DNA of 64,000 nt from Halobacillus hunanensis (GTDB taxonomy: Bacteria > Bacillota > Bacilli > Bacillales > Halobacillaceae). Position 1 is the first letter of the stretch. Each line of letters begins with the position of its first letter. Below, piece by piece: positions 1 to 64,000 of this stretch. The translations under genes and the position numbers were made by a program. The stretch lies in the NCBI RefSeq assembly GCF_900166655.1, contig NZ_FVZB01000007.1, positions 1,116,001-1,180,000 on the forward strand, written 5' to 3'. Under the pieces are notes generated by a model, which was given only the letters and a program-made list of their open reading frames with translations, had not been told where the DNA came from and ran no database searches.

Positions 1-490
1 CACTGAGTCCGTACTATAATTCCCTTTTCATGTCCGTCCTAGAACAGTCTAGGGGATTTCCCCGACAGCCTTTGACCGTTCCTTAGCCTCTTTTGCAGTT
101 CCGATTTCATATAGCGCAAGCCTTCATTCTCCAGTGGCCATCCGAAGATGTGACTGCCCCATGACTATAATCCCCTCGACCCCACTCAAGGCAGGCTACG
201 CTGCTCATACAGTAAATTAAACCATATAAAGCAGGTTCATACCCCATTTCATAAGAATCTCCGGCGGGAGATACTCTTACAAAGATGGGCCTCCGCGGAA
301 GAAGGGTCAACGCCCACATGCCTTTGTGGATCGCCCTGCCACCTTAACTCCCAGCACCGACCCAAGGCTGGGCGCCTCAAGCCGGCACAAGGAACTTCAT
401 CGATGTGCCCTTTGGCGGATTTTTAGGCCCGCCTTCAGGAACGGAGGACCGACTAGAATACTGCACCATCCCTTTTGTAATTTTAATAAT
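1..490 (-). ncRNA. ole: OLE RNA (ornate large extremophilic RNA), 5' part, cut by the window edge
   Basis: There is no credible protein here, but the minus strand downstream of ispA is unusually GC-rich and full of hairpins. I see arms at 414-433 (GGCGG/CCGCC), 384-409 (GGCACA/TGTGCC), 350-371 (CCCAGC/GCTGGG), 314-329 (CCACA/TGTGG), 258-273 (ATCTCC/GGAGAT) and 38-53 (CCTAGA/TCTAGG). In alkaliphilic and other extremophilic Firmicutes the roughly 600-nt OLE RNA sits directly after ispA in the folD-xseA-xseB-ispA operon, before oapA and dxs; this is the same place and strand. Known OLE RNA forms a membrane ribonucleoprotein with OapA and is linked to stress and magnesium responses. The identification rests on context, the absence of coding and remembered sequence character; the 5' end is approximate and the 3' part lies outside the window. 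Confidence 0.82.
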
Positions 491-532
491 ACCATATTCC
501 TTAAGGTTGCTCAATAAATATCCTTTAGACCT

Positions 533-1414
533 TTATCGATCCCTCGTGCTTAAGAAATCAACCAGTGCAGCTAAAAAAGTATCATTCAATCCAGTTTGTT
601 CTAGAGATTGTAAGGCCACATCCATATACCCGTTCATCTCCCTGATCGCTCCTTCAATGCCCAACAATTGCGGATAGGTGCTTTTATCGTTTCCTTCGTC
701 ACTGCCAACCGGTTTACCGATAGCATCGGCATCTCCTAAAACATCTAAAATATCATCCTGTATTTGAAATATAAGACCAAGGACGTTTGCCATGTTCTCG
801 ATTTTCTGAAAGGTTTCAGAAGTAGTATGACTAAGAAAAGCACCCGCCACAATAGCAAAGGAAAGCAACTGTCCCGTTTTATTCATGTGAATAGATTTTA
901 ATTCATCTATCGAGACCTGTTTCCCTTCACTTCGCATATCCTGCATTTGTCCATCCACCATTCCAGCCCCGCCACTTGACCTGGAAAGCTCGCGGATCAG
1001 AAACACTTTTTCATCACTAGTCAAATTGGAGTCTTCGGAAATCACTTGAAAGCTTAGTGTGAGGAGAGCATCCCCCGCAAGAATTGCCGTAGCTTCATCA
1101 TATGCCTTATGAATAGTTGGCTGACCTCTTCTCATGTCATCATTATCCATTGCAGGAAGATCATCATGAATTAAAGAGTATGTATGGACCATCTCCAAGG
1201 CACATGCTGCTGTGTATCCGCGAGTGTAATCAACCCCAAACGCCTCCATTGTTGAAAGAAGTAGTATTGGTCGAACACGCTTTCCTCCAGCCTCAATGGA
1301 ATGAACAATAGCATCTCGTACTCGCCCAGGGTTAATGTGCTTGTTGACGTATCCCAACAATTTTTCATTTATAGTTTGTTGATAATCCCTCAGATGTTCT
1401 TGAAATGCCTCCAC
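533..1414 (-). CDS. ispA: Farnesyl diphosphate synthase (geranyltranstransferase)
   Basis: This prenyl transferase condenses isopentenyl diphosphate with dimethylallyl and geranyl diphosphate to make farnesyl diphosphate, the precursor of quinone tails, heme O and undecaprenyl carriers. The 293 residues carry GGKRVRP (about 43-49), the first aspartate-rich motif DDLPAMD (84-90) and the second DDILD (220-224). The length is normal for the short-chain family. The start is GTG, overlapping the TAG stop of xseB by one base, so translation is coupled. It is the last protein gene before the OLE RNA in the nusB-folD-xseA-xseB-ispA run. Confidence 0.95.
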   Translation of the reverse strand: MEAFQEHLRDYQQTINEKLLGYVNKHINPGRVRDAIVHSIEAGGKRVRPILLLSTMEAFGVDYTRGYTAACALEMVHTYSLIHDDLPAMDNDDMRRGQPTIHKAYDEATAILAGDALLTLSFQVISEDSNLTSDEKVFLIRELSRSSGGAGMVDGQMQDMRSEGKQVSIDELKSIHMNKTGQLLSFAIVAGAFLSHTTSETFQKIENMANVLGLIFQIQDDILDVLGDADAIGKPVGSDEGNDKSTYPQLLGIEGAIREMNGYMDVALQSLEQTGLNDTFLAALVDFLSTRDR

Positions 1415-1650
1415 TATTCCTCCTCCTGAACTTCGTAAGGTTCAAATTCTCCGTGTTCATTTAAAATTTGCTGCATTTGATCTTCCACAAGATTAAGCTT
1501 TCCATTACAAAGCTTTGAAAGCTTCATGCCTTCCTGATAATACTGGATCGCTTCCTCCAGAGGAACATCACCTTCCTCGAGCTTTTCAACAAGTTTTTCC
1601 AATTGTTCCATGGCCTGCTCAAAAGTGAGTTCTTTTTCTTGATTTGTCAT
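1414..1650 (-). CDS. xseB: Exodeoxyribonuclease VII small subunit
   Basis: The 78-residue acidic helical protein has the family core ([26 protein letters not shown] pattern, residues about 9-34). XseB binds the long helical tail of XseA to form exonuclease VII, which degrades single-stranded DNA in both directions. It starts inside the end of xseA (4-base overlap) and its stop overlaps the ispA start, which is typical of stoichiometric coupling in this operon. Confidence 0.94.
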
Positions 1651-2993
1651 GATTGCTCCTCCTCAATATCATTTACAATACAATGCAGGCTGCCGTTGTG
1701 AAGCTTTACCGTCAATGAATGGCCGGGCTCTGTTTGATGAACACTTTTTAGTACCTTTCCTTTTTCTGTATAAGGAATGGCATAACCTCTTTTCATTATG
1801 TCTAGAGGATTTAATAGTCCCAATTTATCTATGACAGCATGAAATTGATCTTTTTTCGCACGGACCTGCCTGTTAATGCTTATCGTTAATTGCTTTGTTT
1901 GTTTATCCAAGAGTTTTCGATTCATTTGAAATTCCTCTTGTGGATGCTGTTGAATTAAGCGCTTCTCCAAGTATGATAAACGTTCTTTTTTCTGCTTATA
2001 AAGATCATTTACATTTTTGGACAGCTGTTCTAATTGTCGATCTAGTTCCTGCTCTTTTTGTTTTAAGAGCTGTTCCGGATATTTAAATGCATAAGATTTT
2101 TTTAACCTGATCAGCCGTTCTCCAGCCTCGTAGCGTTTAAGAGTCACAGCCCGGGTAAGACGTTGGGTGGTCAGCCTGAGCTGTTCTTTCAGTTCTTTCA
2201 AAGAAGGCACAGCAATTTCTGCTGCCCCGGTAGGTGTTGCTGCTCTGATATCGGCCACAAAATCGCTGATTGTAGTATCTGTTTCATGCCCGACAGCTGA
2301 AATGACGGGGATTCGAGAATGATGAATAGCACGGGCAACTACTTCTTCATTAAAGCACCACAAATCCTCAATGGAGCCACCTCCTCGCCCTACTATAAGC
2401 ACATCACAATGCAAATGTGCATTTGCATAGTGTATAGCTTTCTCTACAGAAGCGGCTGCTGAATCTCCCTGGACGAGAACAGGAAGGATAGAAACCTTCA
2501 CAATTGGATAACGGCGCTTAATGGTTGTTAAGATGTCACGGACTGCTGCACCTGTAGGCGATGTGATCACACCTATATGTTCTGGAAATCCAGGAAGTAC
2601 TTTTTTGTTAGCCGCTTCAAAAAGTCCTTCTTTTTGGAGTTTTTCTTTTAGTTGCTCATACGCCAAGTACAATGCACCGATTCCATCAGGCTGCATGTCT
2701 TGTATGTACAGTTGATACTGTCCCATTGGTTCATAAACATTCACTTCACCACGAATGAGAACATTCATACCATTTTCCGGCATAAATTTGAGCCTGCGAT
2801 TATTTCCTGCAAACATTACGGCCTGAATACGTGCTTGTTTGTCTTTAATCGATAAGTACATATGCCCGCGGGTATGCTGCTTAAAGTTAGAGATTTCACC
2901 TCTCAGCCACACCTCTTTGAGATGAGGGTCGGAGGATATTTTTCTTTTTATATATTTAGTTAGTGCCGTTACCGTTAAATAGCGATCCTTCAC
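1647..2993 (-). CDS. xseA: Exodeoxyribonuclease VII large subunit
   Basis: The 448-residue catalytic subunit of exonuclease VII has an N-terminal OB-fold (about 1-100), the nuclease domain with [13 protein letters not shown] (about 140-152) and [11 protein letters not shown] (about 203-213), then a long charged coiled-coil region and a small C-terminal domain. It cuts single-stranded DNA to oligonucleotides in repair. The start is GTG (2991-2993), preceded by GGGGAG about eight bases upstream. It lies 13 bases after folD. Confidence 0.95.
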
Positions 2994-3006
2994 AAGTAAA
3001 TCTCCC

Positions 3007-3858
3007 CTATTTTTGATCTATCCATTTCGCGGCTTTAATCGTGTTGTGCAATAACATAGTAATGGTCATAGGACCAACACCCTTAGGCACAGGGGTTATA
3101 TAGGAAGCCTTCTCTTTTGCTGATTCAAAGTCAACATCTCCAGTTAACTTTCCATCCACACGATTTACACCGACATCGATCACAACTGTACCTTCTGTTA
3201 TATCTTCCCCTGTAATTAAACCAGCCTTGCCAGCAGCTACAATCAGGATATCGGCACGCTTGGTATGCTCCCTTAGATTTTTTGTTCGTGAATGACAGTG
3301 GGTAACAGTTGCATGTTCATTTAATAACAACTGGCCAACTGGCTTTCCGACCAGGTTGCTGCGCCCTATGATCACTACATGTTTACCTTCAATTGAAACC
3401 TCAGCTCGCTTCAACATAACCAGGATTCCAAATGGTGTACACGGATAAAACGTTTCCTGACCTGTCAACATCCGACCGGCATTTATCGGGTGAAATCCAT
3501 CAACATCCTTACTAGGATCTATCGCTTCAATCACATTTTGTTCATCAATTTGCTGCGGTAAAGGCAACTGTACCAAAATACCATGCACTGCTTTATCCTC
3601 ATTTAACTGATTGATAATGTGTAATAGTTCATCTTCTGATGTTTCTGCGGATAATTCAATCAGATCAGAAGCCATGCCAATTTTTTCTGATGCACGCTGT
3701 TTTCCTTTTACATAAGACTTGGAAGCTGGATCTTCTCCGACTATCACCACAACTAATTTTGGATGAACGCCTTCTTTCGATAATTCAGCAATTTCCTCTT
3801 TCATTTCCAGCCGTAAATCTTCTGCTAATTGCTTTCCATAAATAACTTCAGCTGCCAC
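3007..3858 (-). CDS. folD: Bifunctional methylenetetrahydrofolate dehydrogenase/cyclohydrolase
   Basis: FolD interconverts 5,10-methylene-, 5,10-methenyl- and 10-formyl-tetrahydrofolate with NADP. The 283 residues show YVKGKQRA with the catalytic lysine near residue 52-56, the nucleotide-binding GRSNLVGKP, and the C-terminal PVPKGVGPMT signature. The start is GTG behind a GAGGAGG site. It sits between nusB and xseA, as in B. subtilis. With glycine cleavage and formyltetrahydrofolate cyclo-ligase it forms the one-carbon set of this window. Confidence 0.96.
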   Translation of the reverse strand: MAAEVIYGKQLAEDLRLEMKEEIAELSKEGVHPKLVVVIVGEDPASKSYVKGKQRASEKIGMASDLIELSAETSEDELLHIINQLNEDKAVHGILVQLPLPQQIDEQNVIEAIDPSKDVDGFHPINAGRMLTGQETFYPCTPFGILVMLKRAEVSIEGKHVVIIGRSNLVGKPVGQLLLNEHATVTHCHSRTKNLREHTKRADILIVAAGKAGLITGEDITEGTVVIDVGVNRVDGKLTGDVDFESAKEKASYITPVPKGVGPMTITMLLHNTIKAAKWIDQK

Positions 3859-3880
3859 CTCATCGTCCTCCTCTGAATGA

Positions 3881-4258
3881 CTACATCATTTTTGATAAAA
3901 CACCATTTATAAATTTACCAGATTGATCTTCACCAAACACTTTAGCTAACTCAACAGCCTCGTTGATGGCTACTTGAGCCGGAACCTCTTCACTAAATTT
4001 TATCTCATAGGCTGCCATACGAAGTAGTGTTTTCTCAACACGTGCTAACCGTGAAAAGTTCCAATTCTCTAAATGGCTTTCAATCCACTGATCGATCTCG
4101 TTTCTGTTTGTGACAACACCTTGGACCAACTGGTCTACAAAAGCATCATGAACTTGCTCGTCCATGACGTGTTCAATCGCTTCTTCAGTGTTTATTTCAC
4201 TTGAATCTATTTGAAAAAGAGCTTGGAATGCCTTTTCCCTGGCTGTACGTCTTTTCAT
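3881..4258 (-). CDS. nusB: Transcription antitermination factor NusB
   Basis: The protein is a 125-residue helical RNA-binding protein that joins NusE/S10 at boxA in rRNA operons. It starts [12 protein letters not shown], keeps the NusB pattern FQALFQID and ends [12 protein letters not shown] chose the second of two in-frame ATGs because AAAGGAG lies eight bases before it; the first ATG (4264) is too close to that site. The yqhY terminator lies just upstream, so nusB probably opens the operon that runs to ispA and OLE. Confidence 0.94.
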
Positions 4259-4328
4259 ATTCATTCTCCTTTAATGTCATTTCCGTTAGAATAATAACAT
4301 TTTACCACCTGAAAAGCCATACAATGCG

Positions 4329-4365
4329 AAAAGACCAGCAGGGGAAACCCGTAACTGGTCTTTTT
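4329..4365 (-). terminator. Intrinsic terminator after accB-accC-yqhY
   Basis: AAGACCAG and CTGGTCTT arms enclose a 16-base loop. On the minus strand the hairpin is followed by TTTT. It lies right after the yqhY stop and separates the fatty-acid operon from nusB. The mirror T-run on the plus strand serves no known gene. Confidence 0.75.
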
Positions 4366-4366
4366 A

Positions 4367-4768
4367 TTACACTTCTTCTGTTTCAGGCTCTTCTTCTTTA
4401 CCTTCCATCTGAATCCCGACGATATGAACGTTCATTTCCTTTATCTCAAGGGCCGTCATATTTTTGAGTGCCTGACTCGTATTGTCTTGAATCTTTTTTG
4501 CTGTATCTGGAATAGAAATCCCAAAATCCATTACGACATAAGCATCAATTAAGATGCCGTCCTCCGCAAGTTCTACTTTCACACCTTTGCCATGGTTCTT
4601 TTTCCCAAGGCGTTCCACAACTCCTGAGGCAAAGTTTCCACGCATAGAAGCAACGCCTGCTACTTCAGACACTGCGATGCCAGCTATCACTTCAATGACC
4701 TCTGGCGCAATCTCTACATTGCCAAGTGTGGACCCTTCCGTAACGTTAAGTAATTGTTTCTCACTCAC
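4367..4768 (-). CDS. yqhY: Asp23/Gls24-family envelope stress protein YqhY
   Basis: The 133-residue Asp23/Gls24-family protein has the typical GNVEIAPEVIEVIAGIAVSEV start region, the GVKVELAEDGILIDAYVV strand pair and an acidic tail. In B. subtilis YqhY is encoded with accB-accC and influences acetyl-CoA carboxylase activity and lipid balance; the same gene order here supports that role. The start is GTG, overlapping the accC stop. Confidence 0.9.
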   Translation of the reverse strand: MSEKQLLNVTEGSTLGNVEIAPEVIEVIAGIAVSEVAGVASMRGNFASGVVERLGKKNHGKGVKVELAEDGILIDAYVVMDFGISIPDTAKKIQDNTSQALKNMTALEIKEMNVHIVGIQMEGKEEEPETEEV

Positions 4769-6144
4769 TCGTTACCACTCCCTTCTTTGCTATCCTCCAT
4801 TACAGTATAGTTTTCCAGGAATTTTGTGTTAAAATCACCGCCGACGAATACCTCATGTTCCATCATACGACTATGGAATGGAATGGTTGTATGGACCCCT
4901 TCAATGACGAACTCATCTAAAGCTCTTCTCATTTTCTGAACAGCTTCCTTACGATCACGACCATAGGTGATTAATTTTGCCACCATAGAATCATAGTATG
5001 GGGGAATCATATACCCTGGATAAGCCGCCGAATCTACACGCACACCAAAGCCGCCTGGTGCTAGATACATGTCAATTCTTCCTGCAGATGGCATGAAGTT
5101 TTTATAGGGATCTTCTGCATTGATGCGGCATTCAATAGCCCATCCTTCAAACGTGATTTCTTCCTGTGTAAAGGAAAGTTTTTCATCGTTTGCAACCATT
5201 AGTTGTTCTTTAATTAAATCAATCCCCGTAACCATCTCCGTGACGGGATGCTCCACCTGAATACGGGTGTTCATTTCCATGAAGTAGAATTTATTTTCTT
5301 TCTGATCAAAAATAAACTCTACTGTACCCGCCCCGGAGTAATCAACAGCTAATGCAGCTTTAACCGCCGCATCACCCATTGTTTGGCGAATTTCCGGAGT
5401 TACAGCAGGAGATGGTGTTTCTTCAATCAACTTCTGCAAGCGACGTTGAATCGAGCAATCCCGTTCTCCTAAGTGAACAGCATTGCCGTGATTGTCAGCA
5501 AGAACTTGAATTTCAACGTGCCGGAAATCTTCGATAAATTTCTCGAGATAAACTCCCGGATTACCAAAAGCTGTTTCCGCCTCTTGTTGGGTAACATTAA
5601 TCCCCTTTACAAGGTCTTCCTCCGTTCTGGCTACACGAATTCCTTTACCGCCACCGCCAGCAGTCGCCTTTATGATGACTGGATATCCAATTTCATTGGC
5701 TACCTGCTTGCCCTCTTCAACGTCAGCGATAATTCCTTCTGAACCTGGGACAATAGGTACACCTGCTTCCCTCATTGTTTCCCTGGCGACATCTTTCGTT
5801 CCCATCTTCTGAATCGCATAGGACGACGGTCCGATGAATGTAATATTACATTCATCACAAAGCTCTGCAAATTCAGCATTTTCGGCTAAGAATCCATAAC
5901 CCGGATGAATAGCATCGGATCCAGTTAATGTTGCTACACTCATAATGTTCGTATAGTTTAAATAACTATCCTTGCTTAAAGTCGGCCCAACACAATAGGC
6001 CTCATCTGCAATTTGGACATGTAATGCTTCTTTATCTGCTTCCGAGTAGACAGCTACTGTCTCAATATCCATCTCCTTGCAAGCCCGGATAATACGGACG
6101 GCAATTTCTCCCCGGTTGGCAATCAGTACTTTTTTTATCATCAT
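4765..6144 (-). CDS. accC: Acetyl-CoA carboxylase biotin carboxylase subunit
   Basis: AccC carboxylates biotin on AccB using ATP and bicarbonate, the first half-reaction of malonyl-CoA synthesis. The 459 residues start KKVLIANRGEIAVRI and carry the ATP-grasp glycine loop GGGGKGIRV (about 164-172), HLGERDCSIQRR and the catalytic EMNTRIQVEHPVTE. Two tandem ATGs are possible starts behind GGGGG. It lies 12 bases after accB. Confidence 0.97.
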   Translation of the reverse strand: MMIKKVLIANRGEIAVRIIRACKEMDIETVAVYSEADKEALHVQIADEAYCVGPTLSKDSYLNYTNIMSVATLTGSDAIHPGYGFLAENAEFAELCDECNITFIGPSSYAIQKMGTKDVARETMREAGVPIVPGSEGIIADVEEGKQVANEIGYPVIIKATAGGGGKGIRVARTEEDLVKGINVTQQEAETAFGNPGVYLEKFIEDFRHVEIQVLADNHGNAVHLGERDCSIQRRLQKLIEETPSPAVTPEIRQTMGDAAVKAALAVDYSGAGTVEFIFDQKENKFYFMEMNTRIQVEHPVTEMVTGIDLIKEQLMVANDEKLSFTQEEITFEGWAIECRINAEDPYKNFMPSAGRIDMYLAPGGFGVRVDSAAYPGYMIPPYYDSMVAKLITYGRDRKEAVQKMRRALDEFVIEGVHTTIPFHSRMMEHEVFVGGDFNTKFLENYTVMEDSKEGSGNE

Positions 6145-6156
6145 TTAACCCCCGTA

Positions 6157-6657
6157 TTATGCAGTTTTCACGCGGAACAACGGCTGACCATATTCCACAA
6201 GCTCACCGTCATTAACAAGGATTTCTACAATTTCTCCTGAAACTTCCGCTTCAATTTCATTAAATAGTTTCATGGCTTCTACTATACATACAACAGATTC
6301 CTGTTTCACTTGATCACCCACTTGTACATATGCATCTTGATCTGGAGAAGGTGATTGATAGAACGTACCTACCATAGGTGAAATGACTTCCTTATCATAG
6401 TTGGTAGCTTCCTCAGGCTGGGGTTCCTGTTCTTTCTTTTCCACAGCAGGTTCATTACGCTGCGGCTGTTCTTCTTGTACGGGCTGCGGTTGCTGTGGCA
6501 CTGTTGCTTGTTTTGCCTCAGTTGGCATTTCTGTAACTACTTGTTCACCATTTTTTTTCATCGATACTTTTGTTCCATCTGACTCATAACAAAATTCATC
6601 AATATGAGATTCATCAATTAGTTTAATTAGTTCTCGAATTTCTTGCACCTTTAACAT
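6157..6657 (-). CDS. accB: Biotin carboxyl carrier protein of acetyl-CoA carboxylase
   Basis: The 166-residue carrier has a helical N-terminus, a Pro/Gln/Glu-rich linker (about 40-85) and a C-terminal biotinyl domain with the biotinylation motif EAMKLFN. BirA attaches biotin to that lysine and the arm moves between AccC and the AccDA transferase. It is the first gene of accB-accC-yqhY. Confidence 0.97.
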
Positions 6658-6773
6658 AATTACGGCACTCCCTTATGTAGAATACTTGATCACTGAAATT
6701 ATTCATTACTTTTAATATTTTACGATACATGTTGAGGACCTGCAACTAGTAGGAAGATGTTAAGACACACAAA

Positions 6774-6809
6774 AGAGTCAACCCTTGTACTGCATCAAGG
6801 GTTGACTCT
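6774..6809 (-). terminator. Terminator of the spoIIIA operon
   Basis: A perfect 14-bp stem (AGAGTCAACCCTTG and its complement) with an 8-base loop is followed on the minus strand by TTTT. It lies 13 bases after the spoIIIAH stop and separates the sporulation operon from accB. Confidence 0.85.
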
Positions 6810-6821
6810 GGTCTAAAAAAG

Positions 6822-7361
6822 CTATTTCGATGGTTGGAATTTGACATCTACTGGTACTTCCCCAAATTCATCGTAGACCATTTGCATAATTTCTCGTGCT
6901 TGTGAATCTGATAGTTCATTCGCTCTTACTGTCACGTGTACGCCATTATCTTCCGCCCGAACGAGTACATCTTCATAAGGTACACTGGCACTAATCGTTT
7001 TCTCAAGAATGTTTTCTTTCGTTCTCTTATCCTGCAAGTTGTCTAAATTCGCTGTAGCCTCAGCTTTTTCTTCGATAGTAGCTGTAGATGATGCCATGAC
7101 TGCCGACCACTGCTCTTCCAGCTTATCACGTTTATTTTGCATTTCTAAACGGATGGATGCAAACAACTCATCTGAAGACATTTGAGAAACCACTGTGTCC
7201 TCCTCAGTTCCCTCTCCGTTCATATTACCCGTAGCTTGCTCTAGTTCTGCATCCTGAATGAAGGCCATTTCTCCACTATCCGGTGATGTCATGTAGTACA
7301 CACTCAAAACAATTAGAAGGCTTAACATCGTCAACAACCAAACCGTCTGTTTTTTTACCAA
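6822..7361 (-). CDS. spoIIIAH: Stage III sporulation protein AH
   Basis: SpoIIIAH is the mother-cell ring protein that meets forespore SpoIIQ across the two membranes to form the feeding-tube channel. The 179 residues have one N-terminal membrane helix (about 6-24), a Glu-rich linker with coiled coil, and a C-terminal ring-building domain like YscJ/FliF (VPVDVKF near the end). The start is TTG with GGAGGG seven bases upstream. It is the last gene of the operon. Confidence 0.94.
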   Translation of the reverse strand: MVKKQTVWLLTMLSLLIVLSVYYMTSPDSGEMAFIQDAELEQATGNMNGEGTEEDTVVSQMSSDELFASIRLEMQNKRDKLEEQWSAVMASSTATIEEKAEATANLDNLQDKRTKENILEKTISASVPYEDVLVRAEDNGVHVTVRANELSDSQAREIMQMVYDEFGEVPVDVKFQPSK

Positions 7362-7373
7362 AATAATCCCTCC

Positions 7374-7985
7374 CTATGATTTAGGCAAAACGGAAACTCT
7401 ATGACTAGGCACATCTAACACTCGTGACACAGCTTCAACCACCCAACCCTTTACTTTCATTTGATCTACGCCTTTGGCAGTTACAAAAACACCTCTGACA
7501 TCGGGTTTCTTTGTTTTTACGAGCAGCGGTACTTCCCGCTCCCCCTGTCTAACCAGGACTAACTGCTGTTCCTTTGAATAATCCTCGATTTCTCTTTCTC
7601 CCCCATTCGTATCAGTCTCCTTTGTGGTTTGTTTTGAGATGATTAAATTTTTATCAAATACCTTTTCCTTAGTAGCAGCCAGATTGATCATCAGCTCCAC
7701 TTCACTTACCCCTTTTATATTTTCAAGAAGGGGAGTTAGTTGTTTTTCATACTCCACTTCCAGCTGGCTAATTGAAACGGCTGAATTTGCATCTTTCTTG
7801 CTCGGTGACTCCTGAACTGTCTTTTGCTGAGGCGGTGCCTCATTAGTTGGTGTTTGAAACCAGTTGCTAATGATAATGAAAAAAACTCCAATTAAACCAA
7901 CAATAATAAAATATTTAGGCTTTTTTATTTTTTGTCCGTCACCTGAAGACAGAGGTTTAAACAGCTTATTCCACCATTTACTCAT
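7374..7985 (-). CDS. spoIIIAG: Stage III sporulation protein AG
   Basis: The 203-residue protein has one membrane helix (about 27-43), a disordered linker, and a ring-building domain ending LDVPSHRVSVLPKS. SpoIIIAG forms the large 30-fold ring of the mother-cell channel. Its start overlaps the spoIIIAF stop by four bases. Confidence 0.94.
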   Translation of the reverse strand: MSKWWNKLFKPLSSGDGQKIKKPKYFIIVGLIGVFFIIISNWFQTPTNEAPPQQKTVQESPSKKDANSAVSISQLEVEYEKQLTPLLENIKGVSEVELMINLAATKEKVFDKNLIISKQTTKETDTNGGEREIEDYSKEQQLVLVRQGEREVPLLVKTKKPDVRGVFVTAKGVDQMKVKGWVVEAVSRVLDVPSHRVSVLPKS

Positions 7986-8581
7986 TGGTTTTCCTCCCAG
8001 CGGATTTCAATTTGATCATTGTGCAATCCCAATAAACCGGCTGCCATATCCTGAACCTCCTGTTCCTGGTTACGGTCCATCGTCTCGTCATCTTCGGTAA
8101 GTGAGATGTTCACCTCTTCTACAGCTCCCTCACCTGGTGTAGAGGCTACGTATAAGATCAGCTTGTCCAACGACTCCAGATTATGGGGTTTTTCTGAAAA
8201 GGCCATGTCCACTTTTTTTAGCGAAAGGTCGAATTGCTGCTGTAGGGGCTGTTCCATTTTATTCGAAATGGTTTCTGTGACTTGTTGTAATGTATATGCA
8301 TCTTGTCCCTGCATTATTTCACTTTTCTTTGACTCGATTTTCTCTGCTAATTGTTCAGTAGATGAACGGCTCTCTAATTGATATTCCACCGATTCGACTA
8401 AAGTTTGCGGATCAATTTTAAGTACTTTTAGTAAAGGGTTTAATAATATGAGCACTAACAGGATAGACATGACTAACCGAGCATATTTCCTCATTGACCC
8501 TGACGGAAGAAGAGCATCCGCGACCATTGCTAATAGTAAAAATAATACAATTTGAGTAATCCATTGAGTAAAGGCTGCCAT
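7982..8581 (-). CDS. spoIIIAF: Stage III sporulation protein AF
   Basis: The 199 residues include two N-terminal membrane helices (about 8-25 and 34-52) and a charged C-terminal domain that is a divergent ring-building fold in this family. It is needed for assembly of the SpoIIIA-SpoIIQ channel. It is 12 bases from spoIIIAE and is translationally coupled to spoIIIAG. Confidence 0.92.
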   Translation of the reverse strand: MAAFTQWITQIVLFLLLAMVADALLPSGSMRKYARLVMSILLVLILLNPLLKVLKIDPQTLVESVEYQLESRSSTEQLAEKIESKKSEIMQGQDAYTLQQVTETISNKMEQPLQQQFDLSLKKVDMAFSEKPHNLESLDKLILYVASTPGEGAVEEVNISLTEDDETMDRNQEQEVQDMAAGLLGLHNDQIEIRWEENQ

Positions 8582-8593
8582 TAGTTATCACCC

Positions 8594-9778
8594 TCATCGA
8601 ACCATCATAGTAATATTGCTGGCAGCAACCATAATCACAATAACGAGGAAGAACATCATTGAGACCATGAGTAATGCTGCAAAAATGTACATAATATGGC
8701 GGCTCACGATTGCCATTGCCGTAATAACAGGTCCGTCTCCTAACGGCTGTAAAAGAGCTGCAGCCAACTTATAAATCAAAGCTATTACAAACACTTTCAA
8801 AGCCGGGAAGATGGCTATCCCTAATAAAATAATGACCCCTGCCAGCCCTAATGTATTTTTCAACAACAGCGATGCGCCGAGAATCGTATCCGTAGCATCT
8901 GTAAATAAACGTCCGACAACAGGAACAAAGTTTCCCGTGATGAATCGTGCTGTTTTCATCGTCACCCCGTCTTGAACAGCCGTTACTGTTCCCTGAACAG
9001 AAATCACACCAAGAAAAATCGTTAAATATACTCCCATAATTGCCATTCCTGTTTTCCTCAGTAATTCAGCAAGCTGATCCACTTTGTACGTATCATTCAA
9101 CGTTCCAACAATTAATAACAGAGCTGAGGATGCAAAAAGTGGAATGAGAAGAACTTTCACTAACAAGCCACTGGATTGAACGAGAACAACGATAATAGGA
9201 TGAAAAAATGAGAATGACATGAGATGACTAAACGATGCCATAATTCCTAAAAGCAGAGGCAGCAAACCAATCATAAAACTACTCATCTGGTTAATGGCGC
9301 CGATCGTGTAATCAATGACTTGTCCAAAACTTTCTAATGCAAGGGCAATAAGGGCAAGGTAGATCACCATGTAGGCGATTCGACTGACAACGGTATTCTC
9401 GAAAGAAGATTGCATAGCTTGGAGCAGCGTGCTGAACAATGTTAGAAACAACAAGGACGCTAGCAATTTTCCATTGGCCATTAATTCGTGAAAAAGGAAG
9501 GATAAAACACCAGACACCCATCCTTTTGGGGCACTGCCCCCCTCTTCTTCCATAACATTTCGAAAATCTTTTATTGAAATATCGGGTAAATAATCTCCAT
9601 ACTTCTGGTTGAGCTGTTGCAAACTCTGTTCAAGTTCATTAGTGGAAACATGTTCCATTAAGGAAGGCACAGCATCTTGTGGTGTTGAAGCTGAAACTGA
9701 GTCTGGAAAAAAAATCGATCCGATCAGTAAACAACTTATAAATAATAAACGTATCATTTTATACCACTCAATTCTCAT
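8594..9778 (-). CDS. spoIIIAE: Stage III sporulation protein AE
   Basis: The 394-residue polytopic membrane protein starts with a signal peptide ending near SVSAS (about 24-31), followed by seven or so hydrophobic spans. SpoIIIAE is the largest integral membrane component of the mother-cell channel. Its ATG overlaps the spoIIIAD TGA (ATGA). Confidence 0.94.
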   Translation of the reverse strand: MRIEWYKMIRLLFISCLLIGSIFFPDSVSASTPQDAVPSLMEHVSTNELEQSLQQLNQKYGDYLPDISIKDFRNVMEEEGGSAPKGWVSGVLSFLFHELMANGKLLASLLFLTLFSTLLQAMQSSFENTVVSRIAYMVIYLALIALALESFGQVIDYTIGAINQMSSFMIGLLPLLLGIMASFSHLMSFSFFHPIIVVLVQSSGLLVKVLLIPLFASSALLLIVGTLNDTYKVDQLAELLRKTGMAIMGVYLTIFLGVISVQGTVTAVQDGVTMKTARFITGNFVPVVGRLFTDATDTILGASLLLKNTLGLAGVIILLGIAIFPALKVFVIALIYKLAAALLQPLGDGPVITAMAIVSRHIMYIFAALLMVSMMFFLVIVIMVAASNITMMVR

Positions 9779-10173
9779 CCTGCCGCTCCAGGAATAAAGT
9801 CCAAAATCGTTTCGATAACAGCTGTAATTATGGGGATGGCAAGCATTAGAATAAATAACTTTCCTACCAGTTCGACTTTAGAAGCGAGAGCATTCAATCC
9901 TGCATCCCTGATCAATTGTGCTCCGAACTCTGTGATATAAGCAATTCCGATAATCTTGAGAATGGTCTTAAAATACACGGACTCTACTTTTGCTTGATCT
10001 GCCATGTATTGAAGTAAGGAAAAAATATATTTGATTTGATCGAGAACAGTTGTAAAGATAATGATCACCGTTATCAAGAGAAGTAAAAATGCAATTGAAG
10101 TCTTTTGCTCTTTTAATAACACGATCAATAATGTCGCTACTAATCCAAGTGAAACGATTTGTAAAATCCCCAT
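9775..10173 (-). CDS. spoIIIAD: Stage III sporulation protein AD
   Basis: The protein has 132 residues with four hydrophobic segments and the family signature KIIGIAYITEFGAQLIRDAG. It is an integral membrane component of the SpoIIIA channel, related to SpoIIIAC. It lies five bases after spoIIIAC. Confidence 0.93.
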   Translation of the reverse strand: MGILQIVSLGLVATLLIVLLKEQKTSIAFLLLLITVIIIFTTVLDQIKYIFSLLQYMADQAKVESVYFKTILKIIGIAYITEFGAQLIRDAGLNALASKVELVGKLFILMLAIPIITAVIETILDFIPGAAG

Positions 10174-10178
10174 ATTCT

Positions 10179-10385
10179 CTACCCCTGATATAAAAAGACA
10201 GATTTTATTTGTTGAAACAATTCAGCAAGTCGATGGAGAACTATGAAAAGAACGATGATAAAACCTGTTAACGTGACGACTTGAGCAATTTCCTCTTTGC
10301 CCATTTGTTTTAAGATACTGTGAATCATTGCTACGATAATACCGACTCCGGCAATTTGAAACAGGATGGATGCATCTTGAAGCAC
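10179..10385 (-). CDS. spoIIIAC: Stage III sporulation protein AC
   Basis: The protein has 68 residues with two membrane helices, and GVGIIVAMIHSILKQMGKEE is the conserved AC/AD core. The start is GTG with AAGGAGG upstream. It is a short membrane subunit of the mother-cell channel. Confidence 0.93.
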   Translation of the reverse strand: MLQDASILFQIAGVGIIVAMIHSILKQMGKEEIAQVVTLTGFIIVLFIVLHRLAELFQQIKSVFLYQG

Positions 10386-10403
10386 AATGTCCCTTCCTCC
10401 TTA

Positions 10404-10913
10404 TCATATGAGTAATATAATCACGAACAGACCACTTAAGACCCCCATTCCCCGAGCGAGCTTCTGATGCTTACCTGAAGATTCAATGGCATCATTAAGT
10501 TGCAAATCAAGGTGATGAAGTGTTAACTGAATTTGTTTTTGCTGCTGCTGGAGATCATGCTGCCCTAAGGTACTTCCAAATTGGGCCAATATATCTAAAT
10601 CAGTTTTAGTCATTGCGTTTCTATGCCAATGCTGTTTAAGGCCCTCTTGCCACAACGCTGCAAAATCCGTACATGTCTCGCTTTCCAACAGCAAATCCGA
10701 ATAAAACTCGCACAAAGGCTGCGGCAATTGCCTTGAAATATTATCACAGACCTCCCATAAGGAAGATTGTCCATAAACCATTTCTGCTTCAATCATTTGC
10801 AGTGCGCTCTTCCATTGTCTGATTTGTCCAGGCCTTTTCTTAAACCTCGCCGCTATATCAAACCCTACCCAGGTACTAACGGTTAATACGATTAAGGCGC
10901 CGATCCACGCCAT
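10404..10913 (-). CDS. spoIIIAB: Stage III sporulation protein AB
   Basis: The 169-residue protein has one helix at each end, resembling type II secretion GspF-like proteins, with a helical middle. I chose the ATG at 10913 (MAWIGALI) because GGAGGGAG lies just upstream; a longer frame runs to 11033 but would overlap spoIIIAA by more than 150 bases and has no site. With this start the overlap with spoIIIAA is 38 bases. It is thought to work with the AA ATPase. Confidence 0.9.
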   Translation of the reverse strand: MAWIGALIVLTVSTWVGFDIAARFKKRPGQIRQWKSALQMIEAEMVYGQSSLWEVCDNISRQLPQPLCEFYSDLLLESETCTDFAALWQEGLKQHWHRNAMTKTDLDILAQFGSTLGQHDLQQQQKQIQLTLHHLDLQLNDAIESSGKHQKLARGMGVLSGLFVIILLI

Positions 10914-11835
10914 GTTTATCTCTCCCTCCATAGGAAGTGATTGCTGCCCCTTTTTCATTAAGAATACGGAAAGAACCCAGTTTATTAGGTGAAAGCCTTT
11001 CAAGAACAATGTACCTATCAAATGCTTGTTCACTTATCAAACTACTGGCAGCATGCCTCTTCTGCACAGATTCAAGATTGTTGCCGTGAATACTGCAGAT
11101 GACTTGAACGCCGGTATATACAGCTTCACGAACAGCTTCAGCATCTCTTTCACCGCCCAATTCATCGACCAATATAACTTCAGGAGACATGGAACGAATC
11201 ATCATCATCATTCCTTCTGCCTTCGGACATGCGTCCATTACATCAGTTCTGACTCCGACATCCAGTTGTGGAATACCCTGGTGACAAGCTGCCAGTTCTG
11301 AACGTTCATCTATTAAAGCCACTTTTGAGGCCTTTTTCAGGCTTGAATCTGAACCAATACATTTCGAAAGCTCCCGCAGCAACGTCGTCTTCCCTGAATG
11401 TGGCGGTCCAATAATCAGAGTGTTTTGCCACCTTCCTCGGACGAGCAGATGAGGAATAATTTTTTCTGCTAAGCTTACGGTGGAGCGGGCGATTCGTATA
11501 TTCATGAAAGAAATATATTTTAGTGTCTCGATATCACGATTAATTGTATTGGCCTTTCCCGCTAATCCAACTCGATGTCCACCTTCTATGGTGATAAATC
11601 CTTCCTTTATCTCATCTTTCAATCGATAAAGGGAAAATTGACTGATTTGATTTAATACGAAGGATAAATCTTCAGATGATAAACGAATGTCAGTAAGTGT
11701 TCGAACACCTCTTGAATCTAGCACCTCCAATCGTTGATGAACCCGCAAACGAATTTCTTGAACACTCATCCATTCAACTTCTTTTAATAGGAGAGGGTGA
11801 TAGTGCTCTGGAAACAATCTAATGATCTCTTTCAT
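10876..11835 (-). CDS. spoIIIAA: Stage III sporulation protein AA, ATPase
   Basis: The 319-residue AAA/secretion-type ATPase has Walker A GPPHSGKTT (about 144-152), a Walker B ending ILVDELG, and an arginine-rich nucleotide-binding end. It powers or assembles the SpoIIIA-SpoIIQ channel that keeps the engulfed forespore active for sigma-G work. It is the first gene of the eight-gene operon; AAAAGGAG precedes the ATG. Confidence 0.95.
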   Translation of the reverse strand: MKEIIRLFPEHYHPLLLKEVEWMSVQEIRLRVHQRLEVLDSRGVRTLTDIRLSSEDLSFVLNQISQFSLYRLKDEIKEGFITIEGGHRVGLAGKANTINRDIETLKYISFMNIRIARSTVSLAEKIIPHLLVRGRWQNTLIIGPPHSGKTTLLRELSKCIGSDSSLKKASKVALIDERSELAACHQGIPQLDVGVRTDVMDACPKAEGMMMMIRSMSPEVILVDELGGERDAEAVREAVYTGVQVICSIHGNNLESVQKRHAASSLISEQAFDRYIVLERLSPNKLGSFRILNEKGAAITSYGGRDKHGVDRRLNRINR

Positions 11836-11868
11836 TCAACCCAAAACTCCTTTTATTGATTTACCTTA

Positions 11869-11898
11869 TACCTATGTACGAGCACGGGAGTTATGACA
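11869..11898 (-). promoter_or_regulatory. Possible sigma-E promoter of spoIIIA
   Basis: Upstream of spoIIIAA the minus strand has TCATAACT and CATAGGTA separated by 12 bases, resembling a sigma-E -35 (ATA core) and -10 (CATA). The spacing is shorter than the usual 14, so this is weak. The spoIIIA operon is sigma-E dependent in B. subtilis. Confidence 0.3.
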
Positions 11899-12082
11899 GT
11901 TGAGAGGTGATTTTATACTGAAAATCTAGTAGAAAAATTAACATCTGCTAACCCTCTATTATTTTTTAATAAGAAATATACGGGTAAGCGTCCCTGAGAA
12001 GGTTTGGATTCAATGAAGCTGGGAACAGCGGAAAATCTACAAAGTAAGAAGCAAGAGGAATTGTGGTTAAATTCCTAGACAG

Positions 12083-12171
12083 AGGAAGTTCGACTAAGTT
12101 CGGCATAAAGGAAGTTCGGTTAAGATCGGCACGTCCTGTGCCAACACCGAACTACCCCACGTCGTGTGGGG
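12083..12171. repeat. Short tandem repeat plus two hairpins behind efp
   Basis: The 390-base gap between spoIIIAA and efp holds two 23-bp direct copies (12083-12105 and 12109-12131, 20 of 23 identical, 26-bp period) built on AAGTTCG and TCGGCA. They are followed by hairpins GGCAC/GTGCC (12128-12142) and CCCCAC/GTGGGG (12155-12171). There is no coding frame. It looks like a decayed dispersed repeat or a structured 3' region downstream of the efp terminator. Confidence 0.55.
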
Positions 12172-12172
12172 C

Positions 12173-12206
12173 AAAAAAAAGAGCCAGCCCTATAAAAGGC
12201 TGACTC
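12173..12206 (-). terminator. Terminator of efp
   Basis: On the minus strand the arms GAGTCAGCC and GGCTGGCTC (one wobble pair) are followed by eight T. It lies 20 bases after the efp stop. Confidence 0.88.
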
Positions 12207-12225
12207 CGCTGATTCACGTTATATA

Positions 12226-12783
12226 CTAAGCTCGAGATACATATTTCCCATCATTTGTACTAATTACTAATGTTTCTCCTTCATTTATGAAAAAGGGAAC
12301 TTGAACAATAAGACCTGTTTCAAGAGTGGCAGGTTTTGTTCCGCCGCTTGCTGTGTCTCCCTTAATTCCAGGTTCAGTTTCTGTTACTTCTAATTCCACG
12401 TTATTTGGAAGTTCAACCCCGATGGTTTCTCCCTGGTACGATTGAATCTGTACTTCCATATTTGCTTTTAAATAGTTAAGCTGTTGGGAAATTTGAGCAG
12501 TTGGTAATTCAACTTGTTCGAATGTTTCCGTATCCATAAATGCGTGCATATCTCCTGACTCATATAAATATTGCATCTTACGGTTCTCAATATGTGCTCG
12601 CTCAACTTTTTCACCGCCGCGAAATGTTTTTTCCTGAATATTACCATTCCTTAGATTACGAAGTTTCGAGCGCACGAAAGCGGCTCCTTTACCAGGCTTT
12701 ACATGTTGAAAATCCATAACTTGCCATATGTTACCATCCACTTCAATTGTTAACCCTGTACGAAAATCATTTACAGAAATCAT
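12226..12783 (-). CDS. efp: Translation elongation factor P
   Basis: EF-P relieves ribosomes stalled at proline runs. The 185 residues form three beta-barrel domains. The conserved loop [12 protein letters not shown] puts Lys32 at the tip, the residue modified in Bacillus. The C-terminal end [17 protein letters not shown] is typical. It follows pepQ at 30 bases, as in B. subtilis. Confidence 0.97.
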
Positions 12784-12813
12784 TGATATCCTCCTTTATA
12801 CTTTCTTGCCTTT

Positions 12814-13875
12814 TTATAGAATGATTAATTCCTTCGGTGCATGGCTTAAACGTTCATTTCCTGTATCTGTAACGATGGTGTCATCTTCTATCCTGCATCC
12901 ACCAACATTCGGTACATAAATCCCCGGTTCAACAGTTACAACCATCCCTGCTTCTAGCACTTGCTCCGTCCTAAACGATAACCCCGGTCCTTCATGTACA
13001 TCAAGGCCAATTCCATGACCTGTGGAATGACCAAAGTATTCTCCATAACCTTTGTCCGCTATATAATCACGCGTAAGTGCATCGGCTTCTTTGCCTGTAA
13101 TACCAGCTTTAATGCCTTCCATTCCTTTGAGCTGTGCTTGGAGAACAGTATCATAAATCTCCTTCAACTCATCACTAATTTCTCCTACAGCTACAGTTCG
13201 TGTAATATCAGAGCAGTAACCTTTATAGAGTGCTCCAAAATCCAAGGTAACGAGTTCACCTGATTGAATTTCTTTTTGAGAAGCTACACCGTGCGGAAGT
13301 GCAGACCGATTACCTGAAGCCACAATAATATCAAAACTAGACGAAGTAGCTCCTTGCTTTCTCATGAAAAACTCTAACTCATTCGACACATCGATTTCTT
13401 TCGCCCCTGGTTTTATATAAGACAGGATATGTTCAAAGGCGTCATCAGCAATTTTTACAGCTTCTTTTATTATCGTAAGTTCCTCATCTGTCTTGATCAA
13501 ACGCAAATTCTCAATAAGTCCAGAGGTTGGAATTAATTCTGCCTTCAATTGGTTACGATAAACATCAAATTGTTTGTATGTAACGTGATCTTGTTCAAAC
13601 CCGAGCTTTTTTATCTGCAGGTTCTCTACCTGTGTACTAATCTCCTCTGCCATAGGACCTTTATGTTCTATAATTTCAAATCCCTCTGCCTGTTCAGCGG
13701 CTTGTTCCGTATACCTAAAATCAGTGATGAAGACAGCAGCCTGTTCTGTGATTAAGACCGCACCAGAGGAACCCGTAAAGTTTGTGAGATACCGGCGGTT
13801 CTGACTACTTGTGATTAGCAATCCATCTAACTGCTGATCTTTCATTGCCTGACGCAATTTCCCCAGTTTATTCAT
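12814..13875 (-). CDS. pepQ: M24-family Xaa-Pro peptidase (YqhT type)
   Basis: The 353-residue aminopeptidase P/prolidase-like enzyme has an N-terminal creatinase-like domain (1-125) and a pita-bread metal domain. Metal ligands are visible in DFGALYKGYCSDITRT, GHSTGHGIGLDVHEGP, TVEPGIYV and GGCRIEDD. It probably removes residues next to proline in the cytoplasm. Pairing with efp (YqhT-Efp) is conserved; exact specificity is not shown by sequence. Confidence 0.92.
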   Translation of the reverse strand: MNKLGKLRQAMKDQQLDGLLITSSQNRRYLTNFTGSSGAVLITEQAAVFITDFRYTEQAAEQAEGFEIIEHKGPMAEEISTQVENLQIKKLGFEQDHVTYKQFDVYRNQLKAELIPTSGLIENLRLIKTDEELTIIKEAVKIADDAFEHILSYIKPGAKEIDVSNELEFFMRKQGATSSSFDIIVASGNRSALPHGVASQKEIQSGELVTLDFGALYKGYCSDITRTVAVGEISDELKEIYDTVLQAQLKGMEGIKAGITGKEADALTRDYIADKGYGEYFGHSTGHGIGLDVHEGPGLSFRTEQVLEAGMVVTVEPGIYVPNVGGCRIEDDTIVTDTGNERLSHAPKELIIL

Positions 13876-14068
13876 AATTCATTTCTCCCTTCCAATGTCA
13901 TCTTCTCGTACTACCCGGCACAGCAGGCAGTAGTCCTAATTGAAAACATCATAGACATGCTGCCTGTGTGTGAGCAGACCATTTACAACACTTTTCTGCC
14001 TAATTTTCTATGTTGTATCCACTAGTGCACTTCCACTTTTCTAATTTTACCATACTCTTAGAATATCA

Positions 14069-14608
14069 TCATTCTGTTGGCTGTTTAGCCGTCTGTGTCG
14101 GCTGATTATATTCATGATATTCATATGATATGGAATACCCTATAAATACCCCATATAAAACAAACAAGCAGACAGCTGTTACGATAGAATCAATCGTAAG
14201 TTGTGTAAAGTCAGGGACGGCCTCAAAGACAGGGTTCAATAAATAATATAAAATCCCAAATAAAACGACCCCGAAAATAAATCCTGGCCATATTCCATCT
14301 TTCCTTTTTAACACGACATAATAAGCGAGAGCCATAAATATAGATAAAACGGCAACGATTCCGATCGCCAAAATTTCAGCTAATAATGTACTCGTCCAGT
14401 CTGTTTGCCAAAAGGAACGAAAAATGAATGTGGCAGCTGATACTTGGGAAAAATTAAAATAGTACGACAGCCCGCCAAGTCCCCCCCATAATATTCCTGC
14501 TACAAACCCAATAAGCAGAGTTTTCGATAATACGCTATGCGGCGGTTCCTGTGTACTTTGTTCTATATGTTCCTGGTTTTGTTTAGGTTCTTTTGAATTC
14601 CCATCCAT
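14069..14608 (-). CDS. yqhR: YqhR-family membrane protein
   Basis: The 179-residue protein has a polar Gln/Glu-rich N-terminus (1-25) and four or five hydrophobic spans. Length, topology and position between pepQ and yqhP match YqhR of B. subtilis, whose function is unknown. The aroQ-type gene found between yqhR and yqhT in B. subtilis is absent here. Confidence 0.75.
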   Translation of the reverse strand: MDGNSKEPKQNQEHIEQSTQEPPHSVLSKTLLIGFVAGILWGGLGGLSYYFNFSQVSAATFIFRSFWQTDWTSTLLAEILAIGIVAVLSIFMALAYYVVLKRKDGIWPGFIFGVVLFGILYYLLNPVFEAVPDFTQLTIDSIVTAVCLFVLYGVFIGYSISYEYHEYNQPTQTAKQPTE

Positions 14609-14933
14609 TTATATCACCTCAGCATTTATTTTCTCCATTAAGTCATAATTCATGCTAAGAGTTTATCTTTTAATGGTAGTGAATCTCATGTCTTTGCGGT
14701 AAAATAAAGTATAGAACCTTACTTTCAGAGAATGCAAAATTTCTTGAATAATATCAGCTAGAAGGGACAGAATCTAAAATAGTTAGACTTGTATATGGTA
14801 ATTCCAATATCTAAGAAACTTAGATTAACAAAAAGATGTAAAAAAAGATAATATATCATGATAAGAACTTAGGAATTAGGGGTATATACAATAGTAAAAG
14901 GAATTATTTATACCGAAGGAGGGAGCTGTAAAG
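14609..14933. other. Intergenic stretch between yqhR and yqhP
   Basis: This is an AT-rich divergent promoter region of 325 bases with no coding frame. GGAGGGAG lies just before the yqhP ATG. A GGGTAT element at about 14879 resembles a sigma-B -10 but lacks a clear -35. I see no other structure. Confidence 0.5.
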
Positions 14934-15338
14934 ATGTTAAGAAACTGGGGTGCTCTGGTTATGTATACAATGATTTCACTCGCCATATTTTACATTGGAT
15001 TCCAATTGGTGAATAACCCATCGTCCTTTCTATCATCAATTATTATGACGATTGGAATTGCTGTACTAGTATTCGGTGCTATTTACTTCTTGTTTCTTCG
15101 TAATCGGGTCGGAGCTGTCGGCGGTAAAAACAGTAACGAGATGAAGAAATATAAACAGGCTGTTAAACAATCGAAGCAAAAATATAAATCGGCTCAGCCT
15201 ACTAAACCTAATAAATCAAAGCTAGACACTAGACTTTCAGTAAATTCCAGAAAAAAGAAACCCAAGCGAAAAAATGCCCCAAACTTACGTGTTATCGAGG
15301 GTAATAAAAGCAAAGGGAAAAATCGAGCCACCTTTTAA
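14934..15338 (+). CDS. yqhP: YqhP-family small membrane protein
   Basis: The 134 residues comprise two membrane helices (about 9-25 and 34-52) and a very basic Lys/Asn/Arg-rich cytoplasmic tail of about 75 residues. The type (SA1362/YqhP) is conserved near yqhO in Bacillaceae; function is unknown. The terminator hairpin overlaps its last codons. Confidence 0.78.
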   Translation: MLRNWGALVMYTMISLAIFYIGFQLVNNPSSFLSSIIMTIGIAVLVFGAIYFLFLRNRVGAVGGKNSNEMKKYKQAVKQSKQKYKSAQPTKPNKSKLDTRLSVNSRKKKPKRKNAPNLRVIEGNKSKGKNRATF

Positions 15339-15354
15339 AGCGGCTCGATTTTTT
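15318..15354. terminator. Shared terminator of yqhP and yqhO
   Basis: AAATCGAGCC and GGCTCGATTT arms with T-runs on both sides lie between the convergent genes. The left arm is inside the last codons of yqhP and the right T-run reaches the yqhO stop. Confidence 0.88.
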
Positions 15355-16240
15355 ATTTCTTCCAACGATCAAGAAATTGTTTTGCCTTCTCTTGCCCGAT
15401 ACTCATTAACTTTTCTTTTTGTTCCGCATTCATGGCAAAATCTGTCGTTTCCACTCCTTTTACCGGGATAAATATGACATCACGACTGGTTGACTCTGAA
15501 ATATATCTGGCATCATGCGCTTTTTTCATTGTACGGAACAGGGCATGGAACATTTGGATAGAGTTTTTTATTTTTTGTTCGGGAAGCTGGTCAGGGGGAT
15601 CACTTAATTGCATACCTAAAATAGGACGTCTGCGCTTACCCTGTTCATTTTCAAATAACCATATGGGAAAGTTACTCAGCACTCCCCCGTCCACTAACAG
15701 TGATTTCCCTTTCTTTCCGTGCAGCTTGACTGGCATGAAAAAATAAGGTAAACCAGCACTAATCCTAGCTGCCTTAGCCACAGAGAATGTATCGGGGTCA
15801 ATTCCATACACCCTGTGCAGATCGTCTGGTATCACGACCATTTTACCTAAAGTCAAATCTGAGCAAATCACTTTAAGGCTTCCACGCGGCAAGTCAGCAA
15901 ACGTTCGGACTCCTTTTTGTTCAAGCCACTTCTCAAGCAAATTCTCCAGCCGATTTCCTTTAAATAATCCCATACGAAAGTAAAGCAACAACCACTTGTA
16001 AAACGGGAGGAACCTTTCCGGAAACGGTGTATCAATTAATTTATCTAAGGACAGTTCAAACAGTATCTTCTTCAGATCTTTTGCTTGATAACCAGAAGCA
16101 ATCAGGCAGGCCACAATTGCTCCGGCCGAAGTTCCAGCGACTCTTTGGAAACGATATCCATTCTCATCTAACACTTCAAGTGCTCCTATGAAAGCTAATG
16201 CTTTCACTCCACCGCCTGAGAACACACCATCTATATTTAT
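15353..16240 (-). CDS. yqhO: Patatin-like phospholipase YqhO, non-canonical start
   Basis: The 295-residue patatin/RssA-type hydrolase has the oxyanion loop SGGGVKALAFIG, nucleophile elbow GTSAG and the Asp of VDGG (VDGGVLSNFP). B. subtilis YqhO has nearly this length and begins right at the strand before the glycine loop. The frame has no ATG, GTG or TTG suitable there: the only upstream start is TTG at 16330, which lies inside the mntR terminator. A GGGGTGAT site is followed after five bases by ATA at 16240, giving protein starting before NIDGVFSGGG. I therefore place the start at ATA, tentatively. Confidence 0.8.
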   Translation of the reverse strand: MNIDGVFSGGGVKALAFIGALEVLDENGYRFQRVAGTSAGAIVACLIASGYQAKDLKKILFELSLDKLIDTPFPERFLPFYKWLLLYFRMGLFKGNRLENLLEKWLEQKGVRTFADLPRGSLKVICSDLTLGKMVVIPDDLHRVYGIDPDTFSVAKAARISAGLPYFFMPVKLHGKKGKSLLVDGGVLSNFPIWLFENEQGKRRRPILGMQLSDPPDQLPEQKIKNSIQMFHALFRTMKKAHDARYISESTSRDVIFIPVKGVETTDFAMNAEQKEKLMSIGQEKAKQFLDRWKK

Positions 16241-16317
16241 AAGATCACCCCGCTTATTACATATATAAACGGAAACTGTTTGGATAGAACAATTTTGTGA
16301 AAGAACAAAAGCGTAAC

Positions 16318-16342
16318 AAAAAAGACGCAATTTTATGCGTCT
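16318..16342 (-). terminator. Terminator of mntR overlapping its stop codon
   Basis: On the minus strand GACGCA and TGCGTC enclose TAAAAT and are followed by six T. The left arm and loop contain the last codons and TAA of mntR. Confidence 0.85.
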
Positions 16343-16779
16343 GATTTTCCCTCATTATTTTGTTCTTCATTCTTCTGCTGAACTCCTCGCAGTTCTTCGA
16401 CACGGGAGTTATTTTCTTCAAAATATTGAACTAAATCTCCAATGCGATCTATGGAATCCCAGCTTAAATGATGTTCGATTCCTTCCACATCATCATAAAT
16501 TTTATCTTGAGTTACACCGATGATCTCGAGAAACTGTTCTAGAAGTTCATGACGGTAGACTAGCCTTTTTCCTACTTTCTTTCCTTTAGGGGTTAAGATA
16601 AGCCCACGGTACTTTTCGTATTTTAAGTATTGATCACGATCTAATTTCTGAACCATTTTAGTCACTGATGACGGATGCACTTGAAGGTTCTCAGCAATGT
16701 CAGATACACGTGCATACCCTTTATCTTCAATTAAGATATAAATTTGTTCGATATAATCCTCCATGCTTGGTGTTGGCAT
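16333..16779 (-). CDS. mntR: Manganese-responsive repressor MntR
   Basis: The 148-residue DtxR-family regulator has an N-terminal winged helix and a metal-dimerisation domain. All six manganese ligands known in B. subtilis MntR are at the same numbers: Asp8, Glu11, His77, Glu99, Glu102 and His103. It represses manganese uptake when manganese is replete and controls efflux pumps. Its target transporters are not in the window. Its neighbour yqhO is conserved. Confidence 0.96.
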
Positions 16780-16950
16780 GTTAAACCCCCAATATTGCTG
16801 ATGTTTATGTAATTTGCTTCATAAAAAGGATACACTAGTTTGTCTGCCGTGACAAGCGACTCCCCTTTATAAACAAACAGACGACCAGTTTTATACTGAT
16901 CGCCTTTTTTGCTTTAACTTTAGTTTTTTATCGGGGATGAACCCGGAACT

Positions 16951-19524
16951 TTACAGCCCGCATTTGAGCTGAGCATTACAGTTTGTACAAGTATTACAAC
17001 CGCCAATATCTTCAACAGTTCCCTTACGGCAAACTGGACATGTATCACCGACTTCAGAGCCTATCGTCACGTTGGTTTTCTCAAGTTCATGGACTGTATC
17101 CATTAATACAACATGAGGTTTTTTCTCTTCTTCAAACTCAAATTCTGTCTGTTCGCCTGAAAATTCGTTTTCCTCAGCTTTGAGAGTCAGAACTTGACTA
17201 TCTCGGCTACCATCCACATAAACAGTACCGCCCTTAGCACCACCATGATATAAGCGCTGATAAACTTGTTCTACTTGCTCGACCGTATATCCTCTTGGTG
17301 CATTGACCGTTTTAGAAATTGAACTATCCACCCAACGCTGAATAACACATTGAGTATCCGCATGCGCTTCAGGTGCCATCGTCATCGCGGTAATAAACCA
17401 TTCAGGAAGGTTGTCAGGATCCTGGTCAGGGTGCCTATCCAAATATTCCTGAACGATATCTGCTTTCACTTCGATAAATTTACCAAGACGGCCGCTTCTA
17501 TAGTATGAGAACGAGAAGTATGGCTCAAGACCTGTACTTACACCGACCATTGTCCCTGTACTTCCTGTTGGAGCTACAGTTAGCAAATGTGAATTGCGAA
17601 TTCCGTATTTAATGACGCCTTCTCGTATATCCTCAGGCATATCCTGCATGTAACCAGTTTCGACAAATCGCTGTCTCAGCTGCTGTGTCTCCTCTTTTGT
17701 TTCCCCTTCTAAGAATGGAAAACTGCCTTTTTCTTTCGCCAGATTTATGGACTCACGATAAGCTGTGGTCGCGATGACCTCAAAGATTTCGTCAACGAGC
17801 TTGTTACCTTCTTTTGAACCGTATTCCGTTTCACAGTAAATGAGCAAGTCGTGAAGTCCCATTACACCTAAGCCAATCCGACGCTCTCCTAAAGCCTGCT
17901 TCTTATTTTCCTCAAGGAAATAGGGTGTAGCATCGATGACGTTATCCTGCATGCGAACACCAGTCGCGACTGTTTTTCTCAATTTGTCAAAATCCACTTG
18001 TTTCGCTTCTTTGTCTGCAACAGAAGCCAAGTTAACTGCAGCTAAATTACAGACAGAGAAAGGTGCTAATGGTTGTTCTCCACATGGGTTGGTAGCGACA
18101 ACCTTTTGACCATAAGCGCTAGCGTTTGTTTTTTCATTGGCATTATCAATAAAGAAAATACCTGGTTCAGCAGAGTAAGTTGCACATATATTAATCAGTT
18201 TCCAAAGCTCTGCAGCCTTGACTGTACGATACGTTTTCACACCAAATCCTTTTGCTTCCCACTCTCGAACGTCTCCACTCTCCTGCCATTTGGCATTGTA
18301 AGTGGCCATGTCTTCTTTAGAGTAGCTTTCTACATCCGGAAAACGCAGGCGATATTCTTGATCATTTTCAACGGCTTCCATAAATTCTTTCGTAATACAT
18401 ACAGAAATGTTCGCCCCGGTCAGGAATTCCGGATTATGGACAGAATAAGTACCGCCTGTCTGTAGTTTTTCCTGTGCTTCACGAAGGCTCCCCTCAGTGA
18501 ATCCACCTTGGCCGGGCATAGTTTTATAATTAACCACGCTTTGATACAGATCTTTCTCTGTTTCCGTTAAAGGGGTAAATTTAAGCTTTTCTTCAGCAAG
18601 TGCTTTAATCTGTTCGTCTTCGGTGTTTTCAATTAAATATCTCAGAATTCGCGGATTCTGCATTTTTGAAATGATGAATTCAATAATGTCAGGATGCCAA
18701 TCTGATAACATAATCATTTGCGCTCCACGTCTTGAACCGCCTTGCTCAACTAAATGAGTCAGCTTTGCAATATCATCCAGCCAGGACACTGACCCTGAAG
18801 ATTTGCCGTTAACGCCCCTTGCCAGTGTATTCCGCGGCCTTAGGGTAGAACCATTTGTACCAACTCCACCACCACGGGACATAATCTCCATCACTTGCTT
18901 ACGGTGGTCAGAAATTCCTTCACGAGAATCCTGAATGTAGGGCATCACGTAACAGTTAAAGTACGTCACATCCGTATTCGAACCTGCTCCGTAAAGAACT
19001 CGTCCCGCTGGAATAAAGTTGAGATTCGAGAGCTCATCATAAAAGTCGTTGAAGCTTTTTTCCTTCTTATCTTCATCAACTTCCACGGCTGATAGTCCAG
19101 TTGCGTTCCTTAAAGCAATTTGCTCATAGAATACTTCAAGCGGCTTATCAATGGTATCCAGTTTTCTCGTAATCAAACCGGATTCCCGCTCCTCTTCTTT
19201 ATCAAGCACATTGATGAACTCTTCCTCAACTCTTACTTTTGCCTTATGATTTTCCCAATCGATAGACTCGATAAATCCAAAGCCTCTCGCAGGGAATTTC
19301 GGATCATCTTTAACGGTAAGGACAACAAAATCCCCTTCCGACAATGTCAGCTTCTCCGTATCCTTAAATGCATAACGATCAAGCATTACTAATCGTGACA
19401 CTCCGCTGTGAGTTAAGTGCATATCTCGTGTAATTTCATGGACTTGATCAAATTGACGGATATCCGCGTTCAACCGGTCGACATTCAACCTTGATGGCGT
19501 TTTCCCTGTGGTTGTTGTCTTCAT
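16951..19524 (-). CDS. nrdJ: Adenosylcobalamin-dependent (class II) ribonucleoside-diphosphate reductase
   Basis: The enzyme reduces ribonucleotides to deoxyribonucleotides using a coenzyme B12-derived thiyl radical, so it needs neither oxygen nor a separate radical subunit. The 857 residues hold the redox cysteine in NISVCIT, the active-site loop NPCGEQPLAPFSVCNL, and a C-terminal Cys-rich end (CPVCRKG ... CNTCTNC ... KCGL) typical of the long NrdJ type. I start at ATG 19524, eight bases after AAAGGGAG; the in-frame GTG at 19530 is too close. Two NrdR-like boxes lie upstream. Confidence 0.95.
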   Translation of the reverse strand: MKTTTTGKTPSRLNVDRLNADIRQFDQVHEITRDMHLTHSGVSRLVMLDRYAFKDTEKLTLSEGDFVVLTVKDDPKFPARGFGFIESIDWENHKAKVRVEEEFINVLDKEEERESGLITRKLDTIDKPLEVFYEQIALRNATGLSAVEVDEDKKEKSFNDFYDELSNLNFIPAGRVLYGAGSNTDVTYFNCYVMPYIQDSREGISDHRKQVMEIMSRGGGVGTNGSTLRPRNTLARGVNGKSSGSVSWLDDIAKLTHLVEQGGSRRGAQMIMLSDWHPDIIEFIISKMQNPRILRYLIENTEDEQIKALAEEKLKFTPLTETEKDLYQSVVNYKTMPGQGGFTEGSLREAQEKLQTGGTYSVHNPEFLTGANISVCITKEFMEAVENDQEYRLRFPDVESYSKEDMATYNAKWQESGDVREWEAKGFGVKTYRTVKAAELWKLINICATYSAEPGIFFIDNANEKTNASAYGQKVVATNPCGEQPLAPFSVCNLAAVNLASVADKEAKQVDFDKLRKTVATGVRMQDNVIDATPYFLEENKKQALGERRIGLGVMGLHDLLIYCETEYGSKEGNKLVDEIFEVIATTAYRESINLAKEKGSFPFLEGETKEETQQLRQRFVETGYMQDMPEDIREGVIKYGIRNSHLLTVAPTGSTGTMVGVSTGLEPYFSFSYYRSGRLGKFIEVKADIVQEYLDRHPDQDPDNLPEWFITAMTMAPEAHADTQCVIQRWVDSSISKTVNAPRGYTVEQVEQVYQRLYHGGAKGGTVYVDGSRDSQVLTLKAEENEFSGEQTEFEFEEEKKPHVVLMDTVHELEKTNVTIGSEVGDTCPVCRKGTVEDIGGCNTCTNCNAQLKCGL

Positions 19525-19603
19525 GTACACATCTCCCTTTCACCATGTTACAGATGGCTTGTTTCATAAGTCTATAAGTAACATACCACATCTGCAAAAA
19601 GTT

Positions 19604-19651
19604 AATCAATATATTGTATTCGAATTAAGAATATTTCTCCATATCTTGTGT
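19604..19651. promoter_or_regulatory. Two NrdR-like boxes upstream of nrdJ
   Basis: Box 1 at 19604-19619 (AATCAATATATTGTAT) matches 13 of 16 positions of a typical NrdR box, and box 2 at 19636-19651 (TCTCCATATCTTGTGT) matches 12 of 16. Their starts are 32 bp apart, about three helical turns, the spacing usual for NrdR pairs. A possible nrdJ promoter (TTGATT, 18 bp, TATGTT on the minus strand) has its -35 inside box 1. NrdR represses reductase genes when dATP is high. Confidence 0.7.
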
Positions 19652-19824
19652 TTCAATCAAGTTTAAGCGATTTTGTCAATCTAATAATTTTGCAAAAATA
19701 AAAGAAAAAGAAAGCTAATAAAAGCAAGAAGCCCCTTTTTTCTAGCTCATTAACTTTTTCCTTTGTTGCATCTCCAGAAATTTTAAAAATGCCTAAATAG
19801 ACGTTTTGAATTCGATAACATGCT

Positions 19825-19868
19825 CAAAGAATTTTTATTTTACATTCATATGCTATAAAAATTCTTTG
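19825..19868. repeat. Perfect 14-bp inverted repeat at the yqhL promoter
   Basis: Arms CAAAGAATTTTTAT (19825-19838) and its exact complement (19855-19868) enclose 16 bases. The right arm overlaps the -35 of the yqhL promoter. There is no T-run on either side, so it is not an intrinsic terminator. It may be an operator or an AT-rich RNA or DNA hairpin. Confidence 0.65.
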
Positions 19869-19894
19869 AAAACCAGCGCATTCCCCCATATAAT
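19866..19894 (+). promoter_or_regulatory. Sigma-A promoter of yqhL
   Basis: TTGAAA and TATAAT are separated by 17 bases, about 28 bases before the start codon. Confidence 0.75.
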
Positions 19895-19922
19895 AGAGAA
19901 GGGAAGAGGGGGTATATAGAGA

Positions 19923-20303
19923 ATGGAACTTTGGATATTAATAGGTGGCCTTGTCATCATAATTGCATTCGGTGTATTCCGGTTTATCAAAGCAAATAAA
20001 GTCTTGACCACACTAACGGAAGACGAATTCCGCCAAGGATACAGAAAGGCCCAACTGATTGACGTTCGGGAACCGAAGGAATTTGATGGCGGCCATATAT
20101 TAGGCGCAAGAAACATTCCTTTATCTCAAATGAGAAATCGTCTTGTTGAAATCCGTAAAGACAAGCCTGTTTATTTCTATTGTCAAAATGGCACACGCTC
20201 ATCCAGAGCTGCTCTTATGTTAAATAAAAAAGGTTACCAGGACCTTAATCAACTTAAAGGCGGCTTTAAAAAATGGACAGGTAAGATCAAAGTGAAAAAA
20301 TAA
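19923..20303 (+). CDS. yqhL: Membrane-anchored rhodanese-like protein YqhL
   Basis: The 126 residues comprise one N-terminal membrane helix (about 3-19) and a single rhodanese domain with IDVREPKEFDGGHI and the active-site loop CQNGTRSS (catalytic Cys). It may carry or transfer sulfane sulfur at the membrane; the substrate is unknown. It diverges from nrdJ. Confidence 0.9.
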   Translation: MELWILIGGLVIIIAFGVFRFIKANKVLTTLTEDEFRQGYRKAQLIDVREPKEFDGGHILGARNIPLSQMRNRLVEIRKDKPVYFYCQNGTRSSRAALMLNKKGYQDLNQLKGGFKKWTGKIKVKK

Positions 20304-20305
20304 GT

Positions 20306-20345
20306 AAAGGACGGCACCTTCACATTCAAAAGGGCCGTCCTTTTT
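20306..20345 (+). terminator. Terminator of yqhL
   Basis: AAAGGACGGC and GCCGTCCTTT arms are followed by TTTTT shortly after the yqhL stop. Confidence 0.85.
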
Positions 20346-20395
20346 AGTGTCACTTAAAATACAAAACCAGAAATAATGGATGACGAATAAAGAGA

Positions 20396-20435
20396 GGGGG
20401 TATTCCAGAGAAAAACCTGGAATACTCCCCTTTTT
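20396..20435 (-). terminator. Terminator of the gcv operon
   Basis: On the minus strand GGGGAGTATTCCAG pairs with CTGGAATACCCCC, eight bases after the gcvPB stop. The following T-run is interrupted (TCTCTTT), so strength is uncertain. Confidence 0.7.
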
Positions 20436-20443
20436 AATACCTA

Positions 20444-21907
20444 TTAGTCTTCTTTAATGTAGCGGAGAACTGGCTTTCTAGCAGCTGTCGTCTCATCCAT
20501 ACGACTTACGATTGTGGTATGAGGAGCGTTTTGAACCCGTTCTGGATCTTCTTTCGCCTCATTTGCAATTTGGATCATCGCATCAACAAATTCGTCTAAG
20601 GTTTCCTTAGACTCCGTTTCTGTCGGTTCAACCATCATCGCTTCTTCCACATTAATTGGGAAATAGATAGTTGGTGGATGATATCCAAAGTCAAGCAATC
20701 GTTTCGCCATATCAAGCGTACGTACCCCGAGTTTCTTTTGTCGTTTGCCGGAAAGGATAAACTCATGCTTGCAATGATGATCATACGGTAAGTCAAACGC
20801 TTCTTGAAGCCTTCTCATCATATAGTTCGCATTTAGTACGGCATACTCACTAACCTTTCGCAAACCTTCTGCCCCCATCGTGCGAATATACGTATAGGCA
20901 CGAACATTGATTCCAAAGTTTCCATAGTAAGGCTTAACGCGTCCAATCGATTGCGGGCGATCTTCATCAAAGACAAATAAGTCTTCCCGCTTCGTTAAAA
21001 TAGGTGCAGGCAAGAAAGGTTCAAACTCTGCCGTTACACCAACCGGACCTGAACCTGGCCCTCCCCCTCCATGTGGGCCAGTAAATGTTTTATGAAGATT
21101 AAGATGAACGACGTCAAATCCCATATCACCAGGTCGCGCATAACTCATGATCGCATTTAAGTTCGCTCCATCATAATAAAGCTTACCACCAGCGGCATGG
21201 ATAATCTCTGCCATTTCTACAATATCTTCTTCGAACAAGCCTAGCGTGTTCGGATTTGTAAGCATAAGTGCTGCAGTCTTTTCATCGACGACTCGCTTTA
21301 AGTCTTCTATGTCAACGAGCCCTCGTTCATTGGTTTTAACGGTAACTGCCTCAAAGCCAGCCACTGTAGCTGAGGCCGGGTTAGTCCCGTGAGCTGAATC
21401 TGGAACAATGACTTTTGTCCGCTCGTAATCACCATTCCCTTCATGGAAGGCACGAATCATCATTAAGCCAGTCCATTCTCCATGAGCTCCGGCTGCTGGC
21501 TGCAATGTGACTGTGTCCATACCAGTAATTTCAGCTAATGTTGTTTGCAAATCATACATTAACCCCAGTGCTCCTTGTACCGTCTCAGGGGCCTGGTAAG
21601 GGTGAATGTGACTGAATCCTGTAAGCCTCGCTACATCTTCGTTCATCTTCGGATTGTACTTCATGGTACAGGACCCTAATGGATAGAAACCAGAATCAAC
21701 CCCGTGATTTCGTTTAGACATAGCCGTATAATGACGCATGATTTGCAGTTCACTTACCTCAGGAAGATCCGGTTCGTTTTTTCTAATGTACGTTTCTCCT
21801 AATTGCTCATCCACATTTGTTTCTGGAACATCTAATTCAGGCAAGCTAAAGCCTGTACGGCTCTCTTGACTTAATTCAAAAATTAATGGAAAGTCTTGAT
21901 TAGCCAT
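20444..21907 (-). CDS. gcvPB: Glycine dehydrogenase (decarboxylating) subunit 2
   Basis: This is the C-terminal half-type P protein of the glycine cleavage system: with GcvPA it decarboxylates glycine on PLP and loads the aminomethyl group on GcvH lipoate. The 487 residues carry the PLP lysine in [14 protein letters not shown]. It overlaps gcvPA by eight bases. GcvH is not in the window. Confidence 0.97.
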
Positions 21908-23249
21908 GAATATCCCCCAATTCTTTTACGAAGAGATCAATTTCTTCTTTCGTACGGATTTCTGTAATTGCAATAAGCATATGCCCCGATAGGTCATTGA
22001 AATCATTTCCTAGATCGTAACCACCGATCATTCCTTTTTCCAGAAGCTTCTGATTGACCTCGGTAATATCGCTGTCAACATGGACTACAAGTTCATTGAA
22101 AAAGGCACCTTGATAAGGAATTGTAAATCCTGCAGATTCCAATTGCTGTTTCATATAAGCAGCTTTCTGAATATTCATCCAGGCCATGCGTCTTAAGCCC
22201 TGTTTTCCTAATGAGGACATGGCTACAGAAGATGCCAAAGCATTTAGCGCCTGGTTTGAACAAATGTTCGATGTTGCCTTATCTCGGCGAATGTGTTGTT
22301 CACGAGCTTGCAATGTTAATACAAAGCCTCGTCTGCCTTCTTCATCTTTGGTTTGTCCTACTAAACGACCTGGTACTTTACGCATAAGTTTCTTCGTTGT
22401 CGCAAAATAACCACAGTGGGGACCTCCGAATTGAGCCGGAATACCAAATACTTGCGCATCACCTACTACGATATCTGCTCCGAATTCACCGGGCGGAGTG
22501 AGATATCCGAGGGCAAGCGGGTTACTGGAAGCAATCAGCATCGTTTTCTTCTGGGTATCTACAAGAGAGCGAACTTGATCGAGTGGCTCAATTTGACCAA
22601 AGAAGTTAGGGTACTGCATAACAACACTGGCCGTGTCTTCATCCAGCTCCCTCTCTATTTGTTTAAGATCCGTCACACCACCAATATGATCGATTTCAAC
22701 TACCTCAACTCCAGGTCCCTTAACATAAGAGTGAATGACTTCTAACGATTCGGGATGGATCGCTTTTGAAACCAGGACTTTCTTCTTCTTCGTTTGACCG
22801 GCAGAAACGTTCACTGCTTCAGCGAGCGCAGTCCCCCCGTCATACATTGAGGAGTTGGCTACATCCATTCCAGTAAGCTCACATATCATCGTTTGAAATT
22901 CAAATATAGCCTGAAGCTCTCCTTGAGAAATTTCTGGTTGATAAGGTGTATAGGCTGTATAGAACTCGGACCTTGAAATGACATGATCTACGATGGATGG
23001 GATATAGTGATCATATACTCCAGCACCTAAAAAAGAAGTGTGTGACTTCACATTGACATTTTGTTCAGCAAGCTGGGTAAGTTCCTTCATTAAGGCAAAT
23101 TCATTTTTTGGCTTTTTAATATTCAATTCGCCTTTATAACGGATATTCTCCGGAATGTCAGCAAATAACTCATCTGTCGATGTAATGCCGATCGTCTCCA
23201 TCATCTGTTGTTTATCTCGTTCTGTCATAGGTAAATAACGGAATTCCAT
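21900..23249 (-). CDS. gcvPA: Glycine dehydrogenase (decarboxylating) subunit 1
   Basis: The 449-residue partner of GcvPB starts [21 protein letters not shown], typical of the split Gram-positive P protein. Conserved blocks include [13 protein letters not shown] and GGPHCGYFA. It lies 17 bases after gcvT in the same operon under the glycine riboswitch. Confidence 0.97.
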
Positions 23250-23266
23250 GACTCTTCCCCCTCGTC

Positions 23267-24367
23267 TTATCGTTTATAAAAAGGTGTAGCGACAACTTTT
23301 GCCTGTAACTTTCGTTTACGAACCTGAACGGTGACTTCCGTGCCTTCTTCATTGTAGTTATGATCCAATAAGGCAAGCCCCACATTCTTTCCTAATGTAG
23401 GAGATTGAGTACCCGTTGTAACAAAACCAATTGTCTTATCCCCATCTAATACTTCATAATTTGTACGCGGAATGCCCTTGTCGATCATTTCAATACCGAC
23501 TAGTTTTCGATCTGTTCCTTCTTCTTTCTGCTTTTTCAATACCTCTTTACCAATAAAATCAGCATCTTTCTTCACTCGAACAGCAAAGGAGAGACCTGCT
23601 TCGATTGGGGTAATCTCAGGACTTAACTCTTGACCATACAAAGCCAGATTCGCCTCGAAGCGCAATGTATCACGAGCTCCCAAACCAATTGGCTGTACAT
23701 CAAAGGCTTCCCCTTTTGCTAAAATAGCTTGCCACAAAGCTGGACCTGACGCAGCAGGAAGGTAAATCTCAAATCCGTCTTCACCTGTATATCCCGTGCG
23801 TGAAACGATTGCTCTATTCTCAACACCTTCAAAGGAAACATCTTTCAAAAAGCGAAAGAACTTAATAGAAGAAAGATCGGCCTCCGTCAATTGCTGCAGT
23901 ATTTCTTCTGCACGAGGTCCTTGAAGGGCGAGCTGAACGAAATCATCAGACACATCCTCAATCGTGACTTCCCCTTTCTGATGATCCTTAAGCCATTGCA
24001 CATCTTTTTCCCGGTTTGCTGCATTGATAACGAGCAGATAATCGTCCTCGTCAAGCATATAAACAATCAAATCATCAACGGTACCACCGTTCTCATAGCA
24101 CATAATCGTATACTGAGCTTTACCTGGTTCTAATTTTGACACATCATTTGTTAACATGCCCTGTAAATAATCCAGGCTATCCTTTCCTTTCACCTTTACC
24201 TCACCCATGTGAGACACATCAAATAAACCTGCTTTGGTTCGTGTTGCTTCATGCTCTTCTTTAATGCTTGTAAACTGAACGGGTAAATCCCATCCGCCAA
24301 AATCGATCGTTTTCGCTCCTAATTTCTTATACTCAGAATAAAGTGGTGTTCGTTTCAATTCAGTCAT
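23267..24367 (-). CDS. gcvT: Glycine cleavage system aminomethyltransferase (T protein)
   Basis: GcvT moves the one-carbon unit from aminomethyl-lipoyl GcvH to tetrahydrofolate, giving 5,10-methylene-THF and ammonia. The 366 residues include [13 protein letters not shown], the folate-binding [14 protein letters not shown] region and [11 protein letters not shown]. It is the first gene after the tandem glycine riboswitch. Confidence 0.97.
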
Positions 24368-24398
24368 CCTATCACTCCTCCAAGATCTAGTTAAGCAT

Positions 24399-24435
24399 AA
24401 AAAAAGAGACTCTACCGCTTATTACGGGAGTCTCT
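24399..24435 (-). terminator. Expression-platform terminator of the glycine riboswitch
   Basis: On the minus strand AGAGACTC and GAGTCTCT enclose a 15-base loop, followed by seven T. It directly follows the second aptamer, whose 3' end (GGACAGAG) overlaps the stem. Glycine binding should free gcvT transcription. Confidence 0.88.
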
Positions 24436-24622
24436 GTCCATTCACCAGAAAGTTTCACGCTACCCTGACATGATCGTCAAACATAGTCGCTTGCTTCTTG
24501 GGTGGTTTACTGTATGTAAACACTCTCCAGAGCTGCGTCATACAGGGGTCTTTTTGCCTGAGAGATTCACAATAATAAATTGCTTGCTCCTTCGGCGCTA
24601 CATCAGTAGTCTCTCCCCCTGC
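24400..24622 (-). promoter_or_regulatory. Tandem glycine riboswitch
   Basis: Two aptamers precede gcvT. Aptamer 1 (about 24535-24622) has GCGCCGAAGGAGCAAGC and GAATCTCTCAGGCAAAAAGAC. Aptamer 2 (about 24425-24525) has CACCCAAGAAGCAAGC and GAAACTTTCTGGTGAATGG ending in ACAGAG. These match the conserved CACCGAAGG ... CTCTCAGG ... GGACAGAG frame, with aptamer 2 more divergent. It senses glycine and switches on the cleavage operon. Confidence 0.92.
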
Positions 24623-24661
24623 AGTCATTCGCAATTAGTATTTTATTAGATTAATTTGGGC

Positions 24662-24717
24662 ATACTAACCTGTAAAGTTCAATACGACAAACTCTCTTAA
24701 TTTTCACGTTCATTATA
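24662..24717 (-). promoter_or_regulatory. Promoter candidates for the gcv leader
   Basis: On the minus strand TTGTCG and TAGTAT are 17 bases apart (24662-24690). A second candidate upstream is an extended -10, TGGTATAAT (to 24712). Either would start transcripts just before the riboswitch. Confidence 0.5.
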
Positions 24718-24797
24718 CCATAGCGTTGCAAAAGAGCGAATGCAGAATTCGAATTTATATGAATTCTTTTGAAAGTTACCTACAGGAGGTGGATCAG

Positions 24798-26441
24798 ATG
24801 GTAGAAATTCTACACGATCATGACTATATAGAAACGCTTTCCAACAACCTAACACAACCAGATTCCTTATGTTCATGGGACGAATTTAAACTCGGGTACA
24901 ATGCCTTACACTACCGATCAGTTCCTGAATTTAATGGTGTTCTTTCCACGAAACATTTACCCCATGTAGATTTTCTAGACCATCAGATTCAGGCATGTGA
25001 GAAGGTCATCCATGAAATGAACGGGAGGGCTATCCTTGCTGATGAGGTTGGTTTAGGAAAAACTCTTGAAGCCGGACTGATTTTGAAAGAATATATGATC
25101 AGAGGAATGGCTAAAAAGGTCTTGATTTTAACACCAGCTTCTCTTGTCAATCAGTGGGTACAGGAATTGAATGAAAAGTTTTATATACAGGCTGCAACAC
25201 CGAGGAAGAAAATGGCTGCCTGGTCAGATTGGGACATTACCGTTACCTCTATCGATATGGCAAAACGTGAAAATCATAAGGACGAAATTCTGTCTATCTC
25301 CTACGATATGATTATCATCGATGAGGCCCATAAGTTAAAAAATCACCAGACAAAGAATTACCAATTTGTTAAACAATTAAAGAAAACATATTGTTTACTG
25401 TTAACAGCTACACCCATCCAAAATAATTTAAGCGACTTATTCAATTTAGTTTCTATTCTTAAGCCGGGTTATCTTGGAGATCTAGCTACATTTAAAAAGA
25501 AATACCGCAAAACATCACTTGATCATACAGAGTCTCATCAGCACATTCACTCCCTGTTAAGTAAACTGATGATTCGAAATCGTAGAAAAGATACCGGATT
25601 AGACTCCTCAAAACGCCACGTGACTAATATTCGCCTTACATTTACTGATGAAGAAATGGAGATGTACGAGAAGTTGGCAGCCTTGAAGTCTAACTCCCCT
25701 TCTTTTACGTGGCTGACATTAGCAAAAGAGCTATGCTCTACAAGAGAGGCCTGCTTTATGTCTCTGCAGTCTATGCAAAATAAACAAGAAAGCGAATCAC
25801 CATTGTTAGCTGACTTTATTGAATGCCTGGGGACACTCCCTCACCACATCAAAGCAAAACGTGTCGTTGAAATCATGGAAAATTCTGATGAAAAATTTAT
25901 TATTTTCACAGAATACAGGGCTAGTCAGTTTTATTTACAGTGGTATTTGCAGCAGCACGGGATAACCTCTGTTCCCTTTAATGGTAAGTTCAAAAAAAGT
26001 AAACGCGACTGGATGAAACAGTTATTCAGGACAAAAGCACAAGTTATGGTTGCTACAGAAGCAGGTTCGGAAGGAATTAACCTCCAATTTTGTAATAACA
26101 TGATTAATTATGATTTGCCCTGGAACCCGATGAGGCTTGAACAACGCATTGGCCGAATTCACCGATTTGGTCAGGATAAGGATGTTCATATTTACAATTT
26201 TGCGATTGAAAATACTATTGAAGATCAAATATTAAACCTATTGTATGAAAAGATTGAAATGTTTAAAAATGCTGTAGGGGATCTAGATCATATTTTAGAG
26301 AACATCCCCGGGGGAAATTTTGACAATCAGATTCAATCCATTATGAGTCAATCTGAAAGTCAGGGAGAAATGAATATTAAATTGAACAACCTCGTGAGCT
26401 ACGTTGAACATACTGTAAATGAGAGGAGGGAACTGAGTTGA
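24798..26441 (+). CDS. yqhH: SNF2-family DNA/RNA helicase YqhH
   Basis: The 547-residue Swi2/Snf2-like ATPase has Walker A DEVGLGKTLEAG (about 77-88), DEAH box IIDEAHKLKN, TATPIQN, and motif VI EQRIGRIHRFGQ. It is close to B. subtilis YqhH, which likewise diverges from gcvT. I start at ATG 24798 behind a strong AGGAGGTG; the frame is open further upstream without a site. It probably remodels nucleic-acid complexes; the target is unknown. Confidence 0.93.
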   Translation: MVEILHDHDYIETLSNNLTQPDSLCSWDEFKLGYNALHYRSVPEFNGVLSTKHLPHVDFLDHQIQACEKVIHEMNGRAILADEVGLGKTLEAGLILKEYMIRGMAKKVLILTPASLVNQWVQELNEKFYIQAATPRKKMAAWSDWDITVTSIDMAKRENHKDEILSISYDMIIIDEAHKLKNHQTKNYQFVKQLKKTYCLLLTATPIQNNLSDLFNLVSILKPGYLGDLATFKKKYRKTSLDHTESHQHIHSLLSKLMIRNRRKDTGLDSSKRHVTNIRLTFTDEEMEMYEKLAALKSNSPSFTWLTLAKELCSTREACFMSLQSMQNKQESESPLLADFIECLGTLPHHIKAKRVVEIMENSDEKFIIFTEYRASQFYLQWYLQQHGITSVPFNGKFKKSKRDWMKQLFRTKAQVMVATEAGSEGINLQFCNNMINYDLPWNPMRLEQRIGRIHRFGQDKDVHIYNFAIENTIEDQILNLLYEKIEMFKNAVGDLDHILENIPGGNFDNQIQSIMSQSESQGEMNIKLNNLVSYVEHTVNERRELS

Positions 26442-27241
26442 CACCAAGTACCTATTTCCAATTTGCTAAAGATTTCTTTTCGACACATAGATGCAGCATC
26501 ACGGAAACATCGGACCGTTCCATGGAAGTGCAGCTAACAAATGATATGGATGAAGCCTTAATGAACCGGCCATTTTACTGGCATTATATGAAGAAAATGA
26601 ACCGAGTTGGAGAAGCGATGAAGCTCACCTTTACAGATGGGCTTATGGAAGAGGATAACGGGATACACCTTCATGCCGGGACACCAAAGCTTCACCAAAT
26701 GTATCAATTAGCCATTGACCGCTCCTATTCCACGAGACTCTATGAACACTTGTCTGCACTCACAGTCAACCAACCACTTCATCCTTGGTTGGTGTTAAAT
26801 ATTAAAATCATATATCGCGGGAAACAAACTCGTGATGAAATACTATCGATTGGATTAAACCTGATAAATGGAGCCTTACTATCGGGGATGATGGATAAAA
26901 TTTGGAAGATTGATTTCCGATCAACCGTATCTGATTTTAGTTTTCCGATGACCCCGGTTGTAAGAGTGGAAAGTGGATATCAACGGATCCTAAACTATGT
27001 AAAGGATCAACTTGCTTCATTGAATGATGAGTGGGCAATAGAGTCCATCAAACAACTGGAAAGTGAAAAAGACTTACTTCATCACTTTTATACGTCAGAT
27101 GACGTGGACGAGGATTATTACGAGAAGGAACTTGACCAACTGCAAGTTAGATACAAACCAAGAGTGTCTATACACATTGCAAATGGGGGATTATTCTACT
27201 TGTCACAGCAAACCAGTCAAAGTTTGTTTCGTGAAACATAA
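26438..27241 (+). CDS. yqhG: YqhG-family protein, partner of YqhH
   Basis: The 267-residue soluble protein of unknown function always follows yqhH in Bacillus relatives. The start is TTG overlapping the yqhH TGA by four bases, so the two are translated together. No known catalytic motif is visible. The tight coupling suggests a helper of the helicase. Confidence 0.87.
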   Translation: MTPSTYFQFAKDFFSTHRCSITETSDRSMEVQLTNDMDEALMNRPFYWHYMKKMNRVGEAMKLTFTDGLMEEDNGIHLHAGTPKLHQMYQLAIDRSYSTRLYEHLSALTVNQPLHPWLVLNIKIIYRGKQTRDEILSIGLNLINGALLSGMMDKIWKIDFRSTVSDFSFPMTPVVRVESGYQRILNYVKDQLASLNDEWAIESIKQLESEKDLLHHFYTSDDVDEDYYEKELDQLQVRYKPRVSIHIANGGLFYLSQQTSQSLFRET

Positions 27242-27246
27242 ATAGT

Positions 27247-27274
27247 AAAAGAGGCTGCTATCATGGCCTCTTTT
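27247..27274. terminator. Bidirectional terminator between yqhG and yqzE
   Basis: AAAAGAGGC and GCCTCTTTT arms enclose 10 bases between the convergent genes. Confidence 0.88.
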
Positions 27275-27455
27275 AACTATGTCTCTGCCATCTTCTCTTC
27301 ATCATTTTTAAAGCAAAAGGAATGATACCAAACCAATAAGATGAGCTGCCTTTAGAGGTTCTTTGAATTTTTCGATCGTGTTTTTCCTGTTTAGTCCGAT
27401 GCATATACTTCATCATCTCTTCGGTAAGAAACTGAACATACTCATTCTTCTTCAT
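27273..27455 (-). CDS. yqzE: YqzE-family small protein
   Basis: The 60-residue basic protein begins MKKNEYVQFLTEEMMKYM and has a central hydrophobic patch (YWFGIIPFALKMM). It matches the YqzE family found next to comG in Bacillus. Function is unknown. Confidence 0.82.
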   Translation of the reverse strand: MKKNEYVQFLTEEMMKYMHRTKQEKHDRKIQRTSKGSSSYWFGIIPFALKMMKRRWQRHS

Positions 27456-27556
27456 TATGGATCCCTTCCTTACGATTAGTTATTCGTTAGTATGCCCGAG
27501 GGTGCTGTTCTTTAGACAACACCCTTTTCTCTAAAGATTGCAAGCATCTAAAAAAG

Positions 27557-27589
27557 AATTCGCAATTTTTCCAAAAAAAAGAAGGATTT
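27557..27589 (+). promoter_or_regulatory. Possible ComK AT-box pair before comGA
   Basis: AATTCGCAATTTT (27557-27569) and AAAAGAAGGATTT (27577-27589) resemble AAAA-N5-TTTT boxes with two and one mismatches, seven bases apart. comG is ComK-controlled in B. subtilis. The match is weak. Confidence 0.25.
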
Positions 27590-27641
27590 ACGCATAGTTT
27601 GTCGAAGTATATTTACAGAAGAAATGAGGTGATAAATTACC

Positions 27642-28628
27642 GTGAGTCACATTGCCAAGTATGCTCAAGATCTGCTGGTTTCTGCCATTCAGCAAACTGC
27701 GTCGGACATTCATTTTTCCCCTTACATTGAAAAAGCGGATATCCATTTCCGCATTCATGGCCAACGCATTTTTCATTCCTCGCTGCCATTTCCCTCTTAT
27801 CAGAAGTTACTTGCCTATTTTAAATTTATTTCTGGAATGGATATTGGCGAAGTCACAAAGCCTCAAAATGGCATCATCGAACACAGGCTAAACCAAGAAC
27901 TTTTTAACATGCGTTTATCCACTCTTCCAATTATTGGCTGCGAAAGTCTCGCTATTCGAATTCTCTCCCCCGACAGCCAGCTCCAGCTTGAACGACTGTT
28001 TCTTTTCCCGAGTCAGCTCAAACAAATTGAAAGGTGGCTTACCTTCTCAAGTGGGATGATACTTTTCACCGGGGCGACCGGAAGTGGAAAAACTACAACA
28101 TTGTATGCTTTGCTTCAATCGTTATTAAACCAACACTCCTTCCAAGCCATCACACTAGAGGATCCTATTGAGAAGAATTTAAATAATATTATCCAGGTAC
28201 AGGTTAATGAACGAGCAGGGATCACCTATGATGCTGGTCTTAAAGCAGCACTAAGGCATGACCCGGATTTACTAATGGTTGGAGAAATTCGCGATATGGA
28301 AACAGCACACTTTGCATTTCGTGCTGCATTAAGCGGTCATTTGGTAATCAGTACGATTCATGCAAAAGATGCTTTTGGCACATTAAGACGTTTAGAGGAA
28401 ATGAAGATTAAATCCTCTGATTTAGAGCAAACTTTAATTGCCATCGCTGCCCAACAGCTACTTCCCCTTAAAACGAACGATTCACTTCCTAGAAGAGCGG
28501 CGATCGTTGAGCTCCTTGATGGATACACCCTCCAACAAGCCATCAAGGGTTCTCCTCCAAATAAGCAGCCCCATTTCCAAACATTTCATTCTTTAAGGAG
28601 AAAAGCTTATGCCCTCGGCTACATTTAA
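27642..28628 (+). CDS. comGA: Competence pilus ATPase ComGA
   Basis: The 328-residue type II/IV secretion ATPase has Walker A GATGSGKTT (about 145-153), DPDLLMVGEIRD and STIHAKDA. It drives assembly of the competence pseudopilus that takes DNA to the membrane channel. The start is GTG behind GAGGTGATAA. It overlaps comGB by 20 bases. Confidence 0.95.
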   Translation: MSHIAKYAQDLLVSAIQQTASDIHFSPYIEKADIHFRIHGQRIFHSSLPFPSYQKLLAYFKFISGMDIGEVTKPQNGIIEHRLNQELFNMRLSTLPIIGCESLAIRILSPDSQLQLERLFLFPSQLKQIERWLTFSSGMILFTGATGSGKTTTLYALLQSLLNQHSFQAITLEDPIEKNLNNIIQVQVNERAGITYDAGLKAALRHDPDLLMVGEIRDMETAHFAFRAALSGHLVISTIHAKDAFGTLRRLEEMKIKSSDLEQTLIAIAAQQLLPLKTNDSLPRRAAIVELLDGYTLQQAIKGSPPNKQPHFQTFHSLRRKAYALGYI

Positions 28629-29667
28629 ACTTTTTTCTCGTGCTCCAGATCAACCTAAAAAACTTCCCATTCGTAAACAAATTTTATTCTTACGAAGGAT
28701 TTGTCATTTATTAGAAAGAGGATTTCCCTTACTGGAGGCTCTTAAAATGACAAGTTGGGATCCGTCTCTTGCTCCCATCACTCATACGATAACTGAACAA
28801 CTCAAGAGCGGGCAGCCAATGGATACAGCTTTCCAACAAGCCAGTTTTTCTCGAAATGTAGTATCCTTTTTATTTTTTGCCCGTATTAATCAAGATCTAC
28901 CCTCGATATTTAGACAATGTGCTGACCTGTTACACATCCAAGAAGATTACACAAGAAAGCTAAAGCAAGTATTGAGGTATCCCCTGTTTTTACTCATCTT
29001 TGTAATTATTGCCTTTGGTGTAATCAAGCGTACAATCATACCAAGTTTTCAATCACTGTTTGAAAATCAGGCTTCCAAACCTTTAAGCCTGATCGTATTA
29101 AACGTGGTGGATGTGGGCATAACAGGTTTTTGTTATATGACCGTTGTGATTATTTTAGCTTTGTTTCTATTTAAACTGTACTTACCAAAGCTGACTATAA
29201 ACCAAAAGCTGACGATCTACGAGAAAACTCCCTTCCTCAAGGAGTATCAGATCTTTACTGTTACCTTTCTTTTCGCCACCCATCTAAGTTCACTGCTCAA
29301 AGCTGGCTTATCACTCAAACACGCCTTGGAAATCATCGCTGGACAAACTAAATATAACATTCTGTCACATTATGCAAAGATGATCTTATTCAGGCTCAAT
29401 GAAGGCATACTCCTCGGGCAGGCTGTTCATCCTTGTTCATTAATTAAAGGAGATGTCACAACTATTTTTCATCACACAAATGATCTCGATACACTAAGCA
29501 AAGAATTACAAGTATATTCCGAGTTACTCATGGATCAGTTAAAGGAGCGCTTAACTCAAACCATGCAGCTTATACAGCCCGTGTTCTTTATGATCATTGC
29601 CTGTGTAGTCGTTCTGATCTATGCCTCCATTATGCTGCCCATGTACCAGTGGATGGAACAAATATAG
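28609..29667 (+). CDS. comGB: Competence pilus membrane protein ComGB
   Basis: The 352-residue GspF-type platform protein has three main membrane spans (about 125-145, 168-190 and 325-345) and repeated cytoplasmic helices (LERGFPLLEALKM; LKAGLSLKHALEI). It anchors the pseudopilus assembly motor. Confidence 0.94.
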   Translation: MPSATFKLFSRAPDQPKKLPIRKQILFLRRICHLLERGFPLLEALKMTSWDPSLAPITHTITEQLKSGQPMDTAFQQASFSRNVVSFLFFARINQDLPSIFRQCADLLHIQEDYTRKLKQVLRYPLFLLIFVIIAFGVIKRTIIPSFQSLFENQASKPLSLIVLNVVDVGITGFCYMTVVIILALFLFKLYLPKLTINQKLTIYEKTPFLKEYQIFTVTFLFATHLSSLLKAGLSLKHALEIIAGQTKYNILSHYAKMILFRLNEGILLGQAVHPCSLIKGDVTTIFHHTNDLDTLSKELQVYSELLMDQLKERLTQTMQLIQPVFFMIIACVVVLIYASIMLPMYQWMEQI

Positions 29668-29681
29668 AAGGGAGCAATCTA

Positions 29682-29978
29682 TTGAATAACCAGAAAGGAT
29701 TTACTCTTATTGAAATGCTCATCGTGCTATTAATCATATCGGTACTGCTCGTGATCGCGATACCAAATCTCGCTAAAAATAACGAAACGATCCGTTCGAA
29801 AGGGTGTGAAGCACTCGTGTTGACTGCCGAAGCTCAAGTAGAAGCCTATAAAATTGATCAAGGGGAGGCACCCGCTACCCTGCAAATCCTTGTCGATGAA
29901 AACTATTTAAAACAGATAACATGTCCGAACGGCAAAGAGCTAGGCTATACATACGGTGTAGTTTCAAACCCTAATTGA
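29682..29978 (+). CDS. comGC: Major competence pseudopilin ComGC
   Basis: The 98-residue prepilin has the processing site KG/FTLIEM followed by a hydrophobic helix. Two cysteines remain in the mature part. I start at TTG 29682 (NNQKGFTLIE) because GAAGGGAG lies just before it; the frame also opens at 29649. ComC peptidase, not in the window, would cleave after Gly. Confidence 0.93.
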   Translation: MNNQKGFTLIEMLIVLLIISVLLVIAIPNLAKNNETIRSKGCEALVLTAEAQVEAYKIDQGEAPATLQILVDENYLKQITCPNGKELGYTYGVVSNPN

Positions 29979-29980
29979 TC

Positions 29981-30421
29981 ATGAAACGATGTCAATCTGG
30001 GTTTACACTGGCTGAAGTAATGATCGTTCTCGTGGCATTTTCTGCAATTTTGGCAGCTGTAGTCCCTCTACAACATCGAGTTGTAACAACAATTAAAGTT
30101 GCCCATTATTTAGAGCTGCTAGAGAATGATTTGCTTTTAGCTCAACAACTCACTATGCAGGATCACCCCCATTACTGGGTTATGATCCGTCCTGAACAAC
30201 GCGAATACTACCTTTATGACTATGCTAACCGAAAAGTTGTGTTGCACCGTAAATTTCCGAGAGAATGGTCAATCCGTTTATCAACACTTGAAGTTCCTAT
30301 TCAGTTTAACACCTCTGGCACCATTCAAAAACCTGGAACAATGACCTTAAGTACTCCCAAAGCTGACTATAAGTTAACCTTTCCATTTGGTAAAAGCCGG
30401 GTAACGATTCATGAACAATAA
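29981..30421 (+). CDS. comGD: Minor pseudopilin ComGD
   Basis: The 146-residue minor pseudopilin has site SG/FTLAEV and a hydrophobic helix. The ATG at 29981 follows the comGC stop by two bases; a TTG at 29975 overlaps that stop and is the alternative start. Confidence 0.88.
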   Translation: MKRCQSGFTLAEVMIVLVAFSAILAAVVPLQHRVVTTIKVAHYLELLENDLLLAQQLTMQDHPHYWVMIRPEQREYYLYDYANRKVVLHRKFPREWSIRLSTLEVPIQFNTSGTIQKPGTMTLSTPKADYKLTFPFGKSRVTIHEQ

Positions 30422-30731
30422 AGGGTTCACAATCGTTGAAGTCATCTGCGCCTTTGGGTTGTTGTTAATAATAGCTTCAACTATCCTTCCCTTTTTAGGG
30501 GAAGTAAGACTTTCACAAAAAGAACTTGCAGAGGAAAGAGCTATCATTAACCAACTTCAGAATGAACTTTTGATCTACAAATTTAACCCACAAGAAAAGT
30601 ACCCTTTTACTAAGGAATATGACTTGATGACGGTAACTTATAACAAACAGCCACCCCTTCTGGAAGCATGCGCGACATGGGATACCCGCCGTCATCATAA
30701 GGAGATATGCCTGTATGCAAGCGTGCAATGA
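30411..30731 (+). CDS. comGE: Minor pseudopilin ComGE
   Basis: The 106-residue minor pseudopilin has site KG/FTIVEV, helix ICAFGLLLIIASTILPFL and a short charged C-terminal part. It overlaps comGD by 11 bases and comGF by 17. Confidence 0.87.
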   Translation: MNNKGFTIVEVICAFGLLLIIASTILPFLGEVRLSQKELAEERAIINQLQNELLIYKFNPQEKYPFTKEYDLMTVTYNKQPPLLEACATWDTRRHHKEICLYASVQ

Positions 30732-31128
30732 CAGAGGATTTACATTGATCGAATCATTATTTTGTTTAACCTTGCTTTCCATACTGCTGACGTTAAGCCT
30801 TCCGTTACTTAAACTTATTGATAGTCCTCTCTATTCTGAGGACCTTTCCGTACATCAATTTTTCACGTTTCTTGAGGAAGAAATAAACCTCTCGTCACAA
30901 GTGCTTTCCTCAAATAACAAATTATCCATCACCGATCCTGATGGACGTCTCGTAACGATTTCAAAGTATAATGATGTAGTTAGAAGACAAGTTAACCAAA
31001 CTGGACATGAACTGCTGATTACAAATATCAGAAACCTTACATTCACTCAAGAAAAGGATCTTCTTATAGTATCTTTAGTTCTTAAGGATGGAACGTCATA
31101 TGAAAAAGTATTGTATTTGTCTTCTTAG
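30715..31128 (+). CDS. comGF: Minor pseudopilin ComGF
   Basis: The 137-residue ComGF-family protein has site RG/FTLIES and a leucine-rich helix, then the typical C-terminal strands. It overlaps both neighbours. Confidence 0.9.
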   Translation: MQACNDRGFTLIESLFCLTLLSILLTLSLPLLKLIDSPLYSEDLSVHQFFTFLEEEINLSSQVLSSNNKLSITDPDGRLVTISKYNDVVRRQVNQTGHELLITNIRNLTFTQEKDLLIVSLVLKDGTSYEKVLYLSS

Positions 31129-31492
31129 TAATGAAAGAGGGATTATTTTCCCTTGGGTGTACACTTTAGGCAGTATCCTTATCCTGCTAACCGTCTTTAC
31201 TGCTGCCCAATATAAAAGTCAAATTCTTTCCACCCATTCTGTAAAAGAATATTACCAACTTCAAAGTCTCTTTCACTACAGTCATGATCAGCTGTTAGTA
31301 AAGATAAACGAGAAAACGGAAGATGCTAAAACGATTTCTGAGCAATTCTCCCTCCCTTTAGGACAATCTGCAGTTGAATGCACACAGACTGCTGATGGTT
31401 ATGGTTATGACTGTAAATGGCAATTAACATTACTAACAGGGACTACAAAGCAAATTAATCGTTTCTACAAACTAAGCAGTGCTATTCCCTAA
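31100..31492 (+). CDS. comGG: Minor pseudopilin-like ComGG
   Basis: The 130-residue last product of the operon starts in comGF. It has a hydrophobic helix (VYTLGSILILLTVF) but only a degenerate processing site (NERGIIFP instead of GFTLxE), as usual for ComGG. The two later cysteines may form a disulfide. I start at ATG 31100; an earlier ATG at 31088 is possible. Confidence 0.83.
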   Translation: MKKYCICLLSNERGIIFPWVYTLGSILILLTVFTAAQYKSQILSTHSVKEYYQLQSLFHYSHDQLLVKINEKTEDAKTISEQFSLPLGQSAVECTQTADGYGYDCKWQLTLLTGTTKQINRFYKLSSAIP

Positions 31493-31493
31493 T

Positions 31494-31526
31494 AAACACG
31501 GCTGCGTGCTATCGCAGCCGTGTTTT
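31494..31526 (+). terminator. Terminator of the comG operon
   Basis: AAACACGGCTGCG and its perfect complement enclose six bases directly after the comGG stop, followed by T-rich sequence. Confidence 0.88.
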
Positions 31527-31693
31527 ATCTTTCATGTATAATGTATCTCTTTCTCCATAAGACTAATATAACCTCTACTTCATGGGCTATGTAGCTTCTT
31601 ACACATATACCTTAGACCTTGGATGCTCGGACATTAAACCTAAGGCCTAAGGATCCATTTCAACAAAGAAGCGGTATTCACTAACAAGATTTA

Positions 31694-31722
31694 TTTACAT
31701 TCCCTGAAGGGTCGTTTATAAT
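31694..31722 (+). promoter_or_regulatory. Sigma-A promoter of yqgY
   Basis: TTTACA and TATAAT are separated by 17 bases, 48 bases before the start codon. Confidence 0.75.
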
Positions 31723-31770
31723 ATGAATGATAGTTTAATGATGAAAGATGAAAAAGGAGGGGGAAGAAGC

Positions 31771-32016
31771 ATGGATCGCATGTTTCGAGTGATGGCGTTT
31801 TGGACTGGTATATTTACTGTCATGTTTTATGCTGGCGACATGATGGAAGCTGCATTATTATCTCTCGTTCAAACTGCCTTTTTCCTTACAATTGGCTACC
31901 TTAAACTGTCAGAGCGTATGTATATTTACATATTTTTCTCGTATTTGACAGTATTTATGATTGGATTTACTTATTATTCATCATTTATTCTCGTACCGTC
32001 TTTCGGTGGTCACTAA
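31771..32016 (+). CDS. yqgY: YqgY (DUF2626) small membrane protein
   Basis: The 81-residue protein starts MDRMFRVMAFWTGIF and has three membrane segments with the conserved YLKLSERMYIYIF block. I chose ATG 31771 behind AAGGAGGGG rather than the open frame from 31723. Function is unknown; it is conserved next to yqgX. Confidence 0.87.
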   Translation: MDRMFRVMAFWTGIFTVMFYAGDMMEAALLSLVQTAFFLTIGYLKLSERMYIYIFFSYLTVFMIGFTYYSSFILVPSFGGH

Positions 32017-32058
32017 AAAGATCCTGTTATCCCTGAGTTGGATAACAGGATCTTTTTA
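32015..32058. terminator. Bidirectional terminator between yqgY and yqgX
   Basis: AAAGATCCTGTTATCC pairs with GGATAACAGGATCTTT, with A and T runs on both sides. Confidence 0.88.
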
Positions 32059-32079
32059 TTAAAATCACAGAATTTACAT

Positions 32080-32703
32080 TTAAGTAAAAAATGGATTACT
32101 CTTTTTCTCATCACCAACCGTTGTAGGCAAGCCATGACCAGGATATATCTTCATATCATTTCTTAAACTAAACAACTGATCTTGTATACTTCTGGTTAAC
32201 TCATGGCGATTGCCCCCCGGTAGATCTGTCCTTCCTATCCCCTGTTGAAAAAGCGTGTCGCCTCCTATCGTAAAGCGCTGCTTCCGAAATACAAATGATA
32301 CGCTTCCGGGAGAATGTCCAGGGGTATGACGTACTTCAAATGTAAAAGGACCAATTTCTTTCATGCCCGGTTCTAAGGAATGATCTGCACGGCTTGCTTT
32401 AATATCTCCTATTTGAAATATGGCAGATCCGTTTAGCGCTGGATCTGGAAGCCAATCTGCTTCTGCATCATGTAAGTATACAGGGGCATTATAAGCGCCT
32501 CTGGCCTCCTCTACAGCTCCTATATGGTCAAAGTGGGCATGGGTTAACAAGATCGCCTCTACATTCAATTCCCGTTCAGAAATGAAATTGTGCAATTTGT
32601 CAAAATCTCCACCTGGATCGAATACTAATGCTTGTTTATTTTCATAAACAATGTAAGCGTTTGTGGCCATTGGACCTAGTGGCAGCCGCGTAATTTTCAG
32701 CAT
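32080..32703 (-). CDS. yqgX: Metallo-beta-lactamase-fold hydrolase YqgX (glyoxalase II-like)
   Basis: The 207-residue MBL-fold protein has the zinc motif THAHFDHIG, then HTPGHSPGS and the final GHG. The small size and motifs resemble bacterial glyoxalase II or persulfide dioxygenase-like enzymes; bacillithiol-linked detoxification is possible. I start at ATG 32703 with GAGGTG six bases upstream. Confidence 0.88.
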   Translation of the reverse strand: MLKITRLPLGPMATNAYIVYENKQALVFDPGGDFDKLHNFISERELNVEAILLTHAHFDHIGAVEEARGAYNAPVYLHDAEADWLPDPALNGSAIFQIGDIKASRADHSLEPGMKEIGPFTFEVRHTPGHSPGSVSFVFRKQRFTIGGDTLFQQGIGRTDLPGGNRHELTRSIQDQLFSLRNDMKIYPGHGLPTTVGDEKKSNPFFT

Positions 32704-32864
32704 TTCCATCACCTCTATAAAAAGATTTAAAAAAATTTTAGAATGGCTCGACAAATCATGTAAGATACTATAGAATGAGTGAGTAATGAAATGAGCTACA
32801 CACAGTATAACATTTATGAAATGCAGTATGATAATAATGATCTGGAATTTAGGGGGGCTTATTT

Positions 32865-33029
32865 GTGGTAACAGCTATTATTCTTTTTCTTGTAACAATC
32901 CTTTGTGTATGCGCGGTCTTCCGTGAAATTAAAACAAAGAATTTCTTCGCAGTATTATTTGCGGCAGCATCAGCCCTAGTCTTCGGCTGGTTCTCTGTTA
33001 TGACAATTTACGCAAACTTATTTGGATAA
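32865..33029 (+). CDS. yqgW: YqgW (DUF2759) small membrane protein
   Basis: The 54-residue protein starts at GTG behind AGGGGGG. It has two hydrophobic helices joined by the charged turn FREIKTKNFF and ends YANLFG, matching the DUF2759/YqgW family beside yqgX. A strong terminator follows. Function is unknown. Confidence 0.85.
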   Translation: MVTAIILFLVTILCVCAVFREIKTKNFFAVLFAAASALVFGWFSVMTIYANLFG

Positions 33030-33034
33030 TGACT

Positions 33035-33063
33035 AACCGAACTGTTTGACAGTTCGGTTTTTT
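33035..33063 (+). terminator. Terminator of yqgW
   Basis: ACCGAACTG and CAGTTCGGT enclose five bases, followed by TTTTT. Confidence 0.9.
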
Positions 33064-33115
33064 AGTGAGTATATATATGGTTCTAGAGCCTTATTACATT
33101 TCAATCGATAACATT

Positions 33116-33151
33116 GAAAGAGTCTTCCTGTTAAATTAGGAAGACTCTTTC
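33116..33151 (-). terminator. Terminator of the LtaS-type gene
   Basis: GAAAGAGTCTTCCT pairs with AGGAAGACTCTTTC just after the stop at 33155. Confidence 0.85.
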
Positions 33152-33154
33152 TGC

Positions 33155-35035
33155 TTACTGCTCGCTGTCTTTGTTTGTAAAGTCGTAAAACCTAAACAAA
33201 TCTCCATAAATAATATTATCCGAATACGACAGCTCTTTCTCTACTTTTTGTTTGATTGGCTTACATACTTGTTTCTCGGATTGAATAGGTTTTCCAGTTT
33301 GTCGGTCGTAACATGTCCCCTCAGTATATACATATTTTTCAGTAATGAAGCTTCCATCCCTTAATGCAGTGAACTTTTGTTGATCTTTCAGAAACATGTC
33401 TGTACCGAATGATAAGTCTTTTTCAGCCTCTATACCAAGCAGGCTTAATAAAGTAGGCTTAACATCAATCTGTCCTACAACCTCCTCGCGAATCTCTCCA
33501 TTTTCATAACCAGGTATATGAATCATAAATGGCACGCGTTGCAGTTGAATATGCTGATAAGGAGTAATTTCCTTATTTAGAAAGTCCCCCATTGCACTAT
33601 TGTGGAACTCACTGATGCCATAGTGGTCTCCCATTAGGATAATAATGGAGTCCTTATAAATTCCGGCATCTTTTAGTTGTTGAAAGAATTGCTCAAGAGC
33701 TTCATCGGTATAACGAGCGGTTTGGAAATAACTATTCAGCGTCTCTGAACTTGAATCATACTTGTCAATATTTGCTTCATCTTCCGGCAGTTCAAACGGA
33801 AAATGATTGGTGAGAGTTATAAATTTACTGTAAAAAGGTTCTTCCTGCTGCTTCAGTTCATCAATCGATTGGGAGAAAAATGCCTTGTCACCAAGCCCCC
33901 AGCCGAATGAATTTTCTGGCGTTACTTCATAAGCCTGTTCACCATAGAACTTATCGTAGCCCATCGTGTCGTACATAACATCCCGATTCCAGAAACTCTT
34001 ATTGTTAGCATGAAACACGGATGTCGTGTACCCTTCACTATTTAGAATCTCAGGTAAGGCATGATATTCATTTTGAGCATGTGTGAAATATACAGCCCCC
34101 CTGCCCAAAGGATATAGCGAATTTTCTACAATAAACTCTGAATCTGACGTTTTTCCTTGAGCGGTTTGGTGATAAAAGTTCTTAAACCAAATCGTTTCTT
34201 CACTCTCTTTTAGATCGTTAAGAAAAGGGGTAGTTTCCTTTCCATTGATTTCTGAATCCAATAGAAAGTTTTGGAATGACTCTATACTTACAAAAATAAC
34301 GTTTTTGTCTTCAGCAATTCCAAACAGTTCAGATTTTTTATCAGTATCAGAATTTTGGTGAATATAGTTCTTAATTTCACTGATCTCACTGCTGTCTGCG
34401 AAGACACGCTGTGCCTTAGTTTTTGTTTGCATCATTGCATCATAAACATGGTAGTTATAAACACCTATGTTCTTCACTAGATACTCACGGTCAAAGGCGC
34501 GTACAAACAGCATCGGTCGTTCTAATTCAGCAAGTGCAACATTTCCAGATAACATTAAAAAAGTAACAGCTGTTGCCGCAATCTTTCCGCTTTTTGAAAA
34601 ATTCACAGACATATCTATTGTTTTTTTGCTCGTAAGGATCCAAATGATCACCAAATCAGCAAATAACAATAAATCCCCTAAATGAATCAGTGTAAAGATA
34701 CTTGTCGTTAAATCCGCGGCGTTGTCTCCTTGAAATAAGACAGGAATGGTAATGAAATCCGTAAAGTTTCTATAAAATAGCAAGTTTATATAAAGAATAA
34801 AAGAACCGATTACAGCGGTCCACCTTAAATATTTCATTTGATTTTTCGGTTTCAACCAAACACTAATGGCAAAAATTAAATAAGCACTAGCTATTGGGTT
34901 GAAAAACAAGATAAATTCCTGCAATGCATTTTCTATAGATAGTTCAAACATGAACCTGTACACAAAATAGGTTTTTAAACCAAATAGAAAAGAGGCAATA
35001 ACGAATAACGGTATTCGCGGCTTGTTCCATTGCAT
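33155..35035 (-). CDS. yqgS: LtaS-family polyglycerolphosphate (lipoteichoic acid) synthase
   Basis: The 626-residue enzyme has five N-terminal membrane spans (to about residue 195) and an extracellular sulfatase-fold domain. The metal and nucleophile region includes ESFQNFLL, and the catalytic Thr lies in QTAQGKTSDSEF. It transfers glycerol phosphate from phosphatidylglycerol to a growing lipoteichoic acid chain. Position matches YqgS; other paralogues may exist elsewhere. I start at 35035 (MQWNKPRIP) because GGAGGAGG lies just before. Confidence 0.92.
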   Translation of the reverse strand: MQWNKPRIPLFVIASFLFGLKTYFVYRFMFELSIENALQEFILFFNPIASAYLIFAISVWLKPKNQMKYLRWTAVIGSFILYINLLFYRNFTDFITIPVLFQGDNAADLTTSIFTLIHLGDLLLFADLVIIWILTSKKTIDMSVNFSKSGKIAATAVTFLMLSGNVALAELERPMLFVRAFDREYLVKNIGVYNYHVYDAMMQTKTKAQRVFADSSEISEIKNYIHQNSDTDKKSELFGIAEDKNVIFVSIESFQNFLLDSEINGKETTPFLNDLKESEETIWFKNFYHQTAQGKTSDSEFIVENSLYPLGRGAVYFTHAQNEYHALPEILNSEGYTTSVFHANNKSFWNRDVMYDTMGYDKFYGEQAYEVTPENSFGWGLGDKAFFSQSIDELKQQEEPFYSKFITLTNHFPFELPEDEANIDKYDSSSETLNSYFQTARYTDEALEQFFQQLKDAGIYKDSIIILMGDHYGISEFHNSAMGDFLNKEITPYQHIQLQRVPFMIHIPGYENGEIREEVVGQIDVKPTLLSLLGIEAEKDLSFGTDMFLKDQQKFTALRDGSFITEKYVYTEGTCYDRQTGKPIQSEKQVCKPIKQKVEKELSYSDNIIYGDLFRFYDFTNKDSEQ

Positions 35036-35244
35036 CAAAAGTTCCTCCTCCATCCAGTGCATTCATAAATATTACATATGATTTACTTGGGCATTATTTC
35101 TCTTTAATAAATTCCACGTATCATAGTTATTAAACTGGTTCCTTGTATATGACGAAAAAACCCCCAAAAAAGTTTCATGTTTTTTCTCAATAGATTTACT
35201 CATCTATTTTACTTGAAGCCTTTCAAAAATGAAACCCACATGAA

Positions 35245-35279
35245 AAGGAAAAGAAGCCCAATTATGGCTTCTTTTCCTT
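35245..35279 (-). terminator. Terminator of yqgQ-glcK
   Basis: AAGGAAAAGAAGCC pairs perfectly with GGCTTCTTTTCCTT around seven bases. The stem includes the glcK stop codon. Confidence 0.85.
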
Positions 35280-36231
35280 AAAGGTTTTCTTTAACTAAAT
35301 ACGCACCGCCAATTACTCCAGCATCATTCCCCAGTTCAGCAATTTCAAAGGTGCAAGCTTTAATTGTACGAGGTAACGCATACAATTGAAATGTTTCCTT
35401 AAGGGGAGTTAGCAATTGAGCTCCTGCTTTTGAAACTCCCCCGCCGATTATGATCTTATTTGGATTCACGGCAATCGCCAAATTAGCAATCGCTAATCCA
35501 AGTGTATCCGTAACAGAGTCAAGGACTTTATTGGCTGCAGAGTCATGAGCTGCTGCCGCCTGGAATACATCCTTTGCCGTCAGGTCTTTCGCTTTATTTA
35601 AGGAGGAGTCCGGGGAAGCTGCCAACACTTCTTTGGCCTTCCTAACGATCGCAGTAGCTGAAGCCTCTGTCTCAAGACATCCAGATTTCCCACAGTTACA
35701 AGGAGCACCTCCATGAGGGATGACAGTCATATGCCCAATTTCAGCAGCCATGCCATTAGCTCCGCTTATAATTTGACCATTAGCAATGATACCTCCTCCA
35801 ACACCAGTCCCGAGTGTTACAGCGATCACATTCTCAGCTCCATTACCTGCGCCGAGCCAGTTTTCACCAAGGGCAGCTAAATTAGCATCGTTGTCTACCC
35901 ATACAGAGTATCCCGAAAGCTCGGACAACTCGTTTCCGAAATCATAATCTTCCCAGCCAATATTCACAGCGACATAGATAAAGCCCGTTTTTGTATTTAT
36001 GAATCCTGGAGCCCCGACTCCAATCCCCAGAATGTTCGACTTATGTATGTTCAACTCAGAACGAGCTGCTTCTATTGCTTCATTTATATCGCTTGCAATA
36101 TATTTTCCTCGTTCATTTTTATTAGTGGGTATTTCCCACTTTTTAATAATTTCACCTTCAGTTGAAAGCACAGCAAGTTTTATCGTTGTGCCCCCAATGT
36201 CAACCCCAAAACAATACTTGTCATTGCTCAT
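35278..36231 (-). CDS. glcK: ROK-family glucokinase
   Basis: GlcK phosphorylates glucose with ATP. The 317 residues have the phosphate loop DIGGTTIKLAV, a glucose-binding EIGHMTV and the ROK zinc motif CNCGKSGCLE. The start overlaps the yqgQ stop by four bases (ATGA), as in B. subtilis yqgQ-glcK. Confidence 0.95.
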   Translation of the reverse strand: MSNDKYCFGVDIGGTTIKLAVLSTEGEIIKKWEIPTNKNERGKYIASDINEAIEAARSELNIHKSNILGIGVGAPGFINTKTGFIYVAVNIGWEDYDFGNELSELSGYSVWVDNDANLAALGENWLGAGNGAENVIAVTLGTGVGGGIIANGQIISGANGMAAEIGHMTVIPHGGAPCNCGKSGCLETEASATAIVRKAKEVLAASPDSSLNKAKDLTAKDVFQAAAAHDSAANKVLDSVTDTLGLAIANLAIAVNPNKIIIGGGVSKAGAQLLTPLKETFQLYALPRTIKACTFEIAELGNDAGVIGGAYLVKENL

Positions 36232-36446
36232 TTACTTGCCTCTCCTTTATGGTCATCCTGCATTTTAGCGATTTCAGTCCGAAGTAACAAAATCGCCATT
36301 TTATAATCTTCCCCTGTAATACACTGCGATTGATTTAACTCCTTTATTTCTTGTTCCATTAGCTGGAGTTCCGCCAAGCGGTCCCCTACATAAATAATTG
36401 TCCCGAACTGTTTTAAAAATTGCTGAATATTATAAATTGTTCTCAT
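36228..36446 (-). CDS. yqgQ: YqgQ (DUF910) small protein
   Basis: The 72-residue helical protein of the YqgQ family starts MRTIYNIQQFLKQFGTIIYVGDR. The family fold is a three-helix bundle with possible nucleic-acid contact. I chose ATG 36446 behind AGGTGATA. It is coupled to glcK. Confidence 0.88.
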   Translation of the reverse strand: MRTIYNIQQFLKQFGTIIYVGDRLAELQLMEQEIKELNQSQCITGEDYKMAILLLRTEIAKMQDDHKGEASK

Positions 36447-36455
36447 TATTATCAC

Positions 36456-36807
36456 CTATTTCATTATATCAGTGAAGTATAGGAATGAAAATGCAAAACC
36501 ACCTCTTATGTGCTGAAACGAGTCTTTTGCCTGAAGACTTTCATGGTGCCTTACGGTCTCCTCCACTACTGTAGGATCCAAGGCTGACCCTTTACTTAAT
36601 TCATATAGTTTCTATTTTCCTGCATGTAAATTCCTTCATTCACATAAGTTTTATACAACCCATTATTAACTCACTAATGGTCCAAGGTAGACTGATTGAG
36701 CTATCCGGGAGACTTTCTAAATGATTATCCGATAGCAGTTATTGGACAAGTCATGCTTATAACCATGTGAATACTAACTTATTTTTTCAATAAAGGAGAT
36801 GCTTGAT
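36456..36807. other. Intergenic stretch between yqgQ and the orphan gene
   Basis: This is 350 AT-rich bases between divergent genes. It holds the AAAGGAG site of the plus-strand gene at the right end. I find no convincing promoter pair, RNA gene or repeat. Confidence 0.5.
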
Positions 36808-37659
36808 ATGAAACACATATGGATGTTTGCCTTTATAGGATTTTTAGCCATTGTATTCTCTTATTTATTCATGAGCTCTGAAGACATGGCAGTTATTCAA
36901 TACTTTCCCATTGATGAATCCCATTACTTCACTGAGGCTCAGACCACTATTACGACTTCCAATGATGAAAAAAACGATCAAATTAGCTGGAATATATCTT
37001 CCTCCAGTAATGAACCGATGTATTTACGCCAGGATGTTTCACTATTATATGTAAATGGACGATTGAAAGGCGTGGTGAATAAATGGAAAGAAAACGCTCA
37101 GCACCTTGAAAAAGAATCAACTCTTCAAAGTGAAGATAGTAAAAAGTATGAAGCGATTTCCTTTCACCATGGCGAAATTCATGAAGATAACGGGGAGATA
37201 AAAAGCATACAAGCCACCTCAAACGATACTTTATACCTTATTGATTCCCCACATTCTAAAGAAGAATCTTTTCAAGAGCCGCAAACAAACGAAGAAAAAG
37301 AATGGGCAAAAAACTTGGACCATGCGATTCAACAGCAGTTAGAAGCTCAATGGGACGAGCTTCTAAGTTATTATCAAATTCCGCGAGATAAATATATACA
37401 CGTTCCTTTAACAGGCCTTACTGACTATAGTGAGGAACATCCCTTCCCAGGTACGACGGCAGCAAACTTTGACCGAATCCTTGGTCAACTTTGGGAAGGG
37501 TTATACAAGAACTATGTGATCGGGATTGAGGATTCTGAAACAAAGCATCCCATCCAAAGCTATATCCCCCTTCTTCTACTAGATAAAAACGGCAAGCATT
37601 TAATCGTTCTTTACGAGGATGATGCGGGGAACAAGCATCAACTCATCCAATACTATTGA
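36808..37659 (+). CDS. Unrecognised membrane-anchored extracytoplasmic protein
   Basis: The 283 residues start with an uncleaved-looking signal anchor (about 5-22: WMFAFIGFLAIVFSYLF), and the rest is acidic and soluble, facing outside. I recognise no family. It contains the patterns YINGRL-like (LLYVNGRLKG) and IQSYIPLLLLDKNGKHLIVLY. ATG 36808 follows AAAGGAG by eight bases. It lies convergent to the rhomboid gene, overlapping it by seven bases; it could be a substrate or unrelated. Confidence 0.75.
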   Translation: MKHIWMFAFIGFLAIVFSYLFMSSEDMAVIQYFPIDESHYFTEAQTTITTSNDEKNDQISWNISSSSNEPMYLRQDVSLLYVNGRLKGVVNKWKENAQHLEKESTLQSEDSKKYEAISFHHGEIHEDNGEIKSIQATSNDTLYLIDSPHSKEESFQEPQTNEEKEWAKNLDHAIQQQLEAQWDELLSYYQIPRDKYIHVPLTGLTDYSEEHPFPGTTAANFDRILGQLWEGLYKNYVIGIEDSETKHPIQSYIPLLLLDKNGKHLIVLYEDDAGNKHQLIQYY

Positions 37660-39182
37660 TCAAAACTTTCTTTCAAATTTTGAAACTGTTCCTGCTCAGG
37701 CTTTAGTCGTGCTGCTTTGTCTGCATGTGTTTCAGCCTTTTCTGGCTTCCCTGCCTGTCGATACAGCAGAGCTAAATTAAAATGTGCTTCAGCAAACTCA
37801 GGGTCTAGCTCAGTGACTAGGACTAGATCTTCGATCGCTTTGGCGTACTGTTCGGTTTTTGTGTAGGCATAGGACCTATTAAAGAGTAATTCAGCCTGAT
37901 AATCACCCGGGTTACTAAGGGCATCTGTTGTCATCCTTATCACTTCTCGATAATTTTGCTCCTCAATTAAGTTTTGCGAGAGTTGAACTTGAATGAGGGC
38001 ATAAGATCGATCATCCACCTTTTGAATCCCAAAAAAGAGCATCAGTCCAATCGAGACCGTATAAATTGTAGCGGACACAGTTTGAAGGAACCATTGTTTC
38101 TTTTTAGGAAGATTGCATATAGCAGAAGCGATAAACCCGCCTATGAAACCTCCCATGTGGGCACCGTTATCAACTTGAGGGACGAGCAGGCCAAAAGCAA
38201 GGTTTATTCCGATCACAATAAATAAGTTATAACCCATTGTTCGAAGAAACAACTTTTTGTAATGTACACCGAAATATAACAAGGCGCCGAACAAGCCAAA
38301 AATAGCTCCGGAAGCGCCTGCAGCAACCTGTGGATTTAGCATAAAGCTGGCTATTCCGCCGAAAATACCAGCCATAAAATAGATCCATGTAAACCGAAGA
38401 GTTCCATAAATTCGTTCTACAGCTGTACCCAGGTAGTATAACGCCAACATATTCATGAGCAGATGAAGAGTCCCAATATGAAGAAACATCGAACTGAGAA
38501 TACGCCACCATTCGCCGCTGACAATTGCCGGATTATACTTGGCTCCATATTCAATCAGCGTGACAATGGATGTAGAGCTGCCTTTAAACTCTATAAATAA
38601 GTACATCAATACGTTTAAAACCAGTAACACGTAAGTCAGCAAAGGTTTTCCAAAAGTGAAGATGTCCTGTGTTTCACGCTTTCTTTTGCGTTGTCTTCCT
38701 TCCATAAAGTGTTTCAAGTAATGTACTTGAGTCTCTGCTTCATGTTCACTTAATTCTAGTGACCAATTAGGAGGAGTCATTCCTAACCCATCGTATAAAT
38801 TATGAATGCCTTCTCGTTTATGATCATCATCTAAATAAACAATATTGGTGTTAGAATTAAGAGAAAGTTGGTCTTTGTTAATATTCTCCCATTCGTCAAC
38901 CGGAGGGTATTGAGATATGTAGAGACAATGAACCACAATCTTCTTATTGCGGAACAAACGCCGGTTTTGCTTGATTTGTAAATGAATGTTTTCCAAGTCG
39001 CGAACTAATTGGTTACGCCAATCAAATTGAGCATGGTAAAGCCGGAAAACATGTGTTTTTCCCTTTATATCTTTTTCAAGCCATATTTCACTATTATTAT
39101 TTACATGTAATACATCGAAATCTTGATTATCGATAAGATCCTGTGCGATCTTCCATAAAAAGTATTCCTGTTTAATATACAA
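37653..39182 (-). CDS. gluP: Rhomboid intramembrane serine protease with TPR repeats (YqgP/GluP)
   Basis: The 509-residue protein has an N-terminal cytoplasmic domain (to about 175), six or seven membrane spans with catalytic Ser in GASGAIFGLFGALL and His in GAHMGGFIGG, and a C-terminal TPR tail (about 395-505). B. subtilis YqgP cleaves the magnesium transporter MgtE and supports membrane quality control. The start is TTG with GGAGGGGAG upstream. Confidence 0.94.
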   Translation of the reverse strand: MYIKQEYFLWKIAQDLIDNQDFDVLHVNNNSEIWLEKDIKGKTHVFRLYHAQFDWRNQLVRDLENIHLQIKQNRRLFRNKKIVVHCLYISQYPPVDEWENINKDQLSLNSNTNIVYLDDDHKREGIHNLYDGLGMTPPNWSLELSEHEAETQVHYLKHFMEGRQRKRKRETQDIFTFGKPLLTYVLLVLNVLMYLFIEFKGSSTSIVTLIEYGAKYNPAIVSGEWWRILSSMFLHIGTLHLLMNMLALYYLGTAVERIYGTLRFTWIYFMAGIFGGIASFMLNPQVAAGASGAIFGLFGALLYFGVHYKKLFLRTMGYNLFIVIGINLAFGLLVPQVDNGAHMGGFIGGFIASAICNLPKKKQWFLQTVSATIYTVSIGLMLFFGIQKVDDRSYALIQVQLSQNLIEEQNYREVIRMTTDALSNPGDYQAELLFNRSYAYTKTEQYAKAIEDLVLVTELDPEFAEAHFNLALLYRQAGKPEKAETHADKAARLKPEQEQFQNLKESFDQ

Positions 39183-39268
39183 ATTTTCTCCCCTCCTTGC
39201 TAACTCTTATCATAGCACGTAGTATTAGTATGAAGCGAAGCACTTGTTCCATGAATGATATTATAAAC

Positions 39269-39306
39269 AAAAAATCGGACTGTCAGTTGATCTGACAGTC
39301 CGATTT
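39269..39306 (-). terminator. Terminator of yqgO
   Basis: AAATCGGACTGTCAG pairs with CTGACAGTCCGATTT, and on the minus strand a T-run follows. The stem touches the yqgO stop. Confidence 0.85.
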
Positions 39307-39484
39307 ATTTAAACATGTTAGAAAGAACTTTCCTTCTTACGTACGGCATACTCATAGTTTGCTGAATAAGCCAGTGTCTTAAATAAGGCACAGTTGACAA
39401 CACATCAAATGCCTTATAACGGTAACGATAAAGCAATGTTCCCAAAGAGAACACAATAACTATCCATGTCAATACGCGAGTCAT
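39305..39484 (-). CDS. yqgO: YqgO-like small membrane protein
   Basis: The 59-residue protein has one N-terminal membrane helix (about 4-20) and a basic C-terminal part (RYRYKAF ... YVRRKVLSNMF). Position between the rhomboid gene and yqgN matches YqgO; function is unknown. ATG 39484 is chosen with AGGTGAG before it; GTG 39490 is possible. Confidence 0.72.
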   Translation of the reverse strand: MTRVLTWIVIVFSLGTLLYRYRYKAFDVLSTVPYLRHWLIQQTMSMPYVRRKVLSNMFK

Positions 39485-39564
39485 TTCCACTCACCTCATT
39501 TTCATTTACAATTATTGTGCTCCATATGAGGTGGCATTATTCCTGAGTAATACTGAAATTCTCA

Positions 39565-40125
39565 CTAAATCGTCAACCATTGCTCTTCAGTTATAATATG
39601 TTGAACTGGAATATCAAATCCCTCGGAAGGCAGTTCTCTTGTTACTTGTTTCTCAGATACAAGCGATACCGTCACACCGTTATAATCAGCAAGGAATCGG
39701 TCGTAGAACCCACCTCCAAAGCCAATTCGATAACCTTTCCGATCAAAGATTAATCCCGGTACGACCAACAGGTCAATCTCTTTCTTCCTAACAGCTTCTG
39801 TTTTAGCAGGAGATGGTTCCTGTAAACCGTAATAAACAACTTCCAATTGTTCATAACTCTGTAAATCATAAAATGTTAGAATATTTAATTCTGGATTACA
39901 TTTAGGCACGACGACTCTCTTGCCTTGCTCCCACGCCTTCTCAATGATCGGCTGCGTGGACCATTCATGAGAAAGTGAAACCGTCACGGCTATAACTTCA
40001 GCCGATTTCCACAATAACGATTGAAACAATTGATTATGTATCACATTTTCTATATTCGTTTTTTCAGCTTCGGAATAAGACCTCAGCAGGGACTTTCCTT
40101 TAGTTCGCCATTTACTTTTATCCAT
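39565..40125 (-). CDS. yqgN: 5-formyltetrahydrofolate cyclo-ligase
   Basis: The enzyme converts 5-formyl-THF to 5,10-methenyl-THF with ATP, salvaging a storage folate that FolD can then use. The 186 residues include KWRTKGKSLLR and the ATP-binding end GFGGGFYDRFLADY. It follows rpmG. Confidence 0.94.
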   Translation of the reverse strand: MDKSKWRTKGKSLLRSYSEAEKTNIENVIHNQLFQSLLWKSAEVIAVTVSLSHEWSTQPIIEKAWEQGKRVVVPKCNPELNILTFYDLQSYEQLEVVYYGLQEPSPAKTEAVRKKEIDLLVVPGLIFDRKGYRIGFGGGFYDRFLADYNGVTVSLVSEKQVTRELPSEGFDIPVQHIITEEQWLTI

Positions 40126-40146
40126 TTGTTCCCCTTTCTATGGTAC

Positions 40147-40177
40147 AAAAAAACAGCAGGAAGAATTCCTGCTGTTT
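40147..40177 (-). terminator. Terminator of rpmG
   Basis: On the minus strand AACAGCAGGAA and TTCCTGCTGTT enclose TTC, followed by TTTTT. It overlaps the rpmG stop region and precedes yqgN. Confidence 0.88.
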
Positions 40178-40325
40178 ATTTTGTTTCACGATGAAGCGTA
40201 TATTTACCTAGTCGCGGGCTGTATTTATTTAGCTCCAGACGCTCAGGATTGGTACGCTTATTTTTTGTAGTAATATAATTACGGTCACCAGTTTCAGTGC
40301 AAGCAAGTGTAATGTTTACACGCAT
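40176..40325 (-). CDS. rpmG: 50S ribosomal protein L33, zinc-free type
   Basis: The 49-residue L33 starts [17 protein letters not shown] and ends TLHRETK. It has only one cysteine and no CxxC pairs, so it is the form that does not bind zinc. GGAGGG precedes the ATG. I saw no Zur-like operator upstream, so it may be expressed constitutively. Confidence 0.94.
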
Positions 40326-40428
40326 GATTTATCCCTCCAAACATGATTCAATTCAATTCTATGCTAATAATCAGACCTTATAATAATATCAAATGTTTAT
40401 ACAGCTTTCAAGTGCATATTTCTTGTTA

Positions 40429-40448
40429 ATCTATGATACATCATAGAT
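40429..40448. promoter_or_regulatory. 20-bp palindrome upstream of the 40496 gene
   Basis: ATCTATGAT and ATCATAGAT are perfect 9-bp arms around AC. It lies between divergent rpmG and the plus-strand gene pair, about 20 bases before a TATAAA element (40471-40476 region). It is a candidate operator; the binding protein is unknown. Confidence 0.5.
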
Positions 40449-40495
40449 ATCCTTGTCATTCTATGGTATAAATAAAAGAGTTAGGAGTGAAGAGA

Positions 40496-40864
40496 ATGAT
40501 CCCAAGTATCATTACACTTGCTTCTGTGGCCCTAATATTATTTATTGTGTCATTTTTCATGAATGACCGGCTTCGGGACGTTGAAGATCAAGTGGAACAA
40601 CTGTCTTTACAGTACATGCAAGAGAGTTATCAAATGAAGAAAAAGCTGAATGTTCTGGAGGAAGAGTTACTTTCCAGTGATTTAACGGAAGAGATTCTGA
40701 AGCAGTCTTACTCTAATAAACAGAGTCCTCCCTTAATTGCTAACATTCAAAATTTGCACCAATCAGGATATTCTACAGCAGAGATTGCTAAAAAAACTAA
40801 TCTGAACGAATATGACGTACATTCCATTATCCTCCAATTCAAAAATGAGGGTCTCTCCAAATGA
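40496..40864 (+). CDS. Membrane-anchored coiled-coil protein with C-terminal helix-turn-helix (SwrB-like layout)
   Basis: The 122 residues comprise a membrane helix (about 3-21), a coiled coil (about 25-60), and a C-terminal helix-turn-helix-like segment (SGYSTAEIAKKTNLNEYDVHSIIL). The layout is like SwrB/DUF6115 proteins of Bacillus. A direct function is not evident. ATG 40496 follows AGGAG; a GTG at 40487 overlaps that site. Coupled to the next gene. Confidence 0.72.
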   Translation: MIPSIITLASVALILFIVSFFMNDRLRDVEDQVEQLSLQYMQESYQMKKKLNVLEEELLSSDLTEEILKQSYSNKQSPPLIANIQNLHQSGYSTAEIAKKTNLNEYDVHSIILQFKNEGLSK

Positions 40865-41316
40865 AACAGTCCGTGCGATCATTTTCAATTGGATTAATGG
40901 CTGCAACTCTTATTTTAAGTATTTTTTATTGGATGGAACCTAAGGAAATGACAGGAAAGGCACAACAGCTTTCCGAAGATGATATGATCACCGAACTTGA
41001 GAGCGATGGATACCATATTCTCACTGACTCACAGCTCGAAGATGAAAAAAAACAGCCTGGAGCAGTGCCGAAAACCACTGTAGAAACAGAAACTTCGGAA
41101 GAACCACCTGCAAAAGTTACTTTTGCGATAGAGTCTGGCATGAGTTCAACTGAAATAAGTCACATGCTTGCTGATGCAGAATTAATTGATGATGTGGAAG
41201 GCTTTGACGAATATATGCGCCAGCAAGAACTCAGTCGATACATACAAATTGGTGAATATGAAGTTCCAAGGGGAATGACAATAGAACAAACTGCTGATAT
41301 TATTACCTCAAAATAA
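40861..41316 (+). CDS. Membrane protein with MltG/YceG N-terminal-like domain, no lyase domain
   Basis: The 151 residues comprise a membrane helix (about 9-24), an acidic linker, and a C-terminal LysM-like module (VTFAIESGMSSTEISHMLADAELI ... GEYEVPRGMTIEQTADIIT), as found before the catalytic part of MltG. The transglycosylase domain is absent. Small proteins of this type (YqzC-like) occur near pst in Bacillus. It overlaps the preceding gene by four bases. Confidence 0.75.
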   Translation: MKQSVRSFSIGLMAATLILSIFYWMEPKEMTGKAQQLSEDDMITELESDGYHILTDSQLEDEKKQPGAVPKTTVETETSEEPPAKVTFAIESGMSSTEISHMLADAELIDDVEGFDEYMRQQELSRYIQIGEYEVPRGMTIEQTADIITSK

Positions 41317-41343
41317 AAGGCTGTCTCCGAGGAGACAGCCTTT
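41315..41343. terminator. Bidirectional terminator between the MltG-like gene and phoU
   Basis: AAAGGCTGTCTCC pairs with GGAGACAGCCTTT around two bases. Confidence 0.88.
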
Positions 41344-41370
41344 AGTTCTATCATTGGTTACAGGCCCTTT

Positions 41371-42027
41371 CTAATTTAAGCCGTATGTTCTTCCTTTTAC
41401 TAAATAGAAAACACTTTCGCCAATATTAGTAATATGATCCGCAAATCTCTCAATATAACGAGCCGTGTATGCCATTTGCATAATGTGCTGGATTTGTTCT
41501 GGATTAACTGCTGTAAGTTCAAGCAGCTCCCGAACAATTTTTCCATAAAGGGCATCGACCTCATCATCCATTTCAGCAAGCTTCTGTGCGAGTGAAATGT
41601 CTTCGTGCTCGAACGCTTTGATAGCCAAGTCCACCATATCCATTGCCAGAACAGCCATCTCTCGCAGGTCAGGATTGATCTCGATCCCGTGATTACTCCC
41701 TAAATGTATTGTAGCTTTAGCCACATTTGTAGAATGATCAGCCATTCTTTCCAGATCAGATGAAATTTTGATAGCGACAATTAATCGTCGCAAGTCTGTC
41801 GCTACAGGTTGTTGCTTAGCAATGGTTAAGATGGCTTCTTCGTTAATTTGCTCCTCTTTAGCATCTATAAAGGCATCGTCTTCCATAATCTGTCTAGCTT
41901 TATCGACATCCCCCTGATAAAGCACATGGATAGCTGTATCCAGCGATTCCTTAACATCAAGGGAAAGCTGTTTAAGTTGGTCTTTTATGCTTAATAATTC
42001 CTCGTCAAATTGAGCACGAATCGGCAT
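41371..42027 (-). CDS. phoU: Phosphate signalling and transport regulator PhoU
   Basis: The 218-residue protein has two three-helix bundles, each with metal-binding repeats (DLERMADHSTNVAKA about 96-110 and YIERFADHITNIGES near 190-204). PhoU adjusts Pst transport and phosphate signalling. It is last in the pst operon. Confidence 0.95.
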   Translation of the reverse strand: MPIRAQFDEELLSIKDQLKQLSLDVKESLDTAIHVLYQGDVDKARQIMEDDAFIDAKEEQINEEAILTIAKQQPVATDLRRLIVAIKISSDLERMADHSTNVAKATIHLGSNHGIEINPDLREMAVLAMDMVDLAIKAFEHEDISLAQKLAEMDDEVDALYGKIVRELLELTAVNPEQIQHIMQMAYTARYIERFADHITNIGESVFYLVKGRTYGLN

Positions 42028-42054
42028 TCAAACCCCTGCCTTTCTTGTAGTTTT

Positions 42055-42906
42055 TTAACCAAAACGACCTGTAATATAGTCTTCCGTCCGCTTATCACTT
42101 GGATTCTGAAACAATTCATCCGTTTCAGCAAATTCGATTAACTCACCGTTTAGGAAAAAGGCTGTTTTATCTGAAATACGTGCTGCTTGCTGCATATTGT
42201 GGGTTACAATAACAATACTGTACTTTTTCTTAAGTTCTTGTACTAGCTCTTCTACTTTTAAAGTCGAAATCGGATCCAGCGCTGAAGTTGGCTCATCCAT
42301 TAAAATCACATCGGGCTCTACTGCTAAAGCACGAGCAATACAAACACGCTGTTGCTGCCCGCCTGACAAGCCATAGGCATTTTCGTCCAAACGATCTTTC
42401 AGCTCATCCCAGATCGCAGCATCTCTTAAGCTCTTCTCCACAATTTCATCAAGTATTGCTTTTTTCTTAATCCCATGCACTCGTGGTCCATAGGCCACGT
42501 TGTCATAAACGGATTTCGGAAATGGGTTAGGTTTTTGAAAGACCATCCCAACCTTTGCACGTAACTCTTCTACATGAAATTTATCCTCATAGATATTCTT
42601 ATCACGATATTTAATCGTTCCTGAAGTTTTGACAATAGGAATCATTTCCACCATTCGATTCAAGGCCTTTAAATATGTCGATTTACCACAGCCGGAAGGG
42701 CCAATAATAGCTGTAACCCTTTTTTCCGGAATTGCCATATTGATCTTATATAACGCCTGATCAGACCCGTACCACAAGTTTAAGTCTGATACTTGAAAGA
42801 CTTCGCTCTCTTCCACAGCTGTTTTCTTTTGATGGTCCTCCTTCGTTCGGCTTTCGATGTTTGTAGTAGTTTTCATGTCTTTTCTTTCATCCAATTTAAC
42901 TGTCAT
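42055..42906 (-). CDS. pstB: Phosphate ABC transporter ATP-binding protein
   Basis: The 283-residue ATPase has Walker [10 protein letters not shown] (about 71-79), signature LSGGQQQR and Walker [14 protein letters not shown]. The N-terminus has about 35 extra charged residues before the core. It powers PstC-PstA. Only one pstB copy is here, whereas B. subtilis has two. Confidence 0.97.
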
Positions 42907-42928
42907 TTGAAACCCTCCACATCAAAAT

Positions 42929-43807
42929 TTATAGGCGTTTCTGAAATTTATTTCTAATACCTACTGCAATAGCGTTCATCATCAATAACACAACGAGCAA
43001 AACGATAATCCCAGCTGCTGCCACATACTGCCACTCTTCCTGTGGTCTGCCTGTCCAGTTGTATATTTGAATCGGCATGACCGTGTACTTTGAAAGTAAG
43101 GAATCTGGTAACGTATAAATAGCCGTGGCAGCGCCAACGATAATTAAAGGAGCTGTTTCCCCTATTGCTCTGGAAAGTGCGATAATCGTACCTGTTAGCA
43201 TACCGGGAAGAGCAGCAGGAAGAATAATCCGCGCAATGGTTTGCCACTTCGATGCTCCCATACCATAAGATGCTTCTCTCAATTCGTTTGGTACTGAACG
43301 GACAGCCTCTTGTGAAGCCACTACGATAACGGGTAAGATCAATAAGGCCATCGTCAACCCGCCTGCCAATAATCGGTAACCAATACTGAACATATAAACG
43401 AAAAATGTTAAGCCTAACAAACCAAATACAATGGAAGGAACCCCAGCTAAATTTTGAATATTTGCCCTTATAAATTCGGTGAATTTATTTTTAGGCGCAT
43501 ATTCTTCTAGATAAATCGCTGTAGCCACTCCAATGGTGACGGCAATAGCAGCTACAATTACCATTAACATAATTGATCCAACTAGTCCTGCCCATATCCC
43601 TGCCTCTTCAGGGAACGGAGCTGGGAAACTAGTAATGTAATCCCAGCTCAAGTATCCAATCCCTTGATTCAAGACTCTATAGAGAAGTAAGGCTAGAAAA
43701 ATCAGTCCAATTAATGTAGCTGCGAAGAATCCCGTTTTCATTATGGCATTAAGCCACAATCTTCTCTTTACCTTTCGATTTATCGGCCGCTCCTTGTGCT
43801 CAAGCAT
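42929..43807 (-). CDS. pstA: Phosphate ABC transporter permease PstA
   Basis: The 292-residue permease has six membrane spans and the coupling loop EASYGMGASKWQTIARIILPAA. It forms the channel with PstC. The ATG overlaps the pstC TAA. Confidence 0.97.
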   Translation of the reverse strand: MLEHKERPINRKVKRRLWLNAIMKTGFFAATLIGLIFLALLLYRVLNQGIGYLSWDYITSFPAPFPEEAGIWAGLVGSIMLMVIVAAIAVTIGVATAIYLEEYAPKNKFTEFIRANIQNLAGVPSIVFGLLGLTFFVYMFSIGYRLLAGGLTMALLILPVIVVASQEAVRSVPNELREASYGMGASKWQTIARIILPAALPGMLTGTIIALSRAIGETAPLIIVGAATAIYTLPDSLLSKYTVMPIQIYNWTGRPQEEWQYVAAAGIIVLLVVLLMMNAIAVGIRNKFQKRL

Positions 43808-44754
43808 TAGTATTCCTCCCTATACTTACGTGAAATATATTGTGATAACAAGTTCATTAATAGAGTGAAAACAAACAGTGTTATCCCGACAGCATATAAA
43901 CTGTAGTAAATCGTTGATCCGTAAGTTGTATCCCCAGTAGCTGCCTGTACAATAAAAGCTGTCATGGACTGGATCGACTCTGTCGGATTAAACGTAAGGT
44001 TAGGTGTTGCTCCAGCGGCAATCGTAACAATCATCGTTTCACCAATTGCACGGGAAACAGCTAAAACTATCGAGGAAATAATGCCGGAAAGCGCTGCAGG
44101 AAGAACGACCTTTGTGACTACCTCAAACCTAGTAGAACCTACACCATAGGCTCCTTCCCGTAAACTATTTGGCACAGAGTTCATAGCATCTTCTGATAAA
44201 GACGCTACCATTGGAACGATCATGATTCCGACAACAATTCCTGCACTTAGAGCGTTAAAGATACCCAAGCCCGGAATGAATGATTGAAGAATAGGTGTTA
44301 CGAAAGTCAGAGCGAAAAAACCATAAACGACTGTAGGAATTCCCGCTAACACTTCTAAAATCGGTTTAATGGTTCTTCTAACACGATCACTGGCATATTC
44401 ACTCAAGAAAATAGCCGCCATCAAGCCTATTGGCACGGCCACAATTGTAGCAATAACTGTGATCAATAAGGTGCCTCCAATTAAAGGTGCCACCCCAAAC
44501 TCGCCTGTCCATGGAGACCAGTTGGTACCCGTATAGAACTGAACGATATTGACCTCAGAAAAAAAACCAATTGATTCTCTTACTAACGTAAACAGAATCC
44601 CGACCGTTGTTAGGATACTTACACATGCACATAAGAATAAAAAGACGGGAATGACTTTCTCAAACCTGCTTGCAAAACTTTTTCTCTGTCTTTTCTGTTC
44701 AATTAATTGCTGAACATTTAGCTCTGTTCCCTCAGACTGCAAAAGTTTATCCAT
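43807..44754 (-). CDS. pstC: Phosphate ABC transporter permease PstC
   Basis: The 315-residue permease has six spans and the coupling loop EGAYGVGSTRFEVVTKVVLPAA. I start at ATG 44754 (MDKLLQSEG) with GAAAGGAG upstream; the frame is open to 44808 without a site. Confidence 0.95.
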   Translation of the reverse strand: MDKLLQSEGTELNVQQLIEQKRQRKSFASRFEKVIPVFLFLCACVSILTTVGILFTLVRESIGFFSEVNIVQFYTGTNWSPWTGEFGVAPLIGGTLLITVIATIVAVPIGLMAAIFLSEYASDRVRRTIKPILEVLAGIPTVVYGFFALTFVTPILQSFIPGLGIFNALSAGIVVGIMIVPMVASLSEDAMNSVPNSLREGAYGVGSTRFEVVTKVVLPAALSGIISSIVLAVSRAIGETMIVTIAAGATPNLTFNPTESIQSMTAFIVQAATGDTTYGSTIYYSLYAVGITLFVFTLLMNLLSQYISRKYREEY

Positions 44755-44833
44755 CGGTAAACTCCTTTCATCCATAACCGGAGGTGAGACGATTATGTTT
44801 CGCCTCACCTCAACTGAAAATTTTCTGTTCTAT

Positions 44834-45811
44834 CTACTTTTCAGAAGCCCACTTCTTCACTTGTTCAAGCTGTTCCTTGTAACGTTCCTCTGGAAGAGCA
44901 ACATATCCTACCTGTTTAGCTGCTTCACCCGCATTCTTAAGGGTGAATGTAACGAAATCAAGTACCTGTGGCTTCGTCTTAAGAGACTCTACATTTACGT
45001 ACGTGTAAAGAGGACGAGACAGTGGGGTGTACTTTCCACTCTGAATGGTTTCATTCGTTGGTTTAACAGGGTCTCCTTCTCCATTATCAATACCTAAAGC
45101 TTTAAGTTTGTCTTTATTTTCTGCATAGTATGCGTAACCGAAAAATCCAATCGCATACGGATCATTAGCGATTCCGCGAACGAGCACATTATCATCTTCG
45201 GATAATGTCGTATTCTCGCCTTCCTTCAACGGCTGTTCTTCTAGGATAACTTCGTTAAAATAATCAAATGTACCTGAATCATGCCCAGGGCTAAAGATTT
45301 TAATTGTTTTATCAGGCCATTCCGGATTAATATCTGACCACTTTGTAGCCTCGGAAGACTCTAAGAAAATTTTCCTTAATTGCTCTAGTGTAAGGTTTTT
45401 CACAAAATCATTCTGTTGACTAACAACTACCGTAATACCATCTTTAGCTATCTCAAGAGGTTCTAGTTTGATACCATTTTCCTCCGCTATTGCTTGTTCT
45501 TCTGGTTTAATCTCTCGTGAAGCATTAGTTAAATCAACTTCACCCCGAGTAGCCTTTTTGAATCCTCCACCGGTTCCTGAAGCGTTAACGGTTGGTGACG
45601 TTTCAGGATGCTCCTTTTGGTATTGATACGTTAATGCTTCCATAATAGGAAAGACTGTAGAAGACCCGTCGATTGTAATCGGTCCAGATACTGATGATCC
45701 CTCACCGGAACTACTTTCACCATTTGCACTTTCCTCAGATCCACATGCTGCCAGCACGCCGATGACTAAAACAAATGCTGCTAACAATGCTGCTTGTTTA
45801 ATTCTTTTCAT
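44834..45811 (-). CDS. pstS: Phosphate-binding lipoprotein PstS
   Basis: The 325-residue lipoprotein has lipobox VLAACG (Cys about 23), then a Ser/Gly/Glu linker and the phosphate-binding domain: DGSSTVFP, ASGTGGGFKK, GHDSGTFDYF. It captures phosphate outside the membrane. GGGGGAG precedes the ATG. A PhoP array is upstream. Confidence 0.97.
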   Translation of the reverse strand: MKRIKQAALLAAFVLVIGVLAACGSEESANGESSSGEGSSVSGPITIDGSSTVFPIMEALTYQYQKEHPETSPTVNASGTGGGFKKATRGEVDLTNASREIKPEEQAIAEENGIKLEPLEIAKDGITVVVSQQNDFVKNLTLEQLRKIFLESSEATKWSDINPEWPDKTIKIFSPGHDSGTFDYFNEVILEEQPLKEGENTTLSEDDNVLVRGIANDPYAIGFFGYAYYAENKDKLKALGIDNGEGDPVKPTNETIQSGKYTPLSRPLYTYVNVESLKTKPQVLDFVTFTLKNAGEAAKQVGYVALPEERYKEQLEQVKKWASEK

Positions 45812-45887
45812 TTCTTCTCCCCCTAGTAGTTCTGAAATGATACGGAGCCAGCTTAGCCAGCTCTCACTTTGTATACTAGAACTAAAA

Positions 45888-45926
45888 ATTTAAGAAGAGA
45901 TGAAATAGATGTTAAGGTTTTGTAAA
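45888..45926 (-). promoter_or_regulatory. PhoP box array of the pst operon
   Basis: On the minus strand TTTACA, TTAACA, TTCATC and TTAAAT follow each other with five-base spacers (11-bp period), the TT(A/C/T)ACA pattern of PhoP boxes. The -10-like TATACA (45870-45875) lies 12 bases downstream. Phosphate starvation should switch on pstSCAB-phoU. Confidence 0.85.
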
Positions 45927-45945
45927 TAAGTGAAGAAAATTGTAT

Positions 45946-45974
45946 AAAAAAATGATGCACAAAATGTGCATCAT
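45946..45974 (-). terminator. Terminator of the penicillin-binding protein gene, overlapping its stop
   Basis: On the minus strand AATGATGCAC and GTGCATCATT enclose four bases, followed by a T-run. The first arm contains the TGA of the gene. Confidence 0.87.
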
Positions 45975-48079
45975 TCTTCATTCTTTTCTTGTGAAAGAAG
46001 GTTTTTATCTATTCCCTCTTCAGCCCGCTGTTCTTTTATTTCAAAATAGGCATCTAAAATCCTTCGTCCAATTTTATAGTTGATCGGAGTGTTCGCTTCA
46101 TTACCAACATATGGAACTATAACAGAAAACGCTACTTCCGGGTCATTGTAAGGAGCATAACCTACCAGAGCTAAGTTTTCTGTATTTACAACCTTCGTAT
46201 CTTCTCCCCCATTAATGGGAATATATTTTGCCGTTTCGGCAGTTCCGGATTTACCGGCTGCATTGTAATCAACGTTGCGAAAATGATTATAAGCTGTTCC
46301 ACCAGGAAGAAATACTTCTCTAAACCCCCGCTGGACCCGTTCAATATTTTCCTCGTTCATTTCGAGCGTATTTAATACTGTAGGATCGTATTCTTTATAA
46401 ATTTCCCCTAAACCTTCTCCGACACGGCTAGGGTTGTGTATTTCACTGACTAATCTTGGCTTTAAGCGTTTGCCGCCATTTGCGATCGTTGACACGTACT
46501 GGTTAAGCTGCATAGCTGTATAGGTGCTATACTGTCCGATTGCAAAGTCAAGAATGTTACCAGGACCGGGATTATCACCTTTAAATCCTGTCGCTTCAAA
46601 CGGAAGGTCTATTCCTGTTTCTACACCCAATCCAAATTGCTGGAAATTATACAAGAATCGCTGAAACGTATCGTCCTGCAAGTCTAATGGGGCATTTCTC
46701 TCATAGTGAGCGCCACCCATCCAAATCGCAATGAAAAACATATATACGTTGGAAGACTCTTTTAAAGCAGATAAATAGTTTACTGGTCCAAGTGTAGAAT
46801 ATGAGCTCTTCTCGTCTGTTCCCTTAATTTTTAATGGACGGTCATAAACGGTTGTGGAAGGTGAAATAACACCTTCGTTAAAACCAGTCAGCACCGTCGC
46901 TCCTTTGACGGTTGATCCGGGAGCGTAAGCATTATAGACAGCCATATGTGACCAATCCGATACCAATTCTTCACCAGCTTCACGGTCATGGTTGTAATGC
47001 TGGCCGGAAATGGCGAGAACTTCTCCTGTCATCGGGTCAGACATGACAACAATGGCATTTTCTAAGTATCGATTTTCGTATGGAGCCTGTTGAACAGCTG
47101 AAATCAGCTCTTCTTTTACGATCTGATCTACTTTACGCTGCAGCTCCATATCAATAGTCAACACAAGATCTTTCCCGCGGGATCCCTGTCTGACTACTTT
47201 GGAATCAACAATATTATTACTGCTGTCAGTGGTATATTGTACCTTTTCTTTTACGCCGCGAAGCACTTCTTCATATTGTTGTTCAAGACCACTGACTCCT
47301 ACTCGGTCATTTCGACTATAATCCAGTGACATGTAGTATTCTAACCGTTCGCGAGGGACTCCTTGTTCACGACTGGTGATGTCCCCTACATAATTTTTAA
47401 ATGTATTGCCAAAAGGGTATTCTCTTTCCCAATCAGAAGTCACATTAATGCCCGGTAATTCTGACAGGTGCTCTGCCACTGTCGAATATTCTTTTTGAGA
47501 AATATTTTCATTTTTTATAACATGAGGAGCTAAAGCATAAGCCTTATCCAATTCCTTTTTGATTGCAATGATTTCTTTCGTTTGATCATCGTAAGAGTTC
47601 ACTTCTTCTTCTTTTATACTATCTAACTGAAGTTGATACACTTCTCCGTTATCAAGACCTTTTGCCTCTTCTTCCGTTACTCGCTTTCGCACCTCTTCTT
47701 CATTTTCCAGAAAAAAGTACTCTTTTAAATCGCGCGTAGTCAATACGTCCTCAAATTCCATATCCATGTATTTTGCCAGCTTTTTCGCAAGCTTTAGCTT
47801 GTCTTCAGGTTGAACGCCTTTCGGTGGTGTATATGTAATCGAATAGAGCGGTTCATTTACAACAATTGGCCGTCCAAAACGGTCATACATTTCTCCCCTG
47901 GGTACTGGAATCGTAGTCGTTGTGTTTTCCGTGCGGTTAACTTTTTCTTGTGCTGCTTCTCCCGTTAGTATTTGAACAACTCCAAGCTGCAGTATTAAAG
48001 TAGCAAATAATAAGAAAACAACAAAAAAGATAATATTTAAACGGAAAGGGACGTGTGATTTTTTCTTTTTCTTCCCCAT
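45971..48079 (-). CDS. pbpA: Class B penicillin-binding protein (PBP2A/PbpA type transpeptidase)
   Basis: The 702-residue enzyme has an N-terminal membrane anchor (about 14-36), a dimerisation domain, and a transpeptidase domain with the active-site STVK (in APGSTVKG), SSN (ESSNVYMF) and KSGTAE. It cross-links peptidoglycan in cell elongation. Its position upstream of pst matches PbpA (YqgF) of B. subtilis. Confidence 0.94.
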   Translation of the reverse strand: MGKKKKKSHVPFRLNIIFFVVFLLFATLILQLGVVQILTGEAAQEKVNRTENTTTTIPVPRGEMYDRFGRPIVVNEPLYSITYTPPKGVQPEDKLKLAKKLAKYMDMEFEDVLTTRDLKEYFFLENEEEVRKRVTEEEAKGLDNGEVYQLQLDSIKEEEVNSYDDQTKEIIAIKKELDKAYALAPHVIKNENISQKEYSTVAEHLSELPGINVTSDWEREYPFGNTFKNYVGDITSREQGVPRERLEYYMSLDYSRNDRVGVSGLEQQYEEVLRGVKEKVQYTTDSSNNIVDSKVVRQGSRGKDLVLTIDMELQRKVDQIVKEELISAVQQAPYENRYLENAIVVMSDPMTGEVLAISGQHYNHDREAGEELVSDWSHMAVYNAYAPGSTVKGATVLTGFNEGVISPSTTVYDRPLKIKGTDEKSSYSTLGPVNYLSALKESSNVYMFFIAIWMGGAHYERNAPLDLQDDTFQRFLYNFQQFGLGVETGIDLPFEATGFKGDNPGPGNILDFAIGQYSTYTAMQLNQYVSTIANGGKRLKPRLVSEIHNPSRVGEGLGEIYKEYDPTVLNTLEMNEENIERVQRGFREVFLPGGTAYNHFRNVDYNAAGKSGTAETAKYIPINGGEDTKVVNTENLALVGYAPYNDPEVAFSVIVPYVGNEANTPINYKIGRRILDAYFEIKEQRAEEGIDKNLLSQEKNEE

Positions 48080-48172
48080 ATTTCTTTTCCTCTCCCCTTA
48101 CTAACAAAGTTCCATATTATAGTATATCACTTATACCTGCACCAGAATAGTCGAAGCACGGAAGAAAAAGTT

Positions 48173-49408
48173 TCATTCCTGGACAAATTTCATTTTTTTC
48201 AAGTTGATATCTTTAATAAAGAAATAGACGAGTAAATGGCCGGCACCTACAATTAACAGAATGTATGGTATTCCAGTTTCCGGGGGAATGATCATAATGG
48301 CCAGTAAAAAAGTAAGAATCGATAAAACCCGTCCTCCATCCAGGAATATTTCTCTTACCACGATGTATTCGATCCGCATTTCCCCTGCGTTCCAGGACTT
48401 CCCAATAACATCGTAAGTCAAAGAAACATACGGAACGTAAAAAAACGGAAAAAAAATACCAGCAATAGCGCCATAAAGAAGCAGGAGTCCGAGACTGTCA
48501 CTAATGATTAGCAAAAACACAGAAAGCGACAAGGCTAACCCTGCATAAAATATTGCCTTTTTTCTGTATCTCGGCCTTACCCATTTACCTACTAAAAAGA
48601 AAAACAAAAATGAAAATCCCGAGTAAACCAAGTTAAAGACACCGAGCGAAAATTCACTTTTTGTCAAAAGGAAAATCCAAATGGATACAGCAAATAAGAA
48701 CGTGCCTTCTCGAAAACCCTGGGATACATGTGCTTGTAAAATGCGGTTCCAACTATCATTATTTTTTCTTTCATCCATGATTCTTCTGAATGAAAAGTTT
48801 CCCTTCGCCTTTCGCCTCGATAATCCAAAACTTACCATAACCGCAACGATGAACAAGGTAAACGAAATACCAAAAATCACTGTGTATCCGGTAAAGTTAT
48901 CTAACCTTGAGATAACAAATCCAGCAAAAAGCGGCCCTGTCATCCCTCCAAATGATTGAAGTATCCCTAGAAATCCATTAAAGAAATCTCTGGTGTCCGG
49001 CTCTGTGATTTCGAACGTCAATACGTTAAAGGCTAACCAATAAAATCCATAACCTACGCCAAGTAGTGAGCCCAGAAACAAATTATACGACGCGGCATGT
49101 TCCCCTATTATTAAAACCATTAGGAAAAATAAAGAGAGAACGGTTACTCCCGCTCTCAAAACGATGACTCGATCTATCCGTTTTGTCCATTTTCCAGCCA
49201 CAATAAAAGTTAAAGGCTGCATAATATATATGCACAAATTATATAGCGCAATCTCAGAATAACTGTTCGATTGTTTCCACAAGTATATATTAACAAACGT
49301 ACTCGATAGGAAAATCCCAAGAGAATACAGACCACCAATTAACAATAAAAGGATTAGATCCCTTGATACATTCTCTTGGTTCAGCCAAGTCTTCAGCATT
49401 CTCATCAT
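48173..49408 (-). CDS. yqgE: MFS-type transporter YqgE
   Basis: The 411-residue protein has about 12 membrane spans. It begins MMRMLKTWLNQENVSRDLILLL and lies between pbpA and sodA, as YqgE does. The substrate is unknown. AAAGGAGAT precedes the ATG. Confidence 0.87.
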   Translation of the reverse strand: MMRMLKTWLNQENVSRDLILLLLIGGLYSLGIFLSSTFVNIYLWKQSNSYSEIALYNLCIYIMQPLTFIVAGKWTKRIDRVIVLRAGVTVLSLFFLMVLIIGEHAASYNLFLGSLLGVGYGFYWLAFNVLTFEITEPDTRDFFNGFLGILQSFGGMTGPLFAGFVISRLDNFTGYTVIFGISFTLFIVAVMVSFGLSRRKAKGNFSFRRIMDERKNNDSWNRILQAHVSQGFREGTFLFAVSIWIFLLTKSEFSLGVFNLVYSGFSFLFFFLVGKWVRPRYRKKAIFYAGLALSLSVFLLIISDSLGLLLLYGAIAGIFFPFFYVPYVSLTYDVIGKSWNAGEMRIEYIVVREIFLDGGRVLSILTFLLAIMIIPPETGIPYILLIVGAGHLLVYFFIKDINLKKMKFVQE

Positions 49409-49466
49409 AGTCGTATATCTCCTTTACATTCTGCTCTTAGTGTTGGCAGAACAGAAGCAGATATAC

Positions 49467-49507
49467 AAAAAAAGAGCGTCACGGAAATTACCGTAACGCT
49501 CTTTTTT
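49467..49507. terminator. Terminator of sodA
   Basis: AAAAAAGAGCGT pairs with ACGCTCTTTTTT around a 16-base loop, with T-runs in both directions. Confidence 0.88.
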
Positions 49508-49516
49508 GAAGTTGAA

Positions 49517-50131
49517 TTATTTAGCTGCTTCGTAACGCTTCGCTACTTCATCCCAGTTTACTACGTTCCAGAATGCTGCAACATAGTCAGGACGACGGTT
49601 TTGATAATTCAGGTAGTAAGCATGCTCCCAAACATCAAGACCAAGGATTGGAGTTTTACCTTCCATGATTGGAGAATCCTGGTTAAGTGTATCAATGACC
49701 TCAAGCTCGCCATTATTTACAACAAGCCAAGCCCAACCTGAACCAAAACGGCCTTTTGCGGTTGCTTCAAATTTCTCTTTAAACTCGTCAAAGCTACCGA
49801 AAGTATCGTTAATCTTCGTAGCAACTTCACCAGTTGGCTCACCGCCGCCATTTGGTGAAAGAACAGTCCAGAACAAGCTATGATTCGCGTGTCCACCACC
49901 ATTGCGACGAACGGCAGTACGAATATCTTCTGGTACAGCAGAAAGATTATTCGCTAGAAGCTCATTCAATGATTTGTCTTGAAGAGATGTATTTCCTTCA
50001 AGCGCAGCATTTAGCTTAGTCACATAGGTGTTATGGTGTTTCGTATGGTGGATGTTCATTGTCTCCTTGTCGATTGTTGGTTCCAATGCATCGTATGCAT
50101 ACGGTAATTCTGGTAGTTCAAATTTAGCCAT
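49517..50131 (-). CDS. sodA: Manganese superoxide dismutase
   Basis: The 204-residue Mn/Fe-type SOD has metal ligands visible in [12 protein letters not shown] (His27), [11 protein letters not shown] (His82), and DVWEHAYYL (Asp164 and His168). It removes superoxide in the cytoplasm. Strong AAAGGAGGAG site before the ATG. Confidence 0.97.
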
Positions 50132-50337
50132 GATTAAACTCCTCCTTTTATAATATGTACAACTGATTAGTTCAAATGAACCTCTCTATTGTACAATACC
50201 AAACGGTTTTTTTTGTTGCAAATTTTTAGCATATTAAAATTTGCATCCGATACTACTAATACCCCGCACCAATCATTCGCAAACATACTAATACATTATT
50301 ATGCTTAAATTTGCAGCTAACTTTAGAAAGAAGACAC

Positions 50338-50366
50338 AAAAAAACAAGCAATTCGTATTGCTTGTT
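50338..50366 (-). terminator. Terminator of the tRNA cluster
   Basis: On the minus strand AACAAGCAA and TTGCTTGTT enclose six bases and are followed by seven T. Confidence 0.88.
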
Positions 50367-50377
50367 GAAAGTTCAAA

Positions 50378-50453
<76 letters not shown>

Positions 50454-50468
50454 GCTATATCATACTTT

Positions 50469-50730
<262 letters not shown>

Positions 50731-50746
50731 TAAATCAATAGTAGAA

Positions 50747-50839
50747 TGGCGGAGGAGGAGGGATTCGAACCCCCGCGGGCCGTGAAGCCCCTGTCGGTTT
50801 TCAAGACCGATCCCTTCAGCCAAACTTGGGTACTCCTCC
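50747..50839 (-). tRNA. trnS: tRNA-Ser (TGA)
   Basis: This is a 93-nt type with long variable arm, acceptor GGAGGAG/CTCCTCC, anticodon loop CTTGAAA and encoded CCA. Confidence 0.96.
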
Positions 50840-50848
50840 GTGATTTTA

Positions 50849-50925
50849 TGGTGGACCCTGCAGGACTCGAACCTGCGACCGATCGGTTATGAGCCGATAG
50901 CTCTAACCAGCTGAGCTAAGGGTCC
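50849..50925 (-). tRNA. trnI: tRNA with CAT anticodon, probably tRNA-Ile2
   Basis: This is a 77-nt cloverleaf with acceptor GGACCC/GGGTCC and encoded CCA. The body is very like B. subtilis tRNA-Ile2, whose C34 is turned to lysidine by TilS to read ATA. Elongator Met is the alternative, but a separate Met tRNA lies at 51103. Confidence 0.85.
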
Positions 50926-50929
50926 AACA

Positions 50930-51006
50930 TGGGGCGGTTGATGGGGATCGAACCCACGAGTGCCGGAACCACAATCCGGTGCGTTAACCACTTCGCCACA
51001 ACCGCC
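50930..51006 (-). tRNA. trnH: tRNA-His (GTG)
   Basis: This is a 77-nt cloverleaf with an encoded G at position -1 opposite C73, acceptor GCGGTTG/CAACCGC, anticodon loop TTGTGGT and encoded CCA. Confidence 0.96.
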
Positions 51007-51102
51007 ATAATTAAAAGGAATTGTATGTATGAAATTAACTCAATGTTCACTGAATAATGATTAATATTCAGTATCATCTAAACGATCAGACCGAGTTATT
51101 AG

Positions 51103-51176
51103 TAGCGGCGGAGGGGATCGAACCCCCGACCTCACGGGTATGAACCGTACGCTCTAGCCAGCTGAGCTACACCGCC
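51103..51176 (-). tRNA. trnM: Elongator tRNA-Met (CAT)
   Basis: The body GGCGGTGTAGCTCAGCTGGC with anticodon loop TTCATAC is the Bacillus elongator Met tRNA. The discriminator A is followed by CTA instead of CCA, so the end must be added after processing. It is the first tRNA of the cluster. Confidence 0.94.
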
Positions 51177-51208
51177 ATATTGATCGCTACAATGAAGCGA
51201 CGCATATT

Positions 51209-51238
51209 AATATACCATGTTTAAAAACAATCTGTCAA
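51209..51238 (-). promoter_or_regulatory. Promoter of the tRNA cluster
   Basis: On the minus strand a consensus TTGACA and TATATT are separated by 18 bases, some 30 bases before the first tRNA. Confidence 0.8.
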
Positions 51239-51336
51239 CAAAAACTTCAGCATTTATGTACGAGTTAATTTCGCGACAAAAATAATATAGCATGCCCTGA
51301 CCGAGCTTTCAATACCTTTTTACAAAATTATTATTA

Positions 51337-51376
51337 AAAAACAGAAGGACAGTGTTCAAAACATGCCCTTCTGTTT
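51337..51376 (-). terminator. Terminator of the Na/Pi cotransporter gene
   Basis: AACAGAAGG and CCTTCTGTT arms around 22 bases are followed on the minus strand by six T. Confidence 0.75.
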
Positions 51377-51384
51377 GGCTTGCA

Positions 51385-53022
51385 TTATAAGCTTTCTTTC
51401 TCTCCTAGAACTTCTTCTGCAATATTTACCGCATGGTCCCCAATCCGTTCAAGGTTGCTCAGCATATCCACGAAAACAATTCCGGCTTGTCCAGAACATA
51501 CCCCTTCATTCATACGAATAATGTGTTTTTTACGGAAGCTGCGTTCCATACGATCCAACTCATTTTCTTTCTGTACGACGGCCAAAGCTTCTTCCCTGTC
51601 CATATTTTCTAGTGACTTGGTCGCTTGTTGGACCGTCATTAGTGTTAAATCAAGCATATCATTCAAATCTTTTAATGCCTGTTCAGTTAAATCTATTTTA
51701 TTTGAGTTCTTATAATCGATTAATTCGATAATGTTTTCGAAATGGTCCCCAATCCGTTCTATATCTCTTACGGAGTCCATCAAAGCCGAATGCTTATGAC
51801 TATCCTCATCTGTTAATGAAGCTTGCGAAAGAGAAACCAAATAGTCGGTTATCTTCCTGTCTAAGTTATTGATTGCTTCCTCAATTTGCATAGCCATTTC
51901 TGAGTGCTTTTTCTGTTTATTATTTAAATACAAACTGGTTTCTTCTAAACCCTTGTAAGCATACTCCCCCATGCGGATGACTTCTTCCTTAGCTTGGTCT
52001 AAAGCCAGGGATGGAGATTGTTCAATAAAAATTGGGTCTAGGTGCTGCGGTTTAAATTCGATTGTTGAATCGTCACCTGGGATAAGGCGAGTAACAATCC
52101 ATGCTAAAACAGCTATAAACGGGAATTGTACAATAGTATTTAAAATATTAAATGATCCGTGGGCGAATGCAATGGTCATTTCAGGTTCTAAGTTCAGCGC
52201 CCCCCTCAGCCAGTCGACATAGGCTGTATAAGGTACTAAGAGAATCAAGGCTACCGTGGTACCGACTACATTAAAAATAACATGGACAAATGCTGCTCTT
52301 CTGGCCGCTACACTGGCACCGATAGCAGCAAGTACTGCTGTTATGGTAGTTCCGATGTTATCTCCGAACAGTACAGGCAAAGCAGCTTGCAAGCTGATCA
52401 AACCTTCCCCAAACAGTCCTTGCAAAATACCGATGGTTGCACTGGAGCTTTGTACAATAACTGTGAATAATGTTCCAATAACTACTCCGAGGATCGGGTT
52501 GTGACTCATACTAACTGTAAGTTCCTGAAAGGCTTCTAGTGAACGAAGTGGTTTCATACCTCCACTCATTAGTTCAAGACCGAAGAAAAGTGAACCTAGT
52601 CCAAATATAGTTTGTCCAAGATAAGTAACTCGCTTATTTTTGAAGAAGAATATTAAAAATGCACCAACAGCTAGAATGGGCAAACCATATGCTTTAATGT
52701 CGACACCAATAATAAATGCTGTCATCGTAGTTCCGATGTTGGCCCCCATGATAACACCAATCGCTTGTCGCAACGACATAAACCCTGCGTTTACAAGCCC
52801 AACAGTCAGCACTGTTGTCGTGGAACTACTCTGGACTAATGCTGTTACTAAAGCACCCGAAAGAACTCCTAAAAAAGGGTTCCTTGTGAAACGGTCAAGC
52901 AGGTCACGCAAACGGTCGCCTGCTACCTTTTGCAGACCATCTCCCATATATTTAATACCAAAAAGGAATATACCTAGACCACCAATGAATTGAAATATCA
53001 TTTGCTGAACATTGATATCCAC
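51385..53022 (-). CDS. Na/Pi cotransporter family protein with PhoU-like C-terminus
   Basis: The 545-residue protein has two inverted transport repeats marked by QSSS (ALVQSSSTTT near 68 and VIVQSSSATI near 195) in about nine spans (to about 325), then a cytoplasmic PhoU-like helical domain. It is of the NptA/YjbB type for sodium-driven phosphate movement. GTG 53022 follows GGTGGAGG; TTG 53046 has no site. A PhoP-like array is just upstream. Confidence 0.9.
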   Translation of the reverse strand: MDINVQQMIFQFIGGLGIFLFGIKYMGDGLQKVAGDRLRDLLDRFTRNPFLGVLSGALVTALVQSSSTTTVLTVGLVNAGFMSLRQAIGVIMGANIGTTMTAFIIGVDIKAYGLPILAVGAFLIFFFKNKRVTYLGQTIFGLGSLFFGLELMSGGMKPLRSLEAFQELTVSMSHNPILGVVIGTLFTVIVQSSSATIGILQGLFGEGLISLQAALPVLFGDNIGTTITAVLAAIGASVAARRAAFVHVIFNVVGTTVALILLVPYTAYVDWLRGALNLEPEMTIAFAHGSFNILNTIVQFPFIAVLAWIVTRLIPGDDSTIEFKPQHLDPIFIEQSPSLALDQAKEEVIRMGEYAYKGLEETSLYLNNKQKKHSEMAMQIEEAINNLDRKITDYLVSLSQASLTDEDSHKHSALMDSVRDIERIGDHFENIIELIDYKNSNKIDLTEQALKDLNDMLDLTLMTVQQATKSLENMDREEALAVVQKENELDRMERSFRKKHIIRMNEGVCSGQAGIVFVDMLSNLERIGDHAVNIAEEVLGEKESL

Positions 53023-53129
53023 TTTCCTCCACCCTTTCTCATCCAATAATTTTACATATTTTTATCTTTATAAACACCTTTCTCATTATTGCCGATCATG
53101 ATTTAGTTTGTAAAGGCAATCTTGAAATC

Positions 53130-53157
53130 TTAACATTAAATTTACATTCCTTTTTTA
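53130..53157 (+). promoter_or_regulatory. Possible PhoP box array between the Na/Pi gene and yqgB
   Basis: TTAACA, TTTACA and TTTTTA follow with five-base spacers on the plus strand. The first two match the PhoP hexamer well and the third weakly. The array lies between divergent genes, one a phosphate transporter. Confidence 0.45.
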
Positions 53158-53229
53158 TAGTTTAGTTTTACTTGCATATATGGTGGATTGTCGATTACTA
53201 TAGAAACGGAAAATAAAGGGGATATAATC

Positions 53230-53730
53230 ATGAGTAAAACGCAACAGTTAATCAAAAGTTTCTACCATTTCAAAATGCTCGCAGCCTTCCGCATCCAGCC
53301 AGTAGGTAAAGCCATCAGCTACCTCTTTTATTTAAGTTTGGTTGTCCTTATTCCTGTACTTACCAGTTCAGTCTATACATATTTAAGTGGTCAAGATACA
53401 TTAAACGGTACAATAAGCCGGGGAATTTCAAGCGGTATATTTGTGGTCATCTTCCTGCCGTTCATTTTTTTCTTAATTGCTCTCAGTCTATTTGTACTCG
53501 TATCGATCATCGCAGCGTTAGCAATTCCTTACATACAAATTAGAGGCTTACGCGCTGACTACAAACAGTTATGGAACATTTCCGCATTTGCCATTACCGC
53601 CCCCACTTTGGTCCTTGTTACTGTGGAATCTTTCATATGGTCTGGTTCCATGCTGATTTATTTATATTTACTTTTTTCACTGTCTTATGTTCTATACACA
53701 CTTAGCTTTCTCCCTAAACGACCTAAATAA
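53230..53730 (+). CDS. yqgB: YqgB (DUF1189) membrane protein
   Basis: The 166-residue protein has four hydrophobic spans and starts MSKTQQLIKSFYHFKMLAAFR, as DUF1189 proteins do. AAGGGGATA precedes ATG 53230. The family may relate to maltodextrin or general membrane roles; no function is shown here. Confidence 0.83.
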   Translation: MSKTQQLIKSFYHFKMLAAFRIQPVGKAISYLFYLSLVVLIPVLTSSVYTYLSGQDTLNGTISRGISSGIFVVIFLPFIFFLIALSLFVLVSIIAALAIPYIQIRGLRADYKQLWNISAFAITAPTLVLVTVESFIWSGSMLIYLYLLFSLSYVLYTLSFLPKRPK

Positions 53731-53760
53731 CCCCTTTGCAATAATTTGCAAAGGGGTTTT
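53729..53760. terminator. Bidirectional terminator between yqgB and the NfeD gene
   Basis: AACCCCTTTGCAA pairs with TTGCAAAGGGGTT, followed by TT on the plus strand. Confidence 0.87.
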
Positions 53761-53772
53761 AAATGTAAATCA

Positions 53773-54405
53773 CTATTCATTATGTTTCTTCACGAGAATC
53801 TTCGTACCATCGACAGCCATTACCTTGACTTGTTCATTTTTATAAATCCATTTTCCATTTGATAAGGCACTGTATTCTTCTTCACCAATTTTTATCGTAC
53901 CTGATGGTCTCATATCAGTTAATGCTTTGCCAGTAAGACCGACTAAGCCCGCATACGATTCTTTCATTGAATTATATCCCATTTCTGCAGATAATTGATC
54001 AACGAGCGTAATTTTCGTCCACATATCACGCCTTTTAAAGACTTTAAGAAATAACAGCGAAGCTGCTCCTCCAATTAGTACTCCAATCACACTATACATC
54101 CCGGCTATCCAATTGGGAGCCGTGAGACTTACAGCAATAATCATTGCTGCTACGCCTATTGTAGCGAGCGTGCCGTCATTCACGACTTTTCCATCTATTA
54201 TAATTAAGACTAATCCAAACAAATAAACAACCATCATCAGCACAAACATGTCAAAGGTTAAATAAGAAGAAAAGTATATGGTTATAAAACCTAATCCAAG
54301 CAAACCCAATAGCCCGCGCATATTTACTAGCAATTCACCGATTAGAAACATTGTTCCAAATAACGTAATCAGTAACACAATCCAATTATAAGAAAGTAAG
54401 TCCAT
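53773..54405 (-). CDS. NfeD-family membrane protein (short form)
   Basis: The 210 residues comprise four or five membrane helices (to about 125) and a C-terminal OB-fold (about 150-210: LVGLTGKALTDMRPSGTIKIGEEEYSA). The short form lacks the ClpP-like protease half. NfeD proteins usually work with flotillin-type proteins in membrane organisation; no flotillin gene is beside it here. Confidence 0.87.
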   Translation of the reverse strand: MDLLSYNWIVLLITLFGTMFLIGELLVNMRGLLGLLGLGFITIYFSSYLTFDMFVLMMVVYLFGLVLIIIDGKVVNDGTLATIGVAAMIIAVSLTAPNWIAGMYSVIGVLIGGAASLLFLKVFKRRDMWTKITLVDQLSAEMGYNSMKESYAGLVGLTGKALTDMRPSGTIKIGEEEYSALSNGKWIYKNEQVKVMAVDGTKILVKKHNE

Positions 54406-54593
54406 CTAGTTCACACCCTTTCGCCTTCACTTCAAGATAATATATATACGATTCATGTTTAGAAAATGTTTCATGTTTATCGATCGATTTTAAAACTATG
54501 TAAACCATGATATAATCTGTTAAGCTGTTCACACAAGAAAAGTACTGACACAAAATATTTACATTCAAATTGTCTTTATTCAAGGGGCATGAC

Positions 54594-54622
54594 TTCTCAT
54601 TTGCAAGAATACCCCTTATAAT
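54594..54622 (+). promoter_or_regulatory. Promoter candidate of ispG
   Basis: TTCTCA and a perfect TATAAT are 17 bases apart. A second candidate lies upstream (TTTAAA, 16 bp, TATAAT at 54489-54516). Confidence 0.55.
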
Positions 54623-54675
54623 TAAGGATGGTTATAAAGTAAAACCTTGTTTCATATATAAAGGAGCGATTCTAT

Positions 54676-55785
54676 ATGGCAATAACTCACAGAAAAGATA
54701 CCCGCCCTGTAAAGGTGGGCGATCTCACGATTGGTGGAGCAGATCAAGTTGTGATTCAATCCATGACGACAACTAAAACACATGATGTAGAAGCTACTGT
54801 GGCAGAAATTAAACGTCTCGAAGAAGCAGGCTGTCAAGTTGTCCGGGTAGCATGTCCTGATGATCGTGCAGCAGATGCCATTCCTGAAATAAAAAAACGT
54901 ATTAACATTCCTCTTGTTGTAGATATTCATTTCGATTATAAAAAAGCGTTAAAGGCTATCGAAGGTGGAGCTGACAAGATTCGAATAAATCCGGGTAATA
55001 TCGGTAAAAGAGAAAAAGTTGAAGCAGTCGTGGAAGCTGCCAAAGCTAAAGGAATTCCAATTCGTATTGGAGTGAACGCTGGGTCATTAGAACGACATAT
55101 TTTAGAAAAATACGGTTACCCTACTGCTGAAGGCATGGTGGAAAGCGCCCTGCATCACATTAAAATCCTTGAAGACCTTGATTTCCATGATATTATCGTC
55201 TCACTTAAAGCTTCTGATGTTAAGTTAGCTATTGAAGCATACGAAAAAGCGGCCGAAGCTATTTCCTACCCTCTTCATTTGGGGATTACTGAATCTGGTA
55301 CGCTGTTTGCCGGTACGGTCAAAAGTGCAGCAGGGCTTGGAGCTATTCTAAGTAAAGGGATTGGAAGCACACTAAGAATAAGCTTGAGCGCTGACCCAGT
55401 CGAGGAAGTAAAAGTAGCCCGTGAACTTCTTAAATCCTTTGGGCTCGCATCAAATGCGGCAACATTAATTTCTTGTCCTACATGCGGACGGATTGAGATC
55501 GACTTAATTGCGATTGCTAATGAAGTCGAAGAATATATTCAAACGATCAAAGCTCCAATTAAAGTAGCTGTTCTCGGCTGTGCTGTGAATGGTCCGGGCG
55601 AAGCTCGTGAAGCCGATATAGGTATAGCAGGTGCAAGAGGTGAAGGGCTTCTGTTCAGACACGGGGAAATTATTCGTAAAGTTCCAGAAGAAATCATGGT
55701 AGATGAACTGAAAAAAGAAGTGGATAAACTTGCTGAAGAACATTATGAAAAAGAACGCTTAGAAAAGGAAAAACAAAACGCATAA
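54676..55785 (+). CDS. ispG: 4-hydroxy-3-methylbut-2-enyl diphosphate synthase IspG (GcpE)
   Basis: IspG reduces methylerythritol cyclodiphosphate to HMBPP with a [4Fe-4S] cluster, the next-to-last step of the MEP isoprenoid pathway. The 369 residues form an N-terminal TIM barrel and the C-terminal cluster domain with CPTCGR and [17 protein letters not shown] precedes the ATG. IspH at 60822 does the last step. Confidence 0.97.
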
Positions 55786-55793
55786 CTGCAGAA

Positions 55794-55822
55794 AAAGGTG
55801 GACCGATAAACGGTCCACCTTT
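55794..55822 (+). repeat. Left 29-bp target duplication, original ispG terminator hairpin
   Basis: A hairpin with arms AAAGGTGGACCG/CGGTCCACCTTT and loop ATAAA. The same 29 bases recur exactly at 57470-57498. Here the T-run is broken after three T by the start of the insertion sequence. Confidence 0.92.
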
Positions 55823-55824
55823 CA

Positions 55825-55859
55825 GGCTGTCGAGAAAGTCTCGACAGCCTGATTTTTTC
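55825..55859 (+). terminator. IS left-end terminator hairpin
   Basis: GGCTGTCGAGA and TCTCGACAGCC enclose AAG, followed by TGATTTTTT. It replaces the interrupted terminator of ispG and shields the transposase from read-through. Confidence 0.85.
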
Positions 55860-55929
55860 TGATTTCTTTTATTTTTCACCGCTCTCATTTGTTATCCTAT
55901 TGATAAGAATCTATTTAGGCGGTGATCTT

Positions 55930-57265
55930 TTGTTTCAGTCAAGAAAAGAACGACAAAATGAAATGGAAATCGTAACGATTGAAGAGCTTGTCCCGGAAAA
56001 TCACTTACTCCGTAAGATTGACCAATACATAGATTTCTCCTTTATCCCCGAAAAAGTACGTCCCTTCTATTCTGAAGATAATGGTCGTCCATCTCTGGAT
56101 CCCCTTGTATTATTCAAAATGATGTTCATCGGTTATTTTTATGGCATACGTTCCGAACGTGAGTTAGAACGACAAATTCAGACCAATGTGGCTTACCGGT
56201 GGTTCTTGGGGTTGAACCTAACGGACGCTGTCCCTCATCATTCGACGATCAGCTGGAATCGCAGAACACGTTTTAAAGAGACCGATATCTTTCAAGAGGT
56301 CTTTGATGAAATCGTGCTTCAGGCCATGAACCACCGCATGGTGGCAGGGCGTGTGCTTTTCACAGATTCGACTCATTTGAAAGCGAACGCCAATAAGAAA
56401 AAGTTCTCCAAACAAGAAGTTCACGTAGAAACAGCTGACTATATCGAAGAGTTGAATGAAGCTGTCCTTGAGGATCGGGTGGATCACGGAAAAAAGCCCC
56501 TCAAAGAAAACCAAAGAAGTTAAAATCAGTGATACCGATCCGGAAAGTGGATATTTGTATCGGGAAAATAAGCCGGAAGGGTTCTTTTATCTCGATCATC
56601 GTACGACGGACCTGAAGTACAACATCATCACGGATGTCCATGTCACACCAGGGAACATTCATGATTCCAAGCCTTATTTACAACGTTTAGACCGTCAAAT
56701 CGAACGATTCGGATTTGATGTTGAAGCTGTTGGTTTAGATGCCGGATACTTGACCAATCCCATTTGCCACGGCCTCGCTCAAAGAGATGTATTTGGAGTT
56801 ATTGCCCACCGTCGATTTCAAAAGAGGAAAGGATTTCTAGCTAAATGGAAATACAAATATGATGAAGATCGTGATATGTATGTTTGCCCACAAGGTGAAG
56901 AACTGACGTATGCCACCACAGATCGTGATGGATATCGCCATTACAAATCTGACCCTGCCCGGTGCAAGGAATGTCCTCTTCTCGCTCAGTGCACCCAAAA
57001 TCAAAAGCATCAGAAAACGATCACACGCCATGTGTGGGAAGACGACAAAGAGCAGGTTCGGTTGAACCGCCTTTCCAATGAAGGAAAGTGGATCTACCGT
57101 ATGAGAAAAGAGAAAGTCGAGCGTAGCTTCGCAGATTCAAAAGAACTGCATGGGCTGCGTTATTGCCGCTTGCGTGGAAAAGAGAAAGTGAAGGAACAGG
57201 CGCTGATGACGGCTGCCTGTCAGAACATGAAAAAGATTGTCCTCCATCTAGCCAGGGTGCGCTAG
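55930..57265 (+). pseudogene. IS1182-family transposase, two frames joined by a +1 shift
   Basis: The first frame (55930-56523) begins at TTG behind GGCGGTGAT and gives [20 protein letters not shown]. The second frame resumes near 56500 and runs to 57265. The DDE residues are split: Asp in [11 protein letters not shown] in the first part, Asp in AVGLDAGYLTN and Glu in KVERSFAD in the second. The frame change lies at AAAAAAGCCCC (56490-56500): removing one C restores [15 protein letters not shown]. It is either a one-base insertion or a CCC-C slippage site. Confidence 0.87.
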
Positions 57266-57301
57266 GCGAAGGAGAGTCTTTTTCTATCTTAAAGAAATTC
57301 C

Positions 57302-57418
57302 AAGGAGCGAGGCCCCTTCCACTCCTGCGGAAGAACGAGTGAGCCGAGATCGCCGAGCGTGGGTTTCGCGAGGAAGCTCGGGCGCTCGTCCGCGGAAAGG
57401 GAAGGGGCTTTCGCTCCT
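57302..57418. repeat. Large imperfect GC-rich palindrome in the IS right end
   Basis: GGAGCGAGGCCCCTTCC at the left faces GGAAGGGGCTTTCGCTCC at the right, with further matching inside (GCGGA, CGAGC). It is about 117 bp, far more GC-rich than its surroundings, and non-coding. Similar GGAGCG repeats are common between genes in Bacillaceae (from memory). Confidence 0.7.
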
Positions 57419-57433
57419 GGCGGCAAGAAAAAA

Positions 57434-57469
57434 AGCTTGTAGAAAAACACGGGGTTTCTCTACAAGCTG
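57434..57469 (-). terminator. IS right-end terminator hairpin
   Basis: On the minus strand AGCTTGTAGA and TCTACAAGCT enclose about 14 bases and are followed by TTTTTTTC. It faces inward and rebuilds a terminator for yqfX. Confidence 0.83.
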
Positions 57470-57498
57470 AAAGGTGGACCGATAAACGGTCCACCTTT
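57470..57498 (-). repeat. Right 29-bp target duplication, terminator hairpin of yqfX
   Basis: This is an exact copy of 55794-55822. The plus-strand side keeps its T-run; on the minus strand only TTT precedes the IS end. Confidence 0.92.
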
Positions 57499-57507
57499 TT
57501 TGCTATG

Positions 57508-57921
57508 CTAAAATATATTGGCTGCCGAGGCGAAGAATAAGGAGAACAATATTGATACAGCACTAATGATAAGTGCCATATTTCCAAGTGTATCTGCACC
57601 TTGACGTTTACCAATAATACCGAAGACGATCCCCACTATCCCTAATAAAAGGGGAGCAAAGAAAAAGGAAAGGATAGCTGCGGATAACCCTATCCATGCC
57701 ATACCTGTATTCACTTCATCCTGCATTGTGGTCTCACGCTCATCAGAGTTCATTGCCTGATTCATCGGCATTGCTTCTTCAGCAAACTCTTCCTCGTAGC
57801 TGTCTCCGTATACTGGATCATTAGATCTTTCTTCAGCATCGCTTACTTGCTCTAATTGATCTTCAGTTTCCGGAGTTTCCTCCGTATTATGATTCCCTAC
57901 CCTTTCTTTGGGTTCATTCAT
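57508..57921 (-). CDS. yqfX: YqfX-like DUF4190 membrane protein
   Basis: The 137 residues comprise an acidic N-terminal half (1-75, rich in Glu) and two C-terminal membrane helices (about 76-100 and 113-137) with GIVGIVFGIIGKRQG. Position beside ispG matches YqfX. GAGGGTGAT precedes ATG 57921. Function is unknown. Confidence 0.82.
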   Translation of the reverse strand: MNEPKERVGNHNTEETPETEDQLEQVSDAEERSNDPVYGDSYEEEFAEEAMPMNQAMNSDERETTMQDEVNTGMAWIGLSAAILSFFFAPLLLGIVGIVFGIIGKRQGADTLGNMALIISAVSILFSLFFASAANIF

Positions 57922-58106
57922 GAGATCACCCTCACTTTCTAATTGGAGAATCAAGTATAGTATGTGGAGGGATCTCCCTTTTTAATGAAGGAAGTTGATG
58001 GGAATTAATGATGTACATAAATCATTTAAAATGGACTGATTTTTGGAACAATTGCCTTCTCCTATCATACGTTGTATGGAATAAGGAAACGGAGGAGTAT
58101 CGATAT

Positions 58107-58391
58107 ATGAAACATGTGGCACAACAGATTGTGATGCAGAAATTAAGGCAATTAACTGTTGAGGATATTCTTCACTACAGCCAAAAATATCATATTAAGG
58201 TAACTCAAAATGAAGCCAAACAGATTGTTGCCGCTCTTAAGAAAAACCAGGAAAACCCTTTCGATCCTGAGGGCAGAAAACGTATGCTGAAAAATTTAGC
58301 AGCCATCACTTCTACTGAAACTGCAAAATCAGTTCAACACATACTCATTAAACTTGCTAAGGAACACGGCGTTGAACATTGGCTTCAATAA
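58107..58391 (+). CDS. yqfT: YqfT (DUF2624) small protein
   Basis: The 94-residue helical protein starts MKHVAQQIVMQKLRQLTVEDIL and ends in repeated helices. ATG 58107 follows GGAGGA; the open frame from 58008 has no site. Conserved between yqfS and ispG; function is unknown. Confidence 0.82.
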   Translation: MKHVAQQIVMQKLRQLTVEDILHYSQKYHIKVTQNEAKQIVAALKKNQENPFDPEGRKRMLKNLAAITSTETAKSVQHILIKLAKEHGVEHWLQ

Positions 58392-58395
58392 AGAA

Positions 58396-58417
58396 GAGAG
58401 TGCCTTAATGCACTCTC
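58396..58417. terminator. Bidirectional terminator between yqfT and nfo
   Basis: GAGAGTGC and GCACTCTC enclose six bases between the convergent genes. Confidence 0.8.
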
Positions 58418-58427
58418 CTTCAAATTA

Positions 58428-59318
58428 TTACTGCATAATTTTATCCTTTAATTCTACATCATAATTTCCCGCTTTCAGCATATCAATTTCAAAACGATAA
58501 GGAGGCTTTTTATTTTTCTTATCCTCTCCTACATATGGTGTTTCCAAAATTTTCGGGACATCTTTAAAACTCGGATGATGGACGACATAATGCAGGGCTT
58601 CAAAACCGATATGCCCAAAACCAATATTCTCATGACGGTCTTTTCTTGCTCCTTGAATGTTTTTGCTATCGTTCACATGAACAACCTTGATACGATCCAC
58701 TCCGATAATCCGGTCGAATTCATTGAGGACACCGTCAAAATCCTCTACAACATTATAGCCAGCATCATGAATATGACAAGTGTCCATGCAAACAGACAGC
58801 TTTTCATTTAACGTCACACCTTCGATAATTTCTGCAAGCTCTTCGAAGCTGCGTCCGCATTCTGATCCCTTTCCTGCCATTGTTTCTAAAGCGATCTGCA
58901 CCTTCTGATCTTTGTGCAGTACTTCATTCAATCCTTCAATAATTTTGGGAATCCCTTTGTCGGCTCCCTGCCCTACATGTGATCCAGGATGCAATACAAT
59001 TTGCTTAGCCCCTAATGCTTCTGTTCGGTCAATTTCATTCTTTAAAAAGTCTACCCCTAGTTGAAAGGTTTCAGGCTTTGTCGTATTACCAATATTTATA
59101 ATGTATGGCGCGTGAACTACAAATTCATCGATACCATTTGCTTTCATATGTTCAGTTCCGGCCTCAATATTTAATTCTTCAATTGGACGCCTTCTCGTAT
59201 TCTGGGGTGCTCCGGTATAGATCATAAATGTAGATGAACCATATGACTTAGCTTCCTCACTCGCACCTAACAGCATTTTCTTCCCTTTCATGGAAACATG
59301 TGAACCAATCTTTACCAT
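58428..59318 (-). CDS. nfo: Endonuclease IV
   Basis: The 296-residue zinc-dependent AP endonuclease cuts at abasic sites in base-excision repair; in Bacillus it helps spores. Zinc-site motifs visible: [35 protein letters not shown] and HVNDSK. It lies 17 bases after cshB (yqfR-yqfS). Confidence 0.96.
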
Positions 59319-59335
59319 ATTTTCCCCTCCTCTAA

Positions 59336-60661
59336 CTATTTCCGCTTCCCTCGATAACTGTCTCTTTTTAATTTTTTCGTATTTTGGTCTACTTTACGTT
59401 TCATTTTCTTTTTATATCCAGGCTTCACTTTTTTCGGTTTTCTAACCATCTGTTTGGCTTGTTTTTCAATATCTGATTCTCTGCGAGTTCGTTTTTGCCG
59501 TTCTTTATAGGAATGGGTTTCTTTCCATTCTCCGTTCGTCACTTCATAATAAGTAAACGTAAGACCGCGCTTCTCTAATTTCTCAATCAATGGAAAATCA
59601 TCCTGTGAATAGAGGTTGATGGCTGTACCTTCCATTCCGGCTCTTGCTGTTCGGCCCACTCGGTGTATATAAAATTCTTCTTCCTTAGGCATTTGTGCGT
59701 TTATGACATGGCTGACTCCCTGAATATCAATTCCTCTTGAAGCAAGGTCAGTAGCTACAATATATTGGTATTTCAGCCCCTGGATATCTTTCAGCATACG
59801 CTTTCGCTCTCTTGGGGACAATCCACCGTGAATGATTCCAGTTTCCAACCCCCGATCTAATAATTTATTGGCCAGCTCATCAGCGTGAGCTTTCCCATTA
59901 GTAAAAATAATCGCTAAATACGGTTGAATGCTTTTCGTAATATTCATAATCACATCAGCAGGCTCTTTATGCCGCAATGCAACTAACCGATGCTCCATCG
60001 ATTCAGGAGAAGGTTTATGATCTTTAATTTGAATATGAGTCGGATTTGTAAGGTACTTTTTCAAAAATGGCTGAAGGCGTTCTGGTATAGTAGCCGAAAA
60101 CACTAACATCTGGAGATCTTCATTCATACGAACAAGAATTTGGTCTACCTCTTCGATGAATCCTAGATCAAGCATTAAGTCTGCCTCATCTAGTACAAAG
60201 GCATTGGCTTGGTACAAATCGAGAGCTTCCTCCTTGACCATATCTAAAATGCGGCCTGGTGTCCCTACAACAATGTGAGGCGGGTTGGATGCCAATTTTT
60301 CCATCATTTTTTGTTTGTCTGTACCGCCAATCACAAGCTTCGCTTTCCAAACTTCCTTTTTACCAGCAAACTGAATTGCTTTTCTTACTTCTTCATAAAT
60401 CTGTGTAGCTAATTCTCTGGTTGGCGCCGTTACCACAAACTGCACATGGTTGACATCGTCGTTCAACTGATTGAACAATGGCAATAAGTAGGCATGGGTT
60501 TTTCCAGATCCTGTATGTGACTGCCCGATCAGACTTTCTCCACGTAACGCCGCCGGGACGACTTCTTTCTGTATGGGTGTCGGCTCGTTAAAGCCTAACT
60601 GTTCTATAATTTGATCTACATTATTATTAATTGCGTATTGTTTAAACGAATGATTGCGCAT
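59336..60661 (-). CDS. cshB: DEAD-box RNA helicase CshB
   Basis: The 441-residue helicase has Q motif [11 protein letters not shown], Walker [14 protein letters not shown] (VLDEADLML), SAT and [10 protein letters not shown]. The tail is basic ([13 protein letters not shown]). It remodels RNA and supports cold growth in B. subtilis. Confidence 0.95.
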
Positions 60662-60743
60662 TCCTTAACTCCTTTTAAATAAATTGTTCCCTTACTATTA
60701 TAACCTGAGACTAAAGAGAATTGCACGAGGATGTAAACATTCT

Positions 60744-60772
60744 TTGTCATCTGTGCCATTACCATTTATAAT
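60744..60772 (+). promoter_or_regulatory. Sigma-A promoter of ispH
   Basis: TTGTCA and TATAAT are separated by 17 bases, 50 bases before the ispH ATG. Confidence 0.82.
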
Positions 60773-60821
60773 AAAGAGTGGAGACGAGAAATAGTTTGGC
60801 TTATAGAGGAGGACTTATCAA

Positions 60822-61769
60822 ATGGAAGTCATAAAGATCGCACCTCGCGGTTATTGCTACGGAGTGGTAGATGCTATGGTCATTGCTCAAAATGCTGCCA
60901 AAGACCCCAATTTGCCACGTCCTATATATATTCTAGGTATGATTGTGCACAACTCACATGTAACAAATGCATTTGAAAATGAAGGAATTATAACAGTCGA
61001 CGGGAAAGATCGTCTTGGGCTGCTGGAGGACATTAACGAAGGTACAGTCATCTTCACGGCTCATGGCGTTTCCCCGGAAGTAAAAGAGCGAGCGAAAGCA
61101 AAAGGACTGACAACTCTTGACGCCACGTGTCCAGATGTTACGAATACTCATAATTTAATTCGTGACAGAGTGGCAGAGGGCTACGAAATCGTGTATGTAG
61201 GTAAAAAAGGCCACCCTGAACCAGAAGGTGCGATGGGAGTTGCGCCAGGCAAAGTTCATCTCGTTCAAACAGAAGATGATGTGGAAGACCTGCACCTAGA
61301 CCACGATAAGCTTCTCATTACTAACCAGACAACGATGAGTCAATGGGATGTTTATGACGTAATGGAAAAGGTCCGGGAGAAATATCCTCATGTCGAGAAA
61401 CATCAAGAGATTTGTATGGCTACCCAGGTACGTCAGGAGGCTGTATCCGAGCAGGCTAAAGACGCTGATTTAACCCTTGTGGTCGGTGATCCAATTAGTA
61501 ATAATTCAAATCGGCTGGCTCAGGTCTCTCAAGAAGTTGCTGGTACACCAGCCTACCGAATCGCTGATATATCCGATTTAAAATTGGAGTGGCTCGAAGG
61601 TGTACAAAAAGTAGCCGTAACTGCCGGTGCGTCTACTCCCACACCGATTACAAAAGAAGTCATTAAGTTCATTGAACAATACGACTCCACGAAAGAGGAT
61701 GAATGGAACCTTGAATCAAAAGTAGAACAGAAAAAAATTCTTCCTCGGGTAAAAGCTAAAAAGAAGTAA
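60822..61769 (+). CDS. ispH: 4-hydroxy-3-methylbut-2-enyl diphosphate reductase IspH (LytB)
   Basis: IspH reduces HMBPP to IPP and DMAPP, the last MEP step, on a [4Fe-4S] cluster held by cysteines in GYCYGV, ATCPDV and EICMAT. Catalytic region TTMSQ is present. 315 residues, normal length. AGAGGAGG precedes the ATG. Products feed IspA at the left end of the window. Confidence 0.97.
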
Positions 61770-61772
61770 CAC

Positions 61773-61800
61773 AAAATGCCACCGCGAACGGTGGCATTTT
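61773..61800 (+). terminator. Terminator of ispH
   Basis: AAAATGCCACC and GGTGGCATTTT enclose six bases directly after the ispH stop. Confidence 0.9.
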
Positions 61801-61865
61801 ACCTTTAATATTGGCTCTTTTATTGGAGATTGATGTTCATCGAGCACAATAAGGTTAGTTATCCA

Positions 61866-62978
61866 TTACATAAAGCGGAACGGTTCTGTAAGAGAACTTG
61901 ATACCACAAATGTAACCTCAGATCCGCACTGCTCTTGCAAAAGCTGCTGCAGCCTTGGTGTTACCACTTTTTCTACATGATGACCTGGATCAATTAACGC
62001 GAGACCCATTTGCTCTGCATCCTGTGCTAAATGAAAGGAAAGATCCCCTGTAATATACACATCCGCACCTGCCTTCTTGGCGTCATCGATATACTTCTCT
62101 CCACTTCCTCCTAGGATAGCGACTGTCTTAACTAATCGATCAGGATCACCTACATACCGTAAAGCCGGGATATCGTACTGTCGTTTTACCTGATTACATA
62201 AGTCCTCCAGGGTAATCTCGTTTGAGAGATTTCCTACTCTCCCTACTCCCCTCTTCTCACCTTCATTAAGTACTGAATAAAGATCATATGCAGCTTCCTC
62301 ATAAGGATGTGCATGGTTCATAGCGTCTAGCACAGAAGATAGTTTGGACTTTGGAATAATGGTCTCCATACGATATTCATCAACTTTTTCTAACTCTCCT
62401 CGCTGTCCGATAAAAGGGTTAGTACCATCAAGCGGCATAAACGTTCCTTGACCTGCTGACTGGAAAGTACAATGACTATATGCACCTATATGACCTGCAC
62501 CAGCTTCACTTATGGCATTTCGGAGTGTATCTGCATAGTCTTTAGGTACAAACACAGCAAGCTTCACTAACTCATCCTGTCCAGTTTCTATCATTGGCAC
62601 TAGATTCTCAAGCCCTAAAAGATCTGCCATCACATCATTTACTCCTCCAGCTGCCACATCTAAATTCGTGTGAGCTGCATAAACAGCTATATCATGCTGG
62701 ATCAGCTTGCTAATGACCCTGCCTTTCGGTGTGTCCGTATTGATTTGCTTTAAAGAAACAAACAATAACGGATGATGAGCAATAATTAAATCTACATTCT
62801 TTTCAACGGCCTCATCTACCACACTTTCCAACACATCCAGCGTGATCATCACATTGCTTACGGGCTTATTTATCGACCCAACCTGAAGCCCTACATTGTC
62901 CCAGTCAAACGCATAGTGTTTCGGTGAGACCTTTTCCAGCTGCTGAACAACATCCTTTGCCTGAATTGTGTATGTCAT
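61866..62978 (-). CDS. yqfO: Nif3-like dinuclear metal centre protein YqfO
   Basis: The 370-residue long-form NIF3 protein is split by a central PII-like insert (about 130-230). Metal ligands are in AHHPLLF and DPGHHVEK. Related proteins act as GTP cyclohydrolase-type or structural hexamers; the substrate is uncertain. It overlaps trmK by four bases. Confidence 0.92.
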   Translation of the reverse strand: MTYTIQAKDVVQQLEKVSPKHYAFDWDNVGLQVGSINKPVSNVMITLDVLESVVDEAVEKNVDLIIAHHPLLFVSLKQINTDTPKGRVISKLIQHDIAVYAAHTNLDVAAGGVNDVMADLLGLENLVPMIETGQDELVKLAVFVPKDYADTLRNAISEAGAGHIGAYSHCTFQSAGQGTFMPLDGTNPFIGQRGELEKVDEYRMETIIPKSKLSSVLDAMNHAHPYEEAAYDLYSVLNEGEKRGVGRVGNLSNEITLEDLCNQVKRQYDIPALRYVGDPDRLVKTVAILGGSGEKYIDDAKKAGADVYITGDLSFHLAQDAEQMGLALIDPGHHVEKVVTPRLQQLLQEQCGSEVTFVVSSSLTEPFRFM

Positions 62979-63682
62979 GGTTCAAGCGCCTCCTTTATCC
63001 ACTCCAATTCTTTTTGGAATTGTTTCATTTTCAATTGATCAGGTTGTTTAGAGCCGCTCATCTGCTGTAATATTTTTTCTTTCTTATTTTTTTCCTGCTG
63101 CCATTTCTTTTTAAACACTGAATTGTTTTCCTTTACTAGAAAAGGTCCAAGCCACATTTGTTTTTGCAGAATCTCATCGTCATAATTTTTTCCCGGCTCT
63201 CCTGTTTCAGCCACTAATACTTCGTAAATATGGCCATTCTCTTCAAGAATGGCTTCTTGAACTAAACAAAATTGATTATCGTAAAACCATTTACGGACCG
63301 TGCGTGCATCAATGTTTGGCTGGGCAATAATTCTGGATACTCGACCTAATTTATCTTTCCCTTGTTCTAAAATATCCCGGATAAGCGGCCCTCCCATACC
63401 TGCAATGACAATTTGCTGTACTTCATCTGCTTCTAAAACCTTTAAGCCATCTCCCAGCCTGACATCTATCCGATCAGTTAACTCATGTGAACAGACTTCT
63501 TGGACAGCGCTTTGATAAGGGCCTTTATTCACCTCTCCTGCTACAGCCCTGGCATTATCATCATGAAGACAAACAAAACAAGGAAGATAGGCGTGATCTG
63601 AGCCTATATCGGCGAACCACGCTCCTTCAGGCAAGTATTCTGCCACCTTTGCCAGACGGGCGGATAGTTGTGTTACCTTCAT
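62975..63682 (-). CDS. trmK: tRNA (adenine(22)-N1)-methyltransferase TrmK
   Basis: The 235-residue SAM-dependent Rossmann enzyme has ADIGSDHAYLP as motif I and IAGMGGPLIRDIL; the C-terminal coiled region contacts tRNA. It methylates A22 in tRNAs such as Ser and Tyr. Operon trmK-yqfO is conserved next to cccA. Confidence 0.94.
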   Translation of the reverse strand: MKVTQLSARLAKVAEYLPEGAWFADIGSDHAYLPCFVCLHDDNARAVAGEVNKGPYQSAVQEVCSHELTDRIDVRLGDGLKVLEADEVQQIVIAGMGGPLIRDILEQGKDKLGRVSRIIAQPNIDARTVRKWFYDNQFCLVQEAILEENGHIYEVLVAETGEPGKNYDDEILQKQMWLGPFLVKENNSVFKKKWQQEKNKKEKILQQMSGSKQPDQLKMKQFQKELEWIKEALEP

Positions 63683-63698
63683 AAATCACTTTCCTTTC

Positions 63699-63738
63699 AA
63701 AAAAGAAAAGCTTTCTGGAAGGAACAGAAAGCTTTTCT
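63699..63738 (-). terminator. Terminator of cccA
   Basis: On the minus strand AGAAAAGCTTTCTG pairs perfectly with CAGAAAGCTTTTCT around seven bases, followed by TTTTTT. Confidence 0.9.
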
Positions 63739-63745
63739 CATCGGT

Positions 63746-64000
63746 TTATTTTTTTTCGGCCAACCATTGGGCTAGCTTCGCTGCTTGCTCTCCCGTATAA
63801 AGACCGGCAGGCATTTGGGAGCCCTTACCATTTATAATGATGTCCTGAATTTCTTCTGCAGAGTAACGGCTTCCAACTTGTTGCAGATTTGGTCCGATTC
63901 CTCCACTTAAGTCACCACCATGGCAGCTGGCACATTTAGCCTGAAACATTTCTTCCGGACTAGCATCCGCCGTCTGCTCTTGTCCCCCGCCTTCTTCTTC
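63746..64000 (-). CDS. cccA: Cytochrome c-550, C-terminal part (cut by the window edge)
   Basis: The visible 84 residues comprise a Gly/Glu-rich linker and a small class I cytochrome c domain with heme-binding CASCH and an axial Met in QMPAG. The N-terminal membrane anchor should be outside the window. CccA carries electrons on the outer face of the membrane. Placement beside trmK matches B. subtilis. Confidence 0.93.

Follow-up and report, generated by a model that had tools for sequence, protein, structure and literature searches.

The window analysed here, a stretch of 64,000 nucleotides, opens with a region that lies 3' of an ispA gene, and the locus raises the question of whether this region belongs to an OLE RNA gene, whether that gene is intact, and how its product may work. 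The initial annotation had placed an OLE RNA at positions 1 to 490, directly 3' of ispA on the same strand and truncated at the window edge. The RF01071 covariance model confirms the RNA, its strand and its position: the minus strand of 1-485 matches with 352.7 bits (E 5.4e-100), its 3' side being cut by the edge, and the whole gene, with the contig sequence beyond the edge added, reaches 503.4 bits over model positions 1-616 of 616. Both the truncated and the whole form are far above the gathering score of 50 bits that serves as the membership criterion of the family. The truncation at the edge also stood, and only the extent is to be corrected, as the model match stops at 485. The gene and its surroundings are as follows.

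1-485, minus strand: first 485 of the 633 nt of the OLE RNA (RF01071, covariance model)
Contig G000:C6:1115853-1116485, minus strand: full OLE RNA gene, 633 nt by the model
Contig G000:C6:1115853-1116000: last 148 nt of OLE, left of the window (covariance model)
533-1414, minus strand: ispA, farnesyl diphosphate synthase, upstream neighbour (NF045485, 375.9 bits)
1414-1650, minus strand: xseB (family model)
L032:8227-8838, minus strand: oapA homologue directly downstream of ole (by its position and that of its relatives)
Beyond oapA, outside the window: dxs and tlyA (family models)

The full gene is the sole match of a genome-wide scan with the OLE model, and a control set of 14 well-known genomes gave no match. 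Positions 1-485 on the minus strand thus almost certainly hold the first three quarters of a complete, full-length OLE RNA gene. Other RNAs recognized in the window are a Bacillaceae-1 RNA (RF01690; 12104-12170, plus strand, 74.1 bits), a glycine riboswitch aptamer (RF00504; 24536-24628, minus strand, 71.6 bits) and a cluster of six tRNA genes (50381-51176, minus strand).

The composition of the region agrees with its early description as GC-rich, protein-free and structured. Its GC content is 0.513 in 1-485 against 0.405 window-wide, and only four of 655 sliding windows of 485 bases are as GC-high, the region 1-485 itself included. The frames overlapping 1-490 are mechanical ORFs of 63, 70 and 90 aa in a listing of frames of at least 60 aa. 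The strand folds better than shuffled sequences, with z -2.5 and none of 100 shuffles as good for 1-490, and z -5.35 and none of 20 as good for the whole RNA. Folding by itself is moderate evidence, and it is the covariance-model score that decides the identity. That the region is plain DNA, intergenic or coding, whose hairpins arose by chance, as the short overlapping ORFs might suggest, is vanishingly improbable in view of the E value, the empty control genomes and the paired changes seen across relatives.

The gene order ispA - ole - oapA - dxs - tlyA bears out the expectation that oapA and dxs would come next, the OapA homologue being followed by dxs. The ispA stop codon and position 1 of the OLE model are 47 bases apart. 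Upstream, on the ispA strand, the frames 1647-2993, 3007-3858 and 3881-4264 are presumably xseA, folD and nusB, and those following tlyA presumably argR, recN, spoIVB and spo0A. The oapA-like frame is open and counts 203 aa when read from its first ATG; four codons further on, a start preceded by GAGG seems preferable. Among the matches listed, the best named ones of its product come from Halobacillus and Thalassobacillus, and the host is a Halobacillus-like bacterium.

Intactness of the RNA was addressed by projecting the Rfam structure onto it. In the 633-nt RNA, 149 of the 158 pairs of the model are standard, so that the length (about 600 nt) and the full helix set of an OLE RNA are both found. 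Four of the nine non-standard pairs fall in the P9.3 tip, a part that the model aligns poorly across the set (46% of cells paired) and that folds as a normal hairpin in the window RNA. A hairpin with a UUCG tetraloop (CAUC-UUCG-GAUG), considered as a window-specific variant of P9.3, turned out to be an ordinary hairpin with GGCC in its loop.

Paired changes were counted in an alignment of 133 rows (53 relatives and 80 named genomes), which reduce to 112 unique cores. Standard pairs fill 91.2% of the pair cells; 200 shuffles give a mean of 80.3% and a maximum of 80.8%, and sliding the partners gives 39.7-43.8%. Double changes occur in at least two rows at 100 of the 158 pairs, against at most 73 when shuffled and at most 57 when slid. 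A wider set of 229 rows and 204 unique cores, which is non-random as short and low-scoring members were picked deliberately, gives 89.6% of standard cells against 77.3% when shuffled, and 114 pairs with double changes against at most 92. Because shuffling leaves the relatedness of the sequences in place, these statistics support the structure without being a proof by themselves.

The same alignments bear on the idea of a pseudogene, that is, a decaying copy with just enough sequence left to score. The nine non-standard pairs could be taken in its favour. Yet the window RNA carries the majority base at all 286 positions that are at least 97% conserved in the 112 relatives, and at 235 of 235 conserved positions in the 204 set; the match also spans the entire model, the oapA frame is open over its whole length and the partner genes are present. 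A decaying copy is therefore extremely unlikely, and an intact OLE RNA is retained. Its elements in and across the window edge are listed below.

465-475, minus strand: 5' strand of the terminal helix (RNA residues 11-21), pairing with residues 613-623 outside the window
414-433, minus strand: P4 hairpin, with the A-rich loop CCUAAAAA at 420-427
398-405, minus strand: palindrome CAUCGAUG of the P4a region
348-394, minus strand: P5/P5.1 stem, with loop GCCCA at 369-373
297-343, minus strand: P6/P6.1 stem, with loop AAGGCA at 319-324
243-289, minus strand: P7 stem (projected structure)
201-234, minus strand: P8 stem (projected structure)
86-192, minus strand: P9 arm, its tip loop carrying the self-complementary GGCC at 136-139

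Several of these elements have counterparts in published models. The hairpin called P4, a name that its order in the RNA suggests, carries a loop probably equivalent to dimer bridge B1 of the cryo-EM model as described in PMC12286853. A palindrome in P4a was proposed as OapA-binding according to PMC12265935, and CAUCGAUG probably maps to it. As far as the published model is described, the P5.1 loop kisses the P6.1 loop in the dimer, the flanks of P5 form the kink turn for OapC, the bS21 site stands on P6/P6.1, and the GGCC of the P9 tip makes dimer bridge B3. Judging by its sequence, the window RNA appears to keep the dimer loops L4 (CCUAAAAA), L5.1 (GCCCA), L6.1 (GGCA) and L9.3 (GGCC), as well as the P4a palindrome. 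In 48 of 53 genomes the predicted fold leaves GGCC unpaired, a further reason for dropping the UUCG variant.

How the RNA begins and ends was approached through its flanks, in which two further elements stand out.

486-514, minus strand: promoter-like site with TTGAGC (509-514), a 17-base spacer and an extended -10, TG-G-TATTAT (hexamer 486-491)
L032:8855-8860, minus strand: hexamer TACATA, beyond the left window edge, at the OLE 3' end

A promoter scan of the window locus by itself gives four sites against 4.6 in shuffles, hence no excess. The extended -10 site is found in 184 of 195 unique 70-base 5' flanks of relatives, when a score of 10 or more is required under a simple scheme that credits the TG with 2 points. 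Mononucleotide shuffles of these flanks reach the threshold 11.9 times on average against the 184 observed, as do 1327 of 20000 GC-matched random windows (6.6%); the flanks being related sequences, such counts are not independent. All 184 scoring flanks have the TG, and 150 have a spacer of 17. The commonest -10 hexamers are TATAAT (73) and TATATT (62), the commonest -35 is TTGAG followed by C, A, G or T, and the end of the -10 mostly stands 17-19 bases ahead of the conserved GGUGCAG. Since the site adjoins OLE and is conserved in relatives, an initial reading that no promoter stands out is reversed. Transcription usually starts about 7 bases past a -10, and such a start would fall here near 477-481, just before the terminal helix.

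This helix has 11 contiguous pairs in the window RNA, at residues that are unpaired in the Rfam structure line. It covaries: 199 relatives average 8.96 contiguous pairs, and 6.49 once the 3' arms are swapped, the 3' arm being the best of several sites, which biases the observed value upward. By its position, it probably corresponds to the published P1. TACATA follows two bases past the helix in the window's genome. Of 199 unique 3' flanks, 183 contain the hexamer, whereas random 80-nt windows drawn from these loci have it in 2.8% of cases; the bases beside it are much less conserved. It is possibly a processing or 3'-end signal; as a promoter element it received no support from the promoter scan. 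A literature search returned nothing linking OLE RNA with TACATA, nor OLE RNA with Halobacillus.

The OLE RNA would thus most likely be transcribed from its own extended -10 promoter, and its ends would join in the terminal helix. The cluster is polycistronic in Halalkalibacterium halodurans according to the review PMC12265935, the text of which does not contain the word promoter, so that read-through from ispA perhaps adds to OLE transcription.

The same flanks would also suit a long structured leader acting solely in cis on oapA-dxs instead of a stable free RNA. Indeed, OLE stands just upstream of oapA in all 53 close genomes, the locus scan gives no terminator-like site after OLE on its strand, and the promoter-like site ahead of it could serve oapA as well. 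Against this, OLE is described in PMC12265935 as the fifth most abundant RNA, rRNA and tRNA excluded, and as a membrane RNP component, pull-downs recover it with proteins as reported in PMC9723947, and the terminal helix fits a self-contained RNA. An exclusively cis-acting leader is therefore very unlikely, and a free-standing RNA in an RNP is the preferred reading.

The association with oapA holds well beyond the window. OLE was found in 53 of 61 relatives, all of which carry an oapA homologue at least 44% identical, on the same contig and strand and within about 105 bases; by the search tool's count, five of the 53 matched oapA stretches contain stop codons. The eight relatives devoid of OLE have no oapA homologue, except for a hit of 21% identity (E 7.9e-4) in a 501-aa frame. 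In a scan of 348 genomes of the order, in which two candidates per genome were scored under strict filters, so that weak OLE matches could be missed, OLE was found in 199, and oapA homologues in these 199 and in one more genome, G239. The latter assembly is 62% complete and its oapA gene begins at base 30 of a contig, which implies that the OLE side was left unassembled. Presence of oapA was counted in all 199 genomes, with adjacency read for the 53 relatives and for 80 named loci; these 80, kept from at least 547 named oapA loci found, all have OLE upstream. The sample agrees with the near-complete mutual inclusion of OLE and oapA reported in PMC11332333, a source that also gives 2,822 OLE matches in Bacillota genomes.

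The other known partners are encoded elsewhere in the genome. A candidate OapB resembles the solved OapB (E 2.5e-31) and is flanked by frames that are presumably map and infA. An OapC candidate matches YbxF (E 6.4e-22) and sits between rpoC-like and rpsL-like frames, and bS21 is present with 66.6 bits for a cut-off of 27. The OapA-like protein itself matches PF01595 (CNNM) with 22.7 bits (E 8.6e-5; cut-off 28.4), none of the NCBIfam models, and no relative among solved structures up to E 1. With family matches weak or absent, its name rests on its position, the position of its relatives and co-occurrence with OLE.

CorC_HlyC proteins, which bear the MpfA domain, are found in all 61 relatives, with means of 2.08 per genome with OLE and 2.63 without, so that the published anticorrelation between OLE and MpfA is hardly visible in this sample. 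Substitution of MpfA for OLE in the relatives devoid of it was considered, and the presence of CorC_HlyC gave no sign of it. The window's genome has OLE together with CorC_HlyC domains of the MpfA type, with three matches (G000:C2 and C6), one of them in a 64-aa frame.

Natural variation in the RNA was surveyed in the 204 unique cores. GGCC is found at the P9 tip in 185 of them; the 19 others comprise G042, six members of family f28 and twelve of family f25. In G042 (L005), the tip carries GGACCGGUCG, another self-complementary sequence. In f28, the tip is divergent with GUAUAC in place of GGCC in all six OLE-bearing genomes sampled (L190, L193, L196, L222, L223 and L224). In f25, the P9.3 arm is lost or short in all twelve OLE-bearing genomes sampled (L172-L179, L192, L202, L210 and L037, the latter from G060); their P9 tip spans 22-43 nt, the median of the remaining cores being 62, two still have GUAUAC, and both the P4a-P8 part and domain 2 have near-normal lengths. 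Loss of P9 alone is absent from the variants described in the part of PMC11332333 that served here. Changes of the L9.3 palindrome from GGCC to GAUC or AGCU have already been reported in a Nature 2025 paper, and palindrome changes as such were set aside as new evidence for the dimer. The additions to what is known at L9.3 are confined to GGACCGGUCG in G042 and GUAUAC in the six f28 and two f25 genomes.

Loops L5.1 and L6.1 are retained in 203 of the 204 cores, the exception being G152 (L221). Its OLE-like RNA measures 489 nt by the covariance model and 472 nt by profile, with P4a-P8 reduced to about 80 nt, and domain 2 and P9 present. It stands between ispA-like and dxs-like frames, and the adjoining oapA frame is open and 50% identical to that of the window. 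The assembly is 83% complete and G152 is the single genome with the short form. Among the four genomes of its family, it is the sole one with OLE and no second copy of this type was found, so that the form may be an assembly oddity.

Taken with the promoter, such forms lead to a tentative proposal, somewhat less probable than its negation, that OLE is an independent transcription unit of modular construction. With synthesis beginning, under the conserved promoter, a few bases from the terminal helix, the high abundance of OLE would not require transcription of the ispA operon. If this is true, the indispensable core would consist of P3, P4, the base of P9 and domain 2 together with OapA, and the dimer bridges would be tunable. 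The main value added by the relatives is that the conserved promoter and the 3' hexamer frame OLE as its own unit; natural OLEs devoid of the P9.3 bridge or of most of P4a-P8 offer existing material on which the dimer and membrane models can be tested.

By analogy with studied systems, the OLE RNA of the window would dimerise through loop-loop contacts, OapA encoded beside it would hold the RNA at the cell membrane, and OapB, OapC and bS21 would complete a stress-response RNP as in H. halodurans. As described in PMC12265935, PMC9723947, PMC12054373, PMC12286853 and PMC10898510, OLE forms a dimer and the binding of OapA brings it to the membrane, one group finds that OapC or bS21 alters its shape, and cells that have lost OLE become sensitive to cold, alcohols, Mg2+ and poor carbon sources. 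For the present locus, use of the promoter, placement at the membrane, dimerisation and the roles under cold, alcohol, Mg2+ and carbon-source stress are accordingly put forward as probable, from sequence features or from those papers. The best guess, which agrees with these papers, is that OLE scaffolds and gates OapA as a divalent-metal transporter. OLE being among the largest structured bacterial RNAs without established biochemical function, clean examples with their partners help define what must stay.

Compared with known systems, the OapA-like protein of the window resembles OapA, a CNNM-domain membrane protein, by its 203 aa, its place right after ole and its weak CNNM match; this match is below the curated cut-off, and it is position and co-occurrence that liken the protein to OapA. 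The 3' strand of P6 in the window RNA has no CCUCC, the anti-Shine-Dalgarno look-alike described for H. halodurans, a sequence found in P6 in 12 of the 204 unique cores. According to PMC12054373, mutants M1-M3 altering a CCUCC-type sequence kept bS21 binding, whereas inversion of conserved G-C pairs abolished it. Published variants, as described in PMC11332333, have P7-P9 shortened together, or P7 and P8 missing; the window RNA belongs to the same RNA class but retains P7, P8, P9 and the P13 region. From the full-length OLE of Fernando and Breaker 2024, of the H. halodurans type, no essential difference was found. The window RNA shares with this type its size class, full coverage of the model, P4-P9, the domain 2 helices, the dimer loops, the P4a palindrome and the position between ispA and oapA-dxs, and the locus is a typical full-length member of the family, of low surprise for a specialist.
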